A stretch of DNA of 64,000 bases, taken from NCBI GenBank assembly GCA_001803165.1, contig MHAZ01000021.1:434001-498000 (forward strand), given 5' to 3'. The translations under genes and the position numbers were made by a program. Positions 1 through 64,000 of this stretch are shown here, piece by piece. Below the pieces are notes generated by a model that worked only from the letters and a program-made list of their open reading frames with translations, made no database searches and was not told the origin of the DNA. Position 1 is the stretch's first letter; the number at the start of each line of letters is the position of its first letter. The stretch is from Stygiobacter sp. RIFOXYC2_FULL_38_25 (GTDB lineage: Bacteria > Bacteroidota > Ignavibacteria > Ignavibacteriales > Melioribacteraceae).

Positions 1-1340
1 GAAGTTGCACCGGGACTGCTGCCTGTAATTGCAACTTGTCCCGCTGAATTAACTGCGATAGATAAAGCATCATCGTATGCATTTCCGGTCCCGTTGTATC
101 TCATAACCCATTGTTCTACACCAGATGAATTATATTTTATCGTTGTATAATCTCGCCCTGTTGGCCCGGCGCTATTACCGGTTACATAGATATCCCCTTT
201 TGCGTCAAGTACCATTGCGTGCGCTTCTTCAGTATTGCCGCCGGACGCATTATATCTTGCTTCCCAAATTTTAGCGCCTTCCGGATTATACTTAATCGTC
301 GCATAATCCATTTGTGTAGATAGTCCGCCATTACTGCTACCAAAAACATAAATGTTTCCAACTCCATCTAGTTTTATTGAAGCAGCTCCGTCAGAACTTT
401 TTCCCGGTCCATCATATTGAGATTTCCAAATCTCATTGCCCGCGGCATCATACTTAATTGTGACCATATCCGTCAGGTATGAAGCATTTTTATCTATGGT
501 ACTTATTCCTGTTACAAATACATTACCGGCTCCATCAACTGCTACTGAATTTGCTTTATCGTCACCGCCTCCGGTACCATTAAAAGTTTTTAACCATTGC
601 TGCTGACCGGAAGAATTATATTTTATAGTAACGTAATCAAAGTATGCGCCTGGAGCGACTCTTATCTGACCTGCTACATATATGTTGTCTTTAGAATCAA
701 TAACCAGTGAATTTGGATAATCATCAAAATTTGCCGGACTATTATATCTAACAACCCATTGTTCCACTCCGGCAGAATTATATTTAATAGTAGCGATGTC
801 AAAACTAAAACCTTTTCCGCCTTCACTTTGACCGGTGATATAGACATTGCCGGATAAATCAATTGACATTGCTTTTACAGCATCGAAGCTGTTTCCGGGT
901 CCGTTATATCTTGCCTCCCAAATCTTTTGTCCTGCGGGATTGTATTTGATTGTAATAAAATCCTGAAGTGCATTTCCAGTTCCATAACTAGCGCCGGCAA
1001 CATAAACATTTCCTTGATTGTCTAACGCAATTACATTTCCATGATCATTGTTTTTTGCCGCTCCACTGTAAATAGCCGTCCATTCTTGTGTCCCGCTAGG
1101 ACTGTATTTAAAAGTAACAATATCTTCCCCATTGTCTGGTCCCCTCATACTACCACCCGTTACAAAAACATTCCCTTGTTCATCAATTACAACCGAACTA
1201 GCAATATCTGTGTCGTTCCATACAGAAGATTTTTCCGCGAAGGAATATCTAACTACCCAGTCTTCTTTAACCTGGGATTTTAGTGAATCTGTGTAAACTA
1301 TAAATAGGAGTATGCAAAAAAACATTGTAAGTTTTTTCAT
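1..1340 (-). CDS. SBBP-repeat beta-propeller secreted protein (C-terminus outside window)
   Basis: The reading frame starts at an ATG ending at 1340 and stays open to base 1, so the 3' part lies outside the window. The first 22 or so residues (MKKLTMFFCILLFIVYTDS...) form a Sec signal peptide. The rest is a run of repeats of about 50-60 residues built on the pattern 'W..RY...D.A.S..ID..GN.YVTG.S......D..TIKYN..G', which is the SBBP (seven-bladed beta-propeller) repeat; at least seven copies are visible. Such proteins are exported, and in this group they usually end in a T9SS sorting domain, which cannot be seen here. Ligand and role are unknown. Its start lies only 24 bases from the stop of the next gene, so the two may be co-transcribed. 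Confidence 0.85.
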   Translation of the reverse strand, partial: MKKLTMFFCILLFIVYTDSLKSQVKEDWVVRYSFAEKSSVWNDTDIASSVVIDEQGNVFVTGGSMRGPDNGEDIVTFKYSPSGTQEWTAIYSGAAKNNDHGNVIALDNQGNVYVAGASYGTGNALQDFITIKYNPAGQKIWEARYNGPGNSFDAVKAMSIDLSGNVYITGQSEGGKGFSFDIATIKYNSAGVEQWVVRYNSPANFDDYPNSLVIDSKDNIYVAGQIRVAPGAYFDYVTIKYNSSGQQQWLKTFNGTGGGDDKANSVAVDGAGNVFVTGISTIDKNASYLTDMVTIKYDAAGNEIWKSQYDGPGKSSDGAASIKLDGVGNIYVFGSSNGGLSTQMDYATIKYNPEGAKIWEARYNASGGNTEEAHAMVLDAKGDIYVTGNSAGPTGRDYTTIKYNSSGVEQWVMRYNGTGNAYDDALSIAVNSAGQVAITGSSPGAT

Positions 1341-1364
1341 TTCACTGCACTCTCTTTCTTGTTG

Positions 1365-2633
1365 TTATTTTATCAACAACATTTTTTTAGTTGAAGAAAA
1401 ACTTCCGGCTTTTAACGTATAGAAATAAATTCCACTCGGTAGAGACGCCATATATGGCGTCTTTACATTAAACATTACTTTATAATTTCCCTGCTGCTTT
1501 AACTCATCAACAAGTGTTGCCACTTCGTTTCCCAAAACATCATATACTTTTAAGCTTACGTTGCTTGCCACTTGCAGTTTGTAGCTAATCGTAGTTTCCG
1601 GGTTAAACGGATTTGGATAATTCTGTTCTAATGAAAAATCGCTGCTTATATTTTCGTCTTCGATTGCAGAAGTAGAATTAATCTTTAATCTGTAAACTCC
1701 GGTAACCGCCTGCGATGAAGATATATAGCAGTACAAATAATCTTGTGTTACTGCTAGAAAATTATTTAGAGACGAGGTAATTGCCGTAGGAAGATTGTTC
1801 CCTGCTTCGCTCCAGTTGCTTCCATTGTTATCGGAAACAAAAATTTTAGCGCTTTGAGTTATTATATCATAATAATAAGTGAATATTTTCGTCCCCATTG
1901 AAATAGAACCTTTTGTGCCGGCAGTTATACCTAAACCGCCCGGAAAACCGGAAGCTATCTTTGTCCAATCATTGTTAACAAGTTTGAACATTCCAAATGT
2001 AGTTCCGTAGATTTCATTGTTGTGCGCTTGTACCGAACCAACGGCAATCGGAGGATTTTTTAATACCCAGCTAGCTCCACCATCGGCAGAAATGAACGAG
2101 CCCAGATTTACAGCACAGAACGCCATTGTATTTCCGACTGCTGCAAAATCTAGTCCTAAAACTTGGGCTTGTGTGTAATTGATATTGATTTGAGTCCAGG
2201 TGCTTCCATAATCAACAGATTTAAAAACAGCGTTCCTATTAGAAACCGCGTAAAGTGTAGTGCCGTCGGAAACCAACGACATTATCGCTCCACCGGTAAA
2301 AGCTATTCCCGGTTTTGCAGCCCACGTAACTCCATCATCCGCAGATACATAAATAGCATTCACCCCAACAATTGCGAAGACAAAATTTCCATGACCATGT
2401 ACATAGTAAACTTTATCCGGAAACTTATCTGCAATATTCGTCCATGTAGTTCCATTATCTGTGGAACGATAGACATACTGAGCCCCTTGATAACCATATA
2501 GGAATACCGTTGAACCGTGTACAGCCATTTGTCCGGTTGCACCAACAAAATAGCTTGCAACTTTTTCCCACTGGGCATTTATAGTAACTACAAACTGGAA
2601 AAGGAATAAAACTATTAACGACATTTTTCTCAT
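1365..2633 (-). CDS. T9SS-sorted propeller protein (BNR/Ycf48-like)
   Basis: A 422-residue exported protein. The signal peptide is MRKMSLIVLFLFQFVVTINA, cleaved before Q. Residues about 22-320 are short repeats with 'S.D.G.TW' Asp-box-like turns (STDNGTTW, SADDGVTW, SVDYGSTW, SADGGASW, SDNNGSNW), the pattern of BNR/sialidase-type and Ycf48-like beta-propellers. The last ~90 residues are a type IX secretion sorting domain (QNYPNPFNPETTISY ... SLPSGIYFYTL ... KKMLLIK). The start is supported by an AAAGGAAA ribosome site 7-8 bases upstream. The sorting domain contains residues NVKTPYMAS encoded by a palindromic DNA element. It is a tandem paralogue of the next gene (24 bases away). No catalytic residues were recognised; it is probably structural or binding. 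Confidence 0.85.
   Translation of the reverse strand: MRKMSLIVLFLFQFVVTINAQWEKVASYFVGATGQMAVHGSTVFLYGYQGAQYVYRSTDNGTTWTNIADKFPDKVYYVHGHGNFVFAIVGVNAIYVSADDGVTWAAKPGIAFTGGAIMSLVSDGTTLYAVSNRNAVFKSVDYGSTWTQININYTQAQVLGLDFAAVGNTMAFCAVNLGSFISADGGASWVLKNPPIAVGSVQAHNNEIYGTTFGMFKLVNNDWTKIASGFPGGLGITAGTKGSISMGTKIFTYYYDIITQSAKIFVSDNNGSNWSEAGNNLPTAITSSLNNFLAVTQDYLYCYISSSQAVTGVYRLKINSTSAIEDENISSDFSLEQNYPNPFNPETTISYKLQVASNVSLKVYDVLGNEVATLVDELKQQGNYKVMFNVKTPYMASLPSGIYFYTLKAGSFSSTKKMLLIK
1439..1466. repeat. 28-bp palindromic element, copy A, inside a T9SS gene
   Basis: The core AGACGCCATATATGGCGTCT (1443-1462) is a perfect 20-bp palindrome; with its flanks GTAG...TTAC it is nearly palindromic over 28 bases. 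It lies in frame in the sorting-domain region of the gene at 1365-2633 and encodes part of VKTPYMAS. Identical cores occur at 2736-2755 and 38899-38918, and a variant with a different centre at 40333-40360. Confidence 0.85.
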
Positions 2634-2657
2634 TACATTTTCCTTTCGGTTAAACCG

Positions 2658-3959
2658 CTATTTAATTAAAAGCATCCTTTTAGTTTCTGAAAAACTTTCC
2701 GCTTTCAAAGTGTAGAAATAAACACCGCTAGGTAAAGACGCCATATATGGCGTCTTTACATTAAACATTACTTTATAATTTCCCGGCTGCTTAAACTCAT
2801 CAACAAGTGTAGCAACTTCGTTTCCAAGAATATCATAGACTTTTAAGCTTACGTTGCTTGCTGCTTGTACCTTGTAGCTAATCGTGGTTTCCGGGTTAAA
2901 CGGATTGGGATAGTTTTGAGAAAGATCAAAATCTGCCGGAACTTCGGGGCTAGATTCATTAACCGAAGTAGTGGAATTTGTCATTTTGTAAACAGATGCT
3001 GTCGATCCGTTACTTTGATAGTCATACAAAAAAATATTTTGAGCTGTTAACACCAGCGAAGAACTGCTCGTTGCAGCATTCAGAGTAGTTAAACCGCTTG
3101 TAGAAATTGAATTCCAGTTAGCGCCATTATCACTAGAAGAGAAAATTGAAGCTTTCGAATCCAAAAACCCAATTATAGCTACATACAGCGAGTTACCATA
3201 AGCCGTTAATGCTTTCGAAATCTGAAATGATAGCGCATCGGGCAATCCTTTGCTAACACTTTCCCATGTTTTTGTAGAAGAATTAAATCTGTGTACACCG
3301 CTTCCCGATGTTATTCCATAGACAGAACCATTGAAATTAATTACATATGTTACAAAGAGCGCTGGGTTTCCTGGATTGTTAACTACCCATGTTTGTCCCC
3401 CATCAGTTGAAACAACTGCCCCGGTTCCTACAATAGTTGAAACCATTGTATTTCCGGAAGCGGCAAAGTAAGACATATTTCCACCAGCCGTTGTGTTAAT
3501 TATAGTTTCTATCCATGTTAAACCATTATTGGTTGATGCATAAAATGATTTTCTATTTGATACCGCATATAACTTATCTCCGTCAGACGTCATCCAAAGA
3601 ATTGCGCCGTTTCCGGTAACCGTTGGAATGCTTGACTTTAGCGCCCAAGTTTCACCACCATCTTTTGAAGAATAAATACTTTTGCCGGCATTAGCTGTCA
3701 GCGCAAATATTTCGTTTTTATAATTGAACATATAATAAACATCATATAGAAATTTACTTATGATGTCAGTCCAGGTTTTTCCGTTATCTATAGATCTATA
3801 AACGTGGTAACCACTAAATGATCCGTATAAAAATAAAGTAGCGCTATATGCATGTAATCTGCCTGATAACCCCACGTTTTGCGTACTCACTTTTTCCCAC
3901 TGTGCATTTATCTTTATTCCGAACACAAGTACAAGCGCTAATAGAAGTTTTATTTTCAT
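2658..3959 (-). CDS. T9SS-sorted propeller protein, paralogue of the neighbouring gene
   Basis: A 433-residue exported protein when started at the ATG ending at 3959, which gives a clean signal peptide (MKIKLLLALVLVFGIKINA) after a GGGTAA-type ribosome site; longer in-frame starts up to 4037 would bury the signal. Asp-box-like turns (SIDNGKTW, SKDGGETW, STNNGLTW, STDGGQTW, SSDNGANW) indicate a BNR/Ycf48-like beta-propeller, followed by the T9SS sorting domain (QNYPNPFNPETTISYKV ... SLPSGVYFYTL ... KRMLLIK). The last ~250 bases are almost identical at DNA level to those of the downstream paralogue, including the palindromic insertion, while the propeller regions have diverged. Function unknown beyond surface delivery or secretion through T9SS. 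Confidence 0.85.
   Translation of the reverse strand: MKIKLLLALVLVFGIKINAQWEKVSTQNVGLSGRLHAYSATLFLYGSFSGYHVYRSIDNGKTWTDIISKFLYDVYYMFNYKNEIFALTANAGKSIYSSKDGGETWALKSSIPTVTGNGAILWMTSDGDKLYAVSNRKSFYASTNNGLTWIETIINTTAGGNMSYFAASGNTMVSTIVGTGAVVSTDGGQTWVVNNPGNPALFVTYVINFNGSVYGITSGSGVHRFNSSTKTWESVSKGLPDALSFQISKALTAYGNSLYVAIIGFLDSKASIFSSSDNGANWNSISTSGLTTLNAATSSSSLVLTAQNIFLYDYQSNGSTASVYKMTNSTTSVNESSPEVPADFDLSQNYPNPFNPETTISYKVQAASNVSLKVYDILGNEVATLVDEFKQPGNYKVMFNVKTPYMASLPSGVYFYTLKAESFSETKRMLLIK
2732..2759. repeat. 28-bp palindromic element, copy B, inside a T9SS gene
   Basis: This copy is a perfect palindrome over all 28 bases: GTAAAGACGCCATA followed by its reverse complement. It sits at the same codon position of the sorting domain as copy A and encodes VKTPYMAS. 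Confidence 0.85.
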
Positions 3960-4004
3960 ACAACGGTTACCCTTCAATTTATTTTTTATTGTCATTAAAA
4001 AATC

Positions 4005-4067
4005 AAATGCGGACCCTTGTGTTTTCATCTTCAGCACCCTCTACCAAGCAAAAACGAATCCGCATTT
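4005..4067. repeat. Spaced inverted repeat in the gene gap
   Basis: AAATGCGGA at 4005-4013 is matched by its exact reverse complement TCCGCATTT at 4059-4067, with 45 bases between. It lies in the 132-base gap between the lipoprotein gene (ending at 4092) and the next leftward gene (starting at 3959). It could close a long hairpin in the transcript or act as a protein site; there is no T-run, so a simple terminator is not supported. Confidence 0.4.
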
Positions 4068-4091
4068 AAGTTAAGCTCTTATTAAGGAGGA

Positions 4092-4862
4092 TTAATTCAC
4101 TTTTACGTTCACGCTTTTAACCATTTCTGAAACAAAGTAATATTTCTTTCCGCCGGCAGTTGTAAAGGAATAATTGTACTTAACAACAAAGATCATACAG
4201 TCTCCGCTAAAGCTTGCAAGATCAGCCGCAGGAATTGTATAGCTTCCATTATCAGCTACTTCCTGATAAACCTTAGCCTGACCTTTATTAGTAACGTTTA
4301 CAATTTGGATTAACGCTTTTGCTGATGATGAATTAGTCCATTTAACTTGAATACCGCTTGCTTTACTTACGCTTGCGTTTGCAACGGGAAGCGTTACATT
4401 ATAATTATTCGGGCTCTTTACACTTCCGGTAACGGCGGGAATTCCATTAGCACCGGCAACATTCCAATTATGGAAAACACCATTCCAGCTTAAACTAAGT
4501 TGGTTTTGAGGATTGTTTACATCCGGAGCCATATAATATGATTTGCCGCCTGAAGTAATTTTTCCCAGTGAGTTATTGTTTACCGTAACTGCGCCGGCAT
4601 CAACACCGCCGTTGAAAATTGCCGAAGCTGCATTTGTTTCAATTTCCGGAAAGCCGGCAATCGGTGCCGACATTAAGTAGTACATTGATACCATTGCGCC
4701 GCCGTAATCGGCTTGTGCAGAAAAACTTGGCATTGGCTGTCCGCTTGGATTTGAAATATCCGTAGTTGATGTGGATTCTGTTGGACTGTCTTCTTTTTTA
4801 CATCCCGTAATTGCCAAAACAAAAAGTGCCGTCACTACAAAAAGCAATTTTACGTGCTTCAT
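4092..4862 (-). CDS. Lipoprotein of unknown function
   Basis: A 256-residue protein with a lipoprotein signal: a hydrophobic stretch ending in LAITG-C21 (lipobox), followed by KKEDSPTES, a Ser/Thr/acid linker typical of surface lipoproteins. The mature part is rich in Asn, Ser, Gly and aliphatic residues with predicted beta character (GGKSYYMAPDVNNPQNQ, YVVKYNYSFTTAGGKKYYF). No catalytic motif or known family was recognised. The gene lies 12 bases downstream of a 70-residue receiver-like ORF and is probably co-transcribed with it. It may be membrane- or surface-anchored; substrate unknown. Confidence 0.75.
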   Translation of the reverse strand: MKHVKLLFVVTALFVLAITGCKKEDSPTESTSTTDISNPSGQPMPSFSAQADYGGAMVSMYYLMSAPIAGFPEIETNAASAIFNGGVDAGAVTVNNNSLGKITSGGKSYYMAPDVNNPQNQLSLSWNGVFHNWNVAGANGIPAVTGSVKSPNNYNVTLPVANASVSKASGIQVKWTNSSSAKALIQIVNVTNKGQAKVYQEVADNGSYTIPAADLASFSGDCMIFVVKYNYSFTTAGGKKYYFVSEMVKSVNVKVN

Positions 4863-4874
4863 TACTTCTCCCTA

Positions 4875-5087
4875 TTATTTATTATTTGTTGATTCAATTT
4901 CATTAAGTCTAATATCAGCCGGATTAGCAATAACGTATTCAATCTTTATTTTACTGCAAATGCTTAATGCCGATTCACGGTCAGTAACTGTCATTATGTT
5001 AAATCCTTCTCTGGAAAGAATTTCTCTTAGCTTGCGCAGTTTGGTTGTGTTTGATTCAATAATTAAAACGAGATCGTTCATGAGCAT
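4875..5087 (-). CDS. Truncated response-regulator receiver-like protein
   Basis: A 70-residue ORF resembling the first half of a CheY-type receiver: LVLIIESN (beta-1; the acidic pair has become E-S-N), a helix KLRKLREILSREGF, then NIMTVTDRESAL...IKIEYVIANPAD. The position where the phospho-acceptor Asp normally stands (end of beta-3, 'LLD') reads I-A-N, and the protein stops before beta-4 and beta-5, at about half the usual 120 residues. It therefore looks like a degenerate pseudo-receiver or the remnant of a larger gene. Two starts are possible (ATG ending at 5087 or 5081), neither with a strong ribosome site. It precedes the lipoprotein gene by 12 bases. Confidence 0.5.
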   Translation of the reverse strand: MLMNDLVLIIESNTTKLRKLREILSREGFNIMTVTDRESALSICSKIKIEYVIANPADIRLNEIESTNNK

Positions 5088-5224
5088 CTTTCAAATAGGA
5101 GAATCTATTCAAATGATATGCCGTGTCTTCTTTTGGTGATTTAAGGGATTTTTGTTTGTTGGGAAGGAATAAGTGTTGCAAAAAAACAACTGCCCGCTTT
5201 GTGGTGTGTTGTAGGTATGCAACG

Positions 5225-5252
5225 GAAGCAGCAAAAAGGATTTTGCTGCTTC
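5225..5252 (-). terminator. Strong hairpin after the sigma-54 activator gene
   Basis: GAAGCAGCAAAA (5225-5236) and TTTTGCTGCTTC (5241-5252) form a perfect 12-bp stem with a 4-base loop, 15 bases past the stop of the sigma-54 activator gene. It is terminator-like; the A/T part of the stem supplies U residues on either strand. Confidence 0.7.
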
Positions 5253-5266
5253 GTTTTAATCGTAAA

Positions 5267-7000
5267 CTAATCAGTAATCTCTAACTGCGAAATAAGCTTG
5301 TGGAGATGACTTCTGTTAATTCCAAGAATTTTAGCGGCTTCGCTCTTAGAGCTTACCTTTCTCAGCGTCTTTATCAAATACATTTTTCTAAATTCATCCT
5401 CTGCTTCTTCTAGTGTTTTCTCGGAGCTGGACTCAAAATCCTTAAACTCTTCCTTAAAAATTTCCGGCGGTAAATCATTTGGCATAATTATGTTTTCCTT
5501 AGAAAGAATAACGCAGCGCTGAACCACGTTTTCAAGTTCGCGCACATTTCCGGGCCAATCGTATCTTTCTAAAATAAAAAGCGCTTCTTCCGAAAATGAT
5601 TGTTGATTATCACCACTAGAAAATTTCTTCAAGAAGTATTTTGAAAGTTCTTCTATATCTTCTCGCCGTTCGCGCAACGGAGGCAGTACAATTTCTATTA
5701 CTTTTAAGCGGTAATACAAATCTTCGCGAAAAGCTTTTTCGGCAATCATTGCCCCAAGATCCCGGTTGGTTGCTGCAATAAACCTCACATCAATTTTTTT
5801 AGAATCTATTCCGCCGAGCCGTTCTATTTCTTTGGTTTGAATTACGCGTAAAAGTTTTGCTTGAAGATTTACACTCATCTCACCAATTTCATCAAGAAAG
5901 ATTGTTCCGCCGTCTGCGGTTTCTAGTCTGCCCGGTTTACTTTTTACAGCTCCTGTAAACGCGCCGCTCTCATATCCAAACAATTCCGATTCCAAAAGTT
6001 CCGATGGAATTGCGCCACAGTTTACCGCTACAAATGGTTTGTTTGCGCGTGAACTGTTGTTGTGAATTGCTCTTGCAAGTAATTCTTTGCCTGTTCCATT
6101 TTCGCCAAGAACCAAGACAGATGCGTTTGTATTGGATACTTTTGATGCGAGCTTTAGAACATTGAATAACTTTTTACTCTTTCCAATCATTTCATCACTT
6201 TTAAACTCTCTCCGAAGAAGTAAAAAATCTTGCTTCGGTTTTTCGCCCAGTTTTTCTTCCAGCTGCTGAATTTCGAGTGATACCTCAAGCCCCTTAACTA
6301 TTTGCTTTGCGAATGCAATTAAAAAAGTAAGGTCGGAATCTTTAAACGGCTTTGCTTTGTTGCGTCTGTCTATATAAACCGCGCCTAAAACCTTTTGTCC
6401 GGAAACCAAAGGAGCGCACATCGCCGCACTTAATCCAAGGGAAACAACGCTATGCTTAATGGAAAGCTCGTCTTCCATTTTAATATCATTTAATTGTAAC
6501 GGTTGAAGACTTGAAATTGTGTTTCCGATAATGCTCGTGCTCATTTCTTTGGCGCTCGGCATCGCATCGGGATCCATATTTTTTGAGACTATCGTTTCAT
6601 AGGCTTGCTTTTCATCCGTTAACACAATAAATCCTTCATCCGCTTCCAGTTCTTTAACAACCGTTTCAATGGCTTTTTCCATCAAAGAAATCATTTCGGT
6701 TTCGGATTGAAACATAATTCCGGAAGCATACAAGCGTTCGAATCTGGATTTTTCATCATTCAATTTTTCAATTTTGGATGCAAACAATTCCAATCCGTCA
6801 AGAACCTGATGAATCTCTTTACTAAGCTCCTTGTTAAACTCAAGAATTTTGCGAAATGTCTTATCAACTTGTTTATCTAACTCTTGATCGCCGGACTTGT
6901 TTTTAGCTCCCGCCGATAGTTTCATAAAATCTTCGGAAATTTTTGCAGTAAACTCCCCAAGCAGCTTGTTCAAAACTTGTCTTTTAGAAGAAGTGTCCAA
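5267..7000 (-). CDS. Sigma-54-dependent activator (GAF - AAA+ - Fis HTH)
   Basis: A 577-residue enhancer-binding protein. Residues ~1-75 are helical, ~80-230 form a GAF sensor domain ([12 protein letters not shown] ... [11 protein letters not shown] ... GAVYIDRRN), ~260-495 the AAA+ domain with Walker A GENGTGKE, the sigma-54 contact loop GAFTGA, Walker [13 protein letters not shown] and the R-finger region, and ~535-577 a Fis-type helix-turn-helix ([18 protein letters not shown]). It hydrolyses ATP to open sigma-54 RNA polymerase promoters; the GAF domain probably binds a small ligand or partner. It is divergent from glnB/K-porin-amtB, which suggests (NifA/NtrC-like) nitrogen control, but no GG-N10-GC promoter was found in the 276-base gap. 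The start at 7000 is a TTG. Confidence 0.9.
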
Positions 7001-7173
7001 ATTTATCTCGTTCTTTAATTTGATTTTCTGTTCGGAATAATATCTCCGATATAATTATTTAGCAACCGGATAATTTCTTTTATGATTCACATCATTTTTG
7101 CCATTCACCTCACCCTCAAATTCTTCAAAATCGGCGCCTAATCAAACAAAATAAAAAATATTTTCCGCCGGAC

Positions 7174-7202
7174 TTGCATAAAACCTTATTTTATTATACA
7201 AT
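7174..7202 (+). promoter_or_regulatory. Candidate sigma-70-type promoter for glnB/K
   Basis: TTGCAT (7174-7179) and TACAAT (7197-7202) are separated by exactly 17 bases in an AT-rich stretch, about 75 bases before the glnB/K start. Two further hexamers of this kind precede the receptor-kinase gene, which supports the pattern. The call is by eye and unproven. Confidence 0.4.
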
Positions 7203-7264
7203 TACACTCAATATCATTATATATTTAGGTTACGTCTAAGTTTATCCTTAATAAAAATCAATAA

Positions 7265-7615
<351 letters not shown>

Positions 7616-7642
7616 TCCAAACATTTAACAGGAGAATGAGAA

Positions 7643-8356
7643 ATGAAAAAACTTTATATAGCTATAATTATTTTGACCGCAAGCATAACTTCTTTTGCAC
7701 AAATTAAAGTTGGTGCTGATATTTACAGCCGCTATCTCTGGCGCGGCATAGATTTCGGAGACGCTCCGGCTTTCCAGCCAAGTCTTTCTTACACAAGCGG
7801 AGGTTTTACTGTTGGCGCTTGGGGTTCTTACGCTTTTCCAACAACCGGCACAACTTACGCCGAAAATGATTTATGGGCTTCCTATGCAATATCAACAGAA
7901 GCTTCCGGTTCTTTCTCGGCTATTGTAACAGACTATTATATTCCATCTGCCGGAATTCCTTTCGGACATTTCAAACATAAAGTCGAACTAGATGGTACAG
8001 CTAAATTTGCTGCTCATACAATAGAAGGCGGTTTAACTTACAGCGGACCGGAAAAATTTCCGATCTCCTTAGCTCTCTATGCAAATCTTTCTAATGACCC
8101 GGACAACTCAACTTACATTCAAGTTGGATATCCGGTAGCAGTAAGCGAAGCAACCGTTACATTTGCTGCCGGTTTTGTTCCATCAAAGAGTGCTTACTAC
8201 TTGGTTGATAAGGGAAACATTATTAATCTAAGCATCACCGCTTCAAAAACAATTTCTGTTACAGACAAGTTTTCATTTCCAATAAACGTATCATACATCA
8301 GCAACCCATCACAGGACAAGACTTATCTGGTGTTTGGCGCAAGCTTTGTATTCTAA
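7643..8356 (+). CDS. TorF-family putative outer-membrane beta-barrel
   Basis: A 237-residue protein with a signal peptide (MKKLYIAIIILTASITSFA) and alternating aromatic/polar strands ending in an aromatic residue (YLVFGASFVF), as expected for an outer-membrane beta-barrel. The motif SRYLWRGIDFGDAPAFQPSL is typical of the TorF / CHP02001 family of putative porins. Its place between glnB/K and amtB suggests that it lets ammonium or another small nitrogen compound cross the outer membrane (inference from position). An AGGAGA ribosome site lies ahead of the ATG. Confidence 0.75.
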   Translation: MKKLYIAIIILTASITSFAQIKVGADIYSRYLWRGIDFGDAPAFQPSLSYTSGGFTVGAWGSYAFPTTGTTYAENDLWASYAISTEASGSFSAIVTDYYIPSAGIPFGHFKHKVELDGTAKFAAHTIEGGLTYSGPEKFPISLALYANLSNDPDNSTYIQVGYPVAVSEATVTFAAGFVPSKSAYYLVDKGNIINLSITASKTISVTDKFSFPINVSYISNPSQDKTYLVFGASFVF

Positions 8357-8375
8357 GTAAAAAGGAGAATTAATT

Positions 8376-9890
8376 ATGACGAGTATAAAACGATATATCA
8401 TTTTAGCAGCGGTCTTCTTAGGATTAAGTCTTTCTATTCCTTCTTCTATATCAGCTCAAGAAATAGATCCTTCCGGCGCCAACACCGGAACAATTAAAGA
8501 TATACCCGCAGCAACAGCAGGTCAACCAACTTTAGAAGAAGTTGCCAACACCGTTGGACACAATAAAATTTCCATCAACATTGTTTGGACAATGATTGCG
8601 GGCTTTTTAGTAATGTTTATGCAAGCCGGTTTTGCAATGGTTGAAACCGGATTCACCCGTGCAAAAAATGTTGCTCATACAATGGGAATGAATTTTTTCG
8701 TTTACGTAATTGGTATGCTTGGTTTCTGGATTTGCGGCTTCGCCTTCATGTTCGGAGGTGTTGGCGGAATTGGAGCGCTCGGCGGAACACCGGGTTTAAC
8801 AAGCATGGTTAGCTTTACTCTATTCGGTAAAACATTTGAAGTTCTTGGTTACAGCGGCTTTTTTCTAAACGGTGCAGTTTATGATGTTGGTGTTTTTGCG
8901 CTTTTCCTTTTCCAAATGGTCTTTATGGATACTACCGCTACAATACCAACCGGCTCTATGGCAGAGCGCTGGAAATTTACTTCATTCATTTTCTTCGCGT
9001 TTTTCATTTCGATGTTTGTTTACCCAATCTACGGTAACTGGGTTTGGGGCGGCGGATGGCTTGCTGATCTTGGAGTAAATTTTAGTCTTGGTCACGGGCA
9101 TGTTGATTTTGCCGGTTCATCTGTTGTGCATTTAGTTGGCGGTGTTGCTGCGCTTGCCGGCGCCATTGTTATTGGTCCGCGTATTGGCAAATACACAAAA
9201 GCCGGAAAGTCTCAAGCTATTCCGGGTCATAACATTCCAATGGCAATTGTTGGAACATTTATTCTCGCCTTCGGCTGGTTTGGCTTTAACGCGGGCTCAA
9301 CTCTTGCCGGAACAGATTTGCGATTAACCGTTGTGGCAACAAATACAATGATTGCTTCCGCTGCCGGAGCTTTGGTTGCAACTCTTTTTATGATGTGGAA
9401 ATTCGGCAAGCCCGATCCATCAATGATGGCAAACGGTTTATTAGCCGGACTTGTTGCAATTACAGCGCCTTGCGCTTTTGTTCCTTCCTGGGCTTCGTTT
9501 TTAATTGGTGCCGTTGCGGGTTTGTTAGTAGTGCTTGCGGTTTTCTTTATTGATCAAAAATTAAAAATTGATGATCCGGTTGGCGCGGTTGCTGTTCATG
9601 GTGTTAACGGTGCTTGGGGAGTTTTAGCATTGGGATTGTTTGCGGATGGTTCTTACGGTGATGGCTGGAATGGTGTTGCCGGAACTGTTAAAGGATTATT
9701 CTATGGTGATGCCGGTCAGTTTGTCGCTCAATTGATTGGTACGATAACCGCAATTGTTTTTGTTTTTGCAATGATGTACACATTCTTTAAGCTGCAACAC
9801 AAATTCTTTGGCATCCGTGTTAATGCAGAAGATGAAATTGCCGGATTAGATATGCCAGAAATGGGTATTAAAGGGTACGAAGCAGAATAA
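8376..9890 (+). CDS. amtB: Ammonium transporter AmtB
   Basis: A 504-residue Amt/Mep/Rh channel with an N-terminal signal (MTSIKRYIILAAVFLGLSLS...SAQ) followed by about 11 membrane helices. The key residues are present: Asp244 in HVDFAGSSVVH (equivalent of E. coli Asp160) and the twin pore histidines His252 and His408 (AVHGVNGAWG). The N-terminal region after the signal has an extra ~35-residue periplasmic segment. It conducts ammonium across the inner membrane and is gated by the PII protein encoded two genes upstream. AAGGAG precedes the ATG. The gene ends before a strong hairpin. Confidence 0.96.
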   Translation: MTSIKRYIILAAVFLGLSLSIPSSISAQEIDPSGANTGTIKDIPAATAGQPTLEEVANTVGHNKISINIVWTMIAGFLVMFMQAGFAMVETGFTRAKNVAHTMGMNFFVYVIGMLGFWICGFAFMFGGVGGIGALGGTPGLTSMVSFTLFGKTFEVLGYSGFFLNGAVYDVGVFALFLFQMVFMDTTATIPTGSMAERWKFTSFIFFAFFISMFVYPIYGNWVWGGGWLADLGVNFSLGHGHVDFAGSSVVHLVGGVAALAGAIVIGPRIGKYTKAGKSQAIPGHNIPMAIVGTFILAFGWFGFNAGSTLAGTDLRLTVVATNTMIASAAGALVATLFMMWKFGKPDPSMMANGLLAGLVAITAPCAFVPSWASFLIGAVAGLLVVLAVFFIDQKLKIDDPVGAVAVHGVNGAWGVLALGLFADGSYGDGWNGVAGTVKGLFYGDAGQFVAQLIGTITAIVFVFAMMYTFFKLQHKFFGIRVNAEDEIAGLDMPEMGIKGYEAE

Positions 9891-9913
9891 ACTTCACTCA
9901 ACCTCAGAGAGAA

Positions 9914-9962
9914 CCCGGAATAAATTCGTTCCTCTTTCGCCATAGAGAGGAACGAAGCCGGG
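9914..9962. terminator. Long hairpin between convergent amtB and the antiporter gene
   Basis: CCCGG (9914-9918) pairs with CCGGG (9958-9962), and inside it TTCGTTCCTCT pairs with AGAGGAACGAA (11 bp). It sits between two convergent stops, so it can end transcripts from both sides; there is no long T-run. Confidence 0.6.
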
Positions 9963-9990
9963 AATATAAAATTTCCCTTCATTACAAATC

Positions 9991-11292
9991 TCAGTTCACA
10001 AACAATAGCTGAACAATAACATAAACCGGAAGAAGAACTATCAACGAGAACATATAAATGTAAGCGAAGAAACTTGGCATTTTAATATTGTTTTCTTCAG
10101 CGACTGCTTTCACCATAAAGTTTGGTCCGTTACCAATGTAAGTCATACTTCCAAAGAAAACTGCGCCGATAGAGATTGCTCTAAGTAGCTCTTCTGAAAT
10201 TCCCGCAACAATATTTCCAGTTGGCTGTCCTAATCCCATTGCGAGAGAATGAAATGTTACCGCGGTTGGTGTGTTATCGAGAAAGCTGCTGAGCAATCCC
10301 GTGAAATAATAGAATTGTTGCGGCGATGTTATTCCAAGATGCTTTGCGTTGGATTCAAGATAAAGCAAGCAGGGAACCATTGTTACAAATATTCCTATGA
10401 ATAGATAAGCAACTTCTTTGATTGGTTCCCATGTAAAGTTGTTAGAAACTCGCAGCAAGTTTGTTGTAAACAATAAAGAGAGCGCTGCCATTCCCACAAT
10501 TGCAGCTTCTCTAATAAATTTATAATAGTGGTTCTGCGCAATGAACGGAATATATTGCTCATTCAAAAAGGCAACGGAAAGAACAACGCCAGCCATCCAA
10601 ATAAAATTAAGTTTGCCTTCTAGCTTAAGCGGTCTAATTACTGAGTGATCCAACTTAATTGCCGCTTCCGGTTCTTTTTTGTGAAAGTAAGAATCAACAA
10701 AAAAATAAACAACAAGCAACAAGACGTTTGTTAAAAACCATTCCGGGGCTAAATGAAAAAACCAGGTAAATGGAGCGCCGCGGAGATACATCATAAACAA
10801 TGGCGGATCGCCAAGTGGTGTAAGCAAGCCGCCGCAGTTAGCAACTATCCCAATAAAAAATAAAATGGTGTGTACTTTGAATGTTCTTTCTTTGTTGGTT
10901 TGTATAACCGGACGAATAAGCAGCATTGCTGCGCCGGTTGTTCCCATTAATGAAGCGAGCAAGGCGCCAATTCCAAGAAATGTTGTGTTAACAATTGGCT
11001 TTGCTTCAATATCGCCGGAAAGATAAATTCCACCTGTTATAGTAAAGAGCGCGCCAAGAAGAATTATAAACGGTATATAATCGAAGACTATTGTTTCGTA
11101 AAGTTTTTCACTCAATCCGCCGGCAATTAGATAGACCACAACCGGCACACTTAAAATTACCGCCACCATCAATTTGTTTTTATTTTTCTCCCACCAGTGA
11201 TTCCAAAACAGCGGAAAGATTGCAATAGATAATAACATCAATACAAACGGGATTGTGCTGACTATGGGAATATTTATGTTCGTGTTTTCCAT
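9991..11292 (-). CDS. Sodium:proton antiporter / citrate-transporter-like permease (NhaD/ArsB group)
   Basis: A 433-residue integral membrane protein with about 11-12 hydrophobic helices and the ion-transporter (IT) superfamily motifs GTTGAAMLLIRPVIQTN, NCGGLLTPLGDPPLFMMYLRG and, in the second half, FLDNTPTAVTF and GSMTYIGNGPNFMVKA. The repeated 'D.P' re-entrant segments fit NhaD-like Na+/H+ antiporters; citrate or arsenite transport by the same fold cannot be excluded. The ATG ending at 11292 (MENTNIN) is preferred; an in-frame start 30 bases upstream exists. Spacing is 98 bases from amtB (convergent). Confidence 0.8.
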   Translation of the reverse strand: MENTNINIPIVSTIPFVLMLLSIAIFPLFWNHWWEKNKNKLMVAVILSVPVVVYLIAGGLSEKLYETIVFDYIPFIILLGALFTITGGIYLSGDIEAKPIVNTTFLGIGALLASLMGTTGAAMLLIRPVIQTNKERTFKVHTILFFIGIVANCGGLLTPLGDPPLFMMYLRGAPFTWFFHLAPEWFLTNVLLLVVYFFVDSYFHKKEPEAAIKLDHSVIRPLKLEGKLNFIWMAGVVLSVAFLNEQYIPFIAQNHYYKFIREAAIVGMAALSLLFTTNLLRVSNNFTWEPIKEVAYLFIGIFVTMVPCLLYLESNAKHLGITSPQQFYYFTGLLSSFLDNTPTAVTFHSLAMGLGQPTGNIVAGISEELLRAISIGAVFFGSMTYIGNGPNFMVKAVAEENNIKMPSFFAYIYMFSLIVLLPVYVIVQLLFVN

Positions 11293-11332
11293 ATATGTTT
11301 TTTTATGAGTGAAAAATGACAACTAATAAAAT

Positions 11333-11366
11333 CGCAAAAAGGATAATCTCGCAAAGACGCAAAGAA
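11333..11366. repeat. Dispersed 'CGCAAAG' repeat fragment
   Basis: The stretch has CGCAAAA and then CTCGCAAAGACGCAAAGAAAA, the 'cgcaaag' unit that also appears in gene gaps near 15945, 30600 and 43201. It lies upstream of the antiporter gene. Confidence 0.5.
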
Positions 11367-11404
11367 AATAACTAACGGGAACCAATAAATTAATTTTAGC
11401 TTCT

Positions 11405-14400
11405 TTAGCCCAACGATTCAATTATTTCCTGCACGGTTTGGAATCTCTTTTCCACATTTTTTTCAAGACATCTTAAAACCAGCGCCTCAAATTTAGGAGA
11501 AATTGCGTTATTTATTTCCGAGGGATGAGGCGGCACCGTATTAAATATTGAGTGAATAAGCGCAATTTCGTTTTCGCCATTAAAAGGAAGCTTGTTAGTT
11601 AGCATCTGATATAAAATTACGCCGAGAGAAAATATATCAACCCGGTGATCTACATTAATGTTTGTAACTTGTTCCGGCGCTACAAAACCAAGCGTACCAA
11701 CAACCGTTCCGAGTGTTGTCATTGTGCTCACCAGCGGAGATTTTGACAAACCGAAATCCATAATTCTAACATTGCCGGCTTCATCAAACATAATGTTTTG
11801 CGATTTCAAATCGCGGTGAATTATATCGTTTGAGTGAATTGTTCGAAGTCCGGAACAAATTTGTTTTGTTATTTCAATTACTTTCTCTTCGTTAAGCGGG
11901 TAATTCTTTTCTATAAATTCATGCAGTGTTCCGCCGCTAAGATATTCCATCGCCACAAAAGAATGTTCTGCTGTTTCACCAAACTCTAACACTTTAACAA
12001 TGTTTGGGTGGTTAAGCGACGAGAGCAATCTGCCTTCGCTCGCTAAACGTCTCCGGTTTTCTTCATCCTTAAGTAAGTGTGCGTTTAAAATTTTTACCGC
12101 TACTGTTTTGCCATCTTGCTTATCAGTTGCTTTATAAACTTTTCCCATACCTCCTTCACCAAGAATCTCCAACAATTTGAAATGAGATATGTAACTGCTC
12201 TCTTTTATTTCAACATAACGCACTGCGGCAAAAACAAATCCAAAAGCAAACAAGGAGGTTGACCCTATAGAAATTAACGATGAAACAAATTGCGGTTTTG
12301 TAATATTTAGATGAACGAGCAACAAATAGAACACTAAGAAGAACAATCCGATATAAACATGATAAGTAAGCTTTTTAACTTTGGTTTTTCTTCCATAAAA
12401 GAAGACGCTGGTAAGAATCAGAAGGATTATGAACAGCTTGAAGGTTTCTGTTTTCCAATCTATTAGCAGCAAGGTTCTTTCAAAAGATTTTTTTGCGAGG
12501 ACTAAAGTACTTTGCAAAAACGATGATTCGTTAACCTCAACCGTTGTGTTTCTTTCTGCTGTAACAATTTTTTCTATGCCGGAGGGAAACACAACTTTAA
12601 CTTGATATTTTAACCCGGGATCAATTCCAAAATGAATTACTGAATAATCTTCTTGTGAAAGGGAGTTAGAGCCAATTCCGTTTTGTCGAAGAGTTTTATA
12701 TACATTGGTTCCATCTTTGTCGAATCCAAGCAAATAAACTTTTGCGCCTATTGCATTTCTATTGCTTACATCACCAGACAGTTTTACTTTGATATAATTT
12801 TTCTCTGCTAAATTATTTCTGTACAAAGTTGTTCTATCACCTTTTCCAAGAGCTTCTCGTGAACTTCCGATAAACAAATCAATGTCGCCGTCGTTATCGT
12901 AATCAGTAAAGGTTGGGTTACCGGTAAAATCAACACCGACAGATTTTCCAACTTCGGTAAATTGTAGTTCCGGCGAATTGAGGAACAATCTCGAACCAAT
13001 AAATAAATCTAACCATCCGTCATTGTTTACATCGGCTGTAGCAATAACTCCGCCGGATGGTTCGGGATGAAAGAATTTCTCAGTAAAACCAACCGTAGCA
13101 GTTACATCCGTAAAATTTGCTTTACCATCGTTAAGCAAAAACTGAAGATTATACTCGTGGTTGAATATTACCAAATCCGGAAATCCGTCGTTGTTAAAAT
13201 CATTTGAGATTGATGCGTAAGCGGTTGGTGCCTTGTCCGTGTAGAAATTCCGGTCTTCTTTTATTTCGAATTTGAAACCGCCCTTGTTGATAAACAAATA
13301 AATGTGTTGATTATTTTCAGCCAGCTTATATGTAACCAGCACATCAATTAATCCATCGCAATTGAAATCGCTTAACGTTGTTCCATACGAACGGTGATTA
13401 ATTATTTTTTTTATTCCGGATTTGTCAAAAACATCTTCGAATTTGCCAACGCCATTATTCCGGAAGAGCATATCGTCAAAATTATAGTTGGAAAAATAGA
13501 GATCGAGATTTCCGTCATTATCAAAATCCGCCGCTTGAGAGGTAGATAAGTTTAAGTCGGTCTGTATAAATTTGGGATGAATGTAATCACCCGTATTAAC
13601 TTCTCTAAACTCAAATCCGCCGGTTCCAAACGAAAGTTTATTGTTAACATCATCAAGAATTTCAATCAAGTCCGCGTTGCCGTCATTATCAAAATCTGCA
13701 GAAGAAATTGTTTGAGCAATTCCCGGTTTTTGTGAAGAATAATCTCTCGTCACTTCCGAAAATAGATTTCCATTTTGGTTTCTAAAAATTACCGGAGGAC
13801 CATCTTCCAAAATTGTTGCTAAATCCGGAAAATCATCATTATCGAAATCTCTAAATATACCCGCTCTTCCTTCTTTGCGCAGCGAAACATTTGCGGTTAC
13901 ATCAGTAAAAGAAAATTTAAGACTTTGAGAGTTGGTATAAATTCCATTATCGCCAATCACCCAAAGTTTGTAAACCCCGTCTTTGGCTTTAACGGCATCG
14001 AGCGAAATAAAAGAATCTTCAAAGTTTTTTATAGCTGTGTTTTCAATCCAATTTCCGTTTTTGAATTCGAGTAAAGTCGAGCGCGCTCCGGCAATCCAAG
14101 CTTTGCTTTTGGAAACCGTTTTAACAGCATTTAGCGTAACGCGAAAGTTATTCTCTACTTTGATCCATTTCTCATTTTCGTACTTTAGAATTGTTCCGCG
14201 GTCACCAACAATCCAGCCGTAGTTTTCATCAACCATGGAAACGCTTTTTAGTTCATCCGTCGTCGGCGATTCGAATCTATTCCACTTACTGTTTTCATAT
14301 TTCAAAATGATTCCTTGCTTACCCACAGCCCATCCCGTGTTTTCCGAAATCATCTGAACATCGTGTAAGTCGCCAGCGCTATAGTTTTCGTTTCCCCTTC

Positions 14401-14971
14401 TTTTAACCGGACTGAATTGGCTTGTCCATTTCGCTCCATCATAATGAATAATATTTCCTTGCTGACCAACAATCCAAGCTTCTCCATTTTGCAAGACACT
14501 TATCGCGCTCCACATTGCATAATCTATATTATCCCACATTACCGGGGGAAGCGGAATTTCTTTTTTAGTGTTGCCTGATAAATAATATAGCCGCGGTTTG
14601 TATCTACCATAGTGCGTTTCGTGAATTACCCACCAAAATGAATTGCTATCATGTTGTGTAATAAAGGGAAAATCAGAATAGTCATGCTCGGAAACTGCGT
14701 TCCATTTACCATTATCAAATTTCAGCACTTTTCCTTTTACATTTTCCCCTTTACCTCGTGAAATTGCCAACCCATTTCCTTCATCAATCATTTTAATCTT
14801 CGCACCAAGATCAACGCTTGTCTGCTTAAACCAAACTTCGGACGGTTGCCCGCTCTCGCCACTAAATTCTTTATCAGCGCCATTACAGCTAATAAAAAGT
14901 ATTAAGGCGAGAAGAACAGCGAGTGCTTTAGTTGCGTTTTTAATCAAGTGTTCGGCTGTTTTTTCGTTCAT
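11405..14971 (-). CDS. Receptor Ser/Thr kinase with propeller, FG-GAP and UnbV ectodomain
   Basis: A 1,188-residue protein. From the N-terminus: a lipoprotein-like signal ending in LFIS-C29; residues ~40-370 Ycf48/BNR-like propeller repeats (GWIVGDRGTILKY, GWAVGKQGIILKY); ~375-720 at least seven FG-GAP/VCBS repeats with calcium-type loops (DFDNDGNADL, DVNNDGWLDL, DYDNDGDIDL); ~725-800 an ASPIC/UnbV domain; three hydrophobic segments between ~842 and ~920; and ~931-1188 a Hanks-type kinase with GEGGMGKVY, Lys960 (VAVK), HRDLKSQN (Asp1054) and DFG (Asp1072). With the N-terminus outside, three segments put the kinase in the cytoplasm. The ATG at 14971 is preferred to a GTG at 14998 because a promoter lies just upstream. 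The ligand is unknown. Confidence 0.88.
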   Translation of the reverse strand: MNEKTAEHLIKNATKALAVLLALILFISCNGADKEFSGESGQPSEVWFKQTSVDLGAKIKMIDEGNGLAISRGKGENVKGKVLKFDNGKWNAVSEHDYSDFPFITQHDSNSFWWVIHETHYGRYKPRLYYLSGNTKKEIPLPPVMWDNIDYAMWSAISVLQNGEAWIVGQQGNIIHYDGAKWTSQFSPVKRRGNENYSAGDLHDVQMISENTGWAVGKQGIILKYENSKWNRFESPTTDELKSVSMVDENYGWIVGDRGTILKYENEKWIKVENNFRVTLNAVKTVSKSKAWIAGARSTLLEFKNGNWIENTAIKNFEDSFISLDAVKAKDGVYKLWVIGDNGIYTNSQSLKFSFTDVTANVSLRKEGRAGIFRDFDNDDFPDLATILEDGPPVIFRNQNGNLFSEVTRDYSSQKPGIAQTISSADFDNDGNADLIEILDDVNNKLSFGTGGFEFREVNTGDYIHPKFIQTDLNLSTSQAADFDNDGNLDLYFSNYNFDDMLFRNNGVGKFEDVFDKSGIKKIINHRSYGTTLSDFNCDGLIDVLVTYKLAENNQHIYLFINKGGFKFEIKEDRNFYTDKAPTAYASISNDFNNDGFPDLVIFNHEYNLQFLLNDGKANFTDVTATVGFTEKFFHPEPSGGVIATADVNNDGWLDLFIGSRLFLNSPELQFTEVGKSVGVDFTGNPTFTDYDNDGDIDLFIGSSREALGKGDRTTLYRNNLAEKNYIKVKLSGDVSNRNAIGAKVYLLGFDKDGTNVYKTLRQNGIGSNSLSQEDYSVIHFGIDPGLKYQVKVVFPSGIEKIVTAERNTTVEVNESSFLQSTLVLAKKSFERTLLLIDWKTETFKLFIILLILTSVFFYGRKTKVKKLTYHVYIGLFFLVFYLLLVHLNITKPQFVSSLISIGSTSLFAFGFVFAAVRYVEIKESSYISHFKLLEILGEGGMGKVYKATDKQDGKTVAVKILNAHLLKDEENRRRLASEGRLLSSLNHPNIVKVLEFGETAEHSFVAMEYLSGGTLHEFIEKNYPLNEEKVIEITKQICSGLRTIHSNDIIHRDLKSQNIMFDEAGNVRIMDFGLSKSPLVSTMTTLGTVVGTLGFVAPEQVTNINVDHRVDIFSLGVILYQMLTNKLPFNGENEIALIHSIFNTVPPHPSEINNAISPKFEALVLRCLEKNVEKRFQTVQEIIESLG

Positions 14972-15003
14972 TAAGATTGGATTGCGATTGAATTTCACAA
15001 CCC

Positions 15004-15032
15004 ATTATAAAACTATGCTTATAGATTGGCAA
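15004..15032 (-). promoter_or_regulatory. Sigma-70-type promoter for the receptor-kinase gene
   Basis: On the minus strand TTGCCA (15032-15027) and a perfect TATAAT (15009-15004) are separated by 17 bases. Transcription would start near 14997, which makes the ATG at 14971 (26-base leader) more likely than the GTG at 14998. Confidence 0.5.
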
Positions 15033-15091
15033 CTTTGTTAGAGAAAATTAAATGCGGGTATTGAGATTATAACATCCGTGTTTAGCGGAGT

Positions 15092-15871
15092 CTATAATTG
15101 TAGTTCTTTAGGACTTGCGGGTTTACTTTCCTGCTTGTCTTCAAGCTGCTTAATTTCTACTGTGAATGATTCTATTCGGGTTACCGAATATTCTTTGGCC
15201 TCATGTATTTCTCTTTGCGGATGCAAAACAAAGCTAACTCCCGGAAGGCTTTTGTTGTTCATTTCTTTATACTTTATGAAAGAGAAAACCGTCCCAAGAA
15301 GAGATTGAAGAAGCCGCGCAAGTTCCCCTTTGCCGGTTTTGGCAATCTCTTCAAAATCATCTTTATCTATTATAACAGTGTGCAATGTTTTAGAATTATC
15401 ATTAAACGTGTCGAAGATTTCATTTACTACGCGCTGAATGAAATTGAGTATATCTTCCTTCTCAACTTTCTTTTCCTCGGGAACAGTTTCCTCAAAACCG
15501 GCTTTCATCTTTAATTCAAACAAAAAGTCCTTAACAACACTTTTTCCATCTTCCTCAATTTCACGCTGAAATGAATACTTAAAAATTACTTCCAGACTTT
15601 GTTCTTCGCGCTGTATTCTCCCTTCAGCAAATACTTGCACTGTTGTGAAAAAGTTGAATACAAGATTAAAGTCTATTAGCTGTTGTGTGTAAGTAATGTT
15701 GGAGTTTTCAGCATCAAGGTTTTTTAGGTTAAGCGAGTCTTTAGAGATTTCCTTCAAATCTTTTTTCTGCTCAAGCAATTCTTTCTTGAACTCAGCATTC
15801 TTCAACTTCTGTAATTCCAGAATTGATTGCTGAAGCCCTTTGATATTTCCAGAACTGATTTTTACGTTCAC
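15092..15871 (-). CDS. Hypothetical protein, coiled-coil N-terminus
   Basis: A 259-residue soluble protein with no signal peptide or membrane segment. Residues ~10-55 are charged and heptad-like (LQQSILELQKLKNAEFKKELLEQKKDLKEI), suggesting a coiled coil; residues ~60-135 alternate as beta strands (FNFFTTVQVFAEGRIQREEQSLEVIFKYSF, split here only by reading); the C-terminal tail is polar (EDKQESKPASPKEL). No family was recognised and no catalytic motif is visible. It starts at a GTG. It stands alone between the kinase gene and a PLP enzyme on the same strand, with gaps of about 110 bases on both sides. Confidence 0.65.
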   Translation of the reverse strand: MNVKISSGNIKGLQQSILELQKLKNAEFKKELLEQKKDLKEISKDSLNLKNLDAENSNITYTQQLIDFNLVFNFFTTVQVFAEGRIQREEQSLEVIFKYSFQREIEEDGKSVVKDFLFELKMKAGFEETVPEEKKVEKEDILNFIQRVVNEIFDTFNDNSKTLHTVIIDKDDFEEIAKTGKGELARLLQSLLGTVFSFIKYKEMNNKSLPGVSFVLHPQREIHEAKEYSVTRIESFTVEIKQLEDKQESKPASPKELQL

Positions 15872-15939
15872 GATAAAGATTTTCTTTTATTATCGTATAA
15901 AAAGGTGAAAAGTGAAACGTGAGAAATGACTCCCCTTTT

Positions 15940-15980
15940 TTGCCTTCTTTGCGAAGACTTTGTGCTCTTGGCGGTTAATT
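15940..15980. repeat. Dispersed 'CGCAAAG' repeat fragment
   Basis: The bases CTTTGCGAAGACTTTGTGCT followed by CTTGGCGGTTA (plus strand) are the reverse-strand form of the repeat also seen at 43201-43290 (CTTTGTGCTCTTTG ... TTGCGGTTA). It fills most of the gap between the hypothetical gene and the PLP-enzyme gene. Confidence 0.5.
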
Positions 15981-15981
15981 T

Positions 15982-16914
15982 CTAAATGTGTGTTGAAAGA
16001 ACTTCATTCATATGCGCTTTCATTCCGGCTATACCTTGCTGTCCGCCTGTATGCAAAGCTACTATTGTTTTCCCTTCACAAAAGAATCCTTTTCGAGCAA
16101 GGTCGTAAACTCCGTAAAGCATCTTTCCTGTGTAAACCGGATCGAGAATTATTTCGTTTATTTCTTCTATTTGCCGGATGAACAGAATTAGCTCCCGGTT
16201 AATTTTTGCGTATCCGCCAAAGTGATAATCCAAATTGATTGACCAATTAGAAAACGTTTTGCCGGTGAATTCAAAAATATTCTGCTCTGCATTTTTATTT
16301 AAGAAAGCCGCACCGCGAAGTACGGCAAAACCCAATGCTTGTTTAGCTCCGTTCAATCCGCAAATCACTCCGGAAATGGTTCCGGCTGTTCCGCATGCAC
16401 TTGTTATGTAATCGAAATCAGTTTCTATCAGCGCTGGAATTTCTGCAGCGCCTTTTATTGCAAGCTGGTTTGTTCCTCCTTCGGGAACAATGTAAACTTT
16501 TCCAAATTTGCTGTAAATCCATTCTGCAAATTCCGGTAAATGTTTTTTCCGGTAATCACTTCTGTTTACATAGTGCAATTGCATTCCTTGCTCGGTAGCA
16601 AATTGCAAAGTTGGATTGAGCGGCAAATGTTCTTCGCCTCTAATCATCCCAATTGTGTTAAAGCCAAATTCTTTTCCAGCCGCAGCAGTTGCATGAACAT
16701 GATTTGAATAAGCACCGCCAAAAGTTAGAAGCGTATCATATCCTTCTTCGCGCGCAAACATCAAATTATACTTTTGCTTAAACCATTTATTGCCGGAAAC
16801 GTACGGATGAACCAAATCCAGCCGCTTTATAAACACTTTAACAGGAAGCGGCTCCGGAAATTCAACCGGCTGAAGAATAGCCTTTGTTAGATCTATAGCG
16901 GAATTAAAATCCAT
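15982..16914 (-). CDS. PLP-dependent ACC deaminase / D-cysteine desulfhydrase family protein
   Basis: A 310-residue fold-type II PLP enzyme. The PLP-lysine region reads SGNKWFKQKYNL, followed by TFGGAYSNHVHATAAAGKEFG (the 'SNH' motif), LNPTLQFATEQGM, the phosphate-binding SACGTAGTISG and the C-terminal DPVYTGKMLYGV and LHTGGQQG. These match the YedO / 1-aminocyclopropane-1-carboxylate deaminase family, most of whose bacterial members act on D-cysteine, releasing pyruvate, ammonia and sulfide. At ~310 residues it is a little short but has all motifs. The exact substrate cannot be read from sequence. It is divergent from lepB. Confidence 0.85.
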   Translation of the reverse strand: MDFNSAIDLTKAILQPVEFPEPLPVKVFIKRLDLVHPYVSGNKWFKQKYNLMFAREEGYDTLLTFGGAYSNHVHATAAAGKEFGFNTIGMIRGEEHLPLNPTLQFATEQGMQLHYVNRSDYRKKHLPEFAEWIYSKFGKVYIVPEGGTNQLAIKGAAEIPALIETDFDYITSACGTAGTISGVICGLNGAKQALGFAVLRGAAFLNKNAEQNIFEFTGKTFSNWSINLDYHFGGYAKINRELILFIRQIEEINEIILDPVYTGKMLYGVYDLARKGFFCEGKTIVALHTGGQQGIAGMKAHMNEVLSTHI

Positions 16915-16983
16915 CTTAACCCAAATTCTTGGAAACTATTTTAACAAAGGAAAACTATAAAAGCCACGAACATGAGGTGTGCA

Positions 16984-17880
16984 ATGAAAAATAGTAAAGT
17001 TGATTTCAAAGAAATTCTTAAGTGGAAAAATCTGAAAAAGTATTTAATTGAGTATGGTCGGTTGGCTCTTATAGTTTTCATTATAACAAGTTCCTTTGTT
17101 CAAGGCTCCCGTGTTCCAACTCCTTCTATGGAAACTACAATAATGACCGGCGATTTTTTGCTTGTAAACAAATTAGCTTACGACTTAACAACGCCGCGCA
17201 ATATTCCTTTTACAAACATTGCTTTGCCATTTACACAAGTATTAAAGTGGAGCGATCCGAAGCGAGGCGATATAGTTGTGTTTGAATTTCCCGGATACCG
17301 CGATGAAATTAAAAACGCTACCATCGAAAATTATGTAAAACGCTGTGTTGCCGTTTCGGGAGATACGGTTGAAGTACATAATAAAGTTTTATTTGTAAAT
17401 GGCAAAGAAGCTCCTATTCCTATGTACGCTCAGTACGTTCGTAATTATACTTTGCCGGAAAACTTTGTTGATAACGAAACTTTTCCAAAAGGAATTCCTC
17501 AAAATGGTGATAACTATTCACCGTTGGTAATTCCGAAAAAAGGTGATGTAATAAAACTAACATCATCCAACTTCGAGCAATGGAAAACATTTATTGACCG
17601 TGAGTTTGAACGGGATGTTGTTTCTTTTCGCGATGGAAAAGTTTTTGTTGATGGAAAAGAAACCGGCGAATACAAAGTTCGAGACGATTATTACTTTATG
17701 ATGGGCGACAATCGAGACATTAGTTTGGATTGCCGCTTCTGGGGATTTGTCCCGCGCCGCAACGTAATTGGCAAACCAATGATCGCTTACTGGTCATGGG
17801 ATAGCAACATACCAACGGCAAATATTTTTGAACTGCTTGCTTCTATTAGATTTAACAGAATTGGGAAGATTGTGTATTAA
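16984..17880 (+). CDS. lepB: Signal peptidase I
   Basis: A 298-residue type I signal peptidase. One N-terminal membrane helix (YGRLALIVFIITSSFVQG) is followed by the catalytic serine box VPTPSMETT (Ser48), box C/D with the general-base Lys119 (YVKRCVAVSGD), and box E MGDNRDISLDCRFWGFVP. A ~70-residue insertion between boxes D and E is common in this group. It cuts signal peptides from exported proteins at the inner membrane. The start at 16984 has GAGGTG seven bases ahead; an ATG 12 bases upstream overlaps that site and is less likely. A clear terminator follows. Confidence 0.95.
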   Translation: MKNSKVDFKEILKWKNLKKYLIEYGRLALIVFIITSSFVQGSRVPTPSMETTIMTGDFLLVNKLAYDLTTPRNIPFTNIALPFTQVLKWSDPKRGDIVVFEFPGYRDEIKNATIENYVKRCVAVSGDTVEVHNKVLFVNGKEAPIPMYAQYVRNYTLPENFVDNETFPKGIPQNGDNYSPLVIPKKGDVIKLTSSNFEQWKTFIDREFERDVVSFRDGKVFVDGKETGEYKVRDDYYFMMGDNRDISLDCRFWGFVPRRNVIGKPMIAYWSWDSNIPTANIFELLASIRFNRIGKIVY

Positions 17881-17882
17881 AT

Positions 17883-17908
17883 AAGCGTCTTTGCTAAGAC
17901 GCTTTTTG
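17883..17908 (+). terminator. Rho-independent terminator of lepB
   Basis: AAGCGTCTT (17883-17891), loop TGCT, AAGACGCTT (17896-17904) and then TTTG: a 9-bp perfect stem followed by a T-run directly after the lepB stop. It also lies downstream of the convergent deacetylase gene. Confidence 0.88.
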
Positions 17909-17909
17909 T

Positions 17910-18848
17910 TTATTCGTAATCTATTCCGGCGTAATCGGCAACCCATTTGGATGCTTCCGGCTCATTGCCAAAGAAATCCTTTTTCTTTCCTTTCGTAATT
18001 GCCCAACGGTGAATCCAGGAAATTCCATTGTTCTTTATAAATGTATCGAGCGATTCATAAGCTTCATCTTTCAGCGCCTCATCCAGTGTTACAAACACAT
18101 AATTCTTTTTCCTGATAATCTCGCAGAGCTCATCAAAATATTCTGCGTTAAGAGCGTTGGCATGAATTAGAAGCGTCTGAGAAATATTTCTGCTGAACAA
18201 TGCAACCGACTGACTCTCCCAATACTCCAATTTGAGCTTCATATAAGAAAGATAATCCTCGCCAATTTTATTCATCATCTGTTCGTTCTTTTCTTTAATT
18301 GCCTTGTCGTATGCCGCCGCGTAAATCCATTCCGAGTTATCAAAAGTTATTGGTGCTATTTTATAATTATGATTAGAAAGAAAATCATTAATAGAATCTC
18401 TTTTGGCTAATGATAATCCGGTGTGAAGAAATGGATGACGAAAGTATTCCAGCCGTTTTCCATAGCTTTCTACAAGGTTTCTAATTACTTGTTCTCCATT
18501 TAATATATCACTATTAAACTCTTCGGCTGAAATTTGATTTGCGCTCTTATGTGAAAAGGAATGGTTGCCCAACTCAAATCCAGCATCGAGCCATTGTTTT
18601 AACAAAGCAGTTTTGTTTTCGTCCAGTTTATTGTTGGTGAAAAGCTTTCCTTCATTTACAAAACCTATTATTGGCACTTTTTGCAAACTCAGATTCGTAA
18701 GTAATTTCTTTGTAAGTGATTCATACTGTTCTTTGCTATAACTGCCAATTCTTTGCAAAGGTAAATCATCTATTGTTACGGCGATTTTATTTTGAGAAAA
18801 AACTGTTGTTAGTAAGAATAAAACGAAACTTGCTATACATCTTTTCAT
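17910..18848 (-). CDS. Secreted polysaccharide deacetylase (NodB fold)
   Basis: A 312-residue exported protein with a signal peptide (MKRCIASFVLFLLTTVFS). The NodB motifs are present: motif 1 AVTIDDLP (catalytic and metal Asp), motif 2 GNHSFSHKS (two metal His), motif 3 FRHPFLHTG. It should remove acetyl groups from cell-wall or extracellular N-acetylated sugars, or a related amide; the substrate is not readable. The C-terminal part (HRWAITKGKKKDFFGNEPEA) is longer than the minimal domain and resembles family members annotated as polysaccharide deacetylases of Bacteroidota. The 3' end meets the lepB terminator. Confidence 0.85.
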   Translation of the reverse strand: MKRCIASFVLFLLTTVFSQNKIAVTIDDLPLQRIGSYSKEQYESLTKKLLTNLSLQKVPIIGFVNEGKLFTNNKLDENKTALLKQWLDAGFELGNHSFSHKSANQISAEEFNSDILNGEQVIRNLVESYGKRLEYFRHPFLHTGLSLAKRDSINDFLSNHNYKIAPITFDNSEWIYAAAYDKAIKEKNEQMMNKIGEDYLSYMKLKLEYWESQSVALFSRNISQTLLIHANALNAEYFDELCEIIRKKNYVFVTLDEALKDEAYESLDTFIKNNGISWIHRWAITKGKKKDFFGNEPEASKWVADYAGIDYE

Positions 18849-18885
18849 GATTCCCTTTTGCTTTATTATATGTTCTTTATTTCTG

Positions 18886-18979
18886 GTAGCCGCAAGCTTC
18901 AGAGTCTAAGCGATGCTTTTTCTCTACTATGTTACTTTTATCACCCATTCCTTTTCCGCAACCTAAGGGTTGCGCCTAC
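18886..18979. repeat. Inverted repeat with inner hairpin in the gene gap
   Basis: GTAGCCGCAA (18886-18895) is nearly complementary to TTGCGCCTAC (18970-18979; one mismatch), and CGCAACC/GGTTGCG (18957-18963 and 18968-18974) forms a 7-bp hairpin with loop TAAG. This pattern resembles dispersed palindromes of gene gaps; it follows the stop of the amidohydrolase gene. Confidence 0.45.
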
Positions 18980-18980
18980 T

Positions 18981-20708
18981 TTATTTACTCTGAAACAGGA
19001 CTTTTCCGTTAACAATTGTGTATAGAACCTTCGTGTTTTTTATTTCTTCATCCGTACATTTCAATAAATCATTTGAAAGCACAACAAGATCGGCATACTT
19101 TCCTTTTTCAATAGCTCCTTTAACATCTTCTTCAAACGATGCATGTGCACCATTTACAGTATAAGATTTTAGCGCTTCTAACCTTGTCATTTTCTGATCG
19201 GGATAGAATGTTTTTCCTTCCTCATTTTTCCTTGTTACCGCAGAATAGAAACACTGAATTGGATTGATATCTTCTACCGGTGCGTCAGTTCCATTGCAAA
19301 TTATCGCACCGCTACTAATTATTTTTTTCCAAACATATGCGCCTTCTTCCGTGCGTTTATTGCCAAGACGCTCCGGCACAAATCCCATATCACTTGTACA
19401 ATGAACTGATTGCATTGCAGCAATTACCCCCAATGATGCAACCCGTGTAATATCTTGTGCCGATAAATGTTGTGCGTGTTCAACAGCCCAGCGTAAATTT
19501 ACCGCCTTAGGGTGTTGCATAAATTTTTCTTGATAAATATTCAAAACTTCTCTGTTTCCCCTATCGCCAATAGCATGGGTACGCATTTGAAAACCATACT
19601 TGATAGCTAATTCCGCAATATTCTTTAACTCTTGAATTGGTGTTACATTAGATCCGGAATGGTTTGGTAAATCTGAATATGGCTCAAGCAGCCATGCGCC
19701 GCGAGAACCAAGCGCGCCATCTATATATTGCTTGATTGAGCGAACCGTTAAAAATCCTTTCTCGTAACCTATCAACTTATACAGCGGCAGTTTCTCACTC
19801 ATCTTCTCATAAGTATCTTGAACCATAACATTTATTCTAACCGGGAGAAGTTCTTCGGAAGCAAGTTTTCTATAAACATCTATTACGTCGAATGGCTGTC
19901 CGGCATCTGCACAAGAGGTAATTCCTTTTTTTAGGCAATCATCTGCAGCAAGCTTTGCAATTTTTCTGTAATGATCTTCTATTTCCAGCGGAGGCCGCTT
20001 TGCCAAATACTCATCATAAACTTTACGAATTAAATTTTCTCCATTCTCTTCAAACACACCAATTGCGTTTCCGGATTTATCCCGAACTATAGTTCCGCCA
20101 CTTGGATTTACTGTTGAGCTTATAACACCGGCAAGCTGCATTGCTTTAGCGTTTGCGAATACTGCATGTCCGCTTGCATGGGAAAGCATAACCGGATTTT
20201 CCGGTGAAATTTTACTTAACTCATTATGAATTGGATAGCCGTTTACATTTGGATTTGGCGCCGGATTAAATTTTTCTTGATGCCAGCCTCTGCCGATTAT
20301 CCATTCGCCGGGTTTGTGTTTCTTAACTGCATCAGCAACAATAGCTACAACTTCGTCCCAGTTTTTTGCGCTGCGTAAATCTAAATTAACAAGCGATTCT
20401 CCCAAACCTAAAAAGTGTGCGTGGCTATCGTTAAATCCCGGCATTACAAACTTTCCGCCAAGGTCAATTACTTTGGTTGATGAGCCAATATAGTTTTCAA
20501 CGTCTTTATCTAAACCGACAAAAATTATTTTTCCATTCTTAATTACGATGGCCTGTGCTGTGGAATTTTTCGCATCTATTGTTACAATGTTTCCGTTCTT
20601 TAAAACTAAATCTGCGTGATTTTCCATAGCTGCATCCTTACAACCTTGAAATGAAACTGTAAGAAAGAATGCAAATGAAGTAATAACTAAGGTTTTTATA
20701 TTGTCCAT
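18981..20708 (-). CDS. Lipoprotein amidohydrolase, YtcJ-like
   Basis: A 575-residue metal-dependent amidohydrolase with a lipoprotein signal (lipobox SFQG-C23). An N-terminal beta-sandwich strand (VLKNGNIVTIDAKNSTAQAI) leads into the TIM barrel with the metal motif NDSHAHFLGLG, then VQDTYEKM, RTHAIGDRGN, WAVEHAQHL and NGTDAPVEDINP. This is the YtcJ/DUF1 metallo-amidohydrolase group (amidohydrolase 3). Family members cleave cyclic or N-acyl amides; the substrate here is unknown. Membrane anchoring suggests action in the periplasm or on the outer surface. It is transcribed alone, divergent from a cupin gene. Confidence 0.88.
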   Translation of the reverse strand: MDNIKTLVITSFAFFLTVSFQGCKDAAMENHADLVLKNGNIVTIDAKNSTAQAIVIKNGKIIFVGLDKDVENYIGSSTKVIDLGGKFVMPGFNDSHAHFLGLGESLVNLDLRSAKNWDEVVAIVADAVKKHKPGEWIIGRGWHQEKFNPAPNPNVNGYPIHNELSKISPENPVMLSHASGHAVFANAKAMQLAGVISSTVNPSGGTIVRDKSGNAIGVFEENGENLIRKVYDEYLAKRPPLEIEDHYRKIAKLAADDCLKKGITSCADAGQPFDVIDVYRKLASEELLPVRINVMVQDTYEKMSEKLPLYKLIGYEKGFLTVRSIKQYIDGALGSRGAWLLEPYSDLPNHSGSNVTPIQELKNIAELAIKYGFQMRTHAIGDRGNREVLNIYQEKFMQHPKAVNLRWAVEHAQHLSAQDITRVASLGVIAAMQSVHCTSDMGFVPERLGNKRTEEGAYVWKKIISSGAIICNGTDAPVEDINPIQCFYSAVTRKNEEGKTFYPDQKMTRLEALKSYTVNGAHASFEEDVKGAIEKGKYADLVVLSNDLLKCTDEEIKNTKVLYTIVNGKVLFQSK

Positions 20709-20825
20709 TGTAATTTCCTTGGCTTTTAATTAATATAAAAATAGCCATTTACTTTTCATCAATCGAATCAAATGGTAAAACGCTTTTATAAAACATTGAG
20801 CGTAAATAATTTTAGGAAAACTTCA

Positions 20826-21302
20826 ATGGCTACAAATAGCCGCCACCTGGCTTTAGAAATTATTGGGCGACTTGCTAAAAATGAAAAGATCGAATCATTT
20901 GCCGCGGAGCTTCAGAATAATCTGCAAGAATCTTCCGAACAATTCTTGTGGAAAACTCTTAACAAACATCTCGACAAACGCGATCTCGAAAACGAATTCA
21001 GATCTGCATGGATGTTTGTTCTAAGAAAAAATACTCCTTCCGAAGCTCATTATCATCCCAACAGCACACAATACACGGCGATAATAAAAGGAGATGGAAC
21101 TTGCGAAATTGGTGGAGAAAAAATCACCCTTCAAAAATTTGATCCATCTATGATAACTACTCTCTATGTAATCGACCAAGGTGTCTCCCATGAATTCTTC
21201 CCTGGCGATGAGGATTTAGTCGTATTGTCTCTTCATACGGTAGCACCGGAAGAACTTATAGAGATTAACTGTTCTTTGGATAAGAAAAGGAATTATCAAT
21301 AA
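20826..21302 (+). CDS. Cupin-domain protein
   Basis: A 158-residue soluble protein when started at the ATG at 20826 (MATNSR); an in-frame start at 20772 would add 18 residues with no support. Residues ~60-140 form a cupin: LRKNTPSEAHYHPNSTQYTA (split motif 1 with H-x-H), GDGTCEIGGEKITL, and VSHEFFPGDEDLVVLSLH (motif 2, one His). This is a cupin-2-like metal site. The N-terminal ~45 residues are helical (LEIIGRLAKNEKIESFAAEL). Function unknown; cupins of this size often bind small ligands or act as sensors. It is convergent with the DMT transporter. Confidence 0.7.
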   Translation: MATNSRHLALEIIGRLAKNEKIESFAAELQNNLQESSEQFLWKTLNKHLDKRDLENEFRSAWMFVLRKNTPSEAHYHPNSTQYTAIIKGDGTCEIGGEKITLQKFDPSMITTLYVIDQGVSHEFFPGDEDLVVLSLHTVAPEELIEINCSLDKKRNYQ

Positions 21303-21355
21303 GTTGAGGCTAAGCGGGTTTTCGTATTTCTGGCGGACATAGAAATCTTTTCCTT

Positions 21356-22243
21356 CTATTTTCTATTTACCAAAACAACGCCGCCAATAATTATCAATCC
21401 GCTTACCAGCATTAAAAATGTAATCTGCTCACCCAACAAAATCCACGATCCGAAAAAAGTAACAAATGGTTCGATATATAAAAAGGCGCCTACTCTCGAT
21501 GCGCTCATTTCTGTTAATGCTTGAGCCCACAGCACGTAGGCAACTCCTGAACACAAAATTCCCAAGAAGAGTATTGCGCTCCATCCACCGAGAGACAGAC
21601 TTACCACTGCGGCAATGTTTTCTTTGTTAATTGCGAATGGTGAAATTAAGATTGCTACTATTATGAATAGGTAGAGCGTTGTCATTACCGGGGAATAATT
21701 TAGAGTTGCTTTCTTGCTCGCCATTGAATAAACCGCCCAAGTCAACGAGCTTGAGATAATCAACACATCTCCCTTGTTGTTAATTATATCAATTGAAGAC
21801 AAATCTCCTTTGCTAACCAGCAATATTAATCCGGCAAAAGAAATTATAATTCCTACAAGCTGTTGTTTAGAAATTTTTTCTTTGAAAAAGATTAGCGCGA
21901 GTATCGTCATAAACACCGGAGTAATTCCAATTATCCATCCCGTGTTTGATGCGCTCGTCCATTGCAGTCCGGTTATCTGAATCCACAAATGAAAACAAGC
22001 TACAAGCGCCAGAAGAAATACCCATCTATGGTCTCTGAGATTAATTTGAAAACTTTGTTTTTGTCTAAGAGCTACAAATAAGAGAAACGAAATTCCAAGC
22101 AATTGACGAATGAAAACAATTGCTTCCGGTTTAATTTCAATAAGAGCGCGTTTTGTAGCAATAAAGGATAATCCCCATACTAATACTGCGAATAGCGGCT
22201 TCCAAGAGTTGGTGATTGGTGATTTGTCGTTAGTGATTTGCAT
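21356..22243 (-). CDS. EamA/DMT-family transporter
   Basis: A 295-residue membrane protein with about ten hydrophobic segments in two halves, each with an EamA domain (KPEAIVFIRQLLGISFL; SWILLGEQITFLMLVSGLIIIGG), characteristic of the 10-TMS drug/metabolite transporter superfamily. It probably exports an amino acid or metabolite; the substrate cannot be told. The first ~14 residues (MQITNDKSPITNS) are encoded by a short repetitive stretch of 'aatcac' units, so the true start may differ. It lies 8 bases downstream of truA. Confidence 0.85.
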   Translation of the reverse strand: MQITNDKSPITNSWKPLFAVLVWGLSFIATKRALIEIKPEAIVFIRQLLGISFLLFVALRQKQSFQINLRDHRWVFLLALVACFHLWIQITGLQWTSASNTGWIIGITPVFMTILALIFFKEKISKQQLVGIIISFAGLILLVSKGDLSSIDIINNKGDVLIISSSLTWAVYSMASKKATLNYSPVMTTLYLFIIVAILISPFAINKENIAAVVSLSLGGWSAILFLGILCSGVAYVLWAQALTEMSASRVGAFLYIEPFVTFFGSWILLGEQITFLMLVSGLIIIGGVVLVNRK

Positions 22244-22251
22244 CGTCTTGA

Positions 22252-23064
22252 TTATACTCTTGATCTGCTGCTTTTTTTCACGAACGAAGCAACGCTCATA
22301 ACTGATGAAAATTCAGTGCTGAGTTTTTCTCCTTCGTAAACAATTTGTTCTAAGAATAATCCGGATGGGGGTGCAGTAAACTTAGCCGGTTCGTTAGTTT
22401 CTCTATCTAAGAACTGTTTAATTTTCCCTTCGTTCATATTTCCGCGTCCTACTTCTACTAGCACACCAACCATGCGGCGTACTTGCTTCCACAAAAAATG
22501 AGAACCAACAACACGGATCAGAATTATATCTCCTTCCCGTTTAAGGTGAACATCTTCTATTAGAACCTTGGTTGATTTTTCTGTTTCATCTTTATCAGCA
22601 AAAGAAACAAAGTTGTGCATTCCAACAAATTGTTTGGCGGCTTTGCTCATTTTCTCAAAATCGAGTTTGTCTTTAATCCACCAAACATATGGTTTACCAA
22701 ACGCGGTTCTTCTTGTGGAGATTTGGTAAATATAGCTACGCGTTTTTGCATCATGCCGCGCATGGAATTTTGAATGTGTTTTTTCTACTTCCAGCACATT
22801 TATATCTGCCGGAAGTTCATCGTTCAACTTCATACGGATAATTTCCGGTGCCAGCATTGTGTTTGCCTCCAAATGAGCAATCTGGCAAATTGCATGTACG
22901 CCTGCATCTGTTCTGCCCGAGCCTTGAACATCTACACGCTCACCTTTAAATATTTTCTCGGCTACTTCAAGCAATTTTCCTTGAACACTCTTTGCGTTTT
23001 TTTGCATCTGCCAACCGCTGTAACGTGTGCCGTCAAATTCGATGTAAAGTTTGAATCTGCTCAT
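22252..23064 (-). CDS. truA: tRNA pseudouridine(38-40) synthase
   Basis: A 270-residue TruA. The catalytic Asp53 sits in GSGRTDAGVHA, and the family blocks YIEFDGTRYSGWQ, KTRSYIYQI, HNFVSFA and HFLWKQVRRMVGVLVEVG are all present. The enzyme makes pseudouridine at positions 38-40 of the tRNA anticodon arm. The protein has a C-terminal tail of ~25 extra residues (EGEKLSTEFSSVMSVASFVKK). Six bases separate its start from the upstream RhuM-Fic gene stop, and 8 bases lie before the transporter, so the three may share a transcript. Confidence 0.95.
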   Translation of the reverse strand: MSRFKLYIEFDGTRYSGWQMQKNAKSVQGKLLEVAEKIFKGERVDVQGSGRTDAGVHAICQIAHLEANTMLAPEIIRMKLNDELPADINVLEVEKTHSKFHARHDAKTRSYIYQISTRRTAFGKPYVWWIKDKLDFEKMSKAAKQFVGMHNFVSFADKDETEKSTKVLIEDVHLKREGDIILIRVVGSHFLWKQVRRMVGVLVEVGRGNMNEGKIKQFLDRETNEPAKFTAPPSGLFLEQIVYEGEKLSTEFSSVMSVASFVKKSSRSRV

Positions 23065-23070
23065 TGTTTC

Positions 23071-24090
23071 TCAATTGTTTTTGTTAATAAGGTTTACAAC
23101 AACCTTGGTTATTATTTCTTTTTCTTTTGGGTTACTTTCTGCTATCATAAGGCAGAGCGCTACAAGTGCATTATCCGCAATCCGCTTAACTCCGTCCTGT
23201 TTATAAAGTATTTGATTCTTATCCATAAACCAGAGAAAAATTGCAGCGGCAATTCTTTTATTTCCATCAACAAAAGAATGATTTTTAATTACAAAATAAA
23301 GCAAGTGAGCCGCTTTCTCTTCAACACTAGGATAAAGTTCTTTTCCACCAAATGTTTGATATATAGTTGTGATAGAGCTCTTGAACGAAGCATCTTTTTC
23401 CTTACCAAATAAAGTTGACGCTCCGAATTTTTGCTTTAGCTCTTTAATAACTTTAAGTGCCTTCGTGTGTGTTATTATAAATTTCGTTTCACTAGTAGTT
23501 TCTTTGATTTTTACTTTCTGGTAGTCATAATCATCAAGCAAATCTAGCGCGTGCGCGTAATCCGAAACTACTTTTAGTATTCCGGTAAACTCTTCTTGAC
23601 CAAGCTTGTAATTGGCGGCAACATTAGAAAAAATTTCGAGTGTTTTTTCAATCTCCCTTATTCGTTCCGATTGTTCCTTAAGTTTTCTTTCATTGAGAGC
23701 ATAACCTTTTAATAGATATTCCTTCAGAACTTTATTTGCCCAAATTCTAAACTGTGTACCCCTTTTTGATTTAACACGATAACCAACCGAAATTATGACA
23801 TCTAAATTATAATGCTCCAATTCTCTTACAATCGAACGTTTCCCTTCAGTTTGAACTGTTCGAAAATCTCGAACAGTTGACGCTCGATCCAGCTCACCTT
23901 CTTTGAATATGCCGTTGATATGATACGAGATCGTGCTTTTGGCTTTGTCAAACAATCTACATATCTGCTCGAATGTTAGCCAGACAGTCTCTTCTTCTAA
24001 TTTAACATCAATAGCGAGATTACCATCTGCCGCTTTGTAGAGAATTATTTCTCCCCTTGAATTCTCTGTTTTCACTACATTTCTGCCCAT
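23071..24090 (-). CDS. RhuM-family protein fused to a Fic/Doc domain
   Basis: A 339-residue protein with a RhuM-type N-terminus (residues ~15-130: LYKAADGNLAIDVKLEEETVWLT, FDKAKSTISYHI, SVGYRVKSKRGTQFRIWA) joined to a Fic/Doc domain whose motif HSFVDGNKR is at residues 271-279. The motif HxFxDGNKR matches the Doc subgroup, which phosphorylates or AMPylates a target protein. It has the expected His, Asn and Arg, so it is probably active. It lies next to a VapBC pair, both on the minus strand, in a toxin-antitoxin cluster. No separate antitoxin for it is apparent. The RhuM part may itself act as a DNA-binding or neutralising domain (inference). Confidence 0.85.
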   Translation of the reverse strand: MGRNVVKTENSRGEIILYKAADGNLAIDVKLEEETVWLTFEQICRLFDKAKSTISYHINGIFKEGELDRASTVRDFRTVQTEGKRSIVRELEHYNLDVIISVGYRVKSKRGTQFRIWANKVLKEYLLKGYALNERKLKEQSERIREIEKTLEIFSNVAANYKLGQEEFTGILKVVSDYAHALDLLDDYDYQKVKIKETTSETKFIITHTKALKVIKELKQKFGASTLFGKEKDASFKSSITTIYQTFGGKELYPSVEEKAAHLLYFVIKNHSFVDGNKRIAAAIFLWFMDKNQILYKQDGVKRIADNALVALCLMIAESNPKEKEIITKVVVNLINKNN

Positions 24091-24153
24091 GGTCTGCTTC
24101 CTTAGTTAATAGTATTCCGGCAAATTAACCTTCATTCATTAACGCAATTCTTT

Positions 24154-24552
24154 TCAAAGCCAATTAATTTTTATTTCACTTTCCAGCGATTTGAATTCTT
24201 TATCTCCAGTAACAAGAACAGATTTTCTGTTCTTTGCCAGCGCCGCTGCGAAGGCATCTGCAAAAGACATTTTATGGAATGCTTTGAATTGAGCCGCTTG
24301 CAATGTTAATTCTTTATTTGCTTCCACTATCGTTATCGGATAGCGGGCAAGCGTTGCTCTAAACAGCTCCGCTTTATCTTTTCCTTGGGTTCTCAAGGTG
24401 ATGTAATAAATCTCTCCCCAATTAATTACACATAAGAATAGTTCCGCTTCGTTGTGCAATGCTTTGCTTAACAGACCGGCAACCTCTTCTGCTCCTTTTT
24501 CATTTTTTGCATAAGCAATTAATGCGTAACTATCCAAAACGTAACGCTTCAT
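24154..24552 (-). CDS. vapC: PIN-domain toxin VapC
   Basis: A 132-residue PIN-domain ribonuclease. The four acidic metal-binding residues are in place: Asp7 (YVLDSYAL), Glu47 (NWGEIYY), Asp99 (SFADAFAAALA) and Asp117 (VTGDKEF). It is expected to cut RNA (tRNA or rRNA in studied members). It overlaps the antitoxin gene by 4 bases (24549-24552), the standard translationally coupled antitoxin-toxin order. Confidence 0.93.
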   Translation of the reverse strand: MKRYVLDSYALIAYAKNEKGAEEVAGLLSKALHNEAELFLCVINWGEIYYITLRTQGKDKAELFRATLARYPITIVEANKELTLQAAQFKAFHKMSFADAFAAALAKNRKSVLVTGDKEFKSLESEIKINWL

Positions 24553-24779
24553 AATTCACGCTCTCTCTTTTTTTCTTCCATTAGCGCTTTAAGAAGGTCC
24601 CCCTCTTTTCCCAAAAACCCAATGTTAGCCTTTACTACTTCCGGTGTGACGGGAATAATTTTAATTCCATCTTCCTCGTCTAGGAAGTTCAAACGCGTGC
24701 CCGGTTTTATTCCATACTTTCTGCGAAGCTTAGACGGAATAACCACCTGACCTTTTGTTGTTGAAAATCCGAATTCCAT
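24549..24779 (-). CDS. vapB: AbrB/SpoVT-type antitoxin VapB
   Basis: A 76-residue AbrB-family antitoxin. A swapped-hairpin DNA-binding domain (FSTTKGQVVIPSKLRRKYGIKPGTRL, read in parts) is followed by a charged C-terminal helix (LLKALMEEKKREREL) that should neutralise VapC. The start at 24779 (MEFGF) has AAAGGAGA directly upstream; a longer in-frame start at 24806 would place that ribosome site inside the gene and is at or before the likely transcription start. It probably represses its own promoter together with VapC. Confidence 0.88.
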   Translation of the reverse strand: MEFGFSTTKGQVVIPSKLRRKYGIKPGTRLNFLDEEDGIKIIPVTPEVVKANIGFLGKEGDLLKALMEEKKREREL

Positions 24780-24812
24780 CTCTTTCTCCTTTTGTTTTAC
24801 TTTCACAGCGAA

Positions 24813-24839
24813 GTTATACCATTACATAACGTAAGTCAA
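24813..24839 (-). promoter_or_regulatory. Candidate vapB promoter and AbrB operator
   Basis: TTGACT (24839-24834) and TATAAC (24818-24813) are spaced by 15 bases on the minus strand; the gap is short. A TTAC/GTAA and an AACGT/ACGTT inverted repeat flank the -35 region and may be where the antitoxin binds. Confidence 0.4.
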
Positions 24840-24978
24840 GTATCAAAATGTAAGACGTTTAACAACTCGCTTCCTTTTTTGAATGGTCTCATATTCCCCA
24901 AGCTTACTAACTCTGTTGCATCTTAGTCAAATTCTTGTGAGTTTCACTTATCGGCTTTTACATTTGAAAGGAACCAAA

Positions 24979-25593
24979 ATGGGAAAGAAAGATCCGCGCG
25001 TAGATGCTTACATTGCAAAGTCCCAAGAGTTTGCAAAGCCAATTCTAGAACACTTTAGGGAGCTTGTGCATAAAGCTTGTCCCGATGTTGAAGAAACAAT
25101 TAAATGGGGTTTTGCCAGCTTTGATTACAAAGGACCATATTGCACCATGGCTTCATTTAAACAGCACTGCGCAATCGGTTTCTGGAAAGCGGCATTAATG
25201 AAAGACACAAAACTAATAGCTAATGCTAAATCAGAAAGCGCAATGGGACATTTAGGAAGGATCACTTCACTTAAAGACCTTCCAAAAGACAAAGAATTAA
25301 TTTCTTACTTGAAAGAAGCCGCAAAGTTAAATGCCGATGGTGTAAAGCTTCCCGCAAAACCCAAATCCAAAGAGCCGAAAGAATTAGTTCTTCCGGATTA
25401 TTTTACCAAAGCACTTAAGAAAAACAAAAAAGCCTTAGAAACATTTACCAACTTCTCTTATTCCAGAAAGAAAGATTACGTTGAGTGGATTACAGAAGCC
25501 AAAACAGAGGAAACACGAAACAAGCGCATGACTACCGCGATTGAATGGCTTGCCGAAGGAAAAGTTAGAAACTGGAAATACGTTAAGTGCTAA
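24979..25593 (+). CDS. DUF1801 / YdeI (OmdA)-like protein
   Basis: A 204-residue soluble protein when started at the ATG at 24979, which has AAAGGA seven bases upstream; an in-frame ATG at 24883 would add an unlikely hydrophobic leader. Residues ~1-110 are a DUF1801 domain (PRVDAYIAKSQEFAKPIL, IKWGFASFDYKGPYCTM, CAIGFWKAALM), and the C-terminal part matches the YdeI / OmdA 'bacteriocin-protection' domain (VLPDYFTKALKKNKKA, FTNFSYSRKKDYVEWI). These two domains commonly occur together. The molecular function is not established. Confidence 0.8.
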   Translation: MGKKDPRVDAYIAKSQEFAKPILEHFRELVHKACPDVEETIKWGFASFDYKGPYCTMASFKQHCAIGFWKAALMKDTKLIANAKSESAMGHLGRITSLKDLPKDKELISYLKEAAKLNADGVKLPAKPKSKEPKELVLPDYFTKALKKNKKALETFTNFSYSRKKDYVEWITEAKTEETRNKRMTTAIEWLAEGKVRNWKYVKC

Positions 25594-25612
25594 AATCAAT
25601 CGGAATTTATAA

Positions 25613-27367
25613 ATGAAATCTCTCTCGAAAATATTTTTTCTTGTCGTTGTGATTAGTTCAGTTTACTTCGCTCAGAATCCGAATCAGAAAACTTACTGCA
25701 ACCCGATGGATATTAATTACCGCTACAACTGGGAACAGATCAACGAGAAAATTTCCTACCGCAGCGGCGCTGATCCGGTAATTGTGAATCACAAAGGAGA
25801 ATACTTTTTATTCGTTACAATCTCCGGCGGCTATTGGCATTCCAAGGATTTGCTGAACTGGAAATACGTTGAGCCAAGCAAATGGCCTATGGAAGATATA
25901 TGCGCTCCGGCAGCGCTTTCTGTACGAGATACACTTTATTTGTTTCAATCAACTTTTCAGCAGCGACCAATATTTTTTTCTACAGAGCCGGAAAAAGGAA
26001 AGCTAAACTTTTTCAACCGCTGGCTTACTCTTTTGCCCGATACAATTGGTCCTTGGGATCCCGCGATATTTCATGATGAAGACACAGACCGCTGGTTTAT
26101 GTATTGGGGCTCATCGAATGTTTATCCCATTTACGGGAGCGAGCTTGATCATAACAATAAATTGATTTACAAAGGAGAGATTAAAAAATTTATTTATCTG
26201 CATCCCGAGAAGCACGGCTGGGAGCGGTTCGGTCCCAACCACTCGGATATAATCAATCCATTTATCGAAGGTGCTTGGATGACCAAGCATAACGGAAAAT
26301 ATTATTTACAATATGCCGCGCCGGGAACTGAATATAACGTTTACGCTAACGGAACTTATGTAGGCAACGACCCGCTTGGTCCATTTGAGTATGCGGCGAA
26401 TAATCCGATCTCTTATAAGCCGGGCGGATTTATGACGGGCGCCGGACATGGAAATACATTTCAAGATAATTTTGGAAATTACTGGAACACCGGAACGCCG
26501 TGGATAGCAATTAATTGGAACTTCGAGCGGCGCATTGCAATGTTTCCCGCTTTTTTTGATAAAGATGATTTGATGTATGCCAACACCCGCTTCGGCGATT
26601 TTCCTCATTACCTTCCAACTAAAAAACTTGCTAGCAAAGACGAGCTCTTTACCGGATGGATGCTTCTCTCCTACAAAAAACCGGTAACTGCTTCTTCCGT
26701 GAAAGATACTTTTACTGTTGCTCGAGTAACTGATGAAAATCCGCGCACGTTCTGGGTTGCGGAAAACAATAAGCGTGGCGAGTGGCTTCAAATAGATTTG
26801 AAAGACAATTATGAAGTGATGGCTGTGCAGATTCATTTCGCAGATTATAAATCAAACATTTATGATAACGACTCAGCAAATGTTTACACACAGTACAAAT
26901 TTTATTCTTCACTCGATGGAAAAACTTGGCAGATAATTGTTGATCTTTCAAAAGAAAAACAAGACAGACCAAACGGTTACTTTGAATTAAGCGTTCCGGT
27001 AAACGCACGTTACATTAAATATGAAAATATTTACGCGCCTACACCAAATCTTGCTGTGAGTGATATTAGAATTTTTGGTAACGGTTTTGGTAAAGCTCCG
27101 CAATCTCCAACCGGTTTAACGGTTGTTCGCGATAAAGATGAGCGCAATGCATTTATAACTTGGAATAAAGTTGATGGCGCCGTTGGCTATAATATTCTTT
27201 GGGGAATTGGAAAAGATAAACTCTATCAGACTTATCAAATCTGGGCTGATGGGGAAAGTAAATTAGAGTTGAGAGCTTTAACGGCAGATCAAGATTATTG
27301 CTTCGCCATCGAAGCATTCAATGAAACCGGCGTTTCAAAAATAAGCGATGTGGTATACTGCAAATGA
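25613..27367 (+). CDS. Secreted GH43-type glycosidase with discoidin-like CBM and FN3
   Basis: A 584-residue exported glycosidase. The signal peptide is MKSLSKIFFLVVVISSVYFA. The five-bladed propeller carries the three carboxylates expected in clan-F GH43 enzymes: Asp54 (SGADP), Asp149 (WDPAIF) and Glu219 (IEGAW). Residues ~350-490 resemble an F5/8-type C (discoidin) carbohydrate-binding domain (TFWVAENNKRGEWLQIDL), and ~497-584 a fibronectin type III domain (SPTGLTVVRD ... YCFAIEAFNETG). GH43 enzymes attack arabinoxylan, arabinan or galactan; the exact substrate is unknown. Its 3' end overlaps the HIT-like gene by 4 bases. Confidence 0.85.
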   Translation: MKSLSKIFFLVVVISSVYFAQNPNQKTYCNPMDINYRYNWEQINEKISYRSGADPVIVNHKGEYFLFVTISGGYWHSKDLLNWKYVEPSKWPMEDICAPAALSVRDTLYLFQSTFQQRPIFFSTEPEKGKLNFFNRWLTLLPDTIGPWDPAIFHDEDTDRWFMYWGSSNVYPIYGSELDHNNKLIYKGEIKKFIYLHPEKHGWERFGPNHSDIINPFIEGAWMTKHNGKYYLQYAAPGTEYNVYANGTYVGNDPLGPFEYAANNPISYKPGGFMTGAGHGNTFQDNFGNYWNTGTPWIAINWNFERRIAMFPAFFDKDDLMYANTRFGDFPHYLPTKKLASKDELFTGWMLLSYKKPVTASSVKDTFTVARVTDENPRTFWVAENNKRGEWLQIDLKDNYEVMAVQIHFADYKSNIYDNDSANVYTQYKFYSSLDGKTWQIIVDLSKEKQDRPNGYFELSVPVNARYIKYENIYAPTPNLAVSDIRIFGNGFGKAPQSPTGLTVVRDKDERNAFITWNKVDGAVGYNILWGIGKDKLYQTYQIWADGESKLELRALTADQDYCFAIEAFNETGVSKISDVVYCK

Positions 27368-27786
27368 GTGAATACATATTCAAAGACGAAATTGTTTTTA
27401 TTAGCAATGCTTTTACAATTGGACAAGATTGGGAATGCCCAATTCCGGCATTTTTTATTTTAGTTCCCAATAGAAAGATTAGAACAATAGATGAGCTTAC
27501 AGAAGAAGAAGCAAGCGAATATATTTTTCTTGTCCGCAAGCTTCGCAAAGGAATGAAAGATATCCTCAACATTCAAGACGTTTACTTTTTTCAGAACGAA
27601 GACACAAAACACAATTACCACTTATGGATATTTCCACGCCATAGTTGGATGGAGCCATTCGGCAAAGAAATTAAATCCGTTAAGCCAATTATGGATTATT
27701 CGATTAAAGAAATGATGAAGGAGAATGTCTTAGCTGAAGTAAGAAGCTGCGTTCAGAAAATGAAATTGTTTATGAATAACCGTTGA
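27364..27786 (+). CDS. HIT-superfamily-like protein with degenerate motif
   Basis: A 140-residue protein. FFILVPNRKIRTIDELTEEEASEYIF (read in parts) and VYFFQNEDTKHNYHLWIFPRH match the HIT-like (Ap4A hydrolase / GalT type) fold, but the classic H-x-H-x-H triad is altered: residues 83-93 read HNYHLWIFPRH, so the histidines are at 83, 86 and 93. The catalytic middle histidine cannot be assigned with confidence. It overlaps the upstream glycosidase stop by 4 bases (ATGA), an arrangement of translational coupling. Confidence 0.6.
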   Translation: MSEYIFKDEIVFISNAFTIGQDWECPIPAFFILVPNRKIRTIDELTEEEASEYIFLVRKLRKGMKDILNIQDVYFFQNEDTKHNYHLWIFPRHSWMEPFGKEIKSVKPIMDYSIKEMMKENVLAEVRSCVQKMKLFMNNR

Positions 27787-27789
27787 CTT

Positions 27790-27871
27790 TAGGCTTGGTT
27801 GTGTTGTTGCTCTCCGTGTAACTCCGTGTTGCCTCTGTGTCTCTCTGTGTAATTCTTTTTCTTACACAGAG
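27790..27871. repeat. Repetitive 'CTCTGTGT' stretch with bidirectional hairpin
   Basis: The gap between convergent genes contains CTCCGTGTAA, CTCTGTGTC and CTCTGTGTAA units. CTCTGTGTAA (27843-27852) and TTACACAGAG (27862-27871) form a perfect 10-bp stem around a T-rich loop, so it can serve as a terminator from either side. Confidence 0.6.
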
Positions 27872-27887
27872 CCACGCTGAGAATAAA

Positions 27888-29147
27888 CTATTTTATTTTC
27901 GCTGAATGAAATTCCAACTCGAAAATTTCTACGTATTTGTCTTGCAAGTCTAGTTCTTCGGCATCCTTCCGGTTAACATTTAGTATGCGTTCATCAAAAC
28001 CATGATTGCGCGTGCGCAAATTTCTCTCGTGCTGAGATTTATGAAACCTCAGCAACTCTCCTTTCCAAGCGGCTTCTGCTTCACCGAAAGTTGTAATCAC
28101 ATCATTCCGAATACCAATTGTTTTCGGGTCTTTGTTTAGAAAAGCTATAACCGGTTTTGTCTCAGTTTCTAATATCTTCTTGAACATCGCGTACGTACGC
28201 TGATGATCTGTATTCGTATCATTTCCGTGAGGAAGAAAAACTAAGTCGGGAGTATGCTTCTCCCAAAACTCTTTGATGCGTGAAAAATTGCTTTCGTTTA
28301 CGTTCATGTGTTTGGTTTCATCGTTTTCTAAGCGAAGAAAAGTTATTTGTTCTGGCGGCAAACCGAAAAATTGAATGCTCGCCTTCTGCTCTTCTTCGCG
28401 GATTATGGCTTTGTCATCGCTTCCGAGTTTTGCGGCGTAAGTATCTTCTACTCCGCTAACACCCGTTGTAAGTACTGCTAAAATAATTTCGTTACCATTT
28501 TGATGAAGCGCGCGCATAGTTACGCCTATCGCGTCAAAATCATCCGGGTGGGGCGCAAGCAGAACAATGTTTAATGAAGCTGGGATTTTCAATTCATGCA
28601 AAATTACCGGATGAGGTTTTTCATCAAACTGTTTCTTCAGCCAATCCAGTGCAGTTAAAGAATAGACAGAGTATTCGTCGGATTCTTCCTTATATCTGAA
28701 CCCAAATTTCTCCATCAGCTTTATTGATTTTATGTTTTTAGGCATAGCTTCCCCAATGATGCACTTCAGTTTCATTTTCTGAAAGCCAAAATTGATTACT
28801 GCCGGAACAACTTCTTGCATTACTCCTTTGCCCCAAAAGTCGGGATGAAGCACAAAGCCAATATCGGCTTTGCTTTCAGTTACGGAAATATTCCACAAAC
28901 AAATTGTGCCAATTACTTTTGAGTTGTTTTTTTCTGTGATGCCCCAAAAGAACCAGCCGTCTTCCCCGCTATTTATCTTTTCGATAAAGCGTTTTGCGTC
29001 TTCCTGCGTTTCAGCTTTTTCAATTTCAATGTGCTCAAGGATTCTTTCGTCCGAGCGAAGAAATAAGATTTCTTCGGCATCACTAAGAATAAGCTGGCGA
29101 AGCTCAAACTGATCTGTTATCAAAACCTGTGAACTGTTGTTAGTCAT
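27888..29147 (-). CDS. GNAT acetyltransferase fused to PIG-L/LmbE deacetylase
   Basis: A 419-residue two-domain enzyme. Residues ~10-170 are a RimJ/RimL-type GNAT domain (FELRQLILSDAEEI, GWFFWGITE, GFVLHPDFWGKGVMQEVV, NIKSIKLMEKFGF). Residues ~190-419 are a PIG-L/LmbE N-deacetylase with the metal motif PHPDD (199-203) and a later FLPHGNDTNTDHQRT. PIG-L enzymes remove acetyl groups from N-acetylglucosaminyl substrates, so acetyl addition and removal are on one chain. Such a fusion is unusual but the chain has no stop or frameshift. It overlaps the lipid-kinase gene by 4 bases. Confidence 0.8.
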   Translation of the reverse strand: MTNNSSQVLITDQFELRQLILSDAEEILFLRSDERILEHIEIEKAETQEDAKRFIEKINSGEDGWFFWGITEKNNSKVIGTICLWNISVTESKADIGFVLHPDFWGKGVMQEVVPAVINFGFQKMKLKCIIGEAMPKNIKSIKLMEKFGFRYKEESDEYSVYSLTALDWLKKQFDEKPHPVILHELKIPASLNIVLLAPHPDDFDAIGVTMRALHQNGNEIILAVLTTGVSGVEDTYAAKLGSDDKAIIREEEQKASIQFFGLPPEQITFLRLENDETKHMNVNESNFSRIKEFWEKHTPDLVFLPHGNDTNTDHQRTYAMFKKILETETKPVIAFLNKDPKTIGIRNDVITTFGEAEAAWKGELLRFHKSQHERNLRTRNHGFDERILNVNRKDAEELDLQDKYVEIFELEFHSAKIK

Positions 29148-30067
29148 TCTTTCACTTCCGTCAAAAACTTAATTTCTTTATGTAGCAGTGAAACATTAAG
29201 CGGCAGCTTTCCGACAAGTTCACCATCGGCTTCAATATAGCATGATTCGCCAATTGGTTCTATGCTCATGCTTTCTGCTTCACCGTAAACTATTCCCGGG
29301 TGTTTTAAGTACGCGCACTTTTTTAGCTTGCCAACATTCTTTAAATAATCGAACAAGCTTACATCTCCGGCAAGAGTAAGTGCCATTTTGCCATCGTTTA
29401 CTTTTGCGTGAGGCGCTATGCCAAGTCCGCTGCCAAAATATTTTGCATTGGCAAAGCTTAAGAGCAAAACGTTTCCCTCATAATAAAAATCAGCCGAGCT
29501 AACTTTTATTTGTTTCTTTCTGTAATTCAAAAAGGATTTTACGGTAGCGGTGTAATAGGCAATGTTGGGTCCGTAAGTTTTGTGCCCTTCGTTTACACGT
29601 TTCGCTACTTCTGCATCAAGACCAACGCCGGCAATGTTGGTAAAGTAAACAGTAGTATCATTTCCATCCAAAGTTTTGCAATCTATCTTGCCAATGTCCA
29701 TATCAATTACATTGTTGTTTGCGATAAGCTTGTGCAGATAAGAAATCTTTCCGGAAAGTTTTAATGTGCGCGCAAAATCATTTCCGCTTCCAACCGGAAG
29801 CAATCCTACAATTAAATTTTCTCTTTGGTTTTTCGGAACATGCATAATTCCGTTAATTACTTCATGCATCGTTCCATCGCCACCGACGGCAATTAAATAA
29901 TCAGTTCCGGAGTTGGCGATTTTTTCGGCAAAGTCTTCAGCCGATTTGCTTGTCTTTGTAATGAAGTAGTCTGTAACAAATTCTTTTTCCAGATACTTTT
30001 CGGCTTCGTACTGAATTCTGTGTTTGCGTAAGTGCTTTCCGTGGAGAACGAAGGTAATTTTTTTCAA
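29144..30067 (-). CDS. YegS/BmrU-type diacylglycerol/lipid kinase
   Basis: A 307-residue soluble lipid kinase of the DagK/YegS family. The nucleotide-binding motif GGDGTMHEVINGIMH and the second motif LPVGSGNDFART match the DAGK catalytic domain, and the C-terminal half is beta-rich (ADFYYEGNVLLLSFANAKYFGSG). It phosphorylates diacylglycerol, sphingoid or similar lipids from ATP; the substrate is not readable. The 4-base overlap with the GNAT/PIG-L gene suggests a joint transcript, possibly for lipid-linked glycan or surface modification (inference). Confidence 0.88.
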   Translation of the reverse strand: MKKITFVLHGKHLRKHRIQYEAEKYLEKEFVTDYFITKTSKSAEDFAEKIANSGTDYLIAVGGDGTMHEVINGIMHVPKNQRENLIVGLLPVGSGNDFARTLKLSGKISYLHKLIANNNVIDMDIGKIDCKTLDGNDTTVYFTNIAGVGLDAEVAKRVNEGHKTYGPNIAYYTATVKSFLNYRKKQIKVSSADFYYEGNVLLLSFANAKYFGSGLGIAPHAKVNDGKMALTLAGDVSLFDYLKNVGKLKKCAYLKHPGIVYGEAESMSIEPIGESCYIEADGELVGKLPLNVSLLHKEIKFLTEVKE

Positions 30068-30095
30068 AGCCTTTCCTTAGCAGAATTTTGAAATG

Positions 30096-30488
30096 TTATT
30101 TCTTAAAATATGCTTTCATTGGTAAAAGATAGTAATCTATCCACCCTTGTTTGTATGCGTTGCCTTGTCCCTTTGGTATTTGGGTATGCTCAATTGTTGC
30201 TTTGCATCCGCCGCGAATGTCTTCTAAGTTTACAACAAGCAGAGAATCGAGATCGCCATCGGCAAACTCTGATGAACGCCATGTTTGTATTATTCTATTG
30301 TCTTTGACAAGATCAAGATTTCTTCCAGTGATGTAGCCATCCCCAGCTTTGAACTTCCCACCAACTTTTGAAGAAACAAAAGATTCGAAGCCGGTCATAT
30401 CTGTGTGTTGTTTGCTGCTGAGCCAGGCATTGTAAATTATCTTTGCCGGAACGGGAAACTTTGCGGAGACTTTTAGTTGGTCTAACAT
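30096..30488 (-). CDS. SRPBCC (AHSA1-like) domain protein
   Basis: A 130-residue protein matching the START/SRPBCC fold: FPVPAKIIYNAWLSS at the N-terminus, TDMTGFESFVSSKVGGKF, the tryptophan signature IIQTWRSS, and the C-terminal helix GWIDYYLLPMKAYF. These are the blocks of the AHSA1 (activator of Hsp90 ATPase homologue) group. Small hydrophobic ligand binding is the usual role; the ligand is unknown. It is 28 bases from the lipid-kinase start on the same strand and may be the first gene of that operon. Confidence 0.8.
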   Translation of the reverse strand: MLDQLKVSAKFPVPAKIIYNAWLSSKQHTDMTGFESFVSSKVGGKFKAGDGYITGRNLDLVKDNRIIQTWRSSEFADGDLDSLLVVNLEDIRGGCKATIEHTQIPKGQGNAYKQGWIDYYLLPMKAYFKK

Positions 30489-30604
30489 TGGTCACTCTTT
30501 TTTGTTCGTAATGTTATAGTAAAAGATAAAGAAGAATTTGACAAGTCGCTTCAAGAAAGTTAGGCCGCTCTTTCCTAATTTGTATTCAATAAATATAAGG
30601 TGTT

Positions 30605-30647
30605 GCGGCTTCGCGCCTTTGCGAGACGTTTTTTCTCGCTAAGCCGC
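30605..30647. repeat. Dispersed palindromic 'CGCAAAG' repeat
   Basis: GCGGCTT (30605-30611) pairs with AAGCCGC (30641-30647) and GCGAG (30621-30625) with CTCGC (30635-30639); the tail GTCGCAAAGAAAAG resembles the fragments near 11333 and 43201. It runs up to the acyl-CoA synthetase start, so apparent coding sequence upstream of 30666 is part of the repeat. Confidence 0.65.
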
Positions 30648-30665
30648 AGAGTCGCAAAGAAAAGT

Positions 30666-32732
30666 ATGAATCCAATTTCTAATTTCTTCTATCCAAAATC
30701 TATCTGTGTTGCCGGCGCATCAACAAAAGAAAAAAGCATCGGCTATGAAATATTAAAGACTATCAAAATTTATAACTACACAGGTAAGGTTTTTCCGGTT
30801 AATCCCAAAGTCGATGAAGTGCTTGGTTACAAATGCTTTCATTCGATTGAAGAAATCAGCGAGCCGATTGATTTGGCAATTATCGTTGTTCCCAAACAGT
30901 TTGCGGAAGAAACTATAGATACACTTCTAAGCAGAAATGTGAAATCAATTATTCTTATTACGGCTGGATTTAAGGAAACCGGCAAAGATGGTGAAGAAGT
31001 TGAAAAACGAATTGTAGAAAAAATTTCAACCGCCGGCGCTCGAATGGTTGGACCAAATTGCATGGGTGTTATTAATACTTTATCTGATGTAAAACTCAAC
31101 GCTACTTTTGTTGCCGAGAAACCGGAAACCGGCGCTACGGGATTTCTATCCCAGAGCGGCGCGCTTGGTGCGGCTGTATTAAATTCTTTGCGCGAGACGG
31201 ATATTAAGTTTGCTCACTTTATAAGTGTTGGCAACAAAGGTGATATAAACGAAAACGATATTTTGCATTTTTGGGAAAGTGATGAGAATATAAAAACGCT
31301 TGCGTTCTATCTGGAAAGCTTTATCAACGGCGAAGAGTTTTTGCTTCTGTTTATCAATGGCGAAATAGAAAAGCCGGCGATTGTGCTCAAAGCCGGAAGA
31401 ACTCAAAGCGGAATGAAAGCGGCTTCTTCTCATACCGGCGCGCTGAGCGGTAAAGATAAGGTTGTTGATGCGCTGCTTAATCAGTTTGGAATTATCCGCG
31501 TGGATAATCTTAACGAATTGTTTAATACCGCAAAGGGATTTGAAAACTTTCCGCTTCCCAAAGGAAATAGAATTGCTGTAGTTACAAATGCCGGCGGTCC
31601 GGCAATACTTTGTGTTGATTCGCTTGAAAAGCAAAATCTTATGCTCGCTAATTTTTCTGATGAGACCAAAAAGAAATTACGCGAGATTGTTCATCCGGAA
31701 GGGAGTGTAGAAAATCCGGTTGATCTTTTGCCGGGAGGAAATGCCGCAACATACAAGCTTGTTAACGAAATAGTGTGCGCAGAAGAAAACGTTGATGCTG
31801 TAATTTCAATTTTTGTTGAGCCGGTAATGGTTGAACCGTTTGGGGTTGTTGAAAGTGTTTACTCTATAGAGGATGCAAAACCAATTTTACAAGTTGTAAT
31901 GCCGCTTCCGGAGTTTTGGCAAAAGTACAGAAGCGAAAGCGTTAAAAAACTTCCTCTATTCAAAAATCCCGAAGACCCGGCAGAGGTTTTATCTAATATA
32001 CTTTTTTATTCATCGGGAAAATGTAAAATAGAACGTAATAGAAACGAGTACGCTATTGCCGTAAATACAAAGCCAAAAGCTAATTCGTTTCCCGGCGGCT
32101 TTATTTCACAAAATGAAATTTCATCTTTATGCAACGAATATAATCTTCCGCTAATCAAAAGCGTGGTTGTTAAGCCAAACGAACTTGGTAAAATCGAACA
32201 AGATTATTTTCCGCTAGTGATTAAGGGAATTAATCCAAGCGTGATTCACAAATCTGAACTGAGCGCAGTTAAGCTGAACATTAAAACAAAAGAAGAGTTG
32301 TTCATAGCGTCAGAAGAAATTAAAGCGAGTTTCGCAAAAGCCGGGTTCTCTGTTGATGAATTTCTTATTCAGCAGTTTGTAAAAACAAAACATGAACTGC
32401 TAATCGGTGGTTTCCGCGATCCTTCTTTTGGTCCCATTATAATGTTCGGCTCCGGCGGAAAGTATGTAGAAGTTTTCGACGATGTGAAAATCAAATCATG
32501 CTATTTGTGCAACGAAGACATTGATGAACTGATTAATCAAACAAGCATCGGAAAGATTTTGCGCGGTGTGCGCGGTGAATCCGCCGCCAATTTTACTGAA
32601 TTGAAGCGCATAATTAAACAATGCTCTATTATGATGCTCGAAAACAAAAACGTTACCGAATTGGACTTGAACCCGTTGATTGTTGGTGAGGATAATAAAT
32701 TTTATGCGGTGGACATTCGCGTAAAAGCTTAA
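30666..32732 (+). CDS. Acetate/acyl-CoA synthetase, ADP-forming
   Basis: A 688-residue NDP-forming acyl-CoA synthetase with fused alpha and beta parts. Residues ~1-130 are the CoA-binding Rossmann domain (ICVAGASTKEKSIGYEI ... VFPVNPK ... ITAGFKE); the middle ligase-CoA domain carries the phosphohistidine motif SSHTGALSG; residues ~470-688 form an ATP-grasp domain (SEVVVKPNELG..., HKSELSAVKLN, FGPIIMFGSGGKYVEVFDD). It interconverts acyl-CoA + ADP + Pi and acid + ATP + CoA, giving ATP by substrate-level phosphorylation in fermentation. Start: the ATG at 30666; the 22 residues upstream in frame are encoded by the repeat. Confidence 0.92.
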   Translation: MNPISNFFYPKSICVAGASTKEKSIGYEILKTIKIYNYTGKVFPVNPKVDEVLGYKCFHSIEEISEPIDLAIIVVPKQFAEETIDTLLSRNVKSIILITAGFKETGKDGEEVEKRIVEKISTAGARMVGPNCMGVINTLSDVKLNATFVAEKPETGATGFLSQSGALGAAVLNSLRETDIKFAHFISVGNKGDINENDILHFWESDENIKTLAFYLESFINGEEFLLLFINGEIEKPAIVLKAGRTQSGMKAASSHTGALSGKDKVVDALLNQFGIIRVDNLNELFNTAKGFENFPLPKGNRIAVVTNAGGPAILCVDSLEKQNLMLANFSDETKKKLREIVHPEGSVENPVDLLPGGNAATYKLVNEIVCAEENVDAVISIFVEPVMVEPFGVVESVYSIEDAKPILQVVMPLPEFWQKYRSESVKKLPLFKNPEDPAEVLSNILFYSSGKCKIERNRNEYAIAVNTKPKANSFPGGFISQNEISSLCNEYNLPLIKSVVVKPNELGKIEQDYFPLVIKGINPSVIHKSELSAVKLNIKTKEELFIASEEIKASFAKAGFSVDEFLIQQFVKTKHELLIGGFRDPSFGPIIMFGSGGKYVEVFDDVKIKSCYLCNEDIDELINQTSIGKILRGVRGESAANFTELKRIIKQCSIMMLENKNVTELDLNPLIVGEDNKFYAVDIRVKA

Positions 32733-32805
32733 TTTTTTATTTGCGCAATGATTTATATTTTTGAAGTGTAAAATTTTACTGGAGACACCGGGTTGAAAAG
32801 ATAAT

Positions 32806-32884
32806 AACGGATTAAGATAATTTGCGGTTTACCTTTTACGGAAAACCATTTTGTAGTGCAGATAATCTTTATCCGTTCCTTTTT
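32806..32884 (+). terminator. Large two-part hairpin in the leader of the ABC-F gene
   Basis: AACGGATTAAG... (32806-32825) and ...CTTTATCCGTT (32858-32877) form a ~20-bp stem with three mismatches; inside it GGTTTACC/GGAAAACC (32826-32833, 32840-32847) adds a second hairpin. A TTTTT run follows at 32880-32884. It may end the upstream synthetase transcript or be the first element of a regulatory leader. Confidence 0.6.
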
Positions 32885-32887
32885 AGC

Positions 32888-32933
32888 CCGTGGTTAATAA
32901 CCGCGGCAAGCGGTTTTTCTATTTTAAACCGCT
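32888..32933 (+). promoter_or_regulatory. Competing-hairpin (attenuator-like) leader of the ABC-F gene
   Basis: Four arms can pair in exclusive ways: GTGGTT (890s), AACCGC (32899-32904), GCGGTTT (32910-32916) and AAACCGC (32926-32932). Arms 1+2 and 3+4 can pair together, while 2+3 excludes both. Arms 3+4 give an 8-bp stem AGCGGTTT/AAACCGCT ending 30 bases ahead of the ATG. A tiny ORF (TTG-AAA-AGA-TAA at 32793) lies upstream with GGAG. The regulatory role is inferred from layout only. Confidence 0.5.
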
Positions 32934-32963
32934 CATCATCATTCACAACAAAAGTAAAAGATT

Positions 32964-34463
32964 ATGAGCAAACAATTTCTAAAATTTAACAGCGTTACCT
33001 TTGGTTACGAAAACTCAATAAACGATATATTCAGCGATGTTTCTTTCCAACTCACAAATGGCTGGACGGGATTAATCGGAGCTAATGGATCGGGCAAGAC
33101 GACTCTATTAAAACTCGCGAGCGGATTAATTAAATGCGGCAGCGGATCAATCGAGTTTCCGCTCAATGTTTATTATAACGAACAACGAACCGATGAACCT
33201 CCAAATAATTTTGAAGAGTTGCTGCAAAGCTACGATAATCGTTCTCTCCGCCTAATTAACGAATTAGATATTAAGCCGGATTGGCTCAATCGCTGGGGCA
33301 CCCTCTCGCATGGCGAACGAAAGCGCGCTCAAATTGCGTGTGCGCTAGTAAGTAATCCGGAGCTACTGGCAATTGATGAGCCCACAAATCATCTCGATGA
33401 AAAAGCTAAAGAAATGATTTATAATTCATTAAAGTCCTTTCGCGGTATTGGATTGATTGTTAGTCACGATAGAGACTTGCTCGAAAATTTATGCGGCCAA
33501 TTTCTCTTTGTTGAATCTTCCGGAGTTGATTTCCGGCATGGGAAATTATCCGAAGTTCTATCACAACGAAAATCCGAAAATGAATTTTCATTAAAGCAGC
33601 TTGACTTGAAGAAGCTGGAAATCAACAAGCTCGAAAAGGAGTACCAAAGAAGAAGCGCGATAGTTGATAAAAGCAAAAATAAAATGTCTAAAAAGAAAAT
33701 TGATAGAAACGACCGTGATGCCAAAGGGAAAATAGATTTAGCCAGATTAACCGGAAAAGATGCTATTGGCGGTAGATTAAAAACTATTATGAAATCCCGG
33801 GTAGAAAATGCGAAGACCGAGTTACAAAATATTGATGTAAGGCGTGAATTTAAAACCGGCATTATGCTTTCCGGTTCTTTCTCTCACAGAAATTATCTGC
33901 TAAATCTGGAAGCCGGTACGCTGCAACTTTCCACAGACAAAATACTTTCATACGACAATTTGATTATTACACCCACGGATAGAATAGCACTTACCGGAGA
34001 AAATGGCTCCGGAAAGAGTTCACTTATCCGCCATATTCTCAAGTCTATTAATGCTGAACCGGAAAACATAACATACATTCCACAAGAAATTTCTGTTGAA
34101 GAAACAAAAGCAGTACTAAGTGAAATCAGAAACCTTTCAAACGAACAGCTTGGGAAGCTACTAATTATAGTTAGCAGACTTGGCTCCGATGCAAAACGAA
34201 TTCTCGATACGGAAATTCCAAGCCCAGGTGAAACAAGAAAGCTTCTTCTTGGTCTCGGCATTACAAAGAATCCCCACATAATAATTATGGACGAACCGAC
34301 AAATCACATGGATATTGTTTCAATAGAGTGCTTGGAAGACGCGTTACAAAATGTTTCTTGTGCGCTGTTGCTTGTTAGCCACGATAGAATTTTTCTTGAT
34401 AGAGTTACACAAATAAACTGGAAAATCATTCATAGCGGTAAAAATTTGGAACTGCTTACTTGA
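32964..34463 (+). CDS. ABC-F family ATPase (ribosome-associated)
   Basis: A 499-residue protein with two ABC ATPase domains and no membrane segments. Domain 1: Walker A GANGSGKTT, signature LSHGERKR, Walker B LLAIDEPTNHLDEKA. Domain 2: GENGSGKSS, signature-like SPGETRK and IIMDEPTNHMDIVS. Between them is a charged linker (RRSAIVDKSKNKMSKKKIDRNDRD) that in ABC-F proteins reaches into the ribosome. The family covers translation factors and antibiotic-protection proteins; which this is cannot be told from sequence. The structured leader just upstream is of the sort that regulates resistance-type ABC-F genes. Confidence 0.88.
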   Translation: MSKQFLKFNSVTFGYENSINDIFSDVSFQLTNGWTGLIGANGSGKTTLLKLASGLIKCGSGSIEFPLNVYYNEQRTDEPPNNFEELLQSYDNRSLRLINELDIKPDWLNRWGTLSHGERKRAQIACALVSNPELLAIDEPTNHLDEKAKEMIYNSLKSFRGIGLIVSHDRDLLENLCGQFLFVESSGVDFRHGKLSEVLSQRKSENEFSLKQLDLKKLEINKLEKEYQRRSAIVDKSKNKMSKKKIDRNDRDAKGKIDLARLTGKDAIGGRLKTIMKSRVENAKTELQNIDVRREFKTGIMLSGSFSHRNYLLNLEAGTLQLSTDKILSYDNLIITPTDRIALTGENGSGKSSLIRHILKSINAEPENITYIPQEISVEETKAVLSEIRNLSNEQLGKLLIIVSRLGSDAKRILDTEIPSPGETRKLLLGLGITKNPHIIIMDEPTNHMDIVSIECLEDALQNVSCALLLVSHDRIFLDRVTQINWKIIHSGKNLELLT

Positions 34464-34548
34464 GCTGTGTCTTCATACTTCTTAATTCTTTGGTTATCTT
34501 TGGGCTGAATTTTTTTTGCTCAATCTTATTTAATCGAGATGTGGCTTT

Positions 34549-36018
34549 ATGAAAATTGCATTTGTTGCGAGTGAAGTTTTTCCTTACGCTAAGACCGGTG
34601 GACTTGCAGACGTGGCCGGTTCTTTACCGATTGAGCTAAGCAATCTCGGCAGCGAAGTAAAAGTTTTTATGCCAAAGTACAATATGTTTGGCGAGGTTGA
34701 ACACGGATTGCATTATCAATGGAACATCGGGGAAATTCCCGTACGCGTTAACGGACAAGTTCATTCGGTTCACGTTCACACCGCCAAGCTTCCCCGCTCA
34801 AATGTAGAAGTGTATTTTGTTGATTGTCCTTATTTCTTTCACCGCTTCCGCGTTTACACAAATGATCACGATGAAGATGAGCGCTTCATTCTCTTTATGA
34901 AGGGCGTTATCGAAATTCTTCAACGCATCGGCTGGGCGCCGGATGTTATTCACTGCAACGATTGGCAAACCGGTTTGCTTCCTCTACTTCTCCGAGAAAA
35001 TTACGGCTGGGATAAAATGTTTCACCGTACTGCTACCGTTTACTCAATACATAACATAGCTTATCAAGGTAAATTTTCTAAAGCAACATTTAGCAAAGCG
35101 GAGATTAGACCAGAGCATTTTGTTTATGGCGGACTTGGAGAACATGAAGGCGGTGTTAATTTTATGAAGACCGCAATTCTAACAAGCGATGTTATAAATA
35201 CTGTCAGCCAAACTTATGCGCACGAGCTGCTTACGCCGGAATATGGTGAAGGAATGGAGAGTTTTCTCCATGCTCGCGCTCAAGATTTTTATGGAATAAT
35301 AAATGGAATTGATTACCACGTTTGGAATCCGGAAAAAGATGTATTGCTTCCTTATCAATTCTCTTCAGACGATCTTTCCGGTAAACTTCAAAATAAAAAG
35401 TTTCTTATTGAGCAGCTTGGTTTTCACTACGACGAAAATATTCCGCTGATTGGAATTATATCTCGGATGGTTTCTCAAAAAGGATTTGATATAATCGGCT
35501 ACGCACTGAATGAACTTATGCAGCTTAACGCGCAGTGGGTAATTCTGGGCAGCGGTGAGCATCGTTACGAAGAAATGTTTATGCAGATTAAAGAAAAATA
35601 TCCGTACAAAGTTTATTTCTATCGTGGCTTTAATAATGAGCTTTCTCATTTTATCGAAGCCGCATCAGATATTTTTCTTATGCCTTCTCGTTTTGAGCCG
35701 TGCGGGCTTAATCAAATTTATTCTCTTAAATATGGAACTGTTCCTGTGGTGCGTAAAACCGGCGGACTCGCAGACACGGTTTTAGATTGGAATGAGCATC
35801 TGGCACAAGGACAAGAAATTGGAACCGGTTATTCGTTTCATGATTATACCGCGCACGCGCTAATTCTTTCTGTTCAGCGTGCTCTTCATGACTTTAATTT
35901 GAAAAATGTCTGGCACAAAATTCAACAAAACGGAATGAACAAGGATTACTCCTGGCGTAAGTCGGCAGAAAAATATATCGAGCTTTACAAGCAAGCTGTG
36001 ATTAAACGGCTTGGTTAG
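34549..36018 (+). CDS. glgA: Glycogen synthase
   Basis: A 489-residue GT5 glycogen/starch synthase. The ADP-glucose-binding motif KTGGLADVAGSLP (Lys15) is at the N-terminus, and the C-terminal Rossmann domain holds LGSGEHRYEE, MPSRFEPCGLNQIYSLKYGT (catalytic Glu) and KTGGLADTVLD. It extends alpha-1,4-glucan chains from ADP-glucose in the cytoplasm. Length and motifs are normal. The neighbouring genes are not other glycogen genes, so it may be transcribed alone. A hundred or so bases separate it from the ABC-F gene. Confidence 0.95.
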   Translation: MKIAFVASEVFPYAKTGGLADVAGSLPIELSNLGSEVKVFMPKYNMFGEVEHGLHYQWNIGEIPVRVNGQVHSVHVHTAKLPRSNVEVYFVDCPYFFHRFRVYTNDHDEDERFILFMKGVIEILQRIGWAPDVIHCNDWQTGLLPLLLRENYGWDKMFHRTATVYSIHNIAYQGKFSKATFSKAEIRPEHFVYGGLGEHEGGVNFMKTAILTSDVINTVSQTYAHELLTPEYGEGMESFLHARAQDFYGIINGIDYHVWNPEKDVLLPYQFSSDDLSGKLQNKKFLIEQLGFHYDENIPLIGIISRMVSQKGFDIIGYALNELMQLNAQWVILGSGEHRYEEMFMQIKEKYPYKVYFYRGFNNELSHFIEAASDIFLMPSRFEPCGLNQIYSLKYGTVPVVRKTGGLADTVLDWNEHLAQGQEIGTGYSFHDYTAHALILSVQRALHDFNLKNVWHKIQQNGMNKDYSWRKSAEKYIELYKQAVIKRLG

Positions 36019-36174
36019 TTTATTGTTCCCGGGAGATTTTAAAATTTTTTCTGTGTTTCCTTTGTTGAACAAAACGAATATTAAGCCCATGCGTCTCAAT
36101 CTGGTATCTATTTAGATTCCCGCTTTAAACTCGCGTGAACTACTGGGTAAAACAACAATTAACCAATAGGATTT

Positions 36175-37338
36175 ATGAAGGCATCTCAAATGTTTATTTT
36201 CTTTGGAATCGTTTTTACGGTTTACGGACTTATCAACTATTACATTATCCGGCGCGGCTTATCCGTTGTGCCGGCAGAGTACAAAACTATTTTCTTGGTT
36301 GTAACAATCTTTATTGCCGCATCTTACATCGCTGGAAGAGTTTTAGAAAACATCTGGATTTCTCCTATCAGCATTGTTCTTGTCTGGATCGGCTCTTTCT
36401 GGCTCGCGATAATGACATACACTTTTCTTTTCTTACTTGTTATTGATTTGTTTCGATTAGCAAATCACTTCTTGCCATTCTTTCCGTCGTTCATAACCGG
36501 CAACGTTGAACAAACCAAGAAAACTGTGGCAATAATTGTTGGTGTTTTGGTTTTAAGCTCTGTTGCCGGCGGCTTTATCAATACTAAAATGATAGCGATT
36601 AAAAAATATTCTATTGATATAAAGAAAAGCGCCGGTGGATTGAAATCTCTTAATCTGGCTATCGCTTCCGATCTTCATCTCGGTACAATTAACAGTTACG
36701 AGTTCATGTACAAGGTTGGCGATAAGCTTAACTCGATGAATCCCGACTTGATTTTACTTGCCGGAGATATTATTGATGAAGATTTAGGTCCGGTAATTAA
36801 ATACGATGTTGGTGAACATCTGAAAAGATTAAAAGCTAAGTATGGCGTTTATGCTGTTACCGGAAATCACGAATATATTGGCGGCGCTGATCCTGCGGTT
36901 GAATATTTACATAAGCATGATATTAATGTCATTCGGGATAGCGTTGTTAAGATTGATAATGCGTTTTACATAGTTGGGCGAGAAGACCGTTCGAGCAGAC
37001 AATTTGGCGGCAAGCAGCGTAAAGAACTTTCAGATATAATGAAAGAGGTTGATAAATCTCTTCCGGTTATTATGATGGACCATCAACCGTTTAATTTGGA
37101 ACAAGCAGCGCAGAATGGTGTTGATCTTCAGTTGAGCGGACATACGCACAACGGACAGCTTTGGCCGTTCAATTATATTGTAGAAAAAGTTTACGAACTT
37201 GCCTGGGGATACAAAGTTATAGGCAACACACATTACTATGTTTCTTGCGGTGTTGGTGGTTGGGGTCCGCCAATAAGAACCGGCAGCCGCCCGGAAATAA
37301 TAAATATTAAACTCAACTTCGTTGGAGATGCAAATTGA
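36175..37338 (+). CDS. Membrane-anchored calcineurin-like metallophosphoesterase
   Basis: A 387-residue protein with four N-terminal membrane segments (residues ~5-140) and a metallophosphoesterase domain: SDLHLG, LILLAGDIID, TGNHEYIGG, MDHQP and GHTHNGQLWP, which are the five metal-binding blocks. This is the YkuE/YaeI-type group that hydrolyses phosphate esters, in some cases lipid-linked UDP-sugars. The dinuclear metal site should face the side away from the helices; exact topology is not certain. Its last four bases overlap the TTG start of the SDR gene, so the two are coupled. Confidence 0.88.
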   Translation: MKASQMFIFFGIVFTVYGLINYYIIRRGLSVVPAEYKTIFLVVTIFIAASYIAGRVLENIWISPISIVLVWIGSFWLAIMTYTFLFLLVIDLFRLANHFLPFFPSFITGNVEQTKKTVAIIVGVLVLSSVAGGFINTKMIAIKKYSIDIKKSAGGLKSLNLAIASDLHLGTINSYEFMYKVGDKLNSMNPDLILLAGDIIDEDLGPVIKYDVGEHLKRLKAKYGVYAVTGNHEYIGGADPAVEYLHKHDINVIRDSVVKIDNAFYIVGREDRSSRQFGGKQRKELSDIMKEVDKSLPVIMMDHQPFNLEQAAQNGVDLQLSGHTHNGQLWPFNYIVEKVYELAWGYKVIGNTHYYVSCGVGGWGPPIRTGSRPEIINIKLNFVGDAN

Positions 37339-38297
37339 ATAAAGATAAATGTTTAGTTGTTGGCGCAACCGGCGGTATTGGAAGATCCGCAGTTAAAGCA
37401 ATAGTTGAAAATGGAAATCATGTACGCGTTTTAGTTCGAAGCAAACAAAAAGCAGAAAAATATTTCTTTGGAATGAAAAACGTTGAAATCTTTGAAGGTG
37501 ATGCTACCAAACCGGCTGATCTATCAAAAGCAATTAAAGGCTGCTCTGCTTTGTTTTACTGCGCCAATACTCTTTATACCGAATGGATTGAAAAAGCACG
37601 TCCTTTATTAAAAGTATCCTTGGATGCGGCGGCAGAAGCTAAGGCTCGCTTTGTTTTTCCGGGCAATGTTTATTTGTATGGTCACGCTCAATATAATCCG
37701 GTTGATGAAAAACATCCTCACGCAGCTCATACTGTAAAAGGAAAAATCAGAGTTGAAATGGAAGAGACAATAAAGAAATCTTCTTCGGAAAAAGGATTAC
37801 ATTTTACAATTGTTCGCTTCCCGGATTTCTATGGTCCCTTTGTTGTAAACGGTTTTTCAGAGAAGGCTTATCAAAATGCTCTTGCCGGAAAATCAATATT
37901 GTGGATAGGCTCTAAGAATGTTCCGCTTGAATATATATTCATCGAAGATGCCGGGAAATGTATAGTTGCCGCCGGACTTTCTGAGCAAGGAATAAATCAA
38001 GAGTATAATGTTCCGGCAACAACCCCAATCACCAACAATAACTACTTGGGATTAATCTCTAAGCTTGGCGGCGCAAATTCCAAACTACAGATACTCAACT
38101 CAAATTTGATCTTCTCAACGATGGGTTTCTTCAACAAGCTTATTAAAGAAGTTGCTGAGATGCTATATCTAAAGCGGGAAGAGTTAATCCTTGACGGAAC
38201 AAAATTCAAGAATACCTTTGGATTTTTACCAGGGACCACTTATGATGAAGGAGTAAAGAAAACTTTTGAGTGGGTGAAAGCATTTTACAAAGTGTGA
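37335..38297 (+). CDS. NAD(P)-binding SDR / NmrA-like epimerase
   Basis: A 320-residue Rossmann protein of the extended SDR type. N-terminal VVGATGGIGRSAVKAI is the dinucleotide site; HVRVLVRSKQKAE, FYCANTLYTEW and a Tyr-containing NVYLYGHAQYNPVDE follow. The usual YxxxK catalytic pair is not clear. It could act as an epimerase or reductase on a nucleotide sugar, or as an NmrA-like sensor. The start is a TTG overlapping the phosphoesterase stop (TTGA), with GGAG seven bases upstream. Its stop overlaps the convergent zinc-ribbon gene by 13 bases. Confidence 0.8.
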   Translation: MNKDKCLVVGATGGIGRSAVKAIVENGNHVRVLVRSKQKAEKYFFGMKNVEIFEGDATKPADLSKAIKGCSALFYCANTLYTEWIEKARPLLKVSLDAAAEAKARFVFPGNVYLYGHAQYNPVDEKHPHAAHTVKGKIRVEMEETIKKSSSEKGLHFTIVRFPDFYGPFVVNGFSEKAYQNALAGKSILWIGSKNVPLEYIFIEDAGKCIVAAGLSEQGINQEYNVPATTPITNNNYLGLISKLGGANSKLQILNSNLIFSTMGFFNKLIKEVAEMLYLKREELILDGTKFKNTFGFLPGTTYDEGVKKTFEWVKAFYKV

Positions 38298-38788
38298 TCT
38301 ACCGGTTTATCTTCACCGCTGCTTAAAATGTTTTCTGCTTCAAGAACTTCGCTGAAAGGAACTAGAATTTTTATTTCATCGGAGCCGTAAATAGCTAAAT
38401 CTAATGCATTCTGTGCGTTACTGTTTTTTGCCGGAAGATATACTGATGGAGATTTCTTTCCGGAAAACAAAAACGGATGCAGTCCATTTTCGATTAAGGA
38501 ATTTTTCAAACTTTCACTTTCGTAAGTTTCTTTGCAAACAGCAACCACCGCAAGCGACTGAAGAACTTCGTAATGTTCATGTTCTTTGCAAAGAAAAGTC
38601 CCGTTAACAAAGCTACCGCACTCATTACAAAAAGCATAATGGCAGATTACACAAACACCTTCTGCATCCGCTGCAGGATGTGTAAAGCATTTAACACTTT
38701 CTTCAAATAAACTTCCGCAGCGGGGACAAAATTCATCTTCGTTTGTTAATACTAATTCGCAGTTGCCGCATTGTAATTCGTTTTCCAT
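38285..38788 (-). CDS. Zinc-ribbon / B-box-like / DUF2007-type protein
   Basis: A 167-residue protein with three parts. Residues ~6-26 are a zinc ribbon (CGNC ... CPRCG). Residues ~33-72 have further Cys/His pairs (CFTHPAADAEGVCVIC, CNECG, CKEHEHYE) like a B-box. Residues ~80-160 (VAVCKETYESESLKNSLIENGL ... ILVPFSEVLEAENIL, in parts) match DUF2007, a putative prokaryotic signal-transducing domain. It has no signal peptide. The function is unknown. It overlaps the convergent SDR gene by 13 bases and lies 8 bases downstream of a T9SS gene. Confidence 0.7.
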   Translation of the reverse strand: MENELQCGNCELVLTNEDEFCPRCGSLFEESVKCFTHPAADAEGVCVICHYAFCNECGSFVNGTFLCKEHEHYEVLQSLAVVAVCKETYESESLKNSLIENGLHPFLFSGKKSPSVYLPAKNSNAQNALDLAIYGSDEIKILVPFSEVLEAENILSSGEDKPVDHTL

Positions 38789-38796
38789 GTTTCCCT

Positions 38797-40239
38797 TTAT
38801 TTGATCAATAACATTTTCATTGTTTGAACAAAACCTTGCCTTGAGCCAGCCGAAGGATCTCCAACTCTTAGTTGATAGAAATATACTCCGCTTTGTAGAG
38901 ACGCCATATATGGCGTCTTTACGCTAAATTTTTCTTTATACGTTCCCGGCTCTTTGTATTCGTTCACAAGCGTTGCAACTTCCCTTCCCAACACATCGTA
39001 AACTTTTAGCGTTACGTATTGTGACATCTCCCCTTTGGGGAGATTTAGAGGGGCTATCTGATAGCTAATAGTGGTTTCCGGATTAAACGGGTTGGGATAG
39101 TTTTGAGAGAGTGAATACTCTGTGGGTAGGTTATTTCTTTTTTCAATACCGGTTTTGGTTTTTGTTTGCTGATAATAAATATAGGGAGCGTCTAGGCTCC
39201 ATGGAGATAATTCAATTGTTAGATTGAGTTTTTTAGCGAAGATATCTTTTTCTTTAACAATAGAATAAACAAAGAGAGAATCATTTCTATAATACGCTAT
39301 GTAGTTCGAATCTATGTCATCAGTGCATTTCAATTCGGTTAAATCTTTAACCACCTTTTTGTTTTGAAGCGCAAAAGAATTCAAGTCAAGCGTCTCTTTA
39401 TAAAGAATACGATTGTCTAAATAGTAAAGTTCTTTCCCAAAGTAAAAGTATCTACGTGAATAATAATTTGTCGTTGTTCCTGTAGGGTTCAATTCCTTAA
39501 TAATTTCAAATCGGTTCTTCGAAAAGGAAGCCATATACAACGGACCACTTGGGTTGACCTGATACAAATACAAACTATCGGCTATATGAAATATTTTTAG
39601 CGGACCCCCGCCTTGAAGAAATCCACCTTTCCAAACTTCAACTTTTTCTTCCAGCTTAATCTTGGGCGATTTCGAAACGTCGGCTAAACACAAAGAATTT
39701 TTGTAACTATTTTTGTTTTGCAGAATTAATAAAAATTTGTCTGATATTTTGCCTGCTCTATGAACGATTTTCAGACTATCGCCGATTATTCCTTCATATA
39801 GTGAATCGTTTCTGACAAATAGGGCGGTTCTCTGTATTCCAAAAAACAACCATGCGCCATTATTAACTTTTTCAACTATTGGCTTTTCATAAAGAAACTG
39901 ATCCATCGGGTCTATCCAATTCAGCATCCTAATTATTTGACGTGAATTTTTGCTTGTGTTGTTGTACAAATAATTGAAGCGCTCTTCCAGTGCGCGGCTG
40001 ATTTCCATTTTGAGCGTTAATAGATACTCGGCAGAACCGACACTAAACCCCTTTAGACAAGTTTCGCTTGTTCCTCCATCGGGAACAGATACATTTTTCC
40101 ACTGCCATAAAGTATCGCTGTAATCAACTTCCGGTTTGGTAAAGTTGATGCGTAACAGATTCCCGGTTGTAACTGTTTGTTGCGCGCTAAGATTAATTAC
40201 CGCAAGCAGCAAACTAATTGTTATTACCACCCATTTCAT
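38797..40239 (-). CDS. T9SS-sorted secreted protein with three palindromic insertions
   Basis: A 480-residue exported protein. The ATG at 40239 (signal MKWVVITISLLLAVINLSA) follows GGGG with a five-base spacer; the GTG six bases upstream is less likely. No catalytic motif or known domain is recognised in the ~380-residue mature part. The C-terminal T9SS sorting domain (QNYPNPFNPETTISYQ ... TMKMLLIK) is interrupted in frame by three different repeat-derived segments: APLNLPKGEMSQY, VKTPYMAS and DPSAGSRQG, each encoded by palindromic DNA. The frame stays open. It lies 20 bases downstream of the T9SS subtilisin. Confidence 0.75.
   Translation of the reverse strand: MKWVVITISLLLAVINLSAQQTVTTGNLLRINFTKPEVDYSDTLWQWKNVSVPDGGTSETCLKGFSVGSAEYLLTLKMEISRALEERFNYLYNNTSKNSRQIIRMLNWIDPMDQFLYEKPIVEKVNNGAWLFFGIQRTALFVRNDSLYEGIIGDSLKIVHRAGKISDKFLLILQNKNSYKNSLCLADVSKSPKIKLEEKVEVWKGGFLQGGGPLKIFHIADSLYLYQVNPSGPLYMASFSKNRFEIIKELNPTGTTTNYYSRRYFYFGKELYYLDNRILYKETLDLNSFALQNKKVVKDLTELKCTDDIDSNYIAYYRNDSLFVYSIVKEKDIFAKKLNLTIELSPWSLDAPYIYYQQTKTKTGIEKRNNLPTEYSLSQNYPNPFNPETTISYQIAPLNLPKGEMSQYVTLKVYDVLGREVATLVNEYKEPGTYKEKFSVKTPYMASLQSGVYFYQLRVGDPSAGSRQGFVQTMKMLLIK
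38834..38859. repeat. Palindromic element 3 in the T9SS gene
   Basis: CCTTGCCTTGAGCCAGCCG with the tail AAGGATC resembles dispersed 'GGATCCTTCG...CTCAAGG' type repeats of Bacteroidota. It encodes DPSAGSRQG between the last two strands of the sorting domain. Confidence 0.55.
38895..38922. repeat. 28-bp palindromic element, copy C, inside a T9SS gene
   Basis: It has the same core as copies A and B (AGACGCCATATATGGCGTCT) and sits at the same codon position before SLQSGVYFY of the sorting domain. Confidence 0.85.
39025..39053. repeat. Palindromic element 2 in the T9SS gene
   Basis: ATCTCCCC-TTT-GGGGAGAT (39026-39044) is a perfect 8-bp hairpin followed by TTAGAGGGG. It encodes part of APLNLPKGEM, inserted into the sorting domain between ISYQ and VTLKVYD. 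Confidence 0.7.
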
Positions 40240-40258
40240 AAACACCCCGCGTTAAAAG

Positions 40259-43099
40259 TTACTTTAATAAAACCATCTTCTTTGTTTGAACAAATTTTCC
40301 GACCGACAATCTACATAAATACACTCCGCTAGGTAGAGACGTTGCGTGCAACGTCTCTACATAATTACCCGCTTGTTTAAACTCGTTAGCTAGTGTTACA
40401 ACTTCTCTTCCCAATACATCATAAACTTTTAGCGTAACGTGTCCTGCCTTAGGAAGTTGATAGCTAATTGTCGTTTCCGGGTTAAATGGATTTGGATAGT
40501 TTTGCGACAATGCAAATTCCGTCGGAATCTTATCGTCTTGTTTTTCAATACCAACTATTGTTTTATACTGAGCACGGCTTTGTTTTATTACGCTTCTAAG
40601 CTCAGCAAGATTATCTGCCGCTGCTATTACGTAGGCAACTTTCAAGCTCTGGTTTGCGCCAAGTTTATAAGGTCCACCGGAAACAACAAATGATGCATCA
40701 ACATAACCAATATTTTGTTTTACTATTCCGCTCGAAAGCGTAGTCCACTTCTCTTTTTCGGAAAATTCATTCGCATCAAACAAGCGAACATCTCCGCTTG
40801 TTGCGGCGTTGTTGATCGGGTAGTAACCATAGTTTTGCTCACTAATAAGCGCTGCGCCGGTATAAGTTCCTAAAACATCTTTGTCTTTATAAAAAGCATA
40901 TCCAAAGTTTTCTTCGGCATCAAAAGCCGTTGAGTCTTTCACCGGATCGTCTGCCGGCATATCCCAATCGAAAAAGTAGCCAACATAGAGATTATTAATT
41001 TCGCTTTGGGTTTTGTTGTAAAGGTCGCTGACAACTATCACATATTTATCGTTTGGCAAATTAGCAAAGGCATGGCTTGATTGTTTAGTCTCAATTCCAA
41101 GCGCGCTGTTTCCTGCTCCTAAATCATTAAATGTTGTGGCGGAACTTTGATTTCCATTTTGAGCGGTTATTAGTTTTATTGGCGTTACCATTTGGAAGTC
41201 TTTGCTTTGTACTTGTATTCCGCGTGCGGCATCCATAACTGTTGTTTCCGATGTCCCATACATGAATGCGCCTTCAAACATTAAGTTGTCTCCGTTATCG
41301 TAACGAAACCCTTGTCCATCCGTGTTTGTTGGATAATCATTAAAACCCAGCGAGCCTTTGCTTGTTACGCTCATAACAATTTTGTTTGCGTTGTGTGTAT
41401 CGTAAGTTGGATTAACGCGAACACTTATCCATTGGTAATCGTTATAACTACCGCTTGAAAATTTTATTAAGAAATTTACTTCATGATTATATGGGGCACT
41501 GGGTAAAACAATGAAGTAAAAATTAAAAATATCACTTTTTTGTTCCAGCGTATTAAATGCCCCGGCATTTTCGCTTGGTTTTGTTGGCGCAATCAAAGCA
41601 ACCGCATTATCACTGCATTCAACGCCTATAGAAACAGAACTAATAGGTGAAAGATAATTTGTTAACGATACCGTGCCTATTACAGTCTCGTTGGTTTCAA
41701 ACAAACCGTTAAAGTTGCTTCCGCTCATTTCTGTAAATTTAACATCCGTTGCTCGTACTGAAACAGCGTTTTTTTCTGACACTGCGCGGTAAGCATTGGC
41801 TCTTCCTTTTCCAATTAAATATTTCTCGCTTTCCGGATTTACTCCGTTGGAATAAATATCATCCGTTGTTACACGAACTTGCTCGCCTATTTGAAGTGCA
41901 GAATAATTTGGAAATTTTGAAGCCACTAATCCGGCAATACCGGTAACAAGCGGTGCCGCCATTGAAGAGCCGCTCATTTGCCTGTATGATAGACTTGTGT
42001 ATGTTGGATATGTAGAAAGAATCTCGCTGCCGAGGGAAAGAACATCTGTATTAATTCCATAAGTAGCTCCGGTGTAGCGCCTATCATCATTCAGTCCCCA
42101 AACAACAGAAAGCACTCCTTTATAACTTGCCGGGTAAAAGGGCGCTTTAGTATTTTCGTTGCCGGCAGACGCCACAACCAAACTTCCTTTCGTAGTTGCA
42201 TAGTCAATAACCTCTTGTTCATAACGGGAGAAACTTGAACTGCCCCAACTGCAATTAATTACTTTTGCGCCTTTATCTGCCGCGTACTTTATGCCTTCAA
42301 AACCATAGTAAACGTATGGCATTCCATTTTCGTCTCTTCTATCTCCCCGGCTAACTTTTACAGGAAGAATTGTACAGTTATAACCGATTGACGCTATTCC
42401 AATTTTGTTATCGGAAACCGCTGCTGCTATTCCGGCAACGTGGGTGCCGTGATGTTGAGGCAGTAAATAATTCGAAGGCGTCTTGTCTTCATTAGGATCA
42501 TCGTCTTCTGTCCCGTTCAATCCGCCAAAATCTTTACCTATAACTTTACCTGTATTGTCTCTCAAAATGTTTGCGGCTAAATCCGGATGAACCCAATCAA
42601 CGCCGGTATCAACAATGGCTATTAAAACGGATGAATCTCCTTTGGTTACATCCCAGGCTTGCGTTGCGGAAATTCTGCTCAGATTAATTTGTTGTCCTGT
42701 TAGAAAGATAGAATCGTTTGGAACTACGGTTACACGGTGAACATATTTTGGCTCGGCATATTCAACATCTCTATTCTTCGAAAACTTCTTTGCTAACTCA
42801 ACCGGATCTTCAGTAGAACTGTACTTTAGCAGATAAATATTGCCGAGCGAGTTTGTTCCTTTTCGAAGAGCTATTTCTTCCGGAAAAAGTTTTGTTGCTT
42901 CCGTAACTGTGAATGGCGCAAAACCTTTTTTCTGTAACGACTGCGCGCTGGTTTGCGGAGAAGCGCCTTCCTTAAATTTTACGATTAATGTGTTGGAGAG
43001 ATAATAAACATCTCCTTTTTGAATTATTTCTTGTGCGGTTATAAAGTTAGCCGAGAAAGCAAACAGCAGAAGTAAAAGTTTTTTATTCACGTAAACCAT
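40259..43099 (-). CDS. T9SS-sorted subtilisin-like serine protease (S8)
   Basis: A 946-residue exported protease when started at the ATG at 43099, which has AAAGGAAAG just upstream and gives a clean signal peptide (MVYVNKKLLLLLFAFSANFITA). Residues ~30-120 look like an I9-type propeptide (LIVKFKEGASP ... YAEPKYVHRV). The catalytic triad is Asp164 (IVDTGVD), His217 (HGTHVAG) and Ser379 (GSSMAAP). A ~450-residue middle region has beta-sandwich character. The C-terminal T9SS domain ends SLPSGVYLCRL and KKMVLLK. It is secreted or surface-attached and probably digests proteins for feeding. Confidence 0.93.
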   Translation of the reverse strand: MVYVNKKLLLLLFAFSANFITAQEIIQKGDVYYLSNTLIVKFKEGASPQTSAQSLQKKGFAPFTVTEATKLFPEEIALRKGTNSLGNIYLLKYSSTEDPVELAKKFSKNRDVEYAEPKYVHRVTVVPNDSIFLTGQQINLSRISATQAWDVTKGDSSVLIAIVDTGVDWVHPDLAANILRDNTGKVIGKDFGGLNGTEDDDPNEDKTPSNYLLPQHHGTHVAGIAAAVSDNKIGIASIGYNCTILPVKVSRGDRRDENGMPYVYYGFEGIKYAADKGAKVINCSWGSSSFSRYEQEVIDYATTKGSLVVASAGNENTKAPFYPASYKGVLSVVWGLNDDRRYTGATYGINTDVLSLGSEILSTYPTYTSLSYRQMSGSSMAAPLVTGIAGLVASKFPNYSALQIGEQVRVTTDDIYSNGVNPESEKYLIGKGRANAYRAVSEKNAVSVRATDVKFTEMSGSNFNGLFETNETVIGTVSLTNYLSPISSVSIGVECSDNAVALIAPTKPSENAGAFNTLEQKSDIFNFYFIVLPSAPYNHEVNFLIKFSSGSYNDYQWISVRVNPTYDTHNANKIVMSVTSKGSLGFNDYPTNTDGQGFRYDNGDNLMFEGAFMYGTSETTVMDAARGIQVQSKDFQMVTPIKLITAQNGNQSSATTFNDLGAGNSALGIETKQSSHAFANLPNDKYVIVVSDLYNKTQSEINNLYVGYFFDWDMPADDPVKDSTAFDAEENFGYAFYKDKDVLGTYTGAALISEQNYGYYPINNAATSGDVRLFDANEFSEKEKWTTLSSGIVKQNIGYVDASFVVSGGPYKLGANQSLKVAYVIAAADNLAELRSVIKQSRAQYKTIVGIEKQDDKIPTEFALSQNYPNPFNPETTISYQLPKAGHVTLKVYDVLGREVVTLANEFKQAGNYVETLHATSLPSGVYLCRLSVGKFVQTKKMVLLK
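40333..40360. repeat. 28-bp near-palindrome, copy D, inside the T9SS subtilisin gene
   Basis: It has the same ends as copies A-C (GTAGAGACG and CGTCTCTAC) but the centre is TTGCGTGCAA instead of CCATATATGG; two central bases break full symmetry. It encodes VETLHATSLP at the same place of the sorting domain. Confidence 0.75.
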
Positions 43100-43200
43100 C
43101 TTTCCTTTTTTGATGTGAGCAAGTTTATTAATCTGGTGTAAGATACACAACCCCAAAAGTTTGAACTGTGATCTGACGAAGTTTAATCACTCAAATGCTT

Positions 43201-43290
43201 TTAACCACAAAGACCACCAAGAAGCTCAAAGAACACAAAGAATAGCTCTTCTTTACTTTGTGCTCTTTGATAATTTTTCTTTGCGGTTAG
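43201..43290. repeat. Dispersed 90-bp imperfect palindrome
   Basis: TTAACCACAAAGA at the left is matched at the right by TCTTTGCGGTTAG (one mismatch), with inner arms CAAAGAACACAAAG and CTTTGTGCTCTTTG. This is a MITE-like gene-gap palindrome; fragments of the same unit are near 11333, 15940 and 30605. It fills the gap between the subtilisin and M1 peptidase genes. An apparent ORF in it is not a gene. Confidence 0.7.
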
Positions 43291-43293
43291 TTT

Positions 43294-45201
43294 TTATTTC
43301 TTCTCCCAAACATTGTTTTTCAATTTACCGTCCGGTGAGCCATCGTCTAACAATTCCACGCGTTTAACTTCTTTAGAATTTTTCAGTTCTATCTTAAACT
43401 CGCTGTTGCCGGTTTTCCAAGTTGAGGTTGAGTGATTTACTTTTTCTTTTGTGTTATCTGAGTAAGTAATTTCCAGCTCAATTGGAATTGGAACAATGCC
43501 AATTTTTTCAATAACTATTTCTGTTCCACCCTTTATTGGTTTTACAGATTTAACTCCCAAATCCGGATAGCCTTGTTCTATGAACCATGGTTTCCAGAAC
43601 CAGCTTAAATCTTCTTTGGCAACATCATTAAACGTATTAAAGAAATCGTACGGAAGTGGATGTTTACCATTCCACCTATTAATGTATTCGAGCAGCGCTT
43701 TCTTAAACAAATCATCCCCAAGGACATCTTTCAAAAAGTAATATGCCGTTGATGCTTTTGCGTAAGAATTAAAACCATAATTCTGACTGGTTGGTGTATT
43801 CGAAGAAAGAGTTATCAATGGAAAATCTGTTTCGTTTCCCATCATTGCGCTAACACCACGAATGTTTCCTTCAAACGCATCGCCCGTACCGCCATCAACA
43901 ACATTTGCTTGGTTTGCAGAAGTAAAAAATGTTGCCCAGCCTTCATCCATCCACGCGTATTTGCGTTCGTTTATTCCCATGAAGAAAGGAAAATATGTGT
44001 GAGCAATTTCGTGAAGCGTAACGCCCGCCTGTCCGCCGCGCCCGCTAATTCCATTATTGCACATCATTGGTATTTCCATTCCGCCGCCCCCTTCTGTCTC
44101 GCCGTTAAACGTTGTAATCTTTGGATAAGGAAACGGAAACCCGGGCTGATCTACCGAAAGCTGCTGAACAGAAAGTTTTGCAAAGAGAGCTACTTCCTCA
44201 TACGTTTTTGATTTAGGCGGATAAGCCGCATCGGTCAACACGCGTCTTCCGGCATCATCAACTTCAGCCGTAGTTGCATCCCATAAATAACCGCTGCTTG
44301 TTGCCCATGAAAAATCGGGAATATTTTCACCTTTGAATTTCCAAGTGTTTTTTTCACCACCAAGCGTTGTGCCGTTTTTCAAATCTTCTTGTGTAACTAT
44401 TCTAACAATCTGGTCAGCTGCCCATGCTTCTTTATAACGCGCAACTAATTCCGGCTTCAATACTTCTTCCAGATTTTGATAAAGCCCGCTTCCCCAAACC
44501 AAATAATTTTTTGGAGCGGTAATTTCAACATCAAAATTGTTTTTGTCGTTGTAGAATTCCAGCGAGCCGCCTTCATATTGAATTTGATCCCAGCCATCTA
44601 TATCATCATAAACTGCAATTTGCGGATACCAATAAGCAACGTAAAAAGTTGAATCGTTGTAAGCACCCATTCGTATTCTCGTTTCTTTTGGAATAATCAC
44701 CGACCATTTAATCATAATGTCGGCGCTTCCTTTCGGAGCGATTTTTTGGGGAAGATTATTTATCGTCATGTTCGATCCGCGTCTCATTATTCTTAAATCG
44801 CGCGATTTCAAATTCAATCCTACTCCGTTAATCATCATTGTATCTATTTGTGTTCCATCGGTTTCATCATTTAAACTAACGCGTGAGGAACGTGGTGTTC
44901 CCTTTTTAAGAAAGTCTTGATAAAGACGAATTACCAAAGAGCGGAGTGAATCCGGGCTTTCGTTGTAATACTTAATGTTCACTGTTCCTTTTACTTCCCG
45001 TTTCTCCGGAAGCAACTCGGCTTGAATTTTATAGTCCGCGTGATTCGTCCAGTAATTTGCGCCCGGCTTACCATCGTAAGAGCGAGTCCCTTTTTCATAA
45101 GCTCTAATAATATTCTTGGGATAATAGAAAGAAGATTTCTGTGCAACGATAGTTGAACACAACATTGCTGCTGCAATTAAAAACAAGGTGGTTTTCTTCA
45201 T
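43294..45201 (-). CDS. Secreted M1-family metallopeptidase
   Basis: A 635-residue exported aminopeptidase-like protein. The signal is MKKTTLFLIAAAMLCSTIVA. The zinc site is HEIAH (397-401) with Glu420 in the DEGWA segment 18 residues on; GGGGMEIPM (371-379) replaces the classic GAMEN exopeptidase motif. The first ~200 residues are the N-terminal beta-saddle domain. It should release N-terminal residues from peptides in the periplasm or outside. There is no T9SS sorting domain here. A terminator-like hairpin separates it from the trans-sulfuration gene upstream. Confidence 0.92.
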   Translation of the reverse strand: MKKTTLFLIAAAMLCSTIVAQKSSFYYPKNIIRAYEKGTRSYDGKPGANYWTNHADYKIQAELLPEKREVKGTVNIKYYNESPDSLRSLVIRLYQDFLKKGTPRSSRVSLNDETDGTQIDTMMINGVGLNLKSRDLRIMRRGSNMTINNLPQKIAPKGSADIMIKWSVIIPKETRIRMGAYNDSTFYVAYWYPQIAVYDDIDGWDQIQYEGGSLEFYNDKNNFDVEITAPKNYLVWGSGLYQNLEEVLKPELVARYKEAWAADQIVRIVTQEDLKNGTTLGGEKNTWKFKGENIPDFSWATSSGYLWDATTAEVDDAGRRVLTDAAYPPKSKTYEEVALFAKLSVQQLSVDQPGFPFPYPKITTFNGETEGGGGMEIPMMCNNGISGRGGQAGVTLHEIAHTYFPFFMGINERKYAWMDEGWATFFTSANQANVVDGGTGDAFEGNIRGVSAMMGNETDFPLITLSSNTPTSQNYGFNSYAKASTAYYFLKDVLGDDLFKKALLEYINRWNGKHPLPYDFFNTFNDVAKEDLSWFWKPWFIEQGYPDLGVKSVKPIKGGTEIVIEKIGIVPIPIELEITYSDNTKEKVNHSTSTWKTGNSEFKIELKNSKEVKRVELLDDGSPDGKLKNNVWEKK

Positions 45202-45273
45202 GGTGATTGTCTGATAGTTTGTTGGGGCTAAAAATAATTTTGTGGCGGGAGGATTACAAATATTTTTATTACA

Positions 45274-45300
45274 AAAGGAAGGGTCACAGACCCCTCCCTA
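45274..45300 (-). terminator. Hairpin after the trans-sulfuration enzyme gene
   Basis: Read on the minus strand GGGTC-TGT-GACCC (45293-45281) is a 5-bp stem with GGAGG before it and TTCCTTTTG after it, about 20 bases past the stop. It resembles dispersed repeats of this lineage as well as a terminator. Confidence 0.5.
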
Positions 45301-45314
45301 CAAAACAAACTACT

Positions 45315-46499
45315 TTACTGAATTTTTGCCAAAGCTTGTTCAAGATCGTTGATCAAATCTTTTACGTTTTCTATACCAACAGATAAGCGAACAAGCCCTT
45401 CTGTAATTCCGGCAGTTGCGCGCGCTGCTTCGCCCATTGTTAAGTGCGTCATACTCGCAGGATGCTGTATGAGTGTTTCAACACCGCCTAAAGAAACAGC
45501 AAGCTTGCAGAGTTTAACATTGTTCATCACAATTTCGCCGGCTTTGAAACCATCTTTTAATTCGAACGAAATCATTCCGCCGGGCGCACTGTGCTGCTTT
45601 AATCCAACTTCATAATTAGGATGGCTTTTCAATCCGGGGTAGCGAACCCATTTTACTTTCGGATGTTTCTCTAAATACTCAGCAATTACTTGTGCGTTTT
45701 CTGTGTGCTTCTGCATTCTAATTGCTAAGGTTTTTAATCCGCGGTGAACGAGGAAAGAATTAAACGGATCAATAACGCCGCCCATTTGGTTTAGAATTCT
45801 GCGCATCATTTTGTAATCGTCTTCACTCTTAACAATTATAACTCCGCCAACGACATCTGCGTGTCCGTTCAAAAATTTAGTCATGCTGTGAACAACAACG
45901 TCGGCTCCAAATTTAAGCGGCTGCTGTAGAGCCGGACTCATAAATGTATTATCAACAACAAATAACGCATTGTTTGCGTGAGCGATTTTAGCCGCGGCTT
46001 CCAAATCTGTTATAGCTATAACCGGATTCGCCGGAGTTTCTACATAAATAATTCTTGTGTTTGGCTTAACCGCTTTTTCAATTTCCTCGGTGATGTCTGT
46101 ATCAACAAAAGTAGCTTCTACGCCAAACTTGCTTAATACTGTTTGAAGCAAAGTAAGCGTTGGTCCATAAACCGATTTACTGCATACAACATGATCGCCG
46201 CTTTTTAGTAGCGCGGTAAACATTGTACTGATTGCCGCCATTCCGCTTGCGCAGCCAAGAGCTTTGTGCCCGCCCTCTAATTCTGCAACTGCGTTTTCCA
46301 TCGCTTCAACTGTTGGGTTTTTCATACGGGTGTAGATATAGCCTTCTACATCACCTTTAAATAATGCCGCGCCGTGTGCTGCATTTTCAAACTTAAATGT
46401 TGATGTCTGATAAATCGGGGGAACAACAGAACCATGTTCATACTCGCCAACGCCGCTGTGAACACATTTTGAATCGAACTGTAAGTTTTCGTTTTTCAT
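45315..46499 (-). CDS. PLP-dependent trans-sulfuration enzyme (cystathionine/methionine gamma-lyase or synthase family)
   Basis: A 394-residue Cys/Met-metabolism PLP enzyme. The PLP lysine is Lys208 in HSMTKFLNGH. Other blocks are YTRMKNPTVEAMENAVAELE, ALGCASGMAAI, YVETPANP, VVDNTF and the C-terminal SLGGVETLIQHPASMTH. It belongs to the cystathionine gamma-synthase/lyase and methionine gamma-lyase family. The position where methionine gamma-lyases have a key Cys reads Pro113 (YGPTLTLL), arguing against a classic methionine gamma-lyase. The precise reaction is not fixed by sequence. The nucleotidyltransferase gene upstream overlaps it by 4 bases. Confidence 0.9.
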   Translation of the reverse strand: MKNENLQFDSKCVHSGVGEYEHGSVVPPIYQTSTFKFENAAHGAALFKGDVEGYIYTRMKNPTVEAMENAVAELEGGHKALGCASGMAAISTMFTALLKSGDHVVCSKSVYGPTLTLLQTVLSKFGVEATFVDTDITEEIEKAVKPNTRIIYVETPANPVIAITDLEAAAKIAHANNALFVVDNTFMSPALQQPLKFGADVVVHSMTKFLNGHADVVGGVIIVKSEDDYKMMRRILNQMGGVIDPFNSFLVHRGLKTLAIRMQKHTENAQVIAEYLEKHPKVKWVRYPGLKSHPNYEVGLKQHSAPGGMISFELKDGFKAGEIVMNNVKLCKLAVSLGGVETLIQHPASMTHLTMGEAARATAGITEGLVRLSVGIENVKDLINDLEQALAKIQ

Positions 46500-46957
46500 T
46501 TTCTTTCCGTAATAGCTTCTATATCTGCAAGATCTTTCAGTCTGCCCGAAGCCTTTTTGTTTTTAATAAAATCGCTTTTACTTAAGTAAAAAACTTCTTC
46601 GCCGTCTAAAACTATTTTCTCTTTATTCTTATATGCTTCTAAAAAATCCACACCACTTATGCTGGTTAGAATATCTATCCTAACCGGTGGAACTCCGATT
46701 TGTATTACAGAGCTCTCTTCTAAAAAATCTTTTTCGCTATGACCCAGAGAACCAACACCAAAATCAATAAGTGTTTTTTCCATTCGTTGCGCGTTCTCTT
46801 TGCTAATTTTTATCCAAATATCAATATCGCCGGTATTTCTTGGACTTCCATAAAAACCAAGAGCAAACGCGCCTACTACAAGGTATTCAACCTTGTTTTC
46901 GTTTAATAACTTTAACAGTTCTTTGTAGTCTTGGTGAAGAACCATCTTTTGTCTCAT
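46496..46957 (-). CDS. MNT-type nucleotidyltransferase (DUF6036-like)
   Basis: A 153-residue minimal nucleotidyltransferase. VVGAFALGFYGSPRNTGDIDIWIK holds the expected G-S...D-x-D metal and nucleotide site (the two Asp in GDIDI), and VPPVRIDILTSISG the third acidic position. Such proteins occur in two-gene toxin-antitoxin-like modules. The start is uncertain (ATG at 46957 or 46945). It overlaps its small partner by about 70 bases and the trans-sulfuration gene by 4 bases. Confidence 0.8.
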   Translation of the reverse strand: MRQKMVLHQDYKELLKLLNENKVEYLVVGAFALGFYGSPRNTGDIDIWIKISKENAQRMEKTLIDFGVGSLGHSEKDFLEESSVIQIGVPPVRIDILTSISGVDFLEAYKNKEKIVLDGEEVFYLSKSDFIKNKKASGRLKDLADIEAITERK

Positions 46958-47078
46958 ACGTTTGTTTACGTAAAAATTCTATCGCAGCAATTCTTTCTTC
47001 CGGCGTTTTTGAAAGCCAGTATTCAAGATCGTAATTGCGTTTATCTTTTAGCGATATTTTTCTAACTACCTTTTCCAC
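46887..47078 (-). CDS. Small partner of the nucleotidyltransferase
   Basis: A 63-residue charged protein (MEKVVRKISLKDKRNYDLEYWLSKTPEERIAAIEFLRKQTY, in parts) whose 'S.TPEERI..IEFLR' core recurs in small proteins that precede minimal nucleotidyltransferases. It starts at a GTG only 4 bases after the gyrA stop. Its 3' third is in a different frame from, and overlaps, the nucleotidyltransferase start by ~70 bases, so both frames of that stretch are coding. The role is unknown; a toxin-antitoxin partnership is inferred from pairing. Confidence 0.65.
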   Translation of the reverse strand: MEKVVRKISLKDKRNYDLEYWLSKTPEERIAAIEFLRKQTYETKDGSSPRLQRTVKVIKRKQG

Positions 47079-47081
47079 AAT

Positions 47082-49517
47082 TTATTCTTCTTCATCTTCC
47101 GGAATTACTCTTGCGATATCTGCAATCTCATCGCCTTCGTTCAACCGAATTAAGCGAACGCCTTGAGTGTTTCTTCCCATCACGCGCAACTCGCTAACTG
47201 CTTGTCTAAGAACCATTCCGCCGGTTGTAATGATTACAAGTTCGTCTCCGTCGTTTACTTCTTTCATCGCAATCATCTTACCGTTTCTATCGGAAGTCTT
47301 AACAGTAATTACACCTTTACCACCGCGTTTGGTTAATCTGTAATCTTCAATCTCAGAACGTTTGCCGAATCCTTTATCTGTAACAACCATTAACGTTGTT
47401 GCGTTGCGAACCACGATCATTCCTATTACATAATCTTTCTTGCCTAAGTTAATGCCGCGTACGCCGGTTGCGGTTCTACCCATATCGCGCACGTCGCTTT
47501 CCTTAAAGTGAATCGCCATGCCTTCGCTTGTTCCGATAATAATATCGTTGTTTCCATCGCTAAGTTTAGCTTCAACAAGACTATCTCCGGCGGCAAGATT
47601 AATTGCAAGAATTCCGCCGCGGCGAATATTTGAGTACGCCGAAAGAACAGTTTTCTTAACCGTTCCTTGCTTAGTAACCATTACAATTGATTTATCATCA
47701 ACGAATTCTTTCACTGTAACAAACGCCGTAATGTTTTCTTCTTTATCTTTTTCGATAAGATTAAGAATTGATCTTCCCTTTGTTGCGCGTCCTCCTTCCG
47801 GAATTTCGTGAACTTTGAGCCAGTAACATTTTCCGCGATCTGTAAAGAACATTATGTAGTGATGTGTTGAAGCAACAAACATATGCTCTATAAAATCTTC
47901 TTCTCGGGTTCCGGCGCCTGTAACACCTTTGCCGCCACGTCCTTGTTTGCGGTAACCGCTAACCGGGAAGCGTTTGATGAATCCGGCGTGAGAAATTGTT
48001 ACAACTACATCTTCTTCGGCAATTGTATCTTCCAAAGAAAATTCTTTATAGTCGTGAATAATTTCTGTTCTGCGTTCATCGCCGTATCTTTCTTTAATCG
48101 CAAGCAGTTCTTCTTTAATGATTTGTCTTCTCAACTTTTCATTACCGAGAATCGCTTTCAACTTGTTTATAAACTTGATTACTTCTTTGTATTCATCTTC
48201 AATTTTCTTTCTTTCTAAGCCGGTTAAGCGCTGCAATCTCATATCAAGAATTGCTTTGGATTGAATTTCGCTCAGCTTGAATTTGCGCATCAACGCTTGT
48301 TTAGCGGTTTCAACATCGCGCGATTTCTTGATGGTTTGAATTACTTCATCAATGTTATCAAGCGCAATTATGTAGCCTTCCAAAATATGAGCGCGGCGTT
48401 CTGCGGCATCAAGTTCAAACTTTGTTCTGCGAACAAGAACATCCATTCTATGATCTAAGAAGTGTTCCATCATTTGCTGAAGCGTAAGAACTTTTGGCGC
48501 GCCGTGAACTAGCGCAAGCATTATCACACCAAACGTAACTTGCATTGATGTATGCTTGAACAAATTATTAAGAATTACAGCCGGCTGTCCATCACGTTTC
48601 AGCTCAATAACAACGCGCATACCATCGCGGTCACTCTCATCACGTAAGTTGGAAATTCCTTCAATTTTTCCTTCGCGCACTAACTCTGCTATTTTTTCAA
48701 TCAGCGTTGCTTTATTTACTTGATACGGTAGCTCTGTGATAACAATGTTTTCTCTATCGTTCTTAAGCACTTCAACATTGGCTTTGGCGCGTATTACAAC
48801 TCTTCCTCGTCCGGTTAGAAATGCATCTTTAACACCTTCATAACCATAAATAATTCCTCCCGTTGGAAAATCGGGAGCTTTAACAATCTTAAGTATTTCT
48901 TCCGGTTTGGTTTTTGGATTATCAATCAACAGAATCAAACCATCTATTATTTCTCTCAAGTTGTGCGGCGGAATGTTTGTAGCCATACCAACTGCAATTC
49001 CGCTTGCACCGTTTACCAACAAGTTTGGCAAATAAGATGGCATCACTAACGGTTCTTGAAGCGAGTCATCAAAGTTTGGCCCGAAGTCAACAGTGTTCTT
49101 ATCAAGATCGCGAAGCATTTCTTCTGCTATTCTTGCAAGGCGCGCTTCGGTATAACGCATAGCTGCCGGACTGTCGCCATCCACCGAACCAAAGTTTCCT
49201 TGTCCATCTACCAACGGATAGCGCAGCGACCATTCTTGAGCCATGCGCACCATTGAATCGTAAACAGCAGTATCTCCGTGCGGGTGATACTTACCAAGAA
49301 CCTCTCCCACGATACGGGCAGATTTTTTATACGGTTTGTTGTGCTGAACGCTCAGTTCATGCATGCCATACAAAACTCTGCGGTGAACCGGTTTGAGTCC
49401 ATCTCTCACATCGGGCAGCGCGCGGGCAACAATAACGCTCATCGCGTAGTCTATGTAAGACGATTTCATTTCTTCTTCTAGTGAAACGGGTACTACTTTT
49501 TCAAAAATTGTGGTCAT
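47082..49517 (-). CDS. gyrA: DNA gyrase subunit A
   Basis: An 811-residue GyrA. The catalytic Tyr122 is in AAMRYTEAR, the quinolone-resistance region reads [17 protein letters not shown] (Thr83, Asp87), and the C-terminal beta-pinwheel contains the GyrA box QGRGGKG. With GyrB it adds negative supercoils using ATP. Length is normal. It ends in EDEEE. Its start codon lies inside one copy of a 47-bp direct repeat (49511-49557), so the gyrA leader has been duplicated around the MntA/HepT pair upstream. gyrB lies two genes further upstream. Confidence 0.97.
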
Positions 49518-49557
49518 GTTATTTCTTGTTTAGGATTTTGATTTATTATTTAATTCT
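49511..49557. repeat. 47-bp direct repeat, copy 1 (spans the gyrA start)
   Basis: The copy begins TGGTCATGTTATTTCTTG and ends ATTTAATTCT; it contains the gyrA start codon (ATGACCA on the minus strand). It matches 50199-50245 at 46 of 47 positions (one G/A change at 49540 and 50228). Confidence 0.9.
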
Positions 49558-49890
49558 TTTTAACATCTCTTTTATTTGTGGTTTTAAAAGCGGTAATTGT
49601 TTGTTTACGATAAACCATGTGTTGCTCAAGTCTACTTTGAAGTACTCGTGAATAACAATATTTCTAAAACCAATTATTTTCTTCCATGGAATTTCCGGCG
49701 ATTGTTTTCTTAACTCCGCCGGTAAGTTTTTGGCAGCCTCTCCTATTATCTCAAGGTTGCGAATAATCGCATCCGCTACTAGTTCGTTGTTTTCTAATTT
49801 TTTCTGTGTATATCCTTCGGTATATTTTTCTATTCTTTTAATGCACTCCAAAATGTCGTCGAGAAACAGCTTATATTCTCTCTTAGACAT
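49546..49890 (-). CDS. hepT: HepT-like (DUF86) toxin
   Basis: A 114-residue all-helical protein of the HepT/DUF86 family with the HEPN RNase motif R-x4-H at Arg76 to His81 (RNIVIHEYF). The ATG at 49890 (MSKREYK) has AGAGG seven bases upstream; a start 21 bases earlier is less likely. It is the toxin (an RNA-cutting HEPN protein, in studied systems AMPylated by MntA) partner of the nucleotidyltransferase upstream, which it overlaps by 8 bases. The first base of its coding end is within the direct-repeat copy that adjoins gyrA. Confidence 0.88.
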
Positions 49891-50176
49891 ATAAAACCTC
49901 TTGTTTAACAAGTTTCCAGAGTTTTTTATTTCTTATTAATCCTTTTTTAAGAACTAGATCTACTTTAACACCTAGAAGTTTTTGCAAGTAATCTTGTAAA
50001 TCAACAACATCCCAGCCTATGGGTTTATAAAAATCAACAAGAACATCAAGATCACTTTTGGGAGTCTGTTCGTTGCGAACATAAGAACCGAACAAACCTA
50101 TTTCTTTAACGAAAAACTTCTCCGCTATTTCCGGTTTGTTCTTTTCTATTTTCTCTTTAATTGTATCGGTACTCAA
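49883..50176 (-). CDS. mntA: MntA-like nucleotidyltransferase antitoxin
   Basis: A 97-residue minimal nucleotidyltransferase with the signature G-S-x10-D-x-[23 protein letters not shown] (Gly30, Ser31, Asp42, Asp44; in parts). It pairs with HepT; in studied MntA/HepT systems the antitoxin adds AMP to the toxin. The two genes overlap by 8 bases. Upstream of it (50177-50300) is the second copy of the direct repeat. Confidence 0.88.
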
Positions 50177-50198
50177 AGAGTCTCCTTTAGACAGATTC

Positions 50199-50245
50199 TG
50201 GTCATGTTATTTCTTGTTTAGGATTTTAATTTATTATTTAATTCT
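50199..50245. repeat. 47-bp direct repeat, copy 2 (upstream of mntA)
   Basis: It matches 49511-49557 with one mismatch. The cassette between the two copies is exactly the MntA/HepT pair. Confidence 0.9.
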
Positions 50246-50300
50246 AATTTCTTTTCTTAATCATGCTCTTGATCTTAATCTTGATAGCTCCAGCTCAAAA

Positions 50301-51305
50301 TTATAATACCAACGCCGCTAAACCAAAATAAAACAGTATCGTACAAATATCTGTAAGTGCCAGCGTAATTGGTCCGGCAGCAATTTTAGGATCGAGTTTG
50401 GCTCTGTGTAAAATTGCCGGTACGCTCAATCCCCAGACAGAAGCAATCAACTGAATCAACACAACACTCAATCCAATTACTCCAGCTGCCGCTACATCAC
50501 CTTTCCAAACAACAACTACTGCAGTTACTACGGTAGCGCAGCTTAATCCAAGCATCAGCGCGGTTTGAGCTTCGCGTAAAAAGTTTTTTACAAACCACCT
50601 AAACGATGGCTTTGCAGTACGCAAAGCTTGTATCGTAACTGTCATAGATTGAATACTTACGCTTTCGCCAAGACCAAGAACCAATGTAAAAAAGAACACT
50701 ACTATTAAACTTTCTGCAAGCGTTGTTTCAAACATTCCGGTTAACAAAGCGCAGATTGTTCCGCTTGTTACCGTTGCAAAAAGCCACGGAAGTCTTACGC
50801 GCCAAGCTTTAACCGGCGAAGCATTTTTAACTTCGCTGATTTTAAAACCAATTGTTTCAAAGATCGAATCATAATCTTGCGGCTCTACTTCACTTGCCGC
50901 TTCAGAATCTTTTTCTTCCAGCAATTCATCAGTAAAAAGATTGACGTCAACTACACCTATCATTCTTCTCTCGGCATCTACCACAGGAAAAGCCAGAAAC
51001 TTATAAGTTGCAAAAAACTCCAGCGCATCATAAACCGTTGATGTGCCCGGCAGCGCCGCAACCCGCTTTACCATTATATCTTCAAGTTTTTGTTCTAACT
51101 TTCCAATCAACAATCTACGTGTTGGCAACACACCAACAAGCCTTTGCTCATCATCAACTACATAAAAGTAAACTATTCTTTCGCCAACGCCTTCAAGGCG
51201 AATTTTATTCAACGTTTCATCAACGGAAAGGTTTTTGTTTAGCGCGTTATAATCTTTTCGCGCGTAATCAACAACCGAATGATGATATGTTGATTTGTCG
51301 TTCAT
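50301..51305 (-). CDS. MgtE-type magnesium transporter lacking the N domain
   Basis: A 334-residue transporter. Residues ~15-135 form a pair of CBS domains (IVYFYVVDDEQRLVGVLPTRRLL; LAFPVVDAERRMIGVVDV), and ~165-334 contain five membrane helices of the MgtE channel: RLPWLFATVTSG, LVLGLGESVSIQSMTV, and ALTDICTILFYFG with the ion-coordinating Asp. The usual ~130-residue N-terminal MgtE N domain is absent. CBS domains act as a magnesium sensor that gates the pore. It lies 70 bases downstream of gyrB, in an unusual position within the gyr region. Confidence 0.85.
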   Translation of the reverse strand: MNDKSTYHHSVVDYARKDYNALNKNLSVDETLNKIRLEGVGERIVYFYVVDDEQRLVGVLPTRRLLIGKLEQKLEDIMVKRVAALPGTSTVYDALEFFATYKFLAFPVVDAERRMIGVVDVNLFTDELLEEKDSEAASEVEPQDYDSIFETIGFKISEVKNASPVKAWRVRLPWLFATVTSGTICALLTGMFETTLAESLIVVFFFTLVLGLGESVSIQSMTVTIQALRTAKPSFRWFVKNFLREAQTALMLGLSCATVVTAVVVVWKGDVAAAGVIGLSVVLIQLIASVWGLSVPAILHRAKLDPKIAAGPITLALTDICTILFYFGLAALVL

Positions 51306-51319
51306 GTTAGGGACAGAAT

Positions 51320-51367
51320 AAGATTATGAACAAGAGCATGATTCTTCTTGTTCTTAATCATAATCTT
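51320..51367. repeat. Imperfect palindrome after gyrB
   Basis: AAGATTATGA (51320-51329) pairs with TCATAATCTT (51358-51367) and CAAGA (51331-51335) with TCTTG (51346-51350). It lies between the gyrB stop and the MgtE start. A related 'CTTAATCATGCTCTTGATC' string is at 50256-50274 near the repeat copy 2. Confidence 0.55.
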
Positions 51368-51375
51368 ACTCTTGG

Positions 51376-53642
<2,267 letters not shown>

Positions 53643-53668
<26 letters not shown>

Positions 53669-54758
53669 TATCCACTTTTATTAAAACGTTTCCGTTGCTA
53701 AGATTTAATTCTTCCGTGCGAGTTAGGTCTGTCATCGTTATGAACGTTTGTCCAATAGACGAAACGTGATCGCTTATTCTTCCGGCCCGGTAAGAATCAA
53801 GTTCGCCAAAAACATCATCCATTAAAAAGATTGGCGTTCTTCCAATTTTATCTTTTATGAAAAAGAACTGCCCGAACCGCAGCGCAATCTGAAAAGTTTT
53901 ATGCTGCCCTTGCGAACCAAAACGTTTCAATTCCAAATCATTGATGTAAAAAAGAAAATCATCTCTGTGTGGTCCTACTAAATTCTGCGCACGGCGTAAT
54001 TCATCTTCGCGGTATTGATTTAACTCATCTCTAAACTTATCAGGCGCATCATCTTCGTCCACTCCGGGAATTGAATCGTAACTAATCTTCGGATATTCTT
54101 TGTCTTCTACTATTTGGTTGTAGGCTTGGATCAGATATTCATTAAACTCATTAACAAAACTAATTCTGTGTTTAATTATTTCTGCGCCAATTCCTATTAA
54201 AGATTCTGTCCATGCTTCCAGCTGATTAAACAAACCCTTATCGCCGGTTTCCTTAATTCGCCACAATAGAGAGGAGCGCTGACGTAATATCTTGTTGTAC
54301 TCCAAAAGTATTTCTAAGTATGTATGGCTCGCTTGAGAAATTACCGAATCCACAAAGCGTCTGCGGTCTGCCGGCGCACCAAGAGTAATTGCATGATCGG
54401 CTTGTATCAAAGAAACCACAGGAAATTTACCTATTACCTCAGACGAATTAGAAACTTGCTTCTCATTCAAGAAGAAACTTTTCTTATTCTTTAGTGAATC
54501 ATAAAACAACCTAGTTTGGTTGGTCGTGAGATCAGCAAAGTTTCCTCTTACGTCAAAATTCTGTTCACCAAACAAAACCACATCACTCTCACTGGCGAGA
54601 TTAAGATTTTTAGTTGTACACAAGTAGTAAATTGCCTCTAAGATTGATGTTTTTCCCTGCCCGTTTCCGCCGATGATTAAATTGAGCTTATCGGAAAAAT
54701 TCAGCGATGTGTTTTTATGCAGCCTAAAGTTTTGCAATTCAATTTGCTTAAGAACCAT
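53643..54758 (-). CDS. recF: RecF recombination mediator
   Basis: A 371-residue SMC-like ATPase with Walker A GGNGQGKTS (30-38), the family motif RLFYDSLKNKKSFFLNE, signature SQGQHKTFQIALR, and Walker B PIFLMDDVFGELDSYR. RecF helps load RecA at gapped DNA and is standard next to dnaN. It starts one base after the dnaN stop, so the two are coupled, and it overlaps the DUF721 gene by 26 bases. Confidence 0.95.
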
Positions 54759-54759
54759 T

Positions 54760-55881
54760 TTAACTATTCAAACGCACCGGCATTAATAACATCATCATAT
54801 CAAGGCTTTCCTTCTTTTGTACCGGTTCTATTATCACCGCTTTTGTAGCCGAGTGAAGTCTGAAAGTAATTTCTTCTTCGCTGGAAATGTGGTTTAACAC
54901 ATCATTCACATAAGCGGAATTAAAACCTATTTCTAAATTATCGCCGGAGTAATCACAGGTTACTTTTTCTTCACCGCTTGCGCCTATGTCTAAATCTTCC
55001 GCAGATATTTCTACAGAAGTTTTTTCGATTGAGAATTTTACTCTGCGTGTACTTGAAGTTGAGAAGAGCATCATTCTCTTTATCGAATCGTGTAATTCTT
55101 TTGTGTTAACCTTCATTAAGTATTCGTTTTCAAGAGGAATAACACTTGCATAATCCGGATACTTTTGAGCTATCAATCGTGTAATTAATTCTATGTCGTT
55201 CAGCTTAAACGACATATATGATTTTGTCATATAAATCTTAGCATCTTTTTCATCAAGAATTTTGGTTAGAACAGAAACTGCTCTTTCGGGAACAACATAT
55301 TGGTTATTTGTAAGCGATTTTACATTCTTGTTTAACATGTTAACAAGTCTGTGTCCATCTGTGGTTACAAAGCGTAAGCCATCATTCGTAAATTCGAAAA
55401 GTGTTCCCATCATAGCCGGGCGCATTTCTTCTTTACTCATTGCAAAAGATCCGCGTTCGAATGCATGGCGTAATTCTACACCGTTTATTGTTACTTCGTT
55501 AATATCTTTATCTGCACTTAAAGAAGGAATTTCCGGATACTCATCCGCTTCCAAATAGCTGATTGTGTATTTACCTGCATCAGTAACCAAGTTAATTTTT
55601 TTGTTAGCCATCATCTTGAAGTGAATTGTGGTATCCTTTAAGGAACGCACAATATCATAGAGCAGACGGGCGGGAACCACCATTTTTATATTTTCATCTG
55701 TAACTATGTTTAATGCGGACTTAAGAGATATTTCCAAATCAGTCGCATAAATTGTTAGCAGACCATCCTTAACTTCAAAAAGAAAGTTTTCCAGAATAGG
55801 CATGGGTGTTCTGGTAGGAACTGCTGGAATGATTTTTCCAAGTAATTTTTCGAGTTCTTTACTATTTACTTTGAATTCCAT
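54760..55881 (-). CDS. dnaN: DNA polymerase III sliding clamp
   Basis: A 373-residue beta clamp, recognised by MEFKVNSKELEKLLGKIIPAVPTR, the three-domain repeat pattern, FVTTDGHRL, VVPARLL and the C-terminal LMPVRL that ends the family. Two clamps form a ring that holds Pol III on DNA. The ATG at 55881 has GGAG seven bases upstream; a TTG 12 bases earlier overlaps that site. It is downstream of dnaA with a 309-base gap that carries DnaA boxes. Confidence 0.96.
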   Translation of the reverse strand: MEFKVNSKELEKLLGKIIPAVPTRTPMPILENFLFEVKDGLLTIYATDLEISLKSALNIVTDENIKMVVPARLLYDIVRSLKDTTIHFKMMANKKINLVTDAGKYTISYLEADEYPEIPSLSADKDINEVTINGVELRHAFERGSFAMSKEEMRPAMMGTLFEFTNDGLRFVTTDGHRLVNMLNKNVKSLTNNQYVVPERAVSVLTKILDEKDAKIYMTKSYMSFKLNDIELITRLIAQKYPDYASVIPLENEYLMKVNTKELHDSIKRMMLFSTSSTRRVKFSIEKTSVEISAEDLDIGASGEEKVTCDYSGDNLEIGFNSAYVNDVLNHISSEEEITFRLHSATKAVIIEPVQKKESLDMMMLLMPVRLNS

Positions 55882-55969
55882 ATTAATCTCCAAGTGGCAT
55901 CAAAAAATATCAAAAATCGAGTAGAACTTCAATTTTACCCACATTTCTATCAACCCCATTATTATTAAT

Positions 55970-56189
55970 TAATGTATATAGTATATATATGTTATAATAA
56001 TAAGTATGTGGATATGTGGATTACTCTATTTAGTTCGTTATTTAGTCCATATAGTAAGAAAAATAGTAATAGCTATTAGCTGTGTATATGTGGATAAGTA
56101 ACAGTTATCCATGTGTTGATTAGTAAACCCAAGTTGCCAACATTTTTTTAACAAACCGCCCACACCTTTCCCACATCGAATGTTGATAA
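55970..56189. other. DnaA-box cluster and AT-rich element in the dnaA-dnaN spacer
   Basis: This is a spacer of 309 bases (55882-56190) between dnaA and dnaN. DnaA-box-like sites (TGTGGATAA family, minus-strand TTATCCACA) are at 56007-56015 (TGTGGATAT), 56015-56023 (TGTGGATTA), 56089-56097 (perfect TGTGGATAA), 56105-56113 (TTATCCATG), 56114-56122 (TGTTGATTA) and 56181-56189 (TGTTGATAA). The stretch 55970-56005 is almost all A/T (TATATATATG, TTATAATAATAAG), a plausible DNA-unwinding element. Together this suggests part of oriC lies here. Confidence 0.7.
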
Positions 56190-56190
56190 G

Positions 56191-57597
56191 TTAAGCTACA
56201 GATAATTCGATTTTACTCTTAATAGAATCTAACATTTCCTTCATTTTGAAATCTGTTTTAGCAGCTTCTTCTACAGAAGTCTGAGCGTGTATTACCGTGG
56301 AGTGATCTCTGCCACCAAAATGCAGCCCGATAGTTTTAAGAGAAGATTTAGTTAGCTGTTTAGCTAAATACATAGCTATCTGTCTAGCAAGCACCACTTC
56401 TTTGCGTCTGTTTTTTTCCCGGAGCTTATTTTCTTCTAACTCGAAATACTCGCACACAACTTTAGTAATTAACTCGATAGAAATATTAACCTGCTTATTG
56501 GTGGAAACTTCACGAACCGTTTTCTTAACTAACTCAAAATCAATATCTCGTGAAGTAAGAGAAGCATTAGCTAGTAGTTTAACTAAGCATCCCTCGAGCT
56601 CTCGAATGTTTGATGTAATATTATGCGCAATATACTCAACTATCTCCCGGGAAAGATTTATTCCGTAAGACTCACTCTTGTTCTTAAGGATAGCCGTTCT
56701 CGTTTCTAAATCCGGTGGCTGAATATCTGTCTGCAATCCCCACAAAAATCTGGAAACCAAACGATCACTCAATCCTTTTAAATCTTTCGGCGGTCTGTCG
56801 CTGGAAAGTATGATTTGTTTTCCGCTTTGGTGTAACGTATTAAAAATGTGAAAGAATAAATCTTGAGTTTTTTCCTTGCCTACTAAAAATTGAATATCGT
56901 CTATAATCAGCGCATCCATGCTTTTGTAAAAACTGGAAAAATCATTAACTGTGTTGGATTGAATTGCCTCAACAAACTCAACAGTAAAAGCATCGGAAGA
57001 AATATAAATTACTCTTTTTTCCGGCGCGCGCTCTAATATTTTATTCCCAATGGCATGTATAAGATGCGTTTTTCCTAAGCCAACACCTCCGTATATAAAA
57101 AGCGGATTGAACGAAGTGCTGCCCGGACTATCACCTACTGCATACGCCGCAGCGCGGGCAAGTTGGTTCCCTTCTCCTTTAATAAAATTATCAAAAGTGT
57201 ATTTGGTAATTAAGCAAGATTCAAATTCTTTTTGCGGTTCAGCAGCTTCGGTAATTACAGGTTTTCTATCCGGAAGAGTATTTTTTTCCGGCTCTGCTTC
57301 GTGTTCTTTTTCTTCAAGGATTACGTAAAGAAGCTTTCCTTCATGCCCCAAAACTTGGGCTACGGTATTTTTTATTAATGTGTTGTAGTGCTGTTCTATC
57401 CACTCAATAAAGAAATTGTTGGGAACAAACACCTTAAGCGTGTTTCCTAAAAAGTCGGAAGGCTTGATAGGGAGAAACCAGGTGTTGTAAGTTATATTGG
57501 GAACGTTTTCTTTAATTAAGCTTAAGCACTCTTTCCACACATCCTTTGCTTCTTTTTCAACACGCAAACTTTCGGCAGTATTTAGCATATTATCCAC
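56191..57597 (-). CDS. dnaA: Chromosomal replication initiator
   Basis: A 468-residue DnaA. Domain I starts VWKECLSLIKENVPNITYNTWFLP (in parts); domain III holds Walker A GGVGLGKTH (170-178) and Walker B DALIIDDIQFL; domain IV has the box-binding signature GGRDHSTVIHA. It binds DnaA boxes and opens oriC with ATP. The start is a GTG at 57597 that lies inside a perfect DnaA box (57590-57598), so DnaA binding may block its own translation start or transcription. No strong ribosome site is seen. Confidence 0.97.
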   Translation of the reverse strand: MDNMLNTAESLRVEKEAKDVWKECLSLIKENVPNITYNTWFLPIKPSDFLGNTLKVFVPNNFFIEWIEQHYNTLIKNTVAQVLGHEGKLLYVILEEKEHEAEPEKNTLPDRKPVITEAAEPQKEFESCLITKYTFDNFIKGEGNQLARAAAYAVGDSPGSTSFNPLFIYGGVGLGKTHLIHAIGNKILERAPEKRVIYISSDAFTVEFVEAIQSNTVNDFSSFYKSMDALIIDDIQFLVGKEKTQDLFFHIFNTLHQSGKQIILSSDRPPKDLKGLSDRLVSRFLWGLQTDIQPPDLETRTAILKNKSESYGINLSREIVEYIAHNITSNIRELEGCLVKLLANASLTSRDIDFELVKKTVREVSTNKQVNISIELITKVVCEYFELEENKLREKNRRKEVVLARQIAMYLAKQLTKSSLKTIGLHFGGRDHSTVIHAQTSVEEAAKTDFKMKEMLDSIKSKIELSVA

Positions 57598-57598
57598 A
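57590..57598. promoter_or_regulatory. DnaA box over the dnaA start codon
   Basis: TTATCCACA, the perfect DnaA consensus, is at 57590-57598 and overlaps the GTG start of dnaA (57595-57597). Confidence 0.8.
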
Positions 57599-58010
57599 TT
57601 ATAGAAACCGGAAAACCCGGTAGAACTTAAGAAGTTATAGTAAAAATCAATTTATTATTACCACATACTCACAAATTGTTAACATTAAATTTTCTACATA
57701 AACCGCTATGAATAAACAAGTTATAAACGGCTTAAAAGAAAAGCGAACAAAGCAAAAGTTAAATGAACCGAAACAAAGTACCCGATTTACAATGTGAAAC
57801 GTTTCACAAAAAAAAGTTATCAACAACTTGTAAACAGACCAAACCTTCCTTTTGAAGGGCGAGCAAAATAAATTCTGTAGCTCAATCAAGCAAGTTATTT
57901 TTTTGCAAGCGAAGAGAATTTTGGTAATAATTTTTTATTGCGAAGAGCGATAAGAAAACTAAATTAGCATGAAGAAAAAACATAAAGCAAAAAACTAACT
58001 TGAGTTTTGT
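57598..58010. other. 413-base intergenic region upstream of dnaA (probable oriC part)
   Basis: No gene is supported here. It contains a perfect 16-bp palindrome TGTGAAACGTTTCACA (57793-57808), a DnaA-like box TTATCAACA (57817-57825), a small inverted repeat ACCGG/CCGGT (57607-57621) and A/T-rich DNA around 57647-57720. The asparaginase gene is divergent from dnaA across this gap. It is likely to hold the dnaA and asparaginase promoters and part of the origin. Confidence 0.65.
57793..57808. promoter_or_regulatory. 16-bp palindrome upstream of dnaA
   Basis: TGTGAAACGTTTCACA is a perfect palindrome. Its halves GTGAAAC and GTTTCAC are the halves of the ParB site parS in swapped order, so it is not a normal parS. 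It is likely a protein-binding operator. Confidence 0.6.
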
Positions 58011-58982
58011 ATGAAAAACGTTTTGATTGTTTTTACCGGCGGTACTTTTTCTATGAAGATAGATGAAAAGACAAAAGCCGCAGTTCCCTTTTTTCAAGGA
58101 GAAGAATTAGTTGACATGATACCCGAAGCGCGCGGTTTAGCTAATCTTTCTATTTATGAATTCGGAAATTACCCGGGTCCGCACATTACTCCGCAGCGAA
58201 TGTTGGAATTATCAGAAAAAATAAATTCTTTTATAGAACAAAATACTTTTGACGGAATTATTGTAACACATGGAACAGATACGCTGGAAGAAACGGCTTA
58301 CTTTTTAGATTTAACACTAGAAACAAAAATTCCTATTGTAGTGATAGGCGCAATGAAAACAAGCTCGGAACCCGATTGGGATGCGCCAAGAAATTTAGTG
58401 GATGCAATTCATATAATTAATAATCCCAACAGCAAGGGTTTTGGCGTTCTGGTTTGTTTGAACGGAGAGATAAACGCGGCTAGCGAAGTAACCAAAACTC
58501 ACACTGAAGATGTAGAAACATTTCATAGTTTGGATTTTGGTTCGCTCGGATTTGTAGAAAAGGGAAAAGTTTGGTTTAATAGATTACCACGCAAACTCGA
58601 AACGCTAAAGACAAACACAATTATTTCAAACGTGGATTTAATAAAGGTTTACGCAGGCATGAACGAAAAATTTTTCCGCTTCTCTGCAGATAGCGGAGTA
58701 GAAGGAATAGTAGTTGAGGCAATGGGTGTTGGCAATGTTCCGCCGGAAGCATTTGAAGGAATTAAATACGCGGTAGAAAAAGGAATCCCAACGGTATTAG
58801 TTTCCCGTTGCCCTGCCGGAGAAACACTTGATATATATGGCTATCCGGGCGCCGGCAAATGGCTGAAACAAATGGGAGTAATATTTGCGGATTATCTTAA
58901 CGGACAGAAAGCAAGAATTAAACTTATGATCTGTTTGGGAATTACTAAGGATAAAGAAGAACTAAGAAAAATGTTTGAATGA
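58011..58982 (+). CDS. ansA: L-asparaginase (type I)
   Basis: A 323-residue asparaginase. The nucleophile threonine is in VFTGGTFSM (Thr12) and the second motif VTHGTDTLEETA (Thr89, Asp90) is present; Lys116 in GAMKTSSE completes the usual catalytic set. It hydrolyses asparagine to aspartate and ammonia in the cytoplasm (no signal peptide). It is divergent from dnaA, and its ATGA end overlaps the HEGGH membrane-protein gene by 4 bases. Confidence 0.93.
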   Translation: MKNVLIVFTGGTFSMKIDEKTKAAVPFFQGEELVDMIPEARGLANLSIYEFGNYPGPHITPQRMLELSEKINSFIEQNTFDGIIVTHGTDTLEETAYFLDLTLETKIPIVVIGAMKTSSEPDWDAPRNLVDAIHIINNPNSKGFGVLVCLNGEINAASEVTKTHTEDVETFHSLDFGSLGFVEKGKVWFNRLPRKLETLKTNTIISNVDLIKVYAGMNEKFFRFSADSGVEGIVVEAMGVGNVPPEAFEGIKYAVEKGIPTVLVSRCPAGETLDIYGYPGAGKWLKQMGVIFADYLNGQKARIKLMICLGITKDKEELRKMFE

Positions 58983-59527
58983 TGAAACCGCTATACGTAC
59001 CAAAAGAAAATTCATTTCTAGAAAAACTATTTCCGTGGATCGGCTCGTTAGTTCTTTTGCCGGTTATGATCTACTTTACTTTCAACATAGGAAACTTTCT
59101 CTTTATAGATTATATCAACTTGTTAATTCATGAAGGCGGGCACGGAGTGTTCAAAGTCTTTGGCGGATTTATTTACACGCTCGGCGGTACGCTGATGCAG
59201 ATTTTAATTCCATCAATGTTTATTGTTTTCTACTTTGTAAAGAAAACAAAATTTGGCGCGCAGGCGTTTTTGGTTTGGCTCGGACAAAACCTATTTAATA
59301 TCAGCGTTTATGCCGCAGACGCACGTGCGCAGAAACTTCCCCTGCTTGGCGGCAACAAAGTTTACCATGATTGGACATACATACTTAACGAACTCGGTTT
59401 AATTGAATACGATCAGTTGGTAGGGAATATTTTTGTTTTACTTGGATTAGCGGCGTTTGTAGTGGCGTTGATCGTTCCGTTCTTAATTAAAAATGAAAAA
59501 CCAGTAGAATTGAATCTCAATATTTAA
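58979..59527 (+). CDS. HEGGH-containing membrane protein (M50-like?)
   Basis: A 182-residue protein with four membrane segments (residues ~22-40, ~65-90, ~100-115, ~150-170). Between the first two, LLIHEGGHGVFKVFGGF has the HExxH pattern of zinc proteases and lies within or next to a helix, as in site-2 (M50) proteases. A second metal ligand of the NxxPxxxxDG type is not evident, so proteolytic activity is uncertain. It is coupled to the asparaginase gene by a 4-base overlap and convergent with the SpoIID gene (4-base overlap). Confidence 0.65.
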   Translation: MMKPLYVPKENSFLEKLFPWIGSLVLLPVMIYFTFNIGNFLFIDYINLLIHEGGHGVFKVFGGFIYTLGGTLMQILIPSMFIVFYFVKKTKFGAQAFLVWLGQNLFNISVYAADARAQKLPLLGGNKVYHDWTYILNELGLIEYDQLVGNIFVLLGLAAFVVALIVPFLIKNEKPVELNLNI

Positions 59528-60819
59528 TAAGCATTTAATCTCTCAGCTTTTCTATAATAATGCTTCAAAATCTCTTCGAAGGTTTTTCCATTTCTTGCCA
59601 TTGTAATAGCTCCGGATTGACACATTCCAACTCCATGTCCCCAGCCGGCACCGTAGAAAACAAATCCGGCATCTGTTTTATCAACAACAAAACAAGCGCT
59701 TCTAAGCGGCGGGCTTATCATCTGCCGGATTTTTAATTCGCCTTTAACCTCAACGCTATCTTTCTCAAAAATAAATTTTGCCAGATAAGCTCTTCCCGAT
59801 TCTCCGCGCTTCAAAATTTTTATATCAACCAAATTCCCTAAATCTTTTCCTTTTGCAGTCATTTCACTAATAGCTTCGGTAGTTAGCTCAACTTTCCATC
59901 TAAAATTATTTTGGCTCCAAGTTGGAAGATCGCTGTGAATATTGGGATTGCAATAAGATTTTGGATTAGAGAAAAGCCATTCGCGTAAATTGCTCTCGTT
60001 GCTTAAGTCTATAGAAGCAGAATCATCCGAATCGAAATGGGAAACGCTATAAGACTCAACACCGGGGCGATCACCCCAAACATTTTTTATTAGCTCTGAG
60101 TGTCCGCCACAGTTAGAAGCATAATAAGCGTTTATTGGTTTTCCATTCTCACTCAAAATTAAACTCTTAGTTTCATCAACAGCGCGGTCGGAAATCTCTG
60201 TGCGTTTTTTGTTGCCGCTGAAAACCTGGCACTCAACATCAGAAGTTAAATCGTGATGTTCACCGCTATACAATTTCGATGTAAGCGCCTTAATTGCTTC
60301 CGAACGCGCCGCAACTGCTTGAGCCTTTATCGCTTCGAGCGGAGAATCACCACCAATTTCATAAGGAACAACACCTTTCAAGTATTCTTCTATCGGCAAG
60401 TGTATCACAATCTCAAACTTATTTTCTTTAGTAACGTAAAAATGAAATTCCCCTTCGTAAGTTCTATCTTCTTTACTTTCCCACCACCAGCCAACTCCAA
60501 AGGGAACATTTTTGATATTAAATGTTCCGCGCTCATCGCTACTGTATAGCGTGAACCCTTCAGATTCCAAATTAATTGAGTTGCCAGATTTATATATTTT
60601 AATTTTCCCGGCTTCAATCGTAAACATTACTTCGCCATCTGCCGGCGAGAAAATCAAGCTATCACCATTAGAAGGCAGCCATTTATCATTAAAAAGTAAT
60701 CTTAAGGTATCAACCGTATTAATGATTCTTACACGAACAATAGGCTCATTTTGAAAAACAATTTGTGAGAAGAAAAGTTGTACAGAGAAAAAATAGATAA
60801 TTAAAAAAGGTTTTTTCAT
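59524..60819 (-). CDS. SpoIID/LytB-domain protein
   Basis: A 431-residue exported protein (signal MKKPFLIIYFFSVQLFFS). Residues ~115-300 form a SpoIID domain: EYLKGVVPYEIGGDSPLEAIKAQAVAARSEAIK (in parts), DLTSDVECQVFSG and YASNCGGHSE. The C-terminal GWGHGVGMCQSGAITMARNGKTFEEILKHYY block is also typical. SpoIID proteins are lytic transglycosylases acting on glycan strands that have lost their peptides; a role in wall turnover is likely here (there is no sporulation evidence). It starts at the ATG at 60819; an upstream alternative is less likely. Confidence 0.85.
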   Translation of the reverse strand: MKKPFLIIYFFSVQLFFSQIVFQNEPIVRVRIINTVDTLRLLFNDKWLPSNGDSLIFSPADGEVMFTIEAGKIKIYKSGNSINLESEGFTLYSSDERGTFNIKNVPFGVGWWWESKEDRTYEGEFHFYVTKENKFEIVIHLPIEEYLKGVVPYEIGGDSPLEAIKAQAVAARSEAIKALTSKLYSGEHHDLTSDVECQVFSGNKKRTEISDRAVDETKSLILSENGKPINAYYASNCGGHSELIKNVWGDRPGVESYSVSHFDSDDSASIDLSNESNLREWLFSNPKSYCNPNIHSDLPTWSQNNFRWKVELTTEAISEMTAKGKDLGNLVDIKILKRGESGRAYLAKFIFEKDSVEVKGELKIRQMISPPLRSACFVVDKTDAGFVFYGAGWGHGVGMCQSGAITMARNGKTFEEILKHYYRKAERLNAY

Positions 60820-60888
60820 GATTAGACCATAAAAGAAAATAGTTAAGTACAAGATAAACAGCCCTGCGGAACAAGGACTGCGTATAAA

Positions 60889-61293
60889 TCAATTTTTTCC
60901 TAATAAATCCCTTATTTGTGTAAGCAGCACTACTTCTTGGCTGGCAGCCGGCGGTGCCGTAGAAGGAGCGGCTTCTTCTTTTTTCTTTAAGCTGTTCATT
61001 CCTTTTACCAACATGAAAATGGAGAATGCGACAATTAGAAAATTGATTACTGTATTAAGAAACTTTCCGTAAAGAATTTCTACCGGCTTAGCGCCGTCAA
61101 GTGGATTGGAAAGCTTTATTGATAAAGCGCTAAAATCAATTCCGCCGATTAGCGCGCCGATAGGAGGCATAATTACATCATTTACTAACGAAGTAACGAT
61201 TCCGCCAAAAGCTGCGCCGATAATAATACCGACCGCCATATCAACTACGTTGCCCTTCATTGCGAATGTTTTGAATTCGTTTACGAGTTTCAT
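60889..61293 (-). CDS. mscL: Large-conductance mechanosensitive channel
   Basis: A 134-residue Msc[48 protein letters not shown] (in parts) is the first helix and pore, and [23 protein letters not shown] the second. The protein forms a pore that opens under membrane stretch to release solutes in osmotic downshock. The C-terminal tail is charged and Ala/Pro-rich ([16 protein letters not shown]). An AAGGAGAA ribosome site precedes the ATG. Confidence 0.97.
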
Positions 61294-61328
61294 GTTTTCT
61301 CCTTTTAAGGTGATTTTCTATAGATACT

Positions 61329-62333
61329 TTATACTATTGCGTTAAGAATATTTTTGTTTTTGAAAACACGGTAACGCTGCTTGCCGGAAACTTCTTCAAT
61401 TATTTGCTCTTCCAAGAGTTTAGAAATGATAACGCTTAATGTCTGTTTGGAATAATCCAACTCCGAAGTTAGTTGTTGAATTGTAATAACCGGTTTTCTT
61501 TTCATTAAGTCAATTAGCTTTATGGAAGCGGTAGTGACGAGATTTTTTTCCATTAGTAATTTTTTATTCAGTTCGGCTGCCGAGTGTAATTTGGTTAAGT
61601 GTTGCAAAGTTAGGAACGCTGCTTCGTAGAAAACATGCAGCATAAATTTGACCCAACCGTTCCAATTGTTGTTTCTTGCTAAATCATCCAACCGGTCGAA
61701 GTATTCAATTTTCTTGCCTCGCAAGATTTTGGAAATCTGCAAAACCGGAACAGACAATTTTTTCTTCCAAACAAAATGAAGCTGCATTAAAGTTCTTCCC
61801 ACAATTCCATTGTGAGAATTAAACGGGTGAATCATTTCGAATTGAGCATGAACCAAAGCCGCATTAACAAGCGGATGATATGATACATCGTTAATTAAAT
61901 ATTGTTCAAGCGCGTTCATTAACCCGGAAACTTCGCCGGCGGCTGGAAGAGAAAAGGAAAATGTTGGCTCTTCAGTTCTAAATTCATCCGAAGCTTTTCC
62001 TTCAATCAATTCTCTGTGAATAGTCTTTATTAAGCGGGAAGGTTTTACATCCTTTAATATTTTTTGAGCGACTTCAACAGAACGAATCAACTTATTTGTC
62101 TGTGTCTCTGTATCTGAATTGAAGAAATAGCTTTCAAGATTCCAACCGGTATTATAATCTAAGGAGTAACTGTTAATAGCTTCGTTAATCTTAATTAGAT
62201 TGTAAAAACCAACGGAGGTAAAGTTAATTAACAGCTCAATTTGAGATAGTAGTTTCTCGGTTTCCGAGATAAATGTGAGTGACTCGGAATCCAGCTTTAA
62301 TTTAGGTTCGGGAGGTAGAGAATTTAGAATCAT
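61329..62333 (-). CDS. Fic-family protein with degenerate active-site motif
   Basis: A 334-residue protein with an N-terminal Fic-N-like region, a Fic core and a C-terminal winged helix (TTASIKLIDLMKRKPVITIQQLTSELDYSKQTLSVIISKLLEEQIIEEVSG, in parts). The Fic motif, normally HPFxDGNGRxGR, reads HPFNSHNGIVGR (169-180): the catalytic His and the last GR are kept, but Asp is Ser, a Gly is His and the first Arg is Ile. The alpha-inhibitory [ST]xxxE motif is not seen. It may have lost AMP transfer and become a DNA-binding regulator. A 9+9 bp inverted repeat lies just upstream. Confidence 0.8.
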   Translation of the reverse strand: MILNSLPPEPKLKLDSESLTFISETEKLLSQIELLINFTSVGFYNLIKINEAINSYSLDYNTGWNLESYFFNSDTETQTNKLIRSVEVAQKILKDVKPSRLIKTIHRELIEGKASDEFRTEEPTFSFSLPAAGEVSGLMNALEQYLINDVSYHPLVNAALVHAQFEMIHPFNSHNGIVGRTLMQLHFVWKKKLSVPVLQISKILRGKKIEYFDRLDDLARNNNWNGWVKFMLHVFYEAAFLTLQHLTKLHSAAELNKKLLMEKNLVTTASIKLIDLMKRKPVITIQQLTSELDYSKQTLSVIISKLLEEQIIEEVSGKQRYRVFKNKNILNAIV

Positions 62334-62353
62334 TTGATTTAAGACAATTATTG

Positions 62354-62388
62354 TTGACTTAAATAATGAAATTAATTTATTAAGTCAA
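62354..62388. promoter_or_regulatory. Inverted repeat (operator-like) upstream of the Fic gene
   Basis: TTGACTTAA (62354-62362) is matched by TTAAGTCAA (62380-62388) with 17 A/T-rich bases between. It lies 20 bases before the Fic start and may be bound by its winged helix. TTGACT on the plus strand could also be a -35 element. Confidence 0.5.
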
Positions 62389-62439
62389 GAATAAGTTGTT
62401 AATCACGATTATCAAATTTATAATTCCGAGCTACAAGAC

Positions 62440-64000
62440 TTAAAAATCTACAAATTGCGAAGCGTAGTGTTTTGCCGAAAGAGGTCCTTTGGTTGCCTTT
62501 TGAACCAGAATCCTCCAATTCATAGATGAACCGGGCGCAAAGAATTCGGTTTTAAGAAACTCTCCAACTTTTTTGTTCTGAGAAAAGCTTAGAGATTCGC
62601 CAGGCTCTAAGATGTTCTTGGTTATATAGTCAAATAGTTGAGAAGCCAGCAGTTCACCCAGCATATAGTTGTGATAGTATGCCGGATACAAAGCCACGTG
62701 AATTTTTGAAGCCCAATCAGCACAGTTTCTATCAGCAGGCTTTTTAATTAATTGATACTTCTCTACCAAATTCCACCAAAGTGAATTCAAATCTTGATCC
62801 GGATTTTCATACATAGATTTTTCGAATCGGTACATGACTTGAACCCAGCGGGTAAAAACAAGTTGTTCTAATCGTAATGAATTAAAACAAGCGGAAGAAA
62901 TTTTTTTAGTCTCTTCGTTTGAAATTCCAACAACATCTTTAAGCCAAACAGGTATAGAAGTAAAACGCCCGAACATCATAGCAATTGCTTCGGTTGTAAA
63001 AATATGCGCATGTGAACGCAAACTCCACGGAAGAGTTGGATTGATATATTTATCATAAGCCGCATGACCGAACTCATGCAGCATAGTGCTCATCCATCTA
63101 TGAGTCGGTTTGATATTGCAAACAACGCGCACATCTCCGCGTCTATCTATATCCGTACAGTATGCGTGCTGATATTTTCCTTCTTTCTCATAAAGGTCGC
63201 TCTTGGAAATTAAATCGTCTATGTTAAGCCCAATTCCATCAAAATAATCTTTCGTTAGTTTCTCGATGTCTCTCTCTTTAAAGTATGAATCAAGTTCAAC
63301 CCTGTAAATTTTCGGACCATGCTGAAAAAATTTGTCTTGATAATGCCACGGCATTAATTGACCTGCGGTGATGGAATATTTCTCACAAAGGAAAGAATCA
63401 ATTTCACTTTTCAGTTTTGCAAATGCGTTTTTTGTAAGCTCATCTAATTCATCAAATAGTTTTTCTATTTCTTCTGCCGATTGTTCGCTTAACAGCAAAC
63501 TCATTTCGTGGTAATTTCTGTAGCCAAGCTGATTAGCGGCAAGATTTCTTTTCTTTACAAGTGCGATAACGTCTTTTTCAACCAGCGCGCCAATTTGTTT
63601 AGAGGCTTTCCATGCTTCCTCAAGTTCTATAGAATTTGTGGACTCACTAAGAATTTCATCAATCTGATTATCAGTTAAACTCTTCCCATTTACATTTGCT
63701 CTATAAGTAGCAAAGGTCTCTTCAACCTTTGTTGATAAGGCGATTATTTCCTCGAGAAGTTTTTCTTCATACTGATTTTCCGCGTAAGAATTATAAATGA
63801 GTTCCAACTGCCGCTTTAATAAAGGCTCAACGACCTCGCCCGATTCTCTGAAGGATTTTAATTTTGCAAAATCTTCTTTGTTGGTATATATCTTACTTAA
63901 CCGAAGCTGCAATTCGCTTGAGTGTTGGTAGTCTTCCGGCTTTCCGCTTATTGATGCGTTAAAATATGAGAGAGCAGTCTCTCTGCTTAACCCAACAACT
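62440..64000 (-). CDS. M2/M3-type metallopeptidase (N-terminus outside window)
   Basis: The frame is open through the window edge, so the N-terminal part is missing; in-frame residues before the TTG at 63912 read ETALSYFNASISGKPEDY, which resembles the usual start region of ACE-like peptidases. Visible are ~520 residues with the zinc motif HEFGH (MLHEFGHAAYD) and the third ligand in TTEAIAMMFGR, as in M2 (ACE-type) and M3 enzymes. Most of the protein is helical. It should cut peptides, releasing dipeptides in M2 members. Whether it is secreted cannot be told. Confidence 0.85.
   Translation of the reverse strand, partial: VVGLSRETALSYFNASISGKPEDYQHSSELQLRLSKIYTNKEDFAKLKSFRESGEVVEPLLKRQLELIYNSYAENQYEEKLLEEIIALSTKVEETFATYRANVNGKSLTDNQIDEILSESTNSIELEEAWKASKQIGALVEKDVIALVKKRNLAANQLGYRNYHEMSLLLSEQSAEEIEKLFDELDELTKNAFAKLKSEIDSFLCEKYSITAGQLMPWHYQDKFFQHGPKIYRVELDSYFKERDIEKLTKDYFDGIGLNIDDLISKSDLYEKEGKYQHAYCTDIDRRGDVRVVCNIKPTHRWMSTMLHEFGHAAYDKYINPTLPWSLRSHAHIFTTEAIAMMFGRFTSIPVWLKDVVGISNEETKKISSACFNSLRLEQLVFTRWVQVMYRFEKSMYENPDQDLNSLWWNLVEKYQLIKKPADRNCADWASKIHVALYPAYYHNYMLGELLASQLFDYITKNILEPGESLSFSQNKKVGEFLKTEFFAPGSSMNWRILVQKATKGPLSAKHYASQFVDF

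Follow-up and report, generated by a model that had tools for sequence, protein, structure and literature searches.

The receptor kinase gene and its domains

The open frame at positions 11405-14971 of the window (the whole 64,000-nucleotide stretch of Stygiobacter DNA that was analysed) lies on the minus strand and encodes a protein of 1188 amino acids from its ATG, with an alternative start at a GTG nine codons upstream (position 14998). Stops are numerous on the plus strand of this interval. The open-frame check bore out the coordinates and length in the initial annotation, which had described a giant receptor kinase. The features of the locus are as follows.

11405-14971, minus strand: receptor Ser/Thr kinase gene, an open frame with orthologs in other genomes
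14885-14971, minus strand: signal segment to Cys29, lipobox-like, with putative lipidation
13937-14839, minus strand: Ycf48-like propeller, about residues 45-345 (PSII_BNR)
12812-13924, minus strand: FG-GAP propeller, about residues 350-720, with seven Dx[DN]xD-type loops (FG-GAP_3)
12527-12796, minus strand: UnbV-like domain, about residues 726-815 (a poor model shows beta strands there)
12221-12448, minus strand: three membrane helices by hydropathy, about residues 842-917
11420-12178, minus strand: Hanks kinase domain, residues 932-1184 (Pkinase)
5267-7000, minus strand: GAF-AAA+-HTH sigma54 activator (bEBP), 577 amino acids (Pfam GAF, Sigma54_activat, HTH_8)
4092-4862, minus strand: putative lipoprotein, 256 amino acids, without a Pfam match, recurrent in the neighbourhood (6 of 18 loci compared) and a possible member

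Among 97 related genomes, its own counted, 18 have an ortholog of the receptor kinase at E values of 1e-100 or better. At 1e-90, a kinase match occurred in 23 of 391 genomes of the class sample, and the receptor kinase occurred in 13 of 395 genomes of the phylum sample, four of the 13 forming a distant clade (family f21). The single named record comes from an Ignavibacteria bacterium MAG, with 86% identity across residues 1-716. The alignment comprised 20 full-length members; three from the 97-genome search were omitted (one with an internal stop, two partial). The f21 receptors share 25-28% identity with the window protein and keep its length and domain order, supporting the order first read from the window and indicating its conservation.

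Assembly fusion of two genes, or loss of the catalytic residues, had been named as what would undo the initial reading. An in-frame TGA in the ortholog G004 favours such a defect. However, a single frame with one domain order recurs in many genomes, down to the f21 level of identity, and none of the 20 aligned members departs from the catalytic residues. The orthologs in 18 of 97 genomes and these residues contradict both an assembly fusion and a dead kinase, and we regard either as hardly credible.

Pfam Pkinase matched residues 932-1184 with an E value of 1.4e-64 and 218.5 bits against a cut-off of 31.7. Lys960, Glu979, His1052-Arg1053-Asp1054, Lys1056, Asn1059, Asp1072 and Gly1074 are the invariant residues, and the f21 kinases have DLG in place of DFG. 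The domain is of Hanks type by its Pkinase match above the cut-off together with the catalytic Lys, Glu, HRD and DFG Asp, and because of its residues the kinase is likely active. PknB is the best solved match to the kinase domain. In the alignment with PknB, Thr1085 falls on the first Thr of the activation loop, a residue that is phosphorylated in PknB. The PASTA kinase model NF033483 (NCBIfam, Stk1/PknB equivalog) scored 298.1 bits against its cut-off of 450, with the kinase part alone matched.

The outer part begins with a propeller that matches PSII_BNR (Ycf48) in the window protein with an E value of 2.4e-8 and 34 bits against a cut-off of 27, as do 16 of the 20 members. It is followed by an FG-GAP propeller, in which FG-GAP_3 matched five stretches of the window protein (E 4.6e-31) and was found in 20/20 members. 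The UnbV domain of the initial annotation fared less well, since UnbV_ASPIC gave no Pfam match in the window protein even at an E value of 1. However, seven of the 20 members match it at 0.1 or better (best 7.2e-7), and the window protein aligns at that place. By the arrangement of CRTAC1-like proteins, FG-GAP then UnbV_ASPIC, the first domain is thus found in 20/20 members and the second in 7/20, the window protein having no UnbV match. Structure models were poor, with mean pLDDT of 44 from one sequence and 41 from two, and the kinase part was unfolded in the first. In the low-confidence model of the first propeller, the best PDB matches were Ycf48, though weak ones with a TM-score to the query of 0.26. 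PDB sequence searches gave nothing but kinases among the 60 best matches.

The "at least seven calcium-type loops" noticed earlier correspond to the seven Dx[DN]xD-type loops of the FG-GAP propeller. Their aspartates 426/430/434, 482/486/490, 647/651/655 and 690/694/698 are invariant in 20/20 members, while the other three loops vary. The conserved loops make it plausible that the FG-GAP blades bind calcium, as does their analogy with calcium blades, those of cartilage acidic protein included (PMC3123361).

A Cys closes the signal segment in 22/22 full-length members outside f21 and in none of the four f21 members. The window protein has Phe at -3, which is not a usual lipobox residue at this position. 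Of the proposed lipobox, the Cys is kept throughout the main clade and missing from f21, and the -3 residue of the window does not fit. The absence of the lipobox from f21 indicates that the receptor architecture does not depend on it. Membrane segments were called by hydropathy (19-residue mean over 1.5). Three C-terminal segments were obtained for 13 of 20 members, including the window protein, two segments for two members, one for four and none for one; in the members with fewer than three, all four of f21 among them, the topology is less sure. Since three helices follow an N-terminus that is presumably exported, the kinase would lie in the cytoplasm, and a Lys/Arg-rich loop past the first helix agrees with this placement.

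The sigma54 activator and its pairing with the kinase

The conserved partner of the kinase, a sigma54 activator, says most about function and was absent from the initial annotation. Its gene sits outside the receptor gene coordinates, at window positions 5267-7000 on the minus strand. The protein carries the domains of a group 3 (GAF-type) bEBP, namely GAF, a sigma54-interacting AAA+ domain with GAFTGA, and HTH, the last as an HTH_8 match of 19.8 bits, below the Pfam cut-off of 22. GAFTGA is present in 16/16 aligned bEBP orthologs. The Pfam matches of the bEBP (E up to 0.01) include no FHA domain, and no histidine kinase or receiver was matched in the bEBP at the same limit or in the receptor at E up to 1. 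The genome contains one rpoN.

Neighbourhoods were compared at 18 loci, the window and 17 receptor kinase orthologs. Apart from the kinase, one gene family, that of the GAF-AAA+-HTH bEBP, recurs in 17 of the 18, and the exception is a contig ending inside the kinase. Gaps were measured in 18 loci, including an added f4 genome, with gene starts as chosen by the ORF script. In all 18 the bEBP lies downstream of the kinase on the same strand, at a distance of 31 bp or less in 12 loci, 112-728 bp in three and 2.6-4.4 kb in three. The last three are the loci of the window's genus, with glnB/porin/amtB-like genes (named by eye) in between. These genes were rejected as general context, being confined to those 3/18 loci, and so was a CitMHS_2 transporter, which is absent from every gene cluster that spans at least three loci.

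When the 97 genomes were searched for the bEBP, the 18 with the kinase, and no others, had an ortholog (full-length or contig-cut, 4e-170 or better), and weaker paralogs, with 2e-97 at best, occur in all 97. The probability that two independent 18-genome sets match is 6e-20, a figure too strong given linkage and shared descent. In the class sample, the bEBP was found in 24 of 391 genomes (1e-120) and the kinase module in all 24, in 23 of them by the 1e-90 match, with neither in the other 367 at the thresholds used. The 24th of these genomes (G625) has a C-terminal kinase fragment at a contig edge, adjoining the bEBP. Linkage and shared descent may account for part of the pairing. In G702, the kinase and the bEBP are on separate contigs, with 47 kb of contig downstream of the kinase; the pair is kept although split, so close linkage alone does not account for the pairing. 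Judged from homologs, the pairing of the kinase with one bEBP is near-exclusive within the class.

The same neighbourhood could reflect a regulon rather than a cascade, with the bEBP acting upstream to drive the kinase or envelope genes and the kinase acting on envelope proteins. The neighbourhood common to the pair and the putative lipoprotein gene in 6/18 loci fits this arrangement, whereas the position of the bEBP gene, downstream of the kinase and in the same direction in 18/18 loci, argues against it. A sigma54 consensus scan of 19 loci also speaks against it, as none of its four sites above threshold sits immediately upstream of the kinase or the bEBP gene, although the consensus may not hold here; two of the four lie in a locus (L049) for which gene positions were not loaded. 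The exact pattern TGGCACN5TTGCW occurs at 0 sites in the 4.4-Mb genome versus 3 for the reversed control pattern, suggesting that the promoter consensus may differ in this genome. With up to two mismatches, 17 sites were found in the window versus 28 expected. The consensus scan gave no target of the bEBP near the pair. We consider the regulon quite improbable.

Exchanged sensors and other kinase-activator loci

In genome G695 the match to the receptor kinase is confined to residues 922-1183, with 63% identity, within a frame of 1100 amino acids. Its bEBP, of 55% identity, starts 12 bp downstream of the kinase frame. The outer part is of another kind, with six Reg_prop stretches and one Y_Y_Y domain by Pfam, a kind of sensor typical of hybrid two-component systems. 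In the kinase-domain tree (FastTree, midpoint root, supports not inspected), the G695 kinase is nested within the receptor-kinase clade. Glycan sensing had been suggested besides calcium, and by analogy this relative is the only hint of it; the gene clusters of the 18 compared loci, which carry no function names, included no consistent glycan-related neighbour.

Two further families count against the pairing. In family f39 (three genomes), the kinase domain is 51-52% identical and the frames are 924-962 amino acids long. By eye, one of the outer parts resembles Reg_prop and Y_Y_Y, and the other two have like beginnings. No ortholog of the window bEBP lies beside the f39 kinase within 14 kb (0/3 genomes), and at one of the loci the opposite strand encodes an activator of receiver type. 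In f21, the window bEBP ortholog is absent from 4/4 genomes that have the receptor kinase, indicating that the receptor can exist without that partner. The best GAF-type relatives there score 331-349 bits and have no kinase in their loci. Three of the four f21 receptor genes are tail to tail with a gene for an OmpR-like regulator, after which comes a membrane protein that by eye looks like a histidine kinase.

The window's genome has five Pkinase genes and 17 strong sigma54 activators, a count that excludes five weak matches of 21-35 bits. The second GAF-type activator overlaps a kinase gene (L085). The remaining 15 comprise 11 of receiver type, two PAS-like and two with neither, by inspection of their N-termini, and no kinase lies beside any of them in their 4-kb loci. 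Beyond this genome, a kinase adjoins the next-best activators on the same strand in 12/12 loci, from 12 genomes without the receptor; these loci are the best-scoring among the matches listed and not a random sample. Their order is activator first, the kinase frame opening from 82 bp before to 16 bp after the activator stop, and their kinases form a different clade from the receptor kinase in the kinase-domain tree.

These loci bear on a second alternative, that one task is served by two chains: a small molecule bound by the GAF domain would switch the bEBP, as in NorR and NifA, and the kinase would target other proteins. The f21 receptors without the window bEBP favour such a division, and GAF activators are tabulated as ligand-controlled in PMC7175178. 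Against it stand the near-perfect co-occurrence of kinase and bEBP, even on different contigs, and the fact that both GAF-type bEBPs of the genome have kinase neighbours, in contrast to the 15 other activators. We consider this alternative unlikely.

A putative signalling route and its relation to known systems

We therefore favour, as the probable reading, that the receptor Ser/Thr kinase controls a dedicated GAF-type sigma54 activator and that its sensors are exchangeable. The direction of the signal and the phosphorylation of the bEBP by the kinase are inferred. Beyond the pairing, the sensor exchange in G695, the second kinase/GAF-bEBP pair of this genome, the 12 next-best activator loci and the presence of rpoN speak for this reading; the f21 and f39 kinases, the usual ligand control of GAF activators and the absence of an exact sigma54 site and of a target near the pair speak against it. 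Upon the binding of a ligand, perhaps with calcium, by the propellers, a change would pass through the membrane helices and switch the kinase on. The kinase would then autophosphorylate in its activation loop, where Thr1085 is the candidate residue, and modify the bEBP by phosphorylation, either in the helical N-terminus or in the GAF domain; the activator would assemble and drive sigma54 promoters. Kinase and bEBP would thus form a constant output module, to which different sensor parts could be attached.

Parts of this arrangement are known from other systems. Like the PknB/PASTA and PknD-type kinases, the receptor has a Hanks kinase inside and a sensor outside, and a membrane Ser/Thr kinase with an outer propeller is already known in PknD (PMC6213207). 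Unlike those types, the receptor has its kinase at the C-terminus behind three helices, with two propellers, an UnbV-like domain and no PASTA. Its FG-GAP propeller has Dx[DN]xDG loops as in CRTAC1-like proteins, and the UnbV-like domain behind it, matched in 7/20 members, would complete the likeness; the second propeller, the membrane helices and the kinase are additions. Our literature search, which left subscription papers mostly outside, found no description of a kinase joined to FG-GAP and UnbV, nor of a GAF activator with a Ser/Thr kinase as its partner. The rarity of FG-GAP and UnbV joined to a kinase, as first remarked on, agrees with this search.

Hybrid two-component systems combine a histidine kinase, a receiver and a fused DNA-binding domain. 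Those of Bacteroides with Reg_prop/Y_Y_Y have the sensor type found on the G695 kinase, and their output is likewise the control of transcription. In contrast to them, the system here uses a Ser/Thr kinase where they have a histidine kinase and a receiver, and its sigma54 activator is a protein of its own. The group 3 bEBPs NorR, NifA and FhlA have GAF, AAA+ and HTH as the partner bEBP does, but the latter is paired with a receptor Ser/Thr kinase. For the FHA-domain bEBPs of Myxococcus xanthus, a Ser/Thr kinase input has reportedly been proposed. These are a likely precedent for kinase input, although the bEBP here has no FHA among its Pfam matches. In PMC7175178, ligand binding is tabulated as the sole control of the GAF-type group, and none of the five groups of its bEBP table stands under Ser/Thr kinase control.

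A broader proposal, about as apt to fail as to hold, is that Ignavibacteria and their relatives possess a modular class in which receptor Ser/Thr kinases with exchangeable propellers each phosphorylate a GAF-type sigma54 activator dedicated to them. Such a class would be the Ser/Thr equivalent of two-component systems and a form of bEBP control outside the five groups of PMC7175178. If this is true, the class would gain another branch in a second kinase/GAF-bEBP family of the same taxonomic order. The co-inheritance suggests that the pair signals as a two-component system would, but with another kind of kinase, and it raises the question whether a Ser/Thr kinase switches a bEBP without a receiver and, by Pfam, without an FHA domain. 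According to the abstract of PMC4601284, a bacterial genome has few Ser/Thr kinases, and these are pleiotropic and not exclusive in what they target. The pair would, if the proposal is true, provide a concrete case of a Hanks kinase serving as a dedicated line from sensor to promoter, with the sensor swapped in at least one lineage.

A second GAF-activator/kinase pair and other kinase genes

The genome that carries the receptor kinase also encodes a second pair of a GAF-type sigma54 activator (bEBP) and a Ser-Thr kinase at another kinase locus, L085, with the activator gene first.

L085 6485-7975 (+), GAF-bEBP
L085 7936-9564 (+), Ser-Thr kinase

This type of pair, in the same gene order, was present in 12 of the 12 best-scoring loci listed (L072-L083), which are the next-best activator loci in genomes lacking the receptor. 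The kinases of the second pair keep the HRDIKPEN motif, and the glycine-loop consensus is absent from them, as judged by eye.

A further kinase gene of the same genome, L084 6645-8561 (-), has the inverse domain order of the receptor kinase, running from the kinase through a hydrophobic stretch (assigned by eye) to a Ycf48-like propeller. Several kinase genes also lie side by side in runs in three other genomes (G201, contig C2, 41692-57568; G324, C19, 63012-75289; G060, C13, 50514-62995), with frames of ~700-1200 aa and 38-46% identity to the kinase domain of the receptor.

Relatives of the receptor kinase

At three of four loci in the distant clade f21 (L050, L051 and L053), the tail-to-tail neighbours of the receptor kinase are an OmpR-like regulator and a putative histidine kinase. 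The open frame of the ortholog at L009 in genome G004 is intact except for an in-frame TGA at about residue 62.

Sigma54 sites in the genome

Exact matching of TGGCACN5TTGCW across the whole 4.4-Mb genome revealed 0 sites, with 3 for the reversed control pattern, although the same genome carries a single rpoN and encodes 17 strong sigma54 activators.

Other genes of the window

Two further groups of genes were recognized by eye.

1365-4037, two related genes in tandem, encoding proteins of 422 and 459 aa that contain Asp-box-like repeats and end in a NYPNPFNPETTISY-type tail
47082-57597, gyrA-, gyrB-, recF-, dnaN- and dnaA-like genes

Because of the latter group, the window may lie close to the replication origin.
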